A stretch of DNA of 29,827 bases, from IMG/VR virus record IMGVR_UViG_3300010150_000095, positions 1 to 29,827 of that record; one strand, written 5' to 3'. The notes under the pieces were generated by a model that did not search any database, had not been told where the DNA came from, and saw nothing but the letters and a program-made list of their open reading frames with translations. Source of the DNA: a virus. Shown one piece after another: positions 1-29,827 of this stretch; the stretch's first letter is position 1, and the number at the start of each line of letters is the position of its first letter. The translations under genes were made by a program, and so were the position numbers.

Positions 1-118
1 AACACTATGATGTTAGCTCAGACTTCTAACCTTTACTTTGGTACTGGATTATTGAATGATATGAACCTTGTAAAAACTCTAGATATGGCAGACCTTGATG
101 GTTCTCAAAATGTCAGAG
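1..118. repeat. Terminal direct repeat, copy 1 (circular closure)
   Basis: Bases 1-118 are identical to 29710-29827. The repeat lies inside the capsid gene and keeps its frame, so it is best read as the overlap of a circular or circularly permuted genome, giving a unit of 29,709 bp. A true terminal repeat inside a capsid gene would be unlikely. The length could simply reflect the assembler word size. Confidence 0.95.
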
Positions 119-192
119 TAATTATGAGATTTACAGCAGGTGTACAGTATGGTATCTCAAGTGATATTGTAGTGTATTGTGGAACTTGCTAA
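1..192 (+). CDS. Major capsid protein, 3' part (continues from 28981)
   Basis: This is the last 63 codons and the stop of the capsid gene that begins at 28981 and is split by the arbitrary cut of the circle. Codon 1 of the window (AAC) is in the same frame as the open frame running off base 29827. Joined, the protein has 306 residues. The C-terminal stretch, ending in GISSDIVVYCGTC, is rich in beta-strand-type sequence as expected for the P-domain end of an HK97-type capsid protein. The ATG at base 7 is internal methionine and not a start. A strong terminator follows 18 nt after the stop. Confidence 0.9.
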   Translation, partial: NTMMLAQTSNLYFGTGLLNDMNLVKTLDMADLDGSQNVRVIMRFTAGVQYGISSDIVVYCGTC

Positions 193-209
193 TTAGAATA
201 CATTTATAA

Positions 210-250
210 GGGGTAGGATAGGAATGTTCCTACCTTATCCCTTTTTTTTT
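210..250 (+). terminator. Rho-independent terminator after the capsid gene
   Basis: A long imperfect hairpin (left arm 210-224, loop TG at 225-226, right arm 227-241) has paired blocks TAGGAA/TTCCTA next to the loop and GGG/CCC at the base, with mismatches between. It is followed by nine T at 242-250. It lies directly behind the capsid stop, so it probably ends or attenuates the head-operon transcript before the next gene at 271. Confidence 0.8.
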
Positions 251-270
251 AACAATATAAAATTAGAAAT

Positions 271-798
271 ATGGCTTGTACATTAACAACTGGAAGAAAA
301 TTACCTTGTAAGACTGGTTTTGGTGGTGTAAAAAAAGTATACTTTGCTGACTATGGAACTCTTGGAGCAGTTACGATAGATGCTGATGGCACTATCTCTG
401 CTATTGCAGGTTCTGAAGATTGGTTTGAATATGATGTAAAAGGAAATTCATCTTTAGAATCATCTATAAATAGTTCTAGAGAAAATGGTACAACTTTTTA
501 TGCTCAAACTCTTAATCTTACATTACCTTATTTAGATGCTGCTACACAGCAAGAAATTCAATTATTAGCTGTTAGTAGACCACACTTAGTAGTGGAAGAT
601 TACTTAGGTAACCAATTCTTATGTGGATTAGAAAATGGAGTAGAATGTACTGGTGGTTCTGTAGTAACAGGAGCAGCAGCAGGAGACTTGTATGGATTTA
701 CTTTGACTTTTGAAGGTCAAGAGGAAAAAGCTCCGGCATTTATTGATTCAGGTGTAATTACCTCAAAAATTTCTGGTACTCAAATAACTCCTAATTAA
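271..798 (+). CDS. Probable major tail tube protein
   Basis: This 175-residue protein directly follows the capsid gene and is bracketed by two terminators (210-250 and 832-857), an arrangement that fits a single abundant virion protein. The N-terminus MACTLTTGRKLPCK and the C-terminal part with LYGFTLTFEGQEEKAP resemble tail tube proteins of Bacteroidota siphophages, which often end in a beta-rich segment of this kind; this is recognition by eye. No signal peptide or membrane segment is seen. No promoter was recognised between the terminator and the start, so it may be transcribed by readthrough from the capsid gene. It could instead be another head or neck structural protein. Confidence 0.5.
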   Translation: MACTLTTGRKLPCKTGFGGVKKVYFADYGTLGAVTIDADGTISAIAGSEDWFEYDVKGNSSLESSINSSRENGTTFYAQTLNLTLPYLDAATQQEIQLLAVSRPHLVVEDYLGNQFLCGLENGVECTGGSVVTGAAAGDLYGFTLTFEGQEEKAPAFIDSGVITSKISGTQITPN

Positions 799-831
799 GA
801 TTTCAATTCTTAATACATTCTCAATAACTAA

Positions 832-857
832 AGCACTCTTATAGGGTGCTTTTTTTA
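832..857 (+). terminator. Rho-independent terminator
   Basis: AGCACTC (832-838), loop TTATA and GGGTGCT (844-850) form a 7-bp stem with one G-T pair, followed by a T tract to 857. It separates the 271 gene from the operon that starts at 895. Confidence 0.85.
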
Positions 858-863
858 TTTTAC

Positions 864-888
864 AAATTCATTTAATTAATTCGTTATA
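864..888 (+). promoter_or_regulatory. CGTTATA-type promoter candidate 1
   Basis: AAA at 864-866, 15 nt, then CGTTATA at 882-888; the ATG of the next gene is at 895. The same AAA-N15-CGTTATA arrangement occurs at five other operon heads in this genome (11291, 17637, 20277, 26872, 28226). The element sits between a terminator and a start codon, as a promoter should. I infer recognition by the phage ECF-like sigma factor (14171). If it is a -10 type element the transcript would begin at or near the start codon. Confidence 0.6.
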
Positions 889-894
889 TACAAA

Positions 895-1338
895 ATGATT
901 GTATTAACTACTACAGCATCTCAGACATTAAAAGTAATACCTAGAGAATATTTAGGAAATTTTACTATAGATGTTAGAGATACAAGTCTTAATAAAACAT
1001 ATACTTATTGGGAAGATACAGGGACTGTAAGTGGTAATTATTATGAGTTTACAAATTCCTATGTAGATGGAAGTGGGAACTCAATATTTAAAGAAGCTAG
1101 ATTTTATGATTTAGAATTATATGCTGATTTTAATTATTGGAATACTAACCTTAGTTTATGGGAAATGTATGATGAAATTTGGCAAGTAGATTCTGACCAA
1201 AAAGAACGAATGTATAAAGACAAAATATTTATAACAGATCAAGATATTGACCAGTTAAATGATAATGACCATTACCAAATAAATGAGGGACAATACAAAA
1301 CTAATAATTCATTCAATAATGAGTATATTGTAATATGA
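895..1338 (+). CDS. Conserved virion-associated protein of unknown role
   Basis: This is a 147-residue soluble protein, first gene of the portal/connector/fibre operon. Its N-terminus contains IPREYLGNFTIDVRD and its C-terminus ends NNEYIVI, with a KDKIFITDQDID motif between. I believe I have seen this combination in small proteins next to structural genes of Bacteroidota phages, but I cannot assign a function. Its stop overlaps the portal start as ATGA (1335-1338), so the two are probably translationally coupled. A head-tail junction or tail-associated role is possible from position alone. Confidence 0.6.
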   Translation: MIVLTTTASQTLKVIPREYLGNFTIDVRDTSLNKTYTYWEDTGTVSGNYYEFTNSYVDGSGNSIFKEARFYDLELYADFNYWNTNLSLWEMYDEIWQVDSDQKERMYKDKIFITDQDIDQLNDNDHYQINEGQYKTNNSFNNEYIVI

Positions 1339-3221
1339 AAAATAGAAAAAGAAATAGCTTAGGACAATTTAAAAAAAGCTCAAAATCAGAGATTAGCTTT
1401 GTAAATTTAGCTACTTATACAAGTCCAGATGTAGTAGAACTTCCTAATAAAGATTGGGTAAAATACGGAGATGATAATAATTATTTTCAGTATCTCTTAG
1501 ATATGTATAATGGTTCACCTACTAATAACGCCTGTGTTAATGGGTTATCTCAACAGATATATGGTAAAGGCTTAAATGCTACAGACGCAAATAAAAAGCC
1601 AGAGGAATACGCTAAAATGGTATCTATGTTAAATAAGGATGCTGTTAGAAAGCTATGTTATGATCTAAAATTAATGGGACAATGTGCTATACAGGTTATC
1701 TATTCTAAAGACAGACAGAGTATAGCTAAACTAGAGCATTTTCCAATAGAAACATTAAGAGCTGAAAAGTGCAATGATAAAGGGGAGATTACTGGATATT
1801 ATTATTTTAAAGATTGGGCAAAGATAAAACCTAATGACCATCCACGAAGAATACCTGCCTATGGCTATAGTAAAGAATCTATAGAGATTTTTTATGTGCA
1901 ACCATATAAAGCAGGATTTTATTATTATAGTCCTGTAGATTATCAAGGTGGATTACAATATTGTCAACTAGAACAAGAGATTTCTAATTACCATTTGAAT
2001 AATATAGAAAATGGACTTGCTCCGTCAATGTTGCTTAACTTCAATAATGGTATTCCTAATCAAGAAGAAAGACGTTTATTAGAACGTAAAATAGCAGAGA
2101 AGTTTAGTGGATCAAGTAATGCAGGTAAATTTATATTAGCTTTTAACGATAATAAAGATGCTCAAGCTGAAATTACTCCTGTTCAATTAAGCGATGCTCA
2201 CCAACAATACCAATTTTTAAGTGAAGAATCTACTAAAAAGATAATGGTAGCACACAGGATAGTTAGTCCTATGTTATTTGGTATAAAAGACACTACAGGA
2301 TTAGGTAATAATGCTGATGAGATTAGGACAGCCTCTCTTTTGCTAGATAATACCGTTATAAGACCGTTTCAGGAACTTTTAATAGATTCCTTTGATACAC
2401 TACTAGCTTATAATAATATTAGCTTAAACCTCTATTTTACGACCTTACAACCACTAGAGTTTACAGAAGTTGATCCTGACTTGCAAGATGCTGAAGAAAT
2501 AGAAGAAGAAACAGGAGTTAAACAAGACTTATCAGATGATAGACCAGAATTATCAGATGAATTATCAGAGGATATTCTGGGAAGTCTAAGAGAATCAGCT
2601 CACAAAATAGAAGAAGAGTATGAATTTGTAGATGAATTAGATCAAGACGAAGAAATAAGTAATGAAGATTGGGCAAATTCTTTAATAAAAGAGAAAAAAA
2701 GTACGCTATCTAAGATAAAAGAATATGTAGGATTAAAAGGTTCTAGTGAAGATAATGTAGGTAGCCTTAGAGATGGTAGTGCATTTAGTTATTTAGATTC
2801 CAAAAATGGTATATACAAAATTCGTTATAGATATGCTATAGGTTCTAGAAAGCCTATGGAAAGTGGTAATTCATCTAGAGACTTTTGTAGAGAAATGATG
2901 AAACTATCTACAGAGGGTTTAGTATGGCGAATTGAAGATATTGATAAAGCCTCTTATAGAGAAAATGTAAACGTAGAATTTAGACACAAAGGTAAGCCTT
3001 ATGATATATTCAAATTTAAAGGTGGTATCTACTGTAGACATAAATGGGTAAGAGTTTTATATAAGCTAAAAAATAAAGCTGAAATATCAGAAGATTTAAA
3101 CGATTATAGGAAAGCTACAAAAAAAGAGTTTCCTGCTAGTTATATTAAAAATCCTAGAGGAACAAAGGATAGCGTAGTAGCACCTGAAAATATGAAAAAC
3201 AGAGGAGCATATCCAAAATAA
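1335..3221 (+). CDS. Portal protein with MuF-like C-terminal domain
   Basis: This 628-residue protein would form the dodecameric ring at one capsid vertex through which DNA enters and leaves. Residues about 30-400 have the layout of HK97/SPP1-type portals: an early WVKYGDDNNYFQYLLDMY segment, a core with LAPSMLLNFNNGIPN, and a helical end with MVAHRIVSPMLFGIKDTTGLG. After an acidic linker (about 405-460), residues about 497-575 contain YRYAIGSRKP, SSRDFCREM and GGIYCRHKW. This resembles the C-terminal signature of MuF/SPP1 gp7 minor head proteins (R-x-F-C-R-E followed by GG-x2-C-R-H-x-W). No separate MuF-like gene is present in this genome, so the portal appears to carry that function as a fusion. 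The start overlaps the previous stop (ATGA). Confidence 0.88.
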   Translation: MKNRKRNSLGQFKKSSKSEISFVNLATYTSPDVVELPNKDWVKYGDDNNYFQYLLDMYNGSPTNNACVNGLSQQIYGKGLNATDANKKPEEYAKMVSMLNKDAVRKLCYDLKLMGQCAIQVIYSKDRQSIAKLEHFPIETLRAEKCNDKGEITGYYYFKDWAKIKPNDHPRRIPAYGYSKESIEIFYVQPYKAGFYYYSPVDYQGGLQYCQLEQEISNYHLNNIENGLAPSMLLNFNNGIPNQEERRLLERKIAEKFSGSSNAGKFILAFNDNKDAQAEITPVQLSDAHQQYQFLSEESTKKIMVAHRIVSPMLFGIKDTTGLGNNADEIRTASLLLDNTVIRPFQELLIDSFDTLLAYNNISLNLYFTTLQPLEFTEVDPDLQDAEEIEEETGVKQDLSDDRPELSDELSEDILGSLRESAHKIEEEYEFVDELDQDEEISNEDWANSLIKEKKSTLSKIKEYVGLKGSSEDNVGSLRDGSAFSYLDSKNGIYKIRYRYAIGSRKPMESGNSSRDFCREMMKLSTEGLVWRIEDIDKASYRENVNVEFRHKGKPYDIFKFKGGIYCRHKWVRVLYKLKNKAEISEDLNDYRKATKKEFPASYIKNPRGTKDSVVAPENMKNRGAYPK

Positions 3222-3227
3222 GAGATT

Positions 3228-3740
3228 ATGGCAACAGCATTATTTATAAATCGTACTGATCTAGTTAGAAATTCCATACTTGATGGCAATGTGGATACTG
3301 ATAAATTTATTCAGTTTATTAAATTGGCTCAAGAAATACACATACAAAATTATCTCGGAACGGAGTTATATAATGAGATAAGTGGAATGATTAGTGATGG
3401 TAGTATAGATGACAATGCTAATGCTAAATTTAAGACACTATTAAATGAATATATAGCACCAATGCTTATCTGGTTTGCTCAAGTGGATTATATACCATTT
3501 GCTGCTTATCAAATAAGGAATGGAGGGATTTATAAACATAGCTCTGAAACCTCAGAATCAGTTTCTAAAAATGAAGTTGATTATTTGGTAGAGAAAGCAC
3601 GTCAAAACGCTAACTGGTATAGTAGAAGGTTTATTGATTATATGGCTTTTAATCAATCTGACTTTCCTAAATACACTAGCAATACAAATGACGATATATC
3701 ACCTAGCCAAGATGCTACATTTAATGGATGGGTATTATGA
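3228..3740 (+). CDS. Probable head-tail connector protein
   Basis: This 170-residue, mainly helical protein starts 6 nt after the portal stop. Its N-terminus (INRTDLVRNSILDGNVDTDKF) followed by IQFIKLAQEIHIQNYLGTELY resembles the DUF6712-like proteins of Bacteroidota phages, and the pattern of helices matches gp6/gp15-type adaptors that bind under the portal. Position next to the portal supports this. No catalytic motif is seen. The 77-nt gap to the fibre gene is very A-rich and contains only a 6-bp AGAAAA/TTTTCT inverted repeat without a T tract. Confidence 0.6.
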   Translation: MATALFINRTDLVRNSILDGNVDTDKFIQFIKLAQEIHIQNYLGTELYNEISGMISDGSIDDNANAKFKTLLNEYIAPMLIWFAQVDYIPFAAYQIRNGGIYKHSSETSESVSKNEVDYLVEKARQNANWYSRRFIDYMAFNQSDFPKYTSNTNDDISPSQDATFNGWVL

Positions 3741-3817
3741 GATATAAGCCAAAAAAAATAATATAGAAAAATTAAAAACTTTTCTTAAAATAATAAATGA
3801 CAAAAAAATAATAAAAA

Positions 3818-6800
3818 ATGGCAAGTTTTTACAACAATAAAATCAGTACAACTTATGTCTCAATTATCAAATCACTTGATAATGCTGCTCTTACATCTAG
3901 TTTAAAAGAACTTTCAGACGGATCAGGTAACGCTACTGGCTTGTTTATGAATACTGGTGGTGATTTTAAAGTTACTAATATTTTAGAATGGGGTACATTA
4001 AAGGATACAGGTGAAAACATCTCTATAACTAAATTTGTAGACGAAGCTGACGGAATTGCCTCAAATGATAATGATACTTCAATTCCTACTTCAGCAGCAG
4101 TAGTTGATTATGTAGCGTCTAGAATAACCTTAGAGGATTTAGATTTTAGTGGAACAACAGGTACAGGTAGTGTTGATTTAGACAGTCAAGTATTTGCAAT
4201 CGTAGGTACTACAAACGAAATAGAAACCACAGCAGGTAGTCAGCAATTACAAATCGGTTTACCTGATAATGTTACAATCGGTGGTAATCTTCAAGTTAAT
4301 GGACTTTTAAAAGGTAACAATAATCTAGTAGTTAAAGATACTTCTGATAGAACAATGGCTGCTTTTTATGGTGGTGGTAAAGTTGAGCTTTATTTTAACG
4401 ACAGTAAGAAGCTAGAATCAACTTCAGATGGGGTTACAATCACAGGAGGACTAACTGCTACAGGAAGCTCTGTATTTACAAGTGCTAGTTTTAGTGGAAC
4501 AATTACAGGAGATGTTACTGGAGATTTAACAGGAGATGTTACTGGAGATTTAACAGGGAATGTAACAGCAACCTCAGTTCTTGCAAATGGGGTTACAGCA
4601 ACTACTTTAGGATGGCTCAGTGATTCTAATGCAGTAGCGACAACAGCTTTTGTGCAAAGCAATATTGATACTGTAAATACTTTATCTAAAATACTTGCTC
4701 TAGGAAATACAACAGGTGCTACAAAAATTTCAGTAGATAATACTTCAGGTGGAATAGATTTTATTGACAATGCAAAGGCAAGATTTGGTACAGGTAATGA
4801 TTTAGAAATCTATCACGATGGCTCAAACTCCTATATAACAGACTCAACAGCCGAATTAAGAATTAAATCTCAGTCATTAAGATTACAGGGTAGTGATGGT
4901 TCAGATTTGATTCAAGCTGATGAAGCAGGAGGAGTTAGACTATATGATAATGGTAGTCAAAAGCTAGAGGTAGTAAGTTCAGGTGCTGTAGTAACAGGAA
5001 CAGTAACCTCAGACGGTTTAGACGTAGGAGACAACGAAAAAATAAGATTAGGAGCTAGTCAAGACTTAGAAATATATCACAACGGTACTCATAGTTATAT
5101 TGATGACACTGGTACAGGCTCTTTAAGGATTAGAAGTAGTGATATACAGCTAGAAAAATACACAGGCGAGATGATGCTTGTAGGCAATTCAGATGGAGCA
5201 GTAACTCTTTATTACGATGGCTCAGCAAAATTAGCAACTACAAGTACAGGAATTAGTGTTACAGGGAATATGGTAGCTAGTGGAGATGTCTATGCAGAAG
5301 ATAATATTTATTTAACTGATACAGGAACAGCAAGAGGTGCAATTTCTTTAGATTCATCTGACAGAGATAATCTGAATATTAAAGCAATTTCTTTAGGTTC
5401 TTTAATGAGATTTTATACTCAAGATACCTTAGCGTTAAGTTTGGATGATAGTCAAAATGCTTCATTTAGTGGAGCAGTTACAATTAGTGGCGATTTAACT
5501 GTGAATGGAACTACAACAACTGTAAATACAGACCATTTTAATGTAGAAGATCCTTTGATTTCAATGGCTAAAGATAATGCTGCTAACACAGTTGATATTG
5601 GTTTTTATGGTAAGTACACAGAAAGTGCTACTGTTAAATATTTAGGTTTATTTTCTGATGCCTCAGATTCTAATAGATATAAACTATTTAAAGGTTTACA
5701 AACAGAGCCTACGACTACAGTTAATACATCAGGAACAGGATATGAATATGCAGATATATTATTAGCTTCTCTTGAATCAAGAGGAAATCTTACTATTAAA
5801 CAACAAGATGATTCAGGGTTTGATGGTGGTTTAATTATTACAAGAAGTGCTAATACACAAAAACTTGTTATTGGTATGGATGGGGGTGCTATTAATTTCA
5901 ATAGTCCAGATTCTTTAACTTATAAATTTAGAGCCAATGGAACAGAAAAAGCAAGTATAGATGGTTCTGGAAACGCAACTTTTGCAGGTTCAATAACTGG
6001 TACTTCAGCAAGTTTAACTACAGGTGGTACAGTTTTAAGTTTAGATAGAACTGGAGGTGCTACTGCATTAATTGAATTAAAAGTAGGTGGAACTGTAGAA
6101 GGATATTTAGGTGCAACAACTACTAAAAGTCTTGTTGTTTTTAATGAATCGGCTTCAGAAAAATTTTCTATTAGTAATACAGGCTCAGGAACTTTTGCAG
6201 GTAAGATAGGAGTAGGTGGTACAGCAAGTTCAAGAGGAATAGAAGTTAGTGGAGCAGGTGCGTTAGGAACACTATCAGTATCAGATGGAACAGTTGAAAC
6301 AGTATTATGGGGAGATGCTTCAGGAACAAATATTGGAGGAGTTGGTACAAACAATAACTATGGATTTAATATATATCAAAATGGTGGTGCTGCTATAGAG
6401 ATAGACACATCTAAAAACGCAACTTTTGCAGGGAATGTAACTTTAGAAAACGCATCAAGTCCAACGGTAAGATTAAAAGATACAACCAATAATTGTGAAG
6501 CCTTTTTATATGCACAAAATAGCAATGCTCACGTAGGTACTCAAAGTAATCATAGTTTTATCATTGATACAAATAATACTACTGCTTTAACTTTAGACAC
6601 CTCTCAAGATGCAACCTTTGCAGGTGATGTTACTTTATCTAATGCTTCAACTCCTCAATTAAGAGTTACTGATACGACAAATAGTGTAATCTCCAAAATA
6701 ATGTCAGATAATACAACTGGTTTTGTAGGAACACATTCTGACCATAATTTTTCTATATTAAGAAATAACTCTGTACAAGCAACTTTCACTTCTACTGGTT

Positions 6801-8362
6801 TAGGAATCGGAACGACAAATCCTTTATTAGATGTGCAAATCAATTCAGCTACAGATTCAAACGCAACCTTAGCTTACTCTGAAAACGATACGTTAAAATG
6901 GTACACAAGACACAACGCTTCTGATGATAGTTTTCAAATTGTAGATGTACCAAACACAACTACTGCTTTAAATATTGCAAGTGGTGGCAACGCAACTTTT
7001 GCAGGAGCAGTTGATATAAATGGAGGACTTACTGTTTCTCCAAATACAGCAGGTAAAGATACATTTACTTTAACCACAAATGCTTCTAATGATGGTCGTC
7101 TTTTGATAAAGTCAGATACTTCTACAAAAGTTGATATTCAAGCAAATGGGGATAGTTATTTTAATGGAGGAAAAGTTGGAATAGGTAATAATTCGCCCGA
7201 TGCATTATTAGAAGTTGGTTCTTCCACTTCAACTGGAGCGCAATATATTAGTATAGATGGAGCAGCTGCTCAAGAAGCAGGAATTCAAATAAGGTCTGCA
7301 GGAACTATAGAATGGTATATATATAGACCGCCAAGTTCAGACGACCTTCGTTTGTATAATGGTTCTGATAGAATTATTTTTAAAGAAGATGGTCTGACAA
7401 CAATCAAAAGAACAGGAATCACTGGAGTTACTAAAAACGATATAACATTACAAGTCGGTTATGAAGGTAATAATGGTCAAAACAATTTAATTGGTTTTGG
7501 TTATAATGCGGGTAGTGCAATACCTGCTTACATAGGTTACACAACAACAAGTGGTAGTTCAAATACAAAAGGTGATTTAATATTTGGTACAAGAGATGTT
7601 GTTACAGATTCTGACCCATCAGAATGTATGCGTATTACGAGTTCAGGAGAAATTTTAAAGGGTATAACAAGTGCAGTTGGTGTAGGTGGAACGCCTGCTG
7701 ATGCAAATAGTACAGAGATTGGTAATGGTTATATAATACTTGCAAGAGATGATACTGCAACTGTTAAACAAATATCATTTGGAAAAAATGGTTCAGAAGT
7801 TGGTTCTATTGAAACAACTGGTTCTGCAACTGCATATAACACTTCATCTGATTACAGATTAAAAGAAAATGTAGTTTCTATGACAGATGCTTTAGATAGA
7901 GTAAGTCAATTAAAACCTAGTAGATTTAATTTTAAAGCAGATGCTGATAAGGTCGTAGATGGATTTTTAGCACACGAAGTACAAGACATAGTACCTGAAG
8001 CTATATCTGGAGAAAAGGATGCTATGCAAGATGAAGAGTATGAAATTACTCCTGCTAAATATAAGACAGTAGTTCATCCTGCTGAAGATGCAGTTTATGA
8101 AACTATAGAACATCCTGCTATTGAAGAAGAATTAGATGATGAGGGAAATGTAATTGTAGAAGGTCAAGAAGCATATACTGAAGAAAAACTTATAACTGAA
8201 GCTAAAGAAGAATGGTCTGAAGAGGTTTTAGAAAGTGAAGCTGTAATGGGTACAAGACAAATACCTGATTATCAAGGAATAGACCAAAGTAAATTAGTTC
8301 CTTTATTAGTAGGAGCAATACAAGAACTAGAGGCTAGAATTAAAGAACTTGAAAATAAATAG
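3818..8362 (+). CDS. Tail fibre with C-terminal S74 self-cleaving chaperone
   Basis: This is a 1514-residue receptor-binding fibre. The N-terminal ~120 residues (with NDNDTSIPTSAAVVDYV) are probably the tail attachment part. The middle is built of beta-rich repeats, with recurrent NATFAG, LEIYHDGS/LEIYHNGT and VTGDLTGDVTGDLTG blocks, as in trimeric beta-helical fibres. Residues about 1340-1514 form a peptidase_S74 intramolecular chaperone: SDYRLKEN begins at S1344, with K1349 five residues later, the same Ser/Lys spacing as the catalytic pair of the K1F endosialidase chaperone. Cleavage before S1344 would release about 171 residues. The end (VPLLVGAIQELEARIKELENK) is a coiled coil. It is the largest gene and is the likely host-range determinant. 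Confidence 0.92.
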   Translation: MASFYNNKISTTYVSIIKSLDNAALTSSLKELSDGSGNATGLFMNTGGDFKVTNILEWGTLKDTGENISITKFVDEADGIASNDNDTSIPTSAAVVDYVASRITLEDLDFSGTTGTGSVDLDSQVFAIVGTTNEIETTAGSQQLQIGLPDNVTIGGNLQVNGLLKGNNNLVVKDTSDRTMAAFYGGGKVELYFNDSKKLESTSDGVTITGGLTATGSSVFTSASFSGTITGDVTGDLTGDVTGDLTGNVTATSVLANGVTATTLGWLSDSNAVATTAFVQSNIDTVNTLSKILALGNTTGATKISVDNTSGGIDFIDNAKARFGTGNDLEIYHDGSNSYITDSTAELRIKSQSLRLQGSDGSDLIQADEAGGVRLYDNGSQKLEVVSSGAVVTGTVTSDGLDVGDNEKIRLGASQDLEIYHNGTHSYIDDTGTGSLRIRSSDIQLEKYTGEMMLVGNSDGAVTLYYDGSAKLATTSTGISVTGNMVASGDVYAEDNIYLTDTGTARGAISLDSSDRDNLNIKAISLGSLMRFYTQDTLALSLDDSQNASFSGAVTISGDLTVNGTTTTVNTDHFNVEDPLISMAKDNAANTVDIGFYGKYTESATVKYLGLFSDASDSNRYKLFKGLQTEPTTTVNTSGTGYEYADILLASLESRGNLTIKQQDDSGFDGGLIITRSANTQKLVIGMDGGAINFNSPDSLTYKFRANGTEKASIDGSGNATFAGSITGTSASLTTGGTVLSLDRTGGATALIELKVGGTVEGYLGATTTKSLVVFNESASEKFSISNTGSGTFAGKIGVGGTASSRGIEVSGAGALGTLSVSDGTVETVLWGDASGTNIGGVGTNNNYGFNIYQNGGAAIEIDTSKNATFAGNVTLENASSPTVRLKDTTNNCEAFLYAQNSNAHVGTQSNHSFIIDTNNTTALTLDTSQDATFAGDVTLSNASTPQLRVTDTTNSVISKIMSDNTTGFVGTHSDHNFSILRNNSVQATFTSTGLGIGTTNPLLDVQINSATDSNATLAYSENDTLKWYTRHNASDDSFQIVDVPNTTTALNIASGGNATFAGAVDINGGLTVSPNTAGKDTFTLTTNASNDGRLLIKSDTSTKVDIQANGDSYFNGGKVGIGNNSPDALLEVGSSTSTGAQYISIDGAAAQEAGIQIRSAGTIEWYIYRPPSSDDLRLYNGSDRIIFKEDGLTTIKRTGITGVTKNDITLQVGYEGNNGQNNLIGFGYNAGSAIPAYIGYTTTSGSSNTKGDLIFGTRDVVTDSDPSECMRITSSGEILKGITSAVGVGGTPADANSTEIGNGYIILARDDTATVKQISFGKNGSEVGSIETTGSATAYNTSSDYRLKENVVSMTDALDRVSQLKPSRFNFKADADKVVDGFLAHEVQDIVPEAISGEKDAMQDEEYEITPAKYKTVVHPAEDAVYETIEHPAIEEELDDEGNVIVEGQEAYTEEKLITEAKEEWSEEVLESEAVMGTRQIPDYQGIDQSKLVPLLVGAIQELEARIKELENK
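4505..4552 (+). repeat. Two exact 24-bp tandem repeats inside the fibre gene
   Basis: 4505-4528 and 4529-4552 are identical and each is itself two related 12-bp units. They encode GDVTGDLT twice. Such repeats can expand or contract and so alter fibre length. Confidence 0.9.
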
Positions 8363-8397
8363 TATATTTGTTATTATTAACATAAATTTTAAATAAA

Positions 8398-8646
8398 ATG
8401 AGTAAAATAAGTAAAGAAGAACTCAAAGAACTACAAGAACAAGAACAAAAAAAGAACGCTATAAAACACGACTTAGGCGTTTTAGAAACACAGAAACATA
8501 GCTTATTGCATATATGGGCAGACATTATTAGCCAACAGGAAGGTGCAAAAAAAGAGTTAGAAGAAAAATATGGAAAGGTAAATATAAATCTGGAAACTGG
8601 CTCTTACGAAAAAATTGAAGAACAAAAAGATGACACTAAAAAGTAA
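8398..8646 (+). CDS. Small coiled-coil protein of unknown function
   Basis: This 82-residue, highly charged, helical protein follows the fibre gene. Residues 5-35 are a Lys/Glu-rich coiled coil, followed by LETQKHSLLHIWADI and a short ELEEKYGKVNINLETG motif near the C-terminus. I believe similar proteins occur at the same place in other flavobacterial phages, but I know no function. The leader is A-rich (AAATAAAATG) with no Shine-Dalgarno site. A good -7 box (TATATTTG at 8363-8370) lies just upstream but has no matching -33 box, so an internal promoter is only possible. Confidence 0.75.
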   Translation: MSKISKEELKELQEQEQKKNAIKHDLGVLETQKHSLLHIWADIISQQEGAKKELEEKYGKVNINLETGSYEKIEEQKDDTKK

Positions 8647-8647
8647 T

Positions 8648-8824
8648 ATGTCTGCAATGAGTGTAACTGATTTAAAAATTTATTGTCTTAATTTGACAAC
8701 TTTGGGAATTAGTTTTACTCAAATAGATATATTATTAAAAGTAATTTTAGTTTCAATTTCAATAGGTTACACTTTACATAAATGGTTTTTAATGTATGAA
8801 AAAAACAAAAGCAAAAACAAGTAA
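8648..8824 (+). CDS. Small single-pass membrane protein
   Basis: I choose the ATG at 8648, which begins one base after the stop of the previous gene; an in-frame TTG at 8615 and ATG at 8630 lie upstream inside that gene. The protein has 58 residues, with one hydrophobic segment around residues 28-48 (ILLKVILVSISIGYTLHKW) and a basic C-terminus, suggesting an N-out/C-in membrane peptide. Its place directly before the endolysin suggests a role in lysis, for example as holin or antiholin, but a better holin candidate is at 10434. Its end overlaps the endolysin start by 29 nt. Confidence 0.65.
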   Translation: MSAMSVTDLKIYCLNLTTLGISFTQIDILLKVILVSISIGYTLHKWFLMYEKNKSKNK

Positions 8825-9296
8825 AACAATAAGCGAAAATATTTCGTTTAAAGAAGCTACATTTTCTAATACAGCTAAGAGGTTAAAAATAAAAAACGAG
8901 CCTTTAGAGACACATTTAACAAATATGAAAACTGTAGCTGAAAAATGTTTCCAGCCTTTAAGAGAATGGGCAGAACATCCAATAAGAGTAAATAGTTTTT
9001 ATAGATGTGCTGAATTAAATACAGCTATCAGAGGCAGTATAAATTCTCAGCATTGTAAAGGACAAGCTATAGATATTTCTTCTTTAGGTGAAAAATCTAA
9101 CAGAGAATTATTTGAATGGATCAAAGAAAATTGTGACTTTGACCAAATGATATGGGAATTTGGTGGTGATCCCAATTTAGAAAACACTAACCCAAAATGG
9201 ATTCACATATCTTATGTGAACAAAAAATCAAACAGAAATCGCATACTAAGAGCAAAATCAAAGGGCAGTTCCGTTACATATTATGTAATGAAATAG
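8796..9296 (+). CDS. Endolysin, peptidase M15 family
   Basis: This 166-residue zinc peptidase is predicted to cleave peptidoglycan cross-bridges or stem peptides at the end of infection. The M15 signature is clear: SQHCKGQAID with H86 and D93, then H137 in WIHISY, give the zinc-binding triad. The basic N-terminal extension (about residues 1-15) is not a typical signal peptide, so export would depend on a holin. It lies in the lysis module with membrane proteins at 8648, 9438, 9722 and 10434. The start overlaps the previous gene by 29 nt, which is common here. Exact cleavage specificity cannot be told from sequence. Confidence 0.9.
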   Translation: MKKTKAKTSKTISENISFKEATFSNTAKRLKIKNEPLETHLTNMKTVAEKCFQPLREWAEHPIRVNSFYRCAELNTAIRGSINSQHCKGQAIDISSLGEKSNRELFEWIKENCDFDQMIWEFGGDPNLENTNPKWIHISYVNKKSNRNRILRAKSKGSSVTYYVMK

Positions 9297-9303
9297 TTTT
9301 AAA

Positions 9304-9438
9304 ATGCCTATACCTAAACCTAAATCTGGAGAGAAACAATCTGATTTTATGATTAGATGTGTTCCTCAACTTATGCAATATCATCCTAAACAGGAGGCTA
9401 TAGCTATTTGTTACCAAACTTATAAAGACAAGAAATAA
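9304..9438 (+). CDS. 44-residue conserved small protein
   Basis: This short ORF begins MPIPKPKSGEKQSDFMIRC and ends YQTYKDKK. Its layout (basic-proline start, DFMxRC, then a C-terminal AIAICYQT segment) resembles a short motif found alone or fused to structural proteins in many phages, with two conserved cysteines. Function is unknown. The stop overlaps the next start as TAATG, and the start lies 7 nt after the endolysin, so it is packed like a real gene in the lysis operon. Confidence 0.7.
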   Translation: MPIPKPKSGEKQSDFMIRCVPQLMQYHPKQEAIAICYQTYKDKK

Positions 9439-9725
9439 TGCCTAAAGAAATATTAGATAAAAAAGTAGCCATTGATTTAGACAACGATGGTAGTAGTGAT
9501 ATAAAGCTAGATATCAAGTTTATAGGTTTATTAGTGGGAGGTTTAATCAGCTTAACTATGACTTATTCTCAATTAACTACAGAAATAGAATTAGCTAAAG
9601 AGTTACCAATAGTAGAGTTTAAAGAAGATAAAATAACAAATCAAAAGATAGAATTTATACAGAAAGAAATAGATAATTTACAGGAACAAGTAAATCAGTT
9701 AGAGAATAAAATATACAAAAGATGA
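9438..9725 (+). CDS. Membrane protein with coiled coil, inner-membrane spanin candidate
   Basis: This 95-residue protein has a hydrophilic N-terminus (ILDKKVAIDLDNDGSSDIKLD), one membrane segment at about 28-45 (FIGLLVGGLISLTMTYSQL), and a long C-terminal helix ending in EIDNLQEQVNQLENKIYKR, a predicted coiled coil. One membrane anchor plus a periplasmic coiled coil is the architecture of an inner-membrane spanin. The next gene, which overlaps by 4 nt, encodes a lipoprotein that could be its outer-membrane partner. The DNDGSSDIKLDIKF start is unusual for a spanin, so this role is inference. Confidence 0.65.
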   Translation: MPKEILDKKVAIDLDNDGSSDIKLDIKFIGLLVGGLISLTMTYSQLTTEIELAKELPIVEFKEDKITNQKIEFIQKEIDNLQEQVNQLENKIYKR

Positions 9726-10138
9726 AAAAAGATTTAATTTTCGCTTTATGTTTTATACTTTTTGTTTTATTATCTACTATATTTATTCAGAGCTGTAGTA
9801 ATGTTTTATATAGATCGCCATTAGTAACTCACGTTTTAGCTATTACTGAAACAGGAGACACTCTTAAAATACCTATAAGTGATATAAAACCCACTCAAAT
9901 TTATAATGTTGTAGGATATAATTATAATCCTTATTATACACAAAATTATAGAGACTGGAGGTTTTACTATGACAACTATAGAAGCGATTACAGAGGCTTT
10001 AATAGTTTTGTATATAAAACACCTAGCAGAACCATAAAAGTCTCTAATAACCCAAGCAATACAACAGGAGGAGGAAATAGTCCTGTGGCTGTTAATCCAG
10101 TTACGCAAGGAGGTGGTTCAAAAAAGAAATATAATTAA
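9722..10138 (+). CDS. Lipoprotein, outer-membrane spanin candidate
   Basis: This 138-residue protein has a basic start, a hydrophobic core (residues 5-22) and a lipobox-like IQSC with C25 as the lipidated residue. The mature part is rich in Tyr and Asn in its middle (residues about 65-100) and in Gly/Ser/Asn at its C-terminus. It starts by ATGA overlap with the coiled-coil membrane protein upstream, as expected for a two-component spanin pair. It might instead be a surface lipoprotein that blocks superinfection. Sequence alone does not decide. Confidence 0.65.
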   Translation: MKKDLIFALCFILFVLLSTIFIQSCSNVLYRSPLVTHVLAITETGDTLKIPISDIKPTQIYNVVGYNYNPYYTQNYRDWRFYYDNYRSDYRGFNSFVYKTPSRTIKVSNNPSNTTGGGNSPVAVNPVTQGGGSKKKYN

Positions 10139-10339
10139 ATGAGCTTAAATAAAAACATAGCTGAATTAGATGAAAAAACTTTAAAAGAGCAGATTGCTGT
10201 AGGTCAAACGATTCAAAAAGTAAACACTCTTTTAGATATATCAGAACATTTAAACAATGAGAGTTGGGATGGTGTAAGAAGATTAGAGTTAATTGTTCAA
10301 ATAGAGAATAGATTGTCTAATCTAATTGAAGAATTATGA
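10139..10339 (+). CDS. Small helical protein of unknown function
   Basis: This 66-residue soluble protein starts immediately after the lipoprotein stop and ends in ATGA overlap with the next gene. It is acidic and helical (IAELDEKTLKEQ, then RRLELIVQIENRLSNLIEEL as a predicted C-terminal coiled coil). No family recognised. The tight packing supports that it is real. Confidence 0.65.
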   Translation: MSLNKNIAELDEKTLKEQIAVGQTIQKVNTLLDISEHLNNESWDGVRRLELIVQIENRLSNLIEEL

Positions 10340-10437
10340 ATTATGAAATATACTATTTTATTATATGGGCAATTTCAATAATATTATATGCTACTTTTTT
10401 AATAGAAATAATAAGAAAAATTAACAATAAAAAATGA
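10336..10437 (+). CDS. 33-residue membrane peptide
   Basis: The ORF encodes a single hydrophobic segment (about residues 5-26, with FIIWAISIILYATFLIEII) followed by a basic tail RKINNKK. It has ATGA overlaps at both ends, with the genes at 10139 and 10434, so it sits as a perfect link in the translational chain. Position before the holin suggests a lysis or membrane role. No family recognised. Confidence 0.55.
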   Translation: MNYEIYYFIIWAISIILYATFLIEIIRKINNKK

Positions 10438-10835
10438 GTAATATATTAGCAAAAATATTTGGAAATACTGGAGTTGGAATAGCTGAAAAAATATCAGGGA
10501 TCGTAGATAAGTTTGTTCATACCAAAGAGGAGAAAGCAGAGTTTCAAAAACAGATGGATCAGATATGGATTTCAGCAGAGGCTGATATGCAAAAGAATGT
10601 TACCGAGAGGTGGAAAGTAGATTTAATTAATGGCAATACTTTAACTAGATCAGTCAGACCTATTGTATTACTTTTTTTAATTGTTTCTACTGTACTTTTA
10701 GTTTTTGTAGATTCAGGTAGTATTAATTTTGAAGTATCTTCTGAATGGATAGAGCTTTTAAAGGTGCTTTTAATGGTAACAGTATCAGCGTATTTTGGTG
10801 GTAGATCGTATGAAAAAGTAAAGAATAATGGCTAA
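10434..10835 (+). CDS. Holin (GTA/3TM holin-like family)
   Basis: This 133-residue protein resembles the 3TM holin family (PF11351-like). It has an N-terminal amphipathic helical part (KIFGNTGVGIAEKISGIVDKF), a helical linker with EEKAEFQKQMDQ, then membrane segments at about 76-96 (RSVRPIVLLFLIVSTVLLVF) and 105-124 (ELLKVLLMVTVSAYFGGRSY). These holins form lesions in the inner membrane that release the endolysin. The conserved RSxRP before the first membrane segment and FGGRSYEK at the end are typical. The start overlaps the previous gene by ATGA. Confidence 0.78.
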   Translation: MSNILAKIFGNTGVGIAEKISGIVDKFVHTKEEKAEFQKQMDQIWISAEADMQKNVTERWKVDLINGNTLTRSVRPIVLLFLIVSTVLLVFVDSGSINFEVSSEWIELLKVLLMVTVSAYFGGRSYEKVKNNG

Positions 10836-10968
10836 GAGATATTTAACTCCTGCTTACATAGATAAACCTAAAAGAAAACGTAAAGGAATACATAGTAAAA
10901 CTAAAAACACAAATAACAAAAATGGAAAATACTACACAGGCACAAAATACAGAGGACAAGGAAGATAA
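10828..10968 (+). CDS. 46-residue basic protein of unknown function
   Basis: The ORF begins MAKRYLTPAYIDKPKRKRKG and ends KYRGQGR. It is strongly basic, with Lys/Arg clusters, and probably binds nucleic acid or a phosphate-rich surface. It overlaps the holin end by 8 nt. Its last 47 nt are shared with another ORF (10922-11062) in a different frame. Small proteins with this start seem familiar from flavobacterial phages, but I know no function. Confidence 0.6.
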   Translation: MAKRYLTPAYIDKPKRKRKGIHSKTKNTNNKNGKYYTGTKYRGQGR

Positions 10969-11062
10969 TATAATTTTAGATATTAAGAACAGAAAAAAAT
11001 TTGAAGAGAAATCTCCACAATGTGATTTACACGATGGTGAATGTCTAAGTTGTGGTAGTTAA
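10922..11062 (+). CDS. 46-residue protein with C-terminal Cys/His motif
   Basis: The ORF starts MENTTQAQNTEDKEDN and ends in CDLHDGECLSCGS, a C-x2-H-x3-C-x2-C pattern that could bind zinc. It starts inside the 10828 gene in another frame, sharing 47 nt. The part beyond the overlap keeps a protein-like composition with four metal-ligand-type residues, which supports coding. It is the last gene of the lysis/structural run before the 266-nt non-coding region. Function unknown. Confidence 0.5.
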   Translation: MENTTQAQNTEDKEDNIILDIKNRKKFEEKSPQCDLHDGECLSCGS

Positions 11063-11328
11063 GTTTGTTTATAGTAATCAAGATTAATTGACAAATAAAG
11101 TCAACCACATATGATACTATACATAATAAATTATTATATATTTGCAAAACAGACGCACATCTGTTCAAGGTGCTAAACTTCAGTAACTACGACTGTTGGA
11201 TCAGGCAATTTAATTAGTTCTTTTTACTTAGGGGGGGATTTTTCTTTCTTTTTCTTTTTTGTCCTTTTTTCTTTTTCTTTCTTTATTATTAAAATAATTG
11301 TTAATAATCGTTATATTTATAAACAATT
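11063..11328 (+). other. Non-coding boundary region with hairpins, G7 and a polypyrimidine tract
   Basis: No gene of convincing type is seen here. It contains a TTGAC/GTCAA inverted repeat (11088-11104), a perfect -7 box TATATTTG (11137-11144) without a clear -33 box, a perfect 6-bp hairpin AACAGA/TCTGTT (11148-11165), a 4-bp CAGT/ACTG hairpin (11181-11195), seven G at 11231-11237, and a 47-nt almost pure pyrimidine tract (11239-11285, one G). It separates the lysis module from the replication module, and could be a leader RNA, an origin region or both. Nothing matched a riboswitch or tRNA I know. Confidence 0.5.
11291..11315 (+). promoter_or_regulatory. CGTTATA-type promoter candidate 2
   Basis: AAA at 11291-11293, 15 nt, CGTTATA at 11309-11315, and ATG at 11329. 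It is the only member of the set at the head of the replication module. It could allow later or autoregulated expression of this region. Confidence 0.5.
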
Positions 11329-11562
11329 ATGGAGTTTACTACAGAAAAAATAGATAAAATAGTTAGTTTTAAAACAATCAAAGACAGAGAAAAAATATCT
11401 AGATTATTAGAGATTGATGCAATTCAATATACTAATCTTGGTATAGATTCAAGTAAAAGAGCTAAATCAAAAGTTAAAAGAAATAGTAGATATATTTACA
11501 GAGCTATACAAGAATTAGATTTTGAAATGGGTGCTAAATTTCTATTATATCAAGATAAATAA
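11329..11562 (+). CDS. Small basic protein, first gene of the replication module
   Basis: This 77-residue protein contains LGIDSSKRAKSKVKRNSRYIY followed by RAIQELDFEMGAKFL. It is basic and helical and may bind DNA or a replication partner. I believe related proteins occur beside NinG-like genes in flavobacterial phages, but no function is known to me. It is followed directly by the NinG-like gene with no gap. Confidence 0.65.
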   Translation: MEFTTEKIDKIVSFKTIKDREKISRLLEIDAIQYTNLGIDSSKRAKSKVKRNSRYIYRAIQELDFEMGAKFLLYQDK

Positions 11563-11955
11563 ATGCCAAGAAAAACATCTAGAAAAACTTTAATAAAAAA
11601 ACTAGATAGAATATTTAGCTTATATATAAGGCTAAGAGATTCAGATAAAAAAGGTTTTTGTAAATGTATTAGTTGTCAAAAAAAATTCTTATTTGAGGAT
11701 GTAGATGCAGGACATTTTATAGGTAGAAGACATTTATCTACTAGATATGATCCAGAGAACGTATATGCTCAATGTAGATACTGTAATAGGTATTTATCAG
11801 GAAATCAATATTTATATTCTATATCATTAGAAAAAATAAAAAAAGGCTTACCTAAAAAATTATTAAAGAAATCAAGAGAAATACTAAAGTTATCAAACGA
11901 TGAACTTATTTCGTTAATAACTAAATATAAAAATCTTTTGGATAAAATGGAATAA
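11563..11955 (+). CDS. ninG: NinG/Rap-like recombination nuclease
   Basis: This 130-residue protein matches the lambda NinG (Rap) family in its core: a zinc-binding pair C35-x2-C38 (CISC) and C71-x2-C74 (CRYC) flanking DAGHFIGRRHLSTRYDPENV. NinG/Rap is a structure-specific endonuclease that cuts branched recombination intermediates in lambda. It is shorter than lambda NinG (about 200 residues) and lacks its C-terminal part. With the ERF protein (12415) and SSB-like protein (12962) it forms a recombination set that may process replication forks into concatemers. The host-type promoter at 11936 begins inside its 3' end. Confidence 0.85.
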   Translation: MPRKTSRKTLIKKLDRIFSLYIRLRDSDKKGFCKCISCQKKFLFEDVDAGHFIGRRHLSTRYDPENVYAQCRYCNRYLSGNQYLYSISLEKIKKGLPKKLLKKSREILKLSNDELISLITKYKNLLDKME

Positions 11956-11966
11956 TCATATATTTG
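11936..11966 (+). promoter_or_regulatory. Host-type (Bacteroidota) promoter P1
   Basis: TTTTG at 11936-11940, 18 nt, then TATATTTG at 11959-11966, a full match to the TTG / TAnnTTTG consensus of Bacteroidota primary-sigma promoters. The predicted start is near 11971. The only thing downstream before the next promoter is a hairpin terminator at 12002-12031. Confidence 0.72.
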
Positions 11967-11970
11967 TAAT

Positions 11971-12031
11971 AGTTCTGTTCATTTTGTCTTTGGTAAAAGA
12001 GGGATAATCGTAAAACATTATCCTTTTTTTT
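11971..12031 (+). ncRNA. Possible ~60-nt small RNA
   Basis: The stretch lies between a consensus promoter (11936-11966) and a terminator and has no plausible ORF. The 5' half (about 11971-12000) is U-rich and unstructured and could base-pair with a target. The 3' half is the terminator hairpin. It could also be a terminated leader that limits transcription into 12092. The 5' end is predicted only from promoter geometry. Confidence 0.4.
12002..12031 (+). terminator. Rho-independent terminator
   Basis: GGATAAT (12002-12008) and ATTATCC (12017-12023) form a perfect 7-bp stem with an 8-nt loop, followed by eight T (12024-12031). It ends transcripts from 11329-11955 and from promoter P1. Confidence 0.85.
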
Positions 12032-12036
12032 GTCTA

Positions 12037-12060
12037 AAAATAAGTTATTAAATATTTTGT
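12037..12060. repeat. 24-bp direct repeat, copy 1 (other copy 19174-19197)
   Basis: This 24-bp stretch is identical to 19174-19197, 7.1 kb away. In both copies the repeat ends with the TTTTG -33 box of a host-type promoter, so it is probably a conserved upstream promoter region or a regulator-binding site. Confidence 0.9.
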
Positions 12061-12086
12061 GGATTAAATATAAATGCTTAGTTTAG
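12055..12086 (+). promoter_or_regulatory. Host-type promoter P2
   Basis: TTTTG at 12055-12059, 19 nt, then TAGTTTAG at 12079-12086 (one mismatch to TAnnTTTG). The predicted transcript start, around 12091, coincides with the ATG at 12092, so the mRNA would be leaderless or nearly so. This also argues that the upstream in-frame ATG at 12074 is not used. Confidence 0.6.
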
Positions 12087-12091
12087 CTAAT

Positions 12092-12295
12092 ATGAATACA
12101 GAACAAATCCAACGACAACAATTTATCAAGGATAACATTGATGTCAATTTAGATCAAAACAAATTAATAGAGGAAGCTGAATGGAAGGTAGATTTTTATG
12201 AACGTCAAGTCATAAAAGCATTTCAAGAATTACAGCTTTCTAAATTAGCTCTTAAAGAGTTAAAAAACAGATTAGATTATGAAACACAATTATAA
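12092..12295 (+). CDS. Small helical protein of unknown function
   Basis: I choose the ATG at 12092 because the -7 box of promoter P2 lies between it and the in-frame ATG at 12074. The protein has 67 residues, starts MNTEQIQRQQFIKDN and is almost wholly helical, with EEAEWKVDFYERQVIKAFQE and SKLALKELKNRLDYE as coiled-coil-like segments. It is the first gene of the ERF/SSB/ATPase operon. It overlaps the next small gene by 17 nt. No family recognised. Confidence 0.65.
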   Translation: MNTEQIQRQQFIKDNIDVNLDQNKLIEEAEWKVDFYERQVIKAFQELQLSKLALKELKNRLDYETQL

Positions 12296-12434
12296 TAATC
12301 TAATGCTTCCTTATTATAAGGACAGAGTAGATGCTCTGGTAGGGTATGTTCAAAAACTACAATTTGAACTAGAATACAAAGAAAAACAAGTTGAATTTTA
12401 TAAAAGAGAATGTTATGGAAAGAACACTAAATGA
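12279..12434 (+). CDS. 51-residue helical protein bridging two genes
   Basis: The ORF begins MKHNYNNLMLPYYKDRVDAL and carries a charged helix (YVQKLQFELEYKEKQVEFYK). It overlaps the previous gene by 17 nt and the ERF gene by 20 nt, filling exactly the space between them. This is typical of coupled small phage genes. The heptad-like pattern in residues 20-45 suggests a coiled coil. Function unknown. Confidence 0.55.
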   Translation: MKHNYNNLMLPYYKDRVDALVGYVQKLQFELEYKEKQVEFYKRECYGKNTK

Positions 12435-12957
12435 AAAATTAGGTATAATTCAAACAGAATTAAAGTCTAAAAAATCTAGATATAATTCTTTTGGCAAATA
12501 TTATTTTAGAAGTGCTGAAGATATACTAGAGGCTATTAAGCCATTTTTAGTACCAATGAATCTATCGGTTAGAATCAGGGAAGAATTAATTGGAGATAAT
12601 ACAATTAAGTCTACTGCTGTAATTACTGATGGTTTAAGTAGGTACAAAGCTACTGCAATAGTTGGAGTAGATATGAACCAGAAAGGTATGCAAACTCCTC
12701 AAAAGTTTGGTACTGCCTCAAGCTATGGTAAAAAATATGCTTTAGGTAATCTATTTCTAATAGACGATACTCAAGATTCTGATGCTTTAAATACACACGG
12801 ATCAAAGCCTACATTATTGGCTAAGACTCCACAACATAAAAAAGTAATTCAGGGATTAGAGAAAGGCTATAGTATAGAAGATGTCAAAAAGAAATACTCT
12901 TTGACAAAAGAAATGGAACAAGAATTAAGTAAAATAACAAAATCAATTAAAGTTTAA
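12415..12957 (+). CDS. erf: ERF-family single-strand annealing protein
   Basis: This 180-residue protein would anneal complementary single strands for phage recombination and concatemer formation. The ERF signature is clear: YNSFGKYYFRSAEDILEAIKP near the N-terminus, VGVDMNQKGMQTPQKFG, and SSYGKKYALGNLFLIDDTQD. I choose the ATG at 12415; a TTG at 12391 in frame would add eight residues that match no ERF start and lies within the preceding overlapping gene. The C-terminal 45 residues form a basic helical tail (KKVIQGLEKGYSIEDVKKKY). It partners with the SSB-like protein 5 nt downstream. Confidence 0.9.
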   Translation: MERTLNEKLGIIQTELKSKKSRYNSFGKYYFRSAEDILEAIKPFLVPMNLSVRIREELIGDNTIKSTAVITDGLSRYKATAIVGVDMNQKGMQTPQKFGTASSYGKKYALGNLFLIDDTQDSDALNTHGSKPTLLAKTPQHKKVIQGLEKGYSIEDVKKKYSLTKEMEQELSKITKSIKV

Positions 12958-12961
12958 AATT

Positions 12962-13270
12962 ATGAGTTTATTAATTAGTGCGAGTATTAATGTTGCAAAG
13001 TTACCCAAAGAGAAATTTGTAAAGGGTAAAGATGGAGCTGTCTGGTATAATTTTACCTTATCAGCTTCTGATGAATCTAAGTTTGGTAATAATGTTTGGA
13101 TATATGATAGCCAGACTAAAGAAGAAAGAGAAGATAAAAAAACCAAACATACACTAGGAAATGGTAGAATAGTGTGGACAGATGGTAATGTACAAGTATT
13201 TGAAAATGACAAAGAAGTTATTGAGTCAGATACAGAATCATCCAATGAGAAAAAAGATTTACCTTTTTAA
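12962..13270 (+). CDS. ssb: Single-stranded DNA-binding protein
   Basis: This 102-residue protein begins with SSB/OB-fold-like strands (ISASINVAKLPKEKFVKGKD, then AVWYNFTLSASDE). It ends with an acidic linker and EKKDLPF, the classic SSB C-terminal tip (DxPF) that recruits replication and repair proteins. The body is shorter than bacterial SSB (about 170 residues) and diverged. Its place between ERF and the RecA-fold ATPase fits a role in coating recombination and replication intermediates. A strong terminator follows. Confidence 0.8.
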   Translation: MSLLISASINVAKLPKEKFVKGKDGAVWYNFTLSASDESKFGNNVWIYDSQTKEEREDKKTKHTLGNGRIVWTDGNVQVFENDKEVIESDTESSNEKKDLPF

Positions 13271-13294
13271 GATACAGACTTAAGTTATCAAATT

Positions 13295-13333
13295 AGAGGG
13301 TAAAGGTATAAGTATCTTTCCCTCTTTTTTTTT
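13295..13333 (+). terminator. Rho-independent terminator
   Basis: AGAGGG (13295-13300) pairs with CCCTCT (13320-13325), an inner AAAG pairs with CTTT, and a T tract runs to 13333. A -7-like box TATATTAG (13333-13340) follows five bases before the next ATG, without a clear -33 box. Confidence 0.85.
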
Positions 13334-13344
13334 ATATTAGACAA

Positions 13345-14169
13345 ATGACAGACAAACTACTAAATCTAATGTTTGAGTTAGAGGAGCAATGCTTTGTAGA
13401 TACCTCAGAAGAATTATCTTATCCTCCAGTTGCTTTATCATTAGGAGAAAAATTACTTAAATCTAAGCAAGGAGATCAGCTAGTGCCGATACCTGTGGGG
13501 ACATATGGGAACATTTCTGTTGTCCATAGTTTACCAAAAACCAAGAAGACTTTTTTTATTTCTCTATTAGCTTCCGTATATTTATCAGGTAAAAACAATT
13601 TTGGAGGAGACTTAAAAGGTCATAGAAACGGAAGATGTCTTTTACATATAGACACAGAGCAGGGAATCTGGCATTGTCAGAGAACCTTTAAACGATGTCT
13701 ACAAATGAACAAAGATGTGGAGCAAGGGTGTTATCATACCTACGCTTTAAGAACATTATCACCAAAGACCAGAATAGAATTTATAGAACACTTATTGCAT
13801 TTTAAAAGTAATATTGGTGTATTGCTTTTAGATGGGATAGCTGATCTTTGTAATGACGTTAATAATATTGAGGAATCTAATATGGTTACTCAGAAGTTAA
13901 TGGAATGGTCAGCAATTTATAATATTCACATTTGCTGTGTAATTCACAGTAATTATGGATCAGATAAAATGACAGGACATCTAGGCTCTAGCTTAATGAA
14001 AAAGGTAGAGACAGAGATACAACTTGAAAAGAACACAGTAAACAAAGATTGGGTTACAGTAAAATGTAAGAGAAGCAGAGGTTTTGCTTTTGAGACTTTT
14101 AGTTTCCAAGTTAATGAATTAGGACTACCAGAGGTCGTAGATAATTACTACGATCCTTTAAAAGGGTAG
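13345..14169 (+). CDS. RecA-fold ATPase (RepA/AAA_25-like helicase)
   Basis: This 274-residue protein has the layout of RepA-type hexameric helicases or AAA_25 ATPases. The Walker A-like loop is SLPKTKKTFF (K65-T69), which lacks the usual glycines but keeps KKT, as in many Bacteroidota phage homologues. HIDTEQG follows at about residue 100. Walker B is GVLLLDG with D163. A sensor-like HSNYGSDKMTGHLGSS lies near residue 205. It probably unwinds DNA or loads at the origin. No DNA polymerase or primase gene is visible, so the host replisome is probably recruited. The ATG follows a -7-like TATATTAG box by 4 nt. Confidence 0.78.
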   Translation: MTDKLLNLMFELEEQCFVDTSEELSYPPVALSLGEKLLKSKQGDQLVPIPVGTYGNISVVHSLPKTKKTFFISLLASVYLSGKNNFGGDLKGHRNGRCLLHIDTEQGIWHCQRTFKRCLQMNKDVEQGCYHTYALRTLSPKTRIEFIEHLLHFKSNIGVLLLDGIADLCNDVNNIEESNMVTQKLMEWSAIYNIHICCVIHSNYGSDKMTGHLGSSLMKKVETEIQLEKNTVNKDWVTVKCKRSRGFAFETFSFQVNELGLPEVVDNYYDPLKG

Positions 14170-14170
14170 T

Positions 14171-14650
14171 ATGAATGTAAAAAAAAGTATGGAGTTACTG
14201 TTTAAAAAACATAGTAACTGGATAGATATAGTGTGTTCATTTGGTTTAGAGAAATCTCTAGCTGAAGATATTGTTCAAGAAATGTATATTAAAATCCAAT
14301 TATCATTAGAAAAAGGTTTAGATATATCATATGGTAAAGATGATATAAATTATTATTATATTTTTAAATGTCTCAGATCATTATTTTTAGATTTAAAACG
14401 CAAAGCTAAAAACGTCAAAAGAGTTGGAGTAGATAATTTAAGTAGCAAAGAGGGTGATGTAGACTTTACAGCCAAATATGAATTAGTAACTAAGGCTTTA
14501 TCTGAAATGTATTGGTACGATAGAAAGGTATTTGAATTTATAAACTCAGGAGAATCTGTAGCAAGTTTATCTAGAAAGACAGGCATCCCATATTATTCAC
14601 TTTACAACACATATAAAAAAGTAAAAAAAAGATTAAAAGATTTATTATGA
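14171..14650 (+). CDS. ECF-like RNA polymerase sigma factor
   Basis: This 159-residue protein has the two-domain plan of ECF (group 4) sigma factors. Region 2 is at about residues 5-80, with LAEDIVQEMYIKIQ as the core-binding helix and YIFKCLRSLFLDLKRKAKN as the -10-recognition helix. Region 4 is at about 100-159, with a helix-turn-helix in SVASLSRKTGIPYYSLYNTY followed by KKVKKRLKDLL. It lies in the replication module, 1 nt after the ATPase stop, and would be made early. I infer that it directs RNA polymerase to the AAA-N15-CGTTATA elements in front of the late operons. A sigma-like HTH regulator without sigma activity is the alternative. Confidence 0.75.
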   Translation: MNVKKSMELLFKKHSNWIDIVCSFGLEKSLAEDIVQEMYIKIQLSLEKGLDISYGKDDINYYYIFKCLRSLFLDLKRKAKNVKRVGVDNLSSKEGDVDFTAKYELVTKALSEMYWYDRKVFEFINSGESVASLSRKTGIPYYSLYNTYKKVKKRLKDLL

Positions 14651-15078
14651 ATAGTACGGAAGTTTTTTATAGTGATTTAAAAGTTGGAAAATATTATGAA
14701 AAACAAATATTAAATAAAATAAATAAAAAATATCCAAAAGCATATATAGAAAAAGGATATTGTAAAGACTGGGATATATACATACCTGAATTAAAAATAG
14801 GTATTGAGGTAAAGTCTGATAAAAAAAGTATGCACACAGGAAATATAGTTATAGAAATAGAATTTAATAATAAACTTTCAGCATTATCTACAACTAAATC
14901 TAAATACTGGGTTATTTATGATGGCATTAATTATAATTGGTTTTTAGTTGATAATATAAAAAAATGTATAAAAGAAAATAATTTAATTTATAAAGAATTT
15001 ATAGGTAGAGGGGATATACATTTAAAAAAAGCATATCTAATAAAAAAAGAATTAATTTATAAATATAAAGAAATATGA
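14647..15078 (+). CDS. PD-(D/E)XK-type nuclease
   Basis: This 143-residue protein shows a PD-(D/E)XK core: CKDWDIYIPELKIGIEVKSD supplies the Asp and the E-x-K (EVK), followed by TGNIVIEIEF and STTKSKYWVIYDG, as in Holliday-junction-resolvase-like or small phage endonucleases. It may resolve branched DNA or degrade host DNA. It overlaps the sigma gene by ATGA at 14647-14650. It is more Lys- and AT-rich than its neighbours and rich in A runs. Confidence 0.68.
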   Translation: MNSTEVFYSDLKVGKYYEKQILNKINKKYPKAYIEKGYCKDWDIYIPELKIGIEVKSDKKSMHTGNIVIEIEFNNKLSALSTTKSKYWVIYDGINYNWFLVDNIKKCIKENNLIYKEFIGRGDIHLKKAYLIKKELIYKYKEI

Positions 15079-15212
15079 GACTAGGAGACTTAGTTGAAAC
15101 AATAACAACTTACACAGGAATTAAATGGATAGTTAAAAAGATATGGGGAGACGATTGTGGGTGTGATGAACGAAAAGATAAATTAAATAATATAAAAATT
15201 AAAAGATGGTAA
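15075..15212 (+). CDS. 45-residue protein with CGCDER motif
   Basis: The ORF begins MRLGDLVETITTYTGIKWIV and contains GDDCGCDERKDKLN near the C-terminus. A short helix followed by CGCDERK is a pattern I have met in many small proteins of Bacteroidota phages, and the two cysteines may bind a metal. It overlaps both neighbours (ATGA at 15075 and 7 nt at 15206). Function unknown. Confidence 0.65.
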   Translation: MRLGDLVETITTYTGIKWIVKKIWGDDCGCDERKDKLNNIKIKRW

Positions 15213-15418
15213 CTTTAAATTCAGAAGATTATGAAAGATGGAAACTATTTAGAATGGACAACAAATCAAGTATCACTAGAGAGGAATTGGACTTGGTCAG
15301 CAGATTGCACAGCAAATACTACAAACATAAATATTACGTACCTTGTTCTTGCTCACCCAGAACAATAAACCAATGGATAGCAGACATAAATAAAATATGG
15401 GAAAATGGGAATAACTAA
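15206..15418 (+). CDS. 70-residue protein with VPCSCSP motif
   Basis: This small protein has a helical N-terminus and the segment LHSKYYKHKYYVPCSCSPR followed by TINQWIADINKIW. The HSKYY...PCxCxP pattern is familiar from small proteins of Bacteroidota phages, and the cysteines with the preceding histidines may bind zinc. It overlaps the preceding gene by 7 nt and the next by 14 nt. Function unknown, possibly nucleic-acid binding. Confidence 0.65.
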   Translation: MVTLNSEDYERWKLFRMDNKSSITREELDLVSRLHSKYYKHKYYVPCSCSPRTINQWIADINKIWENGNN

Positions 15419-15824
15419 AATCCATAAATGGGAGAAGGCAGTTATAATGCTGCTTAATCTAGATAACTGGGAATTAGAATGGACTGGAAAAAAGTTTGAA
15501 CATTATGATGCTAAAGGTAAAACGCCTAAAGGTCATAACTGTGTAATAGAGATGAAATTTAGAGATAAGTATTATTCTGATAAAATGCTAGAAGTTTATA
15601 AGTATGATGAATTAATGAAGCTACCTAAAGATACAATTAAATTATATTTTGTAAATGATCCTAAAGGGAACTTTATGTATTGGTTAGATAATCTTGATAT
15701 GCCAGAACCTAAAGAACTCTATTGTCCTGATACTACTATGTGGACAAAAAAAAGATTAAATAAAAAAGTGTATCTGTTACAAGAGAATCAAGCAAGTATA
15801 ATTAATCTAAATACTACTTATTAA
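15405..15824 (+). CDS. Possible PD-(D/E)XK nuclease-like protein
   Basis: This 139-residue protein contains HYDAKGKTPKGHNCVIEMKF, in which an Asp followed by IEMK gives an ExK pair typical of PD-(D/E)XK nucleases, then YKYDELMKLP and LYFVNDPKGNFMYWLDN. It starts 14 nt inside the preceding gene. It may be a resolvase or restriction-like nuclease. It is less certain than the one at 14647. A host-type promoter follows its stop. Confidence 0.6.
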   Translation: MGITKIHKWEKAVIMLLNLDNWELEWTGKKFEHYDAKGKTPKGHNCVIEMKFRDKYYSDKMLEVYKYDELMKLPKDTIKLYFVNDPKGNFMYWLDNLDMPEPKELYCPDTTMWTKKRLNKKVYLLQENQASIINLNTTY

Positions 15825-15825
15825 A

Positions 15826-15857
15826 TTTTGTTAATAACCTAGAAATGGTTATATTAG
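15826..15857 (+). promoter_or_regulatory. Host-type promoter P3
   Basis: TTTTG at 15826-15830, 19 nt, TATATTAG at 15850-15857 (one mismatch to TAnnTTTG). The ATG of the next gene is at 15863, five bases after the box, so the mRNA would be leaderless or nearly so. An upstream in-frame ATG at 15845 lies inside the promoter and is unlikely to be used. Confidence 0.65.
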
Positions 15858-15862
15858 CAAGT

Positions 15863-15985
15863 ATGAGACAATACAGAAGTAATCAAGGAAGAAATCCTAA
15901 AAAAGAAAAGACGACACTTAAAATAATTGGAACAGCTTTAATAAGTTTATTAGCTGTAACATTATTTATTTTTATTAAAAAATGA
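15863..15985 (+). CDS. 40-residue membrane peptide
   Basis: A basic N-terminus (MRQYRSNQGRNPKKEK) is followed by one membrane segment at about 19-38 (KIIGTALISLLAVTLFIFIK). The start is fixed by promoter P3, and the stop overlaps the nuclease start as ATGA (15982-15985). The positive-inside rule suggests N-in. As an early, promoter-proximal membrane peptide it could affect host membrane functions or superinfection; this is inference. Confidence 0.6.
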   Translation: MRQYRSNQGRNPKKEKTTLKIIGTALISLLAVTLFIFIKK

Positions 15986-16701
15986 TATTATTAATTGACG
16001 CAGACAGTTTAATCTTTGCTAGTTGTTATAGGACTAGAATAGAAGGCAAAGAACCAGAAGATATTTATTACAGAGATTTAGAAGATGCTGTATCTAAATT
16101 TGATGAACAGTTTATGAAAATATGCAATGACATAGAAGATGTTTATTCAGTTCAAGAAATAAAAACCTTTAATGGAAGTAAAGGAAATTTCAGAAAAAAA
16201 ATAACTCCTACTTATAAAGCCAATAGAAAAAACCAAGAACTTCCTCCATTGTTACACAATATGCACCAATACGTAAAAGACAATTACGATAGTATATATG
16301 GGTATGGATTAGAAACAGATGATCTGGTGGCTCAGTATTGGTTTGAACTATCTAAAGAACACGGAAGAGATAACGTGATGATTGTAAGTATTGATATAGA
16401 CTATAAACAATTCCCTGCTTTAATTTATAATTATCATTATAATCATAGAGAATTTTTAGACATAACTCCAGAACAAGCTCTTTACAATTTCTATGAACAA
16501 TGTGTGTGTGGTGATTCAGCCGATAATGTCAATTTCTTCAAGGGTAAGGGCATTAAGTTTGCACAAAAATATTTTAAAGATTGCAACACAAAATACCAAT
16601 ACACAAAGAGACTATACGAACTTTTTAAAAAAGAGTACAAAGGCAAAGCAAAACAGAAGTATATAGAATGTTATAATTTACTTAAATTGCGAACACAATG
16701 A
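15982..16701 (+). CDS. 5'-3' exonuclease (FEN/T4 RNase H-like)
   Basis: This 239-residue protein has the PIN/FEN metal-site pattern: LIDAD at residues 5-9 (D6, D8), the arch segment NFRKKITPTYKANRK (about 70-84), ETDD at 111-114, SIDIDYKQF (D138, D140), and CGDSADN (D178, D181) followed by a helix-hairpin-helix-like FKGKGIKFAQKY. Such nucleases remove RNA primers and 5' flaps, or resect ends for recombination. The length fits a stand-alone phage enzyme. It is coupled to the upstream membrane peptide and overlaps the next gene by 4 nt. Confidence 0.88.
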   Translation: MILLIDADSLIFASCYRTRIEGKEPEDIYYRDLEDAVSKFDEQFMKICNDIEDVYSVQEIKTFNGSKGNFRKKITPTYKANRKNQELPPLLHNMHQYVKDNYDSIYGYGLETDDLVAQYWFELSKEHGRDNVMIVSIDIDYKQFPALIYNYHYNHREFLDITPEQALYNFYEQCVCGDSADNVNFFKGKGIKFAQKYFKDCNTKYQYTKRLYELFKKEYKGKAKQKYIECYNLLKLRTQ

Positions 16702-17168
16702 GATTGAAACCAATACAAATAGCAGATAAGATCAAGGATTTATCTGGTATTAATATATTTGAAAACACGAGAAAAAGACCAGTAGTAGAAATGAGGTCTT
16801 TGTTATGTTATTTACTTAGAGAGAAACTAGGAATGAGATGGACTAATATTGCATTATTTTTTAAGTCTCAAGGAAAACCAGTTAATCACGCTACAGTAAT
16901 ACACAGTAAAAACTTATATGAGATATATAAAAAAACAAATAAAAAACTAGCTGAGATAGAAAAACTATTTTCTTTTAAAAGCAGTCTTACAATAGATGAA
17001 ATAGATAGAGTTCATTATCTAGAAAACAAATGCAAAAATCTACAATTAAAACTAGAGAACCCTTTGGTTAAATTACTAGATCAGATTCCTGAAGATAAAC
17101 ACGACAAAGCAGTAAACGACATAGAAAGACTCATTAAGAGTTGGGAATGGAAAGAAAAAGTATTATGA
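16698..17168 (+). CDS. DnaA domain IV-like DNA-binding protein
   Basis: This 156-residue protein has a segment at about 27-75 (RKRPVVEMRSLLCYLLREKL, then NIALFFKSQGKPVNHATVIH) that resembles the DnaA C-terminal DNA-binding domain, whose signature is a helix followed by a dHxTVxH motif. No ATPase domain is present. The rest is a charged helix. Such stand-alone domains in phages may bind the phage origin or compete for host DnaA boxes. It overlaps both neighbours by ATGA. Confidence 0.75.
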   Translation: MRLKPIQIADKIKDLSGINIFENTRKRPVVEMRSLLCYLLREKLGMRWTNIALFFKSQGKPVNHATVIHSKNLYEIYKKTNKKLAEIEKLFSFKSSLTIDEIDRVHYLENKCKNLQLKLENPLVKLLDQIPEDKHDKAVNDIERLIKSWEWKEKVL

Positions 17169-17326
17169 ACAAAGACACATTAATAGACCTTATAAAAATA
17201 ATAGAATCAGATTTTAAAAGAAGATGTGAACAATCATACCAAGAAGAGGACAGAGACAAATGGGGTGATAATCACGGAATACTTAAAATGATAAGACAAG
17301 AGATAGAAAATGGTGGTATTAAATAA
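17165..17326 (+). CDS. Small acidic protein of unknown function
   Basis: I choose the ATG at 17165 (ATGA overlap with the previous stop) instead of the upstream TTG at 17141. It encodes 53 residues starting MNKDTLIDLIKIIESDFKRR and is charged and helical. The stop and the next start share one base (TAATG at 17324-17328). Function unknown. Confidence 0.6.
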   Translation: MNKDTLIDLIKIIESDFKRRCEQSYQEEDRDKWGDNHGILKMIRQEIENGGIK

Positions 17327-17625
17327 TGGAAACAGACAAAGACAAAAGAAAACAAATCCCTATTTATTCTGGTGTATTAAAATACTTTCCTGACGCTATA
17401 GCAGAAGTAGCTAAATGTAGTTATGCAGGAAACCAACAACATCATCCAGATAAACCTTTACATTGGGATAGATCAAAAAGCACAGACGAATTAGATGCTC
17501 TTGTAAGACATTTAATGGAATCTGGTCAAACAGATACTGATGGAATTAAACATTCAGCTAAGGTAGCTTGGAGAGCTTTAGCTCACTTACAAAAAGAAAT
17601 AGAGAACAAACACGACAGCAAATAA
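17326..17625 (+). CDS. dATP/dGTP diphosphohydrolase-like domain (DUF5664 type)
   Basis: This 99-residue protein carries YFPDAIAEVAKCS, AGNQQHHPDKPLHWDRSKS, ELDALVRHLMESG and KHSAKVAWRALAHLQ. The arrangement of conserved His/Glu/Asp residues in a four-helix plan matches the domain annotated as dATP/dGTP diphosphohydrolase N-terminal/DUF5664. It is present alone, without the longer C-terminal region of some homologues. It may adjust dNTP pools during replication; biochemical activity of the stand-alone form is uncertain. It is the last gene of the replication module. Confidence 0.68.
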   Translation: METDKDKRKQIPIYSGVLKYFPDAIAEVAKCSYAGNQQHHPDKPLHWDRSKSTDELDALVRHLMESGQTDTDGIKHSAKVAWRALAHLQKEIENKHDSK

Positions 17626-17636
17626 TAAAACATAGT

Positions 17637-17661
17637 AAAATAATTAAATAGATACGTTATA
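17637..17661 (+). promoter_or_regulatory. CGTTATA-type promoter candidate 3 (terminase operon)
   Basis: AAA at 17637-17639, 15 nt, CGTTATA at 17655-17661. It lies in the 145-nt non-coding gap before the small terminase gene (start 17771), the largest leader among the six copies. A 5-bp ACTTG/CAAGT hairpin with a short T run (17664-17684) follows immediately and could be a 5' mRNA structure. Confidence 0.5.
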
Positions 17662-17770
17662 TTACTTGTATAATCAAGTTTTTTCAAGATATGTATATAA
17701 ATAGATTATCTTCATTTAAAAAATATATTAAGAAAACGCTTAACATAAGTTTTAAAAAATTAAATAAATT

Positions 17771-18004
17771 ATGGGTACTTACGGAGGTAAAAGAAAAGGA
17801 GCAGGAAGAAAATCAAAAAGCGAAGAAATAGAATTAATAGAAAAGCTAACTCCATTAGAGCCTTTAGCATTTGCTGCTTTAGAACAAGGCTTAAAGGATA
17901 GAGACTTTAAGTACGTACAACTGTATTATAATTATTATGCAGGTAAACCAAAAGAAACAAAGGACATAACTATAAATGAAGATCAGCCATTATTTATAGA
18001 CTAA
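17771..18004 (+). CDS. Probable small terminase subunit
   Basis: This 77-residue protein starts MGTYGGKRKGAGRKS, the Gly/Arg/Lys-rich start typical of small phage terminase and HTH proteins, then a helical region (LTPLEPLAFAALEQGLKDRD) and YVQLYYNYYAGKPKETKD, which is often seen at the end of small terminase subunits of this type. It directly precedes the large terminase. It is short for a small subunit (100-180 residues are usual), so the oligomerisation part may be reduced. The non-coding gap before it may hold the packaging signal. Confidence 0.65.
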   Translation: MGTYGGKRKGAGRKSKSEEIELIEKLTPLEPLAFAALEQGLKDRDFKYVQLYYNYYAGKPKETKDITINEDQPLFID

Positions 18005-18005
18005 T

Positions 18006-19175
18006 ATGCAATTAACAAAAACCTCAGCTCTGTCTAAACTCAGAAAACTAGATAAGAGAATAAGGATTGTCAGGGGAGGATCATCAGCAGGAAAAACAAT
18101 AGCTATATTATTAATCTTAATTGATTACGCAATAAAGAACGCAGGTAAAGAGATAAGCATAGTATCAGAGACTATCCCACATTTACGTAGAGGTGCTTTA
18201 AAGGACTTCTTAAACATCTTAAAAGCTCTTAATAGGTATGACGATAATAAGTACAATAAAAGTACCTTAAAATACGAGTTTAGTAATGGCTCATATTTAG
18301 AGTTCTTTTCTACAGATCAGCCAGATAGATTAAGAGGAGCTAGACGTACTGATTTATTTATTAACGAATGTTCTAATGTTAGCTTTGATTCATACCAAGA
18401 GTTAAGCATAAGAACCTCTGGTAATATTTGGTTAGACTATAATCCTGCTAATTTGTTTTGGGTAGATAAAGAACTTATAGGACAACCAGATACAGAGTTT
18501 GTTACATTAACATATAAAGACAATAGTAGCCTTCCTAAATCTATTGTAAAAGAAATAGAGAAAGCAAAAGAGAAAGCTAAGACATCTACGTATTGGGCAA
18601 ATTGGTGGAAGGTATATGGATTAGGTCAGATAGGTAGTTTAGAAGGTGTATGTATTCCTGATTGGAAATACATTGATAATATACCAGAAGAAGCTAGACT
18701 ACTTTGTGCAGGTCTTGACTTTGGATATTCAGTTGATCCTTCAGCTTATATTAGATTGTATAAATATAACAATGCTTATATCTATGATGAGGTCTTATAT
18801 CGTAAAGGGATGTTAAATAGAGACATTAGTTTATTCTTAAAGAACAACGATATAACAGAACATATTTACGCTGACTCAGCAGAACCTAAGAGTATTAGTG
18901 AGATTCGTTCTTATGGTCATTCAATATCAGGAGTAACAAAAGGTAGAGATTCTATAGTCTATGGAATTAACCTAATTAATCAAAATGAAATATACGTAAC
19001 TTCAAGATCAAAGAATCTAATCAAAGAATTACAAGGATACATCTGGAGTAAAGATAAAGAAGGAAACGATTTACAGAAGCCTACAGGAACTCACCCAGAT
19101 TGTATTGATGCTGCTAGGTATGCTTTAATGATGCAACTAGAAACGCCAAATAAAGGCACATATTACATATCTTAA
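18006..19175 (+). CDS. terL: Large terminase subunit (PBSX/Terminase_3 type)
   Basis: This 389-residue packaging motor cuts concatemers and drives DNA into the capsid. The N-terminal ATPase has Walker A GGSSAGKT (24-31), and DLFINEC at about 116-122 is Walker B with the catalytic Glu. DQPDRLRGARRTD before it is typical of the family. The C-terminal RNase H-like nuclease has D238 in GLDFGYSVDPSA, D290 in YADSAEP, and D364/D367 in THPDCIDAARYAL. All key residues are present. It starts one base after the small subunit stop. Terminase_3 phages commonly use pac or cos mechanisms, and this cannot be told from sequence. Confidence 0.93.
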   Translation: MQLTKTSALSKLRKLDKRIRIVRGGSSAGKTIAILLILIDYAIKNAGKEISIVSETIPHLRRGALKDFLNILKALNRYDDNKYNKSTLKYEFSNGSYLEFFSTDQPDRLRGARRTDLFINECSNVSFDSYQELSIRTSGNIWLDYNPANLFWVDKELIGQPDTEFVTLTYKDNSSLPKSIVKEIEKAKEKAKTSTYWANWWKVYGLGQIGSLEGVCIPDWKYIDNIPEEARLLCAGLDFGYSVDPSAYIRLYKYNNAYIYDEVLYRKGMLNRDISLFLKNNDITEHIYADSAEPKSISEIRSYGHSISGVTKGRDSIVYGINLINQNEIYVTSRSKNLIKELQGYIWSKDKEGNDLQKPTGTHPDCIDAARYALMMQLETPNKGTYYIS

Positions 19176-19197
19176 AATAAGTTATTAAATATTTTGT
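19174..19197. repeat. 24-bp direct repeat, copy 2 (other copy 12037-12060)
   Basis: This copy is identical to 12037-12060 and also ends in the TTTTG box of a host-type promoter (P4). It begins at the last base of the terminase stop codon. Confidence 0.9.
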
Positions 19198-19223
19198 TTA
19201 TAAATAAATAAGTGTTATTATTG
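19192..19223 (+). promoter_or_regulatory. Host-type promoter P4
   Basis: TTTTG at 19192-19196, 19 nt, TATTATTG at 19216-19223 (one mismatch to TAnnTTTG). It lies between terL and the gene at 19258, with the predicted transcript start near 19228, leaving a leader of about 30 nt. Confidence 0.58.
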
Positions 19224-19257
19224 TAATGTCATTAGACACAGAACTAAAATTACTAAA

Positions 19258-19524
19258 ATGGAAACAATAAATAAATTAAATATTATAAAAAGAGTTTTAG
19301 GGGAAAACGTAAAAGTTGGAACTAAAATACTTGATAAAAAATACGATTGTATTTATGAAATTATGTGGCACGAAAAAGATACTAGAGATAATTTAATGAG
19401 AGTAGGTGTTACAGGAAATGTAGTCGGAAATCTTTTTGAGATTGATGGCGAAGATTTAGAAAATGAAATATATGATGAAGATGCTGTTGGTTATCAGGCT
19501 TTAAGATATAATATATATAGATAA
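19258..19524 (+). CDS. Unknown 88-residue protein under its own promoter and terminator
   Basis: This protein contains IKRVLGENVKVGTKILDKKY, YEIMWHEKDTRDN and an acidic C-terminal part (FEIDGEDLENEIYDEDAVGY). It is isolated as a single-gene unit, with host-type promoter P4 before and a strong terminator after it. This suggests an early gene that acts on the host, inserted behind terL. It is acidic, as are many proteins that mimic DNA or bind host enzymes, but no family is recognised. A 14-codon out-of-frame ORF (19226-19270) overlaps its start and is not trusted. Confidence 0.7.
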   Translation: METINKLNIIKRVLGENVKVGTKILDKKYDCIYEIMWHEKDTRDNLMRVGVTGNVVGNLFEIDGEDLENEIYDEDAVGYQALRYNIYR

Positions 19525-19527
19525 ATT

Positions 19528-19554
19528 AAGGGAGGGAGCAATCCCTCCTTTTTT
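19528..19554 (+). terminator. Rho-independent terminator with GCAA tetraloop
   Basis: GGAGGGA (19531-19537), GCAA loop and TCCCTCC (19542-19548) form a perfect 7-bp GC-rich stem followed by six T. It is the strongest terminator in the window. Confidence 0.92.
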
Positions 19555-19566
19555 AAAAAAGATATT

Positions 19567-19800
19567 ATGAAAAACTATAAAATAGATTTTTACGATTACG
19601 AGGAAGATGGAACTCAGATAGATTACTCTGTTGAGTTTAGTGTAACTCCAGAAGATAAAGGAGACTACTACCAACCTCCAAGTGGTGGAGAAGTAATAGA
19701 TATTAGACTATATAAAAATGATGATCTAATGAACGCTGATGATTTAGATGATGAACTTGAGAGTTTAATGATGGAAGAAATAAACGAAGAACTAAGATGA
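19567..19800 (+). CDS. Acidic 77-residue protein of unknown function
   Basis: This very acidic protein begins MKNYKIDFYDYEEDG and contains YYQPPSGGEVIDIRLY followed by DDLDDELESLMMEEINEEL. The strong negative charge is like that of DNA-mimic inhibitors or chaperone-binding proteins, but no family is recognised. It starts 13 nt after a strong terminator, so it needs readthrough or an unrecognised promoter. The stop overlaps the next small ORF by ATGA. Confidence 0.65.
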   Translation: MKNYKIDFYDYEEDGTQIDYSVEFSVTPEDKGDYYQPPSGGEVIDIRLYKNDDLMNADDLDDELESLMMEEINEELR

Positions 19801-19883
19801 AAAAGATAATTGAGAGTATTTTATTTATGTTATTGTGGACAGTATTTTTCTACCTTAGCTTATTATTTATTAATTTTTATTAA
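19797..19883 (+). CDS. 28-residue membrane peptide
   Basis: MKKIIESILFMLLWTVFFYL is followed by SLLFINFY, a nearly pure transmembrane helix with a basic start. It has an ATGA overlap with the gene before and ends eight bases before the next start. Very short, but positioned as a coupled gene. Confidence 0.45.
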   Translation: MKKIIESILFMLLWTVFFYLSLLFINFY

Positions 19884-19891
19884 ATTTGATT

Positions 19892-20185
19892 ATGGACAAA
19901 ATTAGGAACTTACACGATTTAGAATATTATGGGAATATTCAGCTATGTATAGAACTAGCTTTAAAATGGGGAAAATTAAAACCTAACAACAAAGAATTAC
20001 AAGCATTGTCAAAGGCTTTAATAGACATCTCATTTTATGTTATAAGAATCAACGGAGACTTAGATAAGACTACCAGAGCTTATAGCGACTATAAATATAG
20101 AATGAATAAAGCTCTATTAAGACTAGAGAATATCAGAGGCAAATACGAAAAATTTAAAAAATTAGAATTAGCAGATAAAAAATAG
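19892..20185 (+). CDS. 97-residue helical protein of unknown function
   Basis: I choose the ATG at 19892 over the TTG at 19886. The protein starts MDKIRNLHDLEYYGNIQLC and is predicted all-helical, ending in a basic coiled-coil-like tail (ALLRLENIRGKYEKFKKLEL). No known motif. It is the last gene before the large terminator at 20212-20271. Confidence 0.65.
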   Translation: MDKIRNLHDLEYYGNIQLCIELALKWGKLKPNNKELQALSKALIDISFYVIRINGDLDKTTRAYSDYKYRMNKALLRLENIRGKYEKFKKLELADKK

Positions 20186-20211
20186 TTTTTATAGTTTTAG
20201 TTAGTTTGGAT

Positions 20212-20271
20212 AGGTGGGCAGATATACGATTTACTTAAGTGGTTAAGGTATGTCTAGCTCACCTTTTTTTT
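20212..20271 (+). terminator. Long nested hairpin terminator
   Basis: AGGTG (20212-20216) pairs with CACCT (20260-20264), extended by GC, AGA/TCT and ATAC/GTAT blocks with small bulges; an inner hairpin CTTAA/TTAAG with loop GTGG sits in the apical loop. A T tract follows to 20271. It separates the packaging region from the tail operon. The unusual length suggests possible regulation, for example processive readthrough control. Confidence 0.75.
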
Positions 20272-20276
20272 ATTTA

Positions 20277-20301
20277 AAAATGTTTAATTAAATACGTTAT
20301 A
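20277..20301 (+). promoter_or_regulatory. CGTTATA-type promoter candidate 4 (tail operon)
   Basis: AAA at 20277-20279, 15 nt, CGTTATA at 20295-20301, ATG at 20307. It sits directly behind a terminator and five bases before the tail chaperone start. This is the clearest operon-head placement of the set. Confidence 0.62.
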
Positions 20302-20306
20302 ATATT

Positions 20307-20957
20307 ATGAAACTTAAATTAGAAGTTCCTGCAAGTCTTGCTGATGTGTCTTTACGTGATTATAAACATTATCTGAAGATACAAGATAAAAACAAAGATG
20401 ATAAGTTTCTTGCAGCAAAGATGATTGAGATATTCTGTAACGCTCCTTTGAAACAGGTGTTAAGAATGAAGCTAAAAGACACAGAGAAGATTTGTAAAAT
20501 GTTAGAAGAAGTCTTTAAGTCAAAACCTATTTTAGTAAGAAGATTTAAAGTAGGTAAAACAGAATACGGATTTCATCCTTCATTAGATGATTTAAGTTTA
20601 GGAGAGTATATTGATTTAGATACTTTTGTAGGTGATTGGGATAATATTGAAAAGGCTATGAATGTTTTATATAGACCTATAAAGCATAAATTCCAAGATA
20701 GATATTCTATAAAAGAGTATAATGTAAAGATAGATGATAGTTTACTGGATATGCCTATGTCAGCAGTAACAAGTTCTGTTTTTTTTTTGATGAATTTAGG
20801 TCTAGACTTGTCAAAGAATATGACGAACTATTTGGACAAAAAGCAGACGAAAGCCTTGACCGAGTATCTAATTTTGGAAGGAAATGGGGATGGTATCAAT
20901 CAATTTACCAACTCTCTGGAGGAGATATTACAAGATTTGAAAATATCACAGAATTAA
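20307..20957 (+). CDS. Tail assembly chaperone (gpG-like, zero-frame product)
   Basis: This 216-residue protein begins MKLKLEVPASLADVSLRDYK. It has FHPSLDDLSLGEYIDLDTF in its middle and KAMNVLYRPI near residue 115, a pattern familiar from tail assembly chaperones of Bacteroidota siphophages. Such proteins bind the tape measure during tail assembly. After ten T at 20779-20788 (codons GTT TTT TTT TTG) the zero frame continues 55 more residues, ending SLEEILQDLKISQN. The -1 frame from the same point is also protein-like and runs to 21043, so both gpG- and gpGT-type products are expected. It heads the tail operon behind a CGTTATA element. Confidence 0.82.
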   Translation: MKLKLEVPASLADVSLRDYKHYLKIQDKNKDDKFLAAKMIEIFCNAPLKQVLRMKLKDTEKICKMLEEVFKSKPILVRRFKVGKTEYGFHPSLDDLSLGEYIDLDTFVGDWDNIEKAMNVLYRPIKHKFQDRYSIKEYNVKIDDSLLDMPMSAVTSSVFFLMNLGLDLSKNMTNYLDKKQTKALTEYLILEGNGDGINQFTNSLEEILQDLKISQN

Positions 20958-21043
20958 ATGTACATAAGTGCTTTATGATGTTAGCTTATATTAAAGATAA
21001 ACACGAACTGGAAACAGCTCAAATTAAAAATAGAATAAAATGA
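20786..21043 (+). CDS. Tail chaperone -1 frameshift extension (gpGT-like)
   Basis: The -1 frame is open from 20741 to 21043 and has no good start of its own. It reads FDEFRSRLVKEYDELFGQKA, then NFGRKWGWYQSIYQLSGGDI and FMMLAYIKDKHELE. The FGRKWGWYQSIYQL segment is a motif characteristic of the downstream part of tail chaperones. The stop overlaps the next start (ATGA at 21040-21043), as expected for a real coding end. A -1 slip on U_UUU_UUU within the T10 tract would make a fusion of about 245 residues. Alternatively, if the true tract has 11 T, this would be the only product. Confidence 0.78.
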   Translation, partial: FDEFRSRLVKEYDELFGQKADESLDRVSNFGRKWGWYQSIYQLSGGDITRFENITELNVHKCFMMLAYIKDKHELETAQIKNRIK

Positions 21044-21510
21044 GTAATCAAGGTGTAAGAGGTTTTTACCAATTAACAAACACAATAAAAGAGCAGCTTT
21101 TAAATGACATAGATATAAACACAGTAACCACAGGAGACATATCAGATATTAACCTTAGAAAGCAGGATATATTTCCAATGGCTCATTTAATTGTAAATAA
21201 CGTAACAGTAGCAGAGCAAACTCTTAATTTTAATATTAGCGTACTTGCTATGGATATTGTAAACAGATCAAAAGAAGAAACAGTAGATATATTCACAGGT
21301 AATAACAATCTTCAAGATATTCTTAATACTCAGCTAGTAGTATTAAACAAATTAATTCAGCTTTTAAAAAGAGGAACTCTACATACTGACAAATACCAAG
21401 TAGAAGGTGATCCGACATTAGAACCTTTCTATGATAGGTTTGATAATGAACTAGCAGGATGGACAGCTACAATGGATGTCTTAATTTATAATGATATAAC
21501 TATTTGCTAA
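21040..21510 (+). CDS. Tail completion/connector protein
   Basis: This 156-residue protein starts MSNQGVRGFYQLTNTIKEQL, contains LRKQDIFPMAHLIVNNVT and ends in a beta-strand-rich part (GWTATMDVLIYNDITIC). The layout is like the head-tail joining/tail completion proteins found beside chaperones or connectors in flavobacterial phages. It is coupled to the -1 frame of the chaperone by ATGA and to the next gene by TAATG. Its exact place in the virion is uncertain. Confidence 0.55.
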   Translation: MSNQGVRGFYQLTNTIKEQLLNDIDINTVTTGDISDINLRKQDIFPMAHLIVNNVTVAEQTLNFNISVLAMDIVNRSKEETVDIFTGNNNLQDILNTQLVVLNKLIQLLKRGTLHTDKYQVEGDPTLEPFYDRFDNELAGWTATMDVLIYNDITIC

Positions 21511-22049
21511 TGGATTTTAAACAAATAGAAAAGACATTAACTAAATACGCTAAGTATGTTATACAACAGGCTAGAAGTAATTTAACTAAAGGAAAACATA
21601 ACGCTTCTAAAGAATTATACAACTCTTTAAGATATGAATTAGATAAAGAGAAAGATGCCTTTCTTATAGAGTTCTTAATGGAGGACTATGGTAAGTTTCA
21701 AGATAAAGGGGTAAGTGGAATAAAGTCTAGTTATACACGAACAGGTAAATCTATATTTGATAATAATTTCAGATTTGGTTCAGGAACTGGAACAAAAGGA
21801 GGATTAACTAAAGGTATAGAAAGATGGTTAAAGTTAAAGAAGTTTCAATTCAAAGATAAAAAAGGTAGGTTTATGAGTTATAAATCAATGAGGTATCTTA
21901 TAGTAAGAAGTATATATAGTAAAGGATTAAAACAAACTTTGTTTTTTTCTAATCCATTTAATAAAGGATTACAGAAATATGGTGATGAACTTTTAAAAGC
22001 CTTTGCATTAGATATTGAAAACAGTTTAATATTTGGAGAAAAAAAATAA
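21510..22049 (+). CDS. Virion neck or tail protein
   Basis: I choose the ATG at 21510 (TAATG overlap) over the TTG at 21504. The 179-residue protein is basic and helical at the start (DFKQIEKTLTKYAKYVIQQA), then has EDYGKFQDKGVSGIKSSY, and ends in FSNPFNKGLQKYGDELLKAF. The pattern YGxFxDxGVxG with a basic middle is reminiscent of HK97 gp10-type neck proteins. No catalytic motif. Its position between completion and tail genes supports a joining role. Confidence 0.55.
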   Translation: MDFKQIEKTLTKYAKYVIQQARSNLTKGKHNASKELYNSLRYELDKEKDAFLIEFLMEDYGKFQDKGVSGIKSSYTRTGKSIFDNNFRFGSGTGTKGGLTKGIERWLKLKKFQFKDKKGRFMSYKSMRYLIVRSIYSKGLKQTLFFSNPFNKGLQKYGDELLKAFALDIENSLIFGEKK

Positions 22050-22052
22050 GAT

Positions 22053-23072
22053 ATGGCAACTATATTTCCTTTACGAAGTCCAAGATATGAAATACTTACA
22101 ACTCCTTCAGGAGCTAAGTCTGCTAAGTTAGAATTAACAATAGATAGCACATTAAGATATACGATTATAAAAGAATGTACAGCAGGAGATACAGTAACAT
22201 TTGAAATAGCTGAATTATGTAGAGACTATATTGATCCTTCGTTGTGGGTAGTTGCTAATGTAGTTTATTCTAATTTATCTGGAATCGCAATATCTAGAGC
22301 AATTACTTTTTATGATGGTGCAAATGCAACTGGTAGCATAGTACAATATAACGGATCAAATACTGATACAGTAATATATGAAGGCTTTGATGGATTTGGT
22401 GAATATATGGATGGAGCTAATCCTACTATTTCACAGGCTGCTTCAGATGCTTTTTTAATAGATAAGATCACATCAAGCGGAGGATATGAAATCTTTATGC
22501 CTGAGAGTACGTCAGGTTGGATCGTGGCTGTAGATGGTAGTGAAACAAAAGGACATATAACAGTAGGGACTTCAGTAACTTCTGTATCTTATAGAAGTTC
22601 AACTTGTGCTGTAACTAGAGTAGGATGTTCTAAATATACTCCTATAAAGGTTTATTTTGTAAACAAATTAGGAGCTGTACAATGGCTTTATTTCTTTACT
22701 AAAGATGTAGAGCTTTTAAATACGTCTCAAGAGACATATCAAAGAAACACTATTGACACTAGCACAACTACTGCTAGTTATTTTGCTCCTAAATATAGCA
22801 CCTATCCTACCTATCCGCATCCAATAACTACTTATAACAAAAATGGAAAAACAAGCTATTCTCTAAGTTCTGGTTATTATCCTGAAAGAGCTAATCCGTA
22901 CTTTGAGCAGTTACTACTATCTGAAGATGTTTGGATTGAAAAGAATAATTTACCAGTTGCTATTCAGGTCAAGACTAGCAATATGACTCTTAAAACAAGT
23001 TTAAACGATAATCTAATTGACTATACTATACAATTTGAAGAAGCCTTTGATTATATAAATAACATTAGATAA
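22053..23072 (+). CDS. Tail structural protein
   Basis: This 339-residue, beta-rich protein starts with FPLRSPRYEILTTPSGAKSA and has FEIAELCRDYIDPSLWV near residue 52. It has no signal peptide or enzyme motif. Related proteins seem to sit before the large tail protein in flavobacterial phages. It may be a distal tail or baseplate component. It overlaps the next gene by one base (TAATG). Confidence 0.5.
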   Translation: MATIFPLRSPRYEILTTPSGAKSAKLELTIDSTLRYTIIKECTAGDTVTFEIAELCRDYIDPSLWVVANVVYSNLSGIAISRAITFYDGANATGSIVQYNGSNTDTVIYEGFDGFGEYMDGANPTISQAASDAFLIDKITSSGGYEIFMPESTSGWIVAVDGSETKGHITVGTSVTSVSYRSSTCAVTRVGCSKYTPIKVYFVNKLGAVQWLYFFTKDVELLNTSQETYQRNTIDTSTTTASYFAPKYSTYPTYPHPITTYNKNGKTSYSLSSGYYPERANPYFEQLLLSEDVWIEKNNLPVAIQVKTSNMTLKTSLNDNLIDYTIQFEEAFDYINNIR

Positions 23073-25111
23073 TGCAAAAACTTCAGCTTTACATTAGTGG
23101 AACTAGAGTTGATTTATTTAAAGATGAATCTGTTTCTATAACTCAAACTATACAGAATGTTAGAGATATTGCTAAAATCTTTACTGAATTTACACAATCT
23201 TTTACTGTACCTGCAAGTAAGACTAATAACATACTATTTCGTCATTACTATAACTTTGACATAGCTGTTAATTCATTTGATGCTAGGAATAAAGTAAGTG
23301 CTAACATAGAGCTTAATAACATTCCATTTAAGAAAGGATTTATAAGACTAGAAGGTGTTGAGATGAAGAAGAATAAACCTTATGCTTATAAGATTACATT
23401 CTTTGGTGAGACAGTAAACTTAAAAGACGTTTTAGAAGATGATGAATTAAGTGCATTAGATACTTTAAACTCTAATAACTTAGATTATACCGCTACTAAT
23501 ATTAGAAGTAATTTAGTAGGTAATGTAGACACATTAATAACTCCTTTAATTACACACACTACTCAGCTTTATTATGATTCAGGTTCTACAACTAATGATG
23601 GAAATTTATATTATGATGCAAGTAATATTCACGGAGTATTGTGGTCTGATTTAAAGTTTGCTCTTAGACTTTATGATATAATACAAGCTATAGAAACAAA
23701 GTACAATATAACATTTTCTACTGATTTCTTTAATTCAAGTAATCCTACATTCTATAATTTATATATGTGGCTACATAGAAAAAAAGGAGATGTAGAACCT
23801 GCCCAACAAGTACCAATGCAATTTACTCAGGTTAGTGGATTTAATGCTTATAATACTCCTAGTCCAGAAACATCTACTTCTAATGGTGCTATTGTTATAC
23901 CTAGTTCTTTAGTTACGTATCCTGCTCAAATTTTAGGGTTTTCACTTGATCTTACCCCTACAACAAACGATGCTTATGATATACAAATCTATAGAAATGG
24001 TAGTTTATATTATCAAAAAACTAACGTGCAAGGAGCTGAAACATTAACTGATGCTGATTTTACTTTAACAGCAGGAAGTTTTACTGTCTCTATAGGTTCT
24101 ACTTCAGTTGTAACTTTTAATAGTGCTAATATAATTTGGGAAATCAATGGTCAATTAGGTGGTGAAGTTATAGGTGGTTGGACAGATATTTGGCGTTCTA
24201 TTTCAAGCACAGTAACCTCTACTACATTTGAATTTGTAATAACAGAACAAATACCCAAAATGAAGATAATAGATTTCCTAAGTGCTTTGTTTAAGATGTT
24301 TAATTTAACAGCTTTTGTAGATGACACAGGTACAATAGTAGTGAGAACTCTAGATAGTTATTATTCAGCCTCTAGTGTGGAATGGGATATAAATAAATAT
24401 GTCAATATAGATAAAGGAACTGTAGATATTGCTTTACCTTATAAAGAAGTAGAATTTAAATTTCAAGGATTAGGTACATTTTTAGCTAAACAGTTTGAAC
24501 AATTAGAAAACACAGGATGGGGAAGTTTAAGCTATTCTTTAGATAATGCTAAATATGATGCACCTTCAGAATCTTATAAAATTGAAATACCTTTTGAACA
24601 TTTACAATATCAAAGGCTTGTAAACGCTACAGGAGGAGCAGATACAGACATACAATGGGGATGGTCTGTAAATGATAATAAAGAATCCTATTATGGTTTG
24701 CCTATTATATTCTATGCTATTAAGATTACAAGTGGAACAGCTATTAGCTTTATGACTAGCACATCAGCTAACCAATCTGAAACTGATTATATAATACCTT
24801 CTAATAGTAGAGCGTTAGCTTCAGGAACAAGCACAGAGAACATAAACTTTCAGCTTGAAACAAATGAATATACAGGTGGAACTACGTTTACAGGAACTTT
24901 ATTTGAGAACTATTATAAGACTTATATAAGTGCTGTATTTAACAATAGAAGAAGATTAACAAAAGTAAAAGCTCAATTACCTTTAAAAATTATTTACAAT
25001 TTAAAATTAAACGACAAAATTTCGTTAAATAACTATACATATAAAATTAATAGTTTAACAACGAACTTAACAACAGGAGAAAGTAGTATAGAATTATTAA
25101 ACGAAGTATGA
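23072..25111 (+). CDS. Tail hub/baseplate-like protein
   Basis: This 679-residue, beta-rich protein begins MQKLQLYISGTRVDLFKDES and has the long motif QNVRDIAKIFTEFTQSFTVP, then FDARNKVSANIELNNIPFKK and KMKIIDFLSALFKMFNLTAF around residue 395. I recognise this arrangement from large tail proteins of Bacteroidota siphophages. It probably forms the tail tip hub. A signal or cleavage site is not seen. The stop overlaps a small ORF by ATGA. Confidence 0.6.
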   Translation: MQKLQLYISGTRVDLFKDESVSITQTIQNVRDIAKIFTEFTQSFTVPASKTNNILFRHYYNFDIAVNSFDARNKVSANIELNNIPFKKGFIRLEGVEMKKNKPYAYKITFFGETVNLKDVLEDDELSALDTLNSNNLDYTATNIRSNLVGNVDTLITPLITHTTQLYYDSGSTTNDGNLYYDASNIHGVLWSDLKFALRLYDIIQAIETKYNITFSTDFFNSSNPTFYNLYMWLHRKKGDVEPAQQVPMQFTQVSGFNAYNTPSPETSTSNGAIVIPSSLVTYPAQILGFSLDLTPTTNDAYDIQIYRNGSLYYQKTNVQGAETLTDADFTLTAGSFTVSIGSTSVVTFNSANIIWEINGQLGGEVIGGWTDIWRSISSTVTSTTFEFVITEQIPKMKIIDFLSALFKMFNLTAFVDDTGTIVVRTLDSYYSASSVEWDINKYVNIDKGTVDIALPYKEVEFKFQGLGTFLAKQFEQLENTGWGSLSYSLDNAKYDAPSESYKIEIPFEHLQYQRLVNATGGADTDIQWGWSVNDNKESYYGLPIIFYAIKITSGTAISFMTSTSANQSETDYIIPSNSRALASGTSTENINFQLETNEYTGGTTFTGTLFENYYKTYISAVFNNRRRLTKVKAQLPLKIIYNLKLNDKISLNNYTYKINSLTTNLTTGESSIELLNEV

Positions 25112-25251
25112 TAAAGAATATTATAGATTTATTGCAAGTTTCTAATGGAGAAACAGAAAACATTAGAATAGCTCAAGGTAAATATGCTTTACCTGAAAGT
25201 TTTTCAAAAGCAATTAAACAAGTTAAAAAACACTCAAAATGGGAAGAATAG
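25108..25251 (+). CDS. 47-residue small protein between tail genes
   Basis: The ORF begins MIKNIIDLLQVSNGETENIR and ends KQVKKHSKWEE. It has ATGA overlap with the tail hub gene and 13 nt overlap with the tape measure gene. Its helical, basic C-terminal part and fixed position suggest a conserved tail-associated peptide of unknown function. Confidence 0.6.
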   Translation: MIKNIIDLLQVSNGETENIRIAQGKYALPESFSKAIKQVKKHSKWEE

Positions 25252-26867
25252 TACAAGAGGTAGATTTAAAAGCTAATACTGGACAAGCTGAAAAGAATAT
25301 AGAAAATCTTAACAAAGATTTAGAACAAACTCAAGCTGATCTAGGAGGTATTGAAGAAGCAGGTGATAAAATGACTGGAGGTCTTATCTCTGGTTTTAAG
25401 GGAATGTTAGCAGGTGTTAAAAGTGCTATTGTAGGTTTAAAAACATTTAGAGGTGCTTTACTTGCTACAGGTATTGGTGCATTTGTTGTAGCTATTGGTG
25501 CTGTTACAACAGCTTTAAGTAATTCAGAAGAAGGACAAAATAAATTCAGTAAATGGCTAACGCAAATAGGAGCTATACTCGGTAATGTTACTGACATATT
25601 AGGTAATTTTGGTAATGCTATTATAAATTTTGTTACAGGTAATTTTGATGAAGCTGCTGAATCTATTGCTGCTGTTACAGAAGGAATTAAAAACTTTGGA
25701 GAAGAGACTAGAAAGGAAATACAGGTTGCAGGTGAGTTAGCTGATATGAGAGCTAGAGCTGATAAACTTGAACGTAAGTTACAAGTAGAAAGAGCCAAAG
25801 CAGATAGAGATAGAGCAGAGTTATTAGAACAAGCTGTAAATAAAGAGAAGTTTTCAGTAGAAGAAAGGATTAAGTTTCTAGAAGAAGCAGGAAGGTTAGA
25901 AGAAGAAATAACTAACAAAGAAATAGAAGCAGCTAGATTAAGATTAGAAGCTAAGATTCAAGAAAACGCTTTATCAGCATCTACTAAAGAAGATTTAGAT
26001 GAAGAAGCAGAATTGAAAGCTATGCTTATTCAATTAGAGACTGCTAAACTTACAAAACAAAAAGAGGTAACATCTCAAACTATTGCTTTAAAAGCTGAAG
26101 AGGCTGCTGCCTTAAAAGCTATTGAAGATGAACAAAAAAGAGTTAAAGATGAACAGGAAGCTACTGACCTAGCTAAAAAACAAGAACAAGATAAAATAGC
26201 TGCTGAAATACAAGCTCAAGAAGACGCAAAAGAAAAAGAAAGGTTAGATATTATAGCATCTGAAAAAGAAGCAAGAGATCAAGCTGTAGCTGACAGAGAA
26301 ATAGAACTAGAGCAAAAAAGACTAGCTGCTAAAAGTGCTGTAACTAATGGTATTATTGGTTTATTTGGTGCTGAATCAAAAGCAGGTAGAGCAGCATTGA
26401 TATTTAAACAAGTAATGATAGCTCAAGAATTAATAGCAGAAGCTAAAAAAACTATAACTATGGCAAGTTTAGCAAGTACAAGAGCTGCTACTGCTACTAC
26501 AGAAGGAGCTGCACAAACTGCTAAAATAGGATTCCCACAAAACATACCTATGTTAATTGGTTATGCTCTACAAGCTGTAGGTATTATAATGGCTATTAAA
26601 AGTGCTGTAAGTAAAACAAAAGCTATAGCTGCTCAAGCAGGTGGTTCAGGTAGTGTGCCAAGTATATCAGCTCCTTCAATTCCAACTGCTGCTGCTCCAT
26701 CTAGTCCTCCAGATATAGCTAGTGTAGGAGGATCAGGAGTAAATCAATTAGCAAGTGCTATAGGACAACAGAATCAACAACCTATTCAAGCATTTGTGGT
26801 TAGTAATGATGTAACTACAGCACAAAGTTTAGAAAGGAACATAGTAGATGGTGCATCTATTGGTTAA
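25239..26867 (+). CDS. Tape measure protein
   Basis: This 542-residue protein has the profile of tape measures: a polar start, glycine/alanine-rich hydrophobic helices (about 45-95 and 435-455, e.g. ALLATGIGAFVVAIGAVTTA), and a long central Glu/Lys/Ala-rich coiled coil (about 150-350). The end is low-complexity Ser/Pro/Ala/Gly. It sets tail length; at about 0.15 nm per residue the tail would be roughly 80 nm. It is short for a tape measure. It is the last gene of the tail operon, 35 nt before the protease gene. Confidence 0.82.
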   Translation: MGRIVQEVDLKANTGQAEKNIENLNKDLEQTQADLGGIEEAGDKMTGGLISGFKGMLAGVKSAIVGLKTFRGALLATGIGAFVVAIGAVTTALSNSEEGQNKFSKWLTQIGAILGNVTDILGNFGNAIINFVTGNFDEAAESIAAVTEGIKNFGEETRKEIQVAGELADMRARADKLERKLQVERAKADRDRAELLEQAVNKEKFSVEERIKFLEEAGRLEEEITNKEIEAARLRLEAKIQENALSASTKEDLDEEAELKAMLIQLETAKLTKQKEVTSQTIALKAEEAAALKAIEDEQKRVKDEQEATDLAKKQEQDKIAAEIQAQEDAKEKERLDIIASEKEARDQAVADREIELEQKRLAAKSAVTNGIIGLFGAESKAGRAALIFKQVMIAQELIAEAKKTITMASLASTRAATATTEGAAQTAKIGFPQNIPMLIGYALQAVGIIMAIKSAVSKTKAIAAQAGGSGSVPSISAPSIPTAAAPSSPPDIASVGGSGVNQLASAIGQQNQQPIQAFVVSNDVTTAQSLERNIVDGASIG

Positions 26868-26871
26868 ATAC

Positions 26872-26896
26872 AAAATAATAAAATAAAAGCGTTATA
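26872..26896 (+). promoter_or_regulatory. CGTTATA-type promoter candidate 5 (head operon)
   Basis: AAA at 26872-26874 (within ACAAAA), 15 nt, CGTTATA at 26890-26896, ATG at 26902. There is no terminator before it. Confidence 0.58.
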
Positions 26897-26901
26897 CAAT
26901 T

Positions 26902-27831
26902 ATGAAAATCATTGAACTTATATTAGACGAAGCTCAAGAAATGATGGGTATAGATGCAATTTCTATTGTAGAAAACCCTGCTATAGAAGAGAATTTTTTA
27001 GCTTTAAAATCAGAAGAAATTACACTAACAGAAATAAATAAAGAGAAAAAAATCTTAATGGGTGCTTTACTTATCCCTAATAAACCTATTTATAGAAAGA
27101 ATGAGGAAGGGGAATATTACATCTACTTCTCTAAAGATACAGTAGAGAAAGCCTCACAATTATATCTTAAAAATGGTAATCAAAACAACTCAACTTTAGA
27201 ACATCAGCACGAACTTAGTGGACTAACCTTAGTAGAATCTTGGATTGTAGAAGATGAAAAGTATGATAAGTCCAGAAAATATGGATTAAACGTACCAGTA
27301 GGTACTTGGATGGGAGCAGTAAAAGTAAACAATGATGATGTGTGGAATGAATACGTTAAGACTGGTAAGGTAAAAGGTTTCAGTATTGAAGGATATTTTG
27401 TAGACAAAATGGAAAAGAAAGAAAAAGACTACTCAAGTCACTTGGCTGAAATAGAAGAAGAAGAAGCTAAAGAAATGCTTTCAGATATTTCTGATATATT
27501 AATAAACAAAAAAGGGAAAAAATCTAAAACTGAATATCATTCAGACTATCCTCAATCAGTAAGAAACAATGCAAAGAAAGGATTAGAACTAAATAAGAAA
27601 TTAAATAATAAATGTTTTTCATCTATTAATAGAATAAGAGCTAATAAGTTAAGTAAAGGCAAACCAATATCAATGTCTACTATTAAAAGGATGAATAAAT
27701 ATCTCTCTAAGGCTGAAGAGCATTTTGATGCTAAAGATAAGCTATCTTGTTCAACTGTTAATTTCCTTTTATGGGGTGGATTAGCTGCTAAAAAATGGTC
27801 AGCATCTAAACTTAAAAAAATTAATAAATAA
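26902..27831 (+). CDS. Prohead protease (XkdF-like) with extra C-terminal domain
   Basis: This 309-residue protein has an N-terminal serine protease like XkdF/prohead proteases. It starts MKIIELILDEAQEMMGIDAI, has the catalytic His region LEHQHEL (H101 or H103) and the nucleophile S161 in KGFSIEGYF. It would cleave scaffold and capsid during head maturation. Residues about 215-309 form a second domain: YHSDYPQSVRNNAKKGLELN, GKPISMSTIKRMNKYLSKAE, and a C-terminal WGGLAAKKWSASKLKKI. The SVRNNAK...GKPIS...WGG pattern occurs in other phage proteins, often fused to proteases or capsid-related proteins. Its function is unknown to me. Confidence 0.8.
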   Translation: MKIIELILDEAQEMMGIDAISIVENPAIEENFLALKSEEITLTEINKEKKILMGALLIPNKPIYRKNEEGEYYIYFSKDTVEKASQLYLKNGNQNNSTLEHQHELSGLTLVESWIVEDEKYDKSRKYGLNVPVGTWMGAVKVNNDDVWNEYVKTGKVKGFSIEGYFVDKMEKKEKDYSSHLAEIEEEEAKEMLSDISDILINKKGKKSKTEYHSDYPQSVRNNAKKGLELNKKLNNKCFSSINRIRANKLSKGKPISMSTIKRMNKYLSKAEEHFDAKDKLSCSTVNFLLWGGLAAKKWSASKLKKINK

Positions 27832-27833
27832 CT

Positions 27834-28067
27834 ATGGATATCTCTATTTTAAGAAATGTGTTATCACATATTGAACAAGTAGATAAAAAAGTATATTTAG
27901 ATCAAGTAGTAGATTCTAATTATGCTATTATAGATGATAGACTTGCTTATGATACTCAAGAAAAAGCAGAAGAAGTAGCTGAAGATTTAGGATGCTCAGG
28001 TTATCATACTCACGATTTTGAAGGACAAACGTGGTATATGCCTTGCGAAACACATACAGCTAAATGA
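27834..28067 (+). CDS. 77-residue protein with GCSGYHTH / MPCETH motif
   Basis: This small protein ends with GCSGYHTHDFEGQTWYMPCE followed by THTAK. The two cysteines and three histidines are spaced like a metal site. The pattern GCxGxHxH...WYMPCxxH is recognisable from small proteins or C-terminal tails near head genes of other phages. The N-terminal half (VLSHIEQVDKKVYLDQVVDS) is acidic. It starts 2 nt after the protease, and its stop overlaps the next start as ATGA. Function unknown. Confidence 0.65.
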   Translation: MDISILRNVLSHIEQVDKKVYLDQVVDSNYAIIDDRLAYDTQEKAEEVAEDLGCSGYHTHDFEGQTWYMPCETHTAK

Positions 28068-28219
28068 AAAATAAAAAGACATTTATACCAAGTAGGACAA
28101 GTCCAGTAGGAAGTAACAGAGCTTGTCTATGTAAAGACACTAATACTTATAGTATTGATTGCTGTGATGGATCATTATGGTCACAGGGAATTGGAGTTAT
28201 AAGTAGGACTGCATCTTAA
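28064..28219 (+). CDS. 51-residue Cys-rich protein
   Basis: The ORF begins MKNKKTFIPSRTSPVGSNRA and contains ACLCKDTNTYSIDCCDGSLW followed by SQGIGVISR. The CxC...CCDGS...WxQGIG motif seems familiar from small proteins near capsid genes in Bacteroidota phages. Four cysteines in a short span suggest a metal or structural site. It overlaps the upstream gene by ATGA and is followed by a CGTTATA element 24 nt downstream. Function unknown. Confidence 0.65.
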   Translation: MKNKKTFIPSRTSPVGSNRACLCKDTNTYSIDCCDGSLWSQGIGVISRTAS

Positions 28220-28225
28220 AAATGC

Positions 28226-28250
28226 AAAATTAATTTTAATAACCGTTATA
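28226..28250 (+). promoter_or_regulatory. CGTTATA-type promoter candidate 6 (scaffold/capsid)
   Basis: AAA at 28226-28228 (GCAAAA), 15 nt, CGTTATA at 28244-28250, ATG at 28260. This would give the scaffold and capsid genes their own strong promoter, ending at the terminator at 210-250. Confidence 0.58.
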
Positions 28251-28259
28251 TGTTTAATT

Positions 28260-28967
28260 ATGAAAGCAAGTGAAATGATAAATCAAATCAAAACACTCCT
28301 TGACATTCAGGTAAAACTTGAAGAAAGGAAATTAGAAAATGGTACAGTTGTAGAGGCTGAATCATTTGAAAAGGGTAGAGAAATTTTCATCAAAACTGAT
28401 GATGAAAAAGTCGCTATGCCTGTTGGTGAATATATCTTAGAATCTGGCGAGTTAATAGTCGTAGAAGAAGAAGGTATAATTGCTGACGTTAGAGACGTAA
28501 GTGATGACGTTCCTGCTAAAGAAGAAGATTCAGCAGAAACAGAAGATTTGGAAAAAGATGACTCTGAGACAGAAAACTTAGAGGAAGATGATCCAAATAG
28601 ATATGTTACTGTAGAAGATTGGAGAGGAATGGAAGAAAGAATTGCTAATTTAGAAGATGCTATTTCTGATCTTAAAAAAGATAAGGAATCTAATTCTGAA
28701 AAAGTAGTTGAAGCTGAAGAACAACCTAAAGATAGACAGCCAAAGTCTAGAACAGTAAAAGAGGAGTTCTCAGAAAAAGAAAATAATGAAGAAAATAATG
28801 AAGAAAATCTTGACAGCGAACTAAAAGAAGAGCTTTCAAAACCTGCTGCTGATCCTATCAAGCACAATCCTGAAAGTAATTCTGATAAAGTTGAAATGAC
28901 AAGATACTCAGAAAAAAGACGAGGTTCTGTAATGGATAACGTCTTAGATAAATTAATAAACAATTAA
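28260..28967 (+). CDS. Probable capsid scaffolding protein
   Basis: This 235-residue, strongly acidic protein lies directly upstream of the capsid gene, the usual scaffold position. The N-terminal part (residues 1-80) is beta-like, with GREIFIKTDDEKVAMPVGEY and EEEGIIADVRD; the middle (about 85-200) is a Glu/Asp/Ser-rich disordered or coiled-coil region with a long helix near WRGMEERIANLEDAISDLKK. The C-terminus is basic (TRYSEKRRGSVMDNV), as in scaffolds that bind the capsid shell. It is expected to be cleaved by the protease. An open antisense frame here is a shadow of the acidic codons. Confidence 0.6.
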   Translation: MKASEMINQIKTLLDIQVKLEERKLENGTVVEAESFEKGREIFIKTDDEKVAMPVGEYILESGELIVVEEEGIIADVRDVSDDVPAKEEDSAETEDLEKDDSETENLEEDDPNRYVTVEDWRGMEERIANLEDAISDLKKDKESNSEKVVEAEEQPKDRQPKSRTVKEEFSEKENNEENNEENLDSELKEELSKPAADPIKHNPESNSDKVEMTRYSEKRRGSVMDNVLDKLINN

Positions 28968-28980
28968 ATTTTAAATAAAA

Positions 28981-29827
28981 ATGGCTTTAAACATTACATC
29001 AACCTATGCAGGAGAGTTTTCTGGAAAGTATATCGCTGCTGCATTATTATCAGGTAACACTATCTCCAAAGGTGGGATAGAAGTTAGACCTAACATTAAG
29101 TATAAAGAAGTAGTTAAAAAAGTAGCAACTTCTGGTCTTATTGTAGATTCTACTTGTGACTTTACGTCAGCAGGTAATATAACTCTTACTGAAAGAATTA
29201 TTCAGCCAGAAGAGTTCCAAGTAAACAATGAATTTTGTCTTACTCCATTTGTTTCAGATTGGGAAGCAGTATCTATGGGATATTCAGCATATGATAAAAT
29301 CCCTGCTAAATTCTCAGATTTCTTAATAGCTCACGTAGCTAAAGAAGTTGCTCAAAAAACTGAGCAAAACATCTGGCAAGGTGCTAACGCTACAGCAGGT
29401 GAATTTGATGGTCTAGTAACACTAGCTCAAGCAGATGCTGATACTGTTAAGATCACAGGTACTACTGTAACTAACGCTAATGTAGTAGCAGAAATAGCTA
29501 AGATAATTGACGCTGCTCCAAGTGCTATTTACGGAAAAGAGGACTTAAAACTTTATGTCTCTCAAAACGTAGCTCAAGCATACATCAGAGCTTTAGGTGG
29601 ATTTGCAAACGTCACAAATGGTGTTGACAATAAATCACAAATGTGGTATAGTGGTCAAGAATTATCATTTGATGGTGTTCAAGTATTCCTAGCAGAAGGT
29701 ATGGCTGATAACACTATGATGTTAGCTCAGACTTCTAACCTTTACTTTGGTACTGGATTATTGAATGATATGAACCTTGTAAAAACTCTAGATATGGCAG
29801 ACCTTGATGGTTCTCAAAATGTCAGAG
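28981..29827 (+). CDS. Major capsid protein, 5' part (continues at base 1)
   Basis: The open frame starts MALNITSTYAGEFSGKYIAA, 13 nt after the scaffold gene, and runs off the window, continuing in frame at base 1 to the stop at 190-192. The full protein has 306 residues, the normal length for a HK97-fold capsid without a large delta domain. Features include RIIQPEEFQVNNEFCLTPF, an E-loop-like early region, and AKFSDFLIAHVAKEVAQKTE as the probable long spine helix (about residues 109-128). The leader is A-rich (AAATAAAAATG). It is preceded by the scaffold and protease genes and followed by a terminator, so it is likely the most highly expressed late gene. Confidence 0.9.
   Translation, partial: MALNITSTYAGEFSGKYIAAALLSGNTISKGGIEVRPNIKYKEVVKKVATSGLIVDSTCDFTSAGNITLTERIIQPEEFQVNNEFCLTPFVSDWEAVSMGYSAYDKIPAKFSDFLIAHVAKEVAQKTEQNIWQGANATAGEFDGLVTLAQADADTVKITGTTVTNANVVAEIAKIIDAAPSAIYGKEDLKLYVSQNVAQAYIRALGGFANVTNGVDNKSQMWYSGQELSFDGVQVFLAEGMADNTMMLAQTSNLYFGTGLLNDMNLVKTLDMADLDGSQNVR
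29710..29827. repeat. Terminal direct repeat, copy 2 (circular closure)
   Basis: Identical to bases 1-118; see copy 1. It contains coding sequence of the capsid gene in the same frame. Confidence 0.95.

Follow-up and report, generated by a model that had tools for sequence, protein, structure and literature searches.

A predicted phage-encoded ECF-like sigma factor and its candidate late promoters in a family of marine phages

A candidate sigma factor gene in a marine phage genome

What is the role of the 159 aa protein encoded at 14171..14650 (+ strand) of IMG/VR virus record IMGVR_UViG_3300010150_000095, and is the two-part element AAA-N15-CGTTATA that recurs in the same genome its promoter? 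An initial annotation had read the protein as an ECF-like sigma factor that recognises this element and switches transcription to the late genes. The window, by which we mean the whole 29,827-nt contig, has identical ends of 118 bases (1-118 and 29710-29827), so that it represents a small phage genome assembled in circular or terminally redundant form, and a capsid-like open reading frame spans the end junction. Its genes lie nearly all on the + strand. PHROG profiles identify the portal gene (1335-3221), TerL (18006-19175), a capsid-like gene (28981 onward) and endolysin and holin genes, and the protein encoded at 16698-17168 (hereafter DnaA-C-like) matches the DnaA C-terminal helix-turn-helix (Pfam, E 3e-7) and is a possible replication initiator. 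The nearest cultured phages by portal protein are the Nonlabens (Persicivirga) phages P12024L and P12024S (33% identity), so the host of the window phage is probably a marine flavobacterium.

Predicted fold and distribution of the sigma protein

An AlphaFold2 model of the 14171-14650 protein, computed with 24 relatives, reached a pLDDT of 87.9 and comprises a region 2 block (residues ~3-80), a less certain linker (~81-98) and a region 4 block (~99-158). The model and its Foldseek matches agree with the ECF architecture, in which region 3 is absent and regions 2 and 4 each form a helical domain. Foldseek matched two PDB structures with E below 0.001, both of them complexes of M. tuberculosis ECF sigmas; next in the ranking came E. 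coli sigma E and then many other ECF factors. The viral fold matches were mostly phage ECF sigmas. Full-length TM-scores to ECF structures were low (~0.4), a probable effect of variable placement of the two domains relative to each other. At the sequence level, Pfam returned only a sub-threshold Sigma70_r2 match (PF04542, 13.8 bits vs a cut-off of 24), and the NCBIfam ECF models gave E 1e-5 to 3e-4, below their cut-offs; TIGR02937, for instance, scored 20.3 bits against a cut-off of 42.9 (E 3.4e-4), with E 1.7e-7 for the best relative. The phrog_31712 profile aligned to residues 7-156 (E 8.4e-8), while a PDB sequence search with the family profile yielded nothing useful and PDB matches came from the fold search alone. 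Judged by its modelled fold, the protein is a highly diverged ECF-like sigma and belongs with the ECF sigma factors, in agreement with the initial annotation.

The family is large and, in the collections searched, confined to phages. Scanning IMG/VR with the single sigma sequence identified 345 stretches with a relative, and scanning with a sigma profile at least 579, so that the family has hundreds of relatives in marine contigs. No match was detected in a bacterial-genome collection with a scan that relied on two short peptide patterns, by which distant homologues could be missed. The window protein had no tblastn match in 50,697 phage records, and with a relative's sigma as query the only matches in annotated phage genomes were P12024L gp35 and its P12024S twin. 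The phrog_31712 profile was matched by 22 of 24 sigma relatives, and by P12024L gp35 with E 1.5e-112. Two records stand out for their structure. In one (G051:C1:8065-8744, record of L293), an incomplete repeat of region 4, containing one TGA, lies directly after the sigma gene and reflects either a duplication or a broken reading frame. The other (L123, IMGVR_UViG_3300025645_000048) is an 89 kb record, three times the usual genome size, with a sigma gene and five sites, and may represent a concatemer, a chimera or a larger phage.

A two-part element at operon starts

CGTTATA occurs nine times in the window (eight copies on the + strand, one on the - strand) against 2.24 expected, a number reached in none of 100 shuffles. 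The six copies reported to carry AAA exactly 15 nt upstream were all confirmed, with CGTTATA starting at 882, 11309, 17655, 20295, 26890 and 28244. All six AAA-N15-CGTTATA copies lie on the + strand, against 0.14 expected from dinucleotide shuffles (largest shuffle 2), and a second-order Markov null reached at most 3 in 1000 runs. The initial annotation had cautioned that the offset was found by inspection; a look-elsewhere scan pairing all + strand 7-mers present 6-12 times with all 3-mers at offsets 10-25 answers this concern, since its best pair was CGTTATA with AAA at 15, the same sites also ranking at the top in a shifted frame (GTTATAT with AAA at 16). The six sites are all intergenic, in a genome in which non-coding DNA amounts to ~9%. 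Both + strand copies inside the portal gene, at 2354 and 2823 (the latter previously placed at 2824), lack AAA at that offset. They had been considered the only other copies, and a - strand copy had been missed; this ninth copy (22347-22353) lies inside a gene, lacks AAA at -15 and is probably due to chance.

The element sits at operon starts and is absent before internal genes, and each of the six sites is a predicted late promoter on the + strand. The first (864..888) precedes the portal operon, with its ATG at 895, 13 nt after the C of CGTTATA. The second (11291..11315) precedes the 11329 gene and a NinG-like gene, with the ATG 20 nt after the C, and the third (17637..17661) precedes the terminase operon (TerS-like 17771, TerL 18006), the next ATG following at 36 nt and the TerS-like start at 116 nt. 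The fourth (20277..20301) heads the tail operon, which begins with the ATG at 20307 and includes a tape-measure-like gene at 25239; the fifth (26872..26896) heads the protease-like/capsid gene at 26902. At both, the ATG lies exactly 12 nt after the C and the mRNA is predicted to be leaderless. The sixth (28226..28250) precedes the 28260 gene and the capsid-like gene at 28981, with the ATG 16 nt after the C. Five of the six operons had been described as head structural or packaging operons, a count that needs correcting, as the genes from 20307 onward form the tail operon and the 11329 operon is neither head nor packaging. The further claim that host-type promoters occur only at 11.9-19.2 kb was addressed solely by scanning and is weak.

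The terminase-operon leader, between the promoter and the first ATG (17662-17695), is itself kept in relatives, as TTG-AWTAAW-CAA plus TCAA before the ATG. This TTG-N-CAA element could be an operator or a hairpin; read as a hairpin, its palindrome shows base changes across relatives that are not clearly compensatory, and that candidate was set aside.

Co-occurrence of the sigma gene and the element in related phages

The initial annotation had proposed comparing the occurrence of the motif and the sigma gene in related phages. All 26 long contigs selected by their sigma gene carry AAA-N15-CGTTATA, with 2-6 sites that always lie on a single strand, compared with 0-2 per strand for a reversed-pattern control in the same contigs. 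In the window together with 17 near-complete contigs (18 genomes in all), 87 sites lie on the sigma strand and one on the opposite strand, and 79 of the 87 are intergenic, with ~10% of the DNA non-coding; the sampled phages are related, so that neither sites nor phages are independent samples. Selection by other features gave the same picture: the sigma gene is present in 6/6 portal-selected records of at least 28 kb and in 3/3 records of at least 25 kb picked by a strict promoter pattern, one of which was already in the sigma-selected set. Among motif-selected records of 18-25 kb it is found in 4/5, and shorter motif-bearing records often lack it (e.g. G034, 23 kb with four sites); these are presumably fragments, and neither support nor refute the link. 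No long relative was found to keep the motif and lack a sigma gene, the case that had been named as a refutation. Phage FpV9, whose TerL is 50% identical, has neither sigma gene nor motif, and was considered as a sigma-less control and discarded as too distant to be decisive.

Co-variation of sigma factor and element

If the sigma protein reads the element in trans, a change in the protein should be accompanied by a shift in nearly all promoters of the genome, and two such cases were identified. The first involves P12024L and its IMG/VR relatives, whose sigma factors are only 27-30% identical to the window protein (P12024L sigma vs family profile, E 1.8e-9). Here the element reads AAACAA-N15-CGTTAATA; each isolate genome has 6-7 sites where ~0.3 would be expected, and three of the P12024L promoters precede the counterparts of the window protease/scaffold, portal and terminase operons. 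An AlphaFold2 model of the P12024L-type sigma from 7 sequences was poor (pLDDT 62), which limits the fold assignment to the window-type sigma.

The second case is found within the family itself. Four phages (G029, G030, G031 and G033) carry the sigma gene and nearly lack CGTTATA, and have CGATATA at the same places. G032, with ~84% DNA identity to G030, uses CGTTATA, and four orthologous promoters of the two phages differ in the same base, in one instance downstream of 24 identical bases; a fifth promoter in G030/G033 (1/5) reads CTATATA. The G032 and G030 sigmas are 82% identical, with 13 differences in the 29 residues 39-67 vs 9 in the ~112 others outside the linker. By alignment, residues 39-67 contain the loop that sets -10 specificity in known ECF factors, a loop that can be swapped between factors (PMC6372665; SigH structure, PMC6411747). 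On the sigma tree, the distribution of the CGATATA class calls for no fewer than two independent changes, although long branches meet at that point. The change from CGTTATA to CGATATA thus appears to be a natural specificity switch, pointing to sigma region 2. At the level of individual residues, a MAFFT alignment to E. coli RpoE places a gap at residues 67-70, so that equating C67/S70 with SigH pocket residues I85/N88 requires an ungapped reading and is offered as a suggestion only. As the cause of the T to A switch, residue 70 by itself was rejected, since G032 also has G70, and residue 67 does not explain it either.

This co-variation is the strongest evidence for a link between sigma and promoter, which comparative genomics strongly supports, and together with the co-occurrence data it favours the proposal that the 14171 protein would recognise the element and act as a late-gene switch. 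It also bears on the alternative in which the motif is read by a sigma factor of the host, ECF or otherwise, and the phage protein does something else. A CGT box in the -10 region is indeed found in flavobacterial ECF promoters, as in motif SM6 of F. psychrophilum (PMC9723704), likely a similar host group, but SM6 serves host stress and secretion genes and no phage regulon. In 99 Bacteroidia genomes, moreover, AAA-N15-CGTTATA is not enriched, being rarer than its reversed control, and occurs at ~3 per Mb vs 200 per Mb in the window. Since the spelling of the motif tracks the phage sigma, and the sigma gene is present in 18/18 family members compared, we regard a host reader as very improbable.

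Even less probable is that another phage DNA-binding protein, such as the DnaA-C-like protein, binds the motif as activator or repressor. Of the non-structural genes compared, the only two present in all 18 family members are those for sigma and the NinG-like protein. The DnaA-C-like protein, with its helix-turn-helix match, is present in 16/18, but tblastn gave no match to it in G024 (31 kb, 5 sites), G031 or P12024L/S; the sites share no DnaA-box sequence, and their two-part -35/-10 spacing suits a sigma factor.

Promoter to start codon geometry

A motif-free scan for 7-mers starting with CG exactly 12 nt before an ATG (at least 45 codons) covered 250 loci and returned CGTTATA (135), CGATATA (46), CGTTAAT (21) and CGTTATT (14) as its top four, the next 7-mer reaching 7. 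With identical sites removed, 101 CGTTATA, 22 CGATATA and 12 CGTTAAT sites have the C exactly 12 nt before the ATG, counts that show consistency rather than separate events because the phages are related. About half of all family sites have this distance; for the remaining CGTTATA sites it is 13-20 nt, chiefly at portal and capsid operons, or 33-41 nt, at the terminase operon, although several of the 33-nt cases are copies inside the portal gene and not promoters. The fixed distance in about half of the sites would also suit a translation-start or other RNA signal, a reading with very little probability left to it, as the same element with its AAA spacing also lies 33-41 nt before the terminase operon start and so is not tied to a start codon, the AAA at its fixed 15 nt would fall outside an mRNA starting near the ATG, and the element marks operon starts and not internal genes.

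Read as a promoter, the element at the 12-nt sites places the predicted transcription start on the start codon. The -10 element of M. tuberculosis SigH is G-11 T-10 T-9 (PMC6411747); aligning CGTT to it puts the C at -12, so that an ATG 12 nt on has its A at +1. For the phage sigmas of phiEco32 and 7-11, transcription begins 6-9 bp from the element (PMC8948821), a distance that here also lands on the start codon. Published work takes a -10-like element located ~12 bp ahead of the start codon as the sequence hallmark of leaderless genes (PMC3160421), and the family sites at 12 nt show this feature. In the window, the geometry fits a leaderless start exactly at 20307 and 26902, and within one base at 895. 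Many late mRNAs are therefore predicted to be leaderless, with the start codon as transcription start, and since 5.5% of mapped mRNAs in F. psychrophilum are leaderless (PMC9723704), such mRNAs should be usable by this kind of host. We consider it fairly likely, with appreciable room for doubt, that in a widespread lineage of marine Bacteroidetes phages the late structural mRNAs are largely leaderless, with the promoter tied to the start codon in three element classes, so that the late switch would alter the choice of transcribed genes and also the mode of translation of their mRNAs, in hosts that make little use of leaderless mRNAs.

Proposed mechanism and relation to known systems

In the mechanism that we propose, the two-domain ECF-like sigma would be produced early in infection or midway through it and bind the host core RNA polymerase, with region 4 reading the AAA-rich -35 and region 2 the CGTTATA -10. 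The resulting holoenzyme would start transcription of the packaging, capsid, portal and tail operons on one strand, constituting the late switch, and at about half of the family sites transcription would begin on the A of the start codon, giving leaderless mRNAs. The sigma gene of the family phages lies at least 2.8 kb, and often ~10 kb, from the nearest upstream late promoter, which fits its expression from another, earlier promoter. Given the observed motif and its placement, the confident prediction of an ECF-sigma fold, and the co-occurrence and co-variation of sigma gene and motif, we hold it very probable that a phage ECF-like sigma driving the late operons via AAA-N15-CGTTATA is the explanation as a whole.

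Phage late-gene ECF-like sigmas are a kind already known, and the predicted mode of action resembles that of phage 7-11 gp47, a late sigma shown in vitro, with a two-part promoter (GTAAtg-16-aCTA) before late operons (PMC8948821). Like the window sigma in our proposal, gp47 and phiEco32 gp36 are used with the host polymerase for late genes (PMC8948821, PMC4331800). However, they belong to gammaproteobacterial podophages and have other promoter sequences, no close sequence relationship to the window sigma was found, and no report of leaderless starts for them was encountered in these two papers; compared with the GAP52 sigma, the window sigma shows fold-level similarity only (E 0.025). With M. 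tuberculosis SigL/SigH and E. coli sigma E the window sigma shares the region 2 plus region 4 fold, and bacterial ECF sigmas likewise use two-part promoters with a CGT-type -10 and rigid spacing. It differs from them in its very low sequence similarity, its AAA-rich -35, its phage-only family in the collections searched and an adjoining region in which no anti-sigma gene was recognised. The open-access papers searched contained no description of the sigma family, the promoter code, the specificity switch or the start-codon-locked geometry, and no report of the AAA-N15-CGTTATA motif.

These results make the late-gene programme of hundreds of uncultured marine phages, probably of flavobacteria, readable from sequence alone, and give the unannotated family phrog_31712 a predicted function, as a sigma factor, along with a predicted regulon. 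The putative CGTTATA to CGATATA switch offers a natural change in sigma-promoter specificity with few candidate residues, and such sigma-promoter pairs could serve as orthogonal expression tools in Bacteroidetes. Counterparts in isolated phages are P12024L gp35 and P12024S gp33 (phrog_31712, Inhavirus), homologous sigma genes in phages with orthologous structural operons and a CGTT -10 element 12 nt before the ATG, which differ from the window in the sigma divergence and element sequence given above. The P12024L/S record annotates the sigma gene as hypothetical with a Sigma-70 region 2 note, and a search for published reports on P12024L/S promoters found none. P12024L has been isolated on Persicivirga (Nonlabens) sp. 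IMCC12024, which makes the proposed system, including the leaderless late mRNA prediction, directly testable. At positions 16409-18674, P12024L (L164) has annotated genes for a 2OGFeDO oxygenase, a glucosyl-HMC glucosyltransferase and a methyltransferase; no such annotations appear in its near twin P12024S, which suggests that only one of these two almost identical phages has modified DNA bases.
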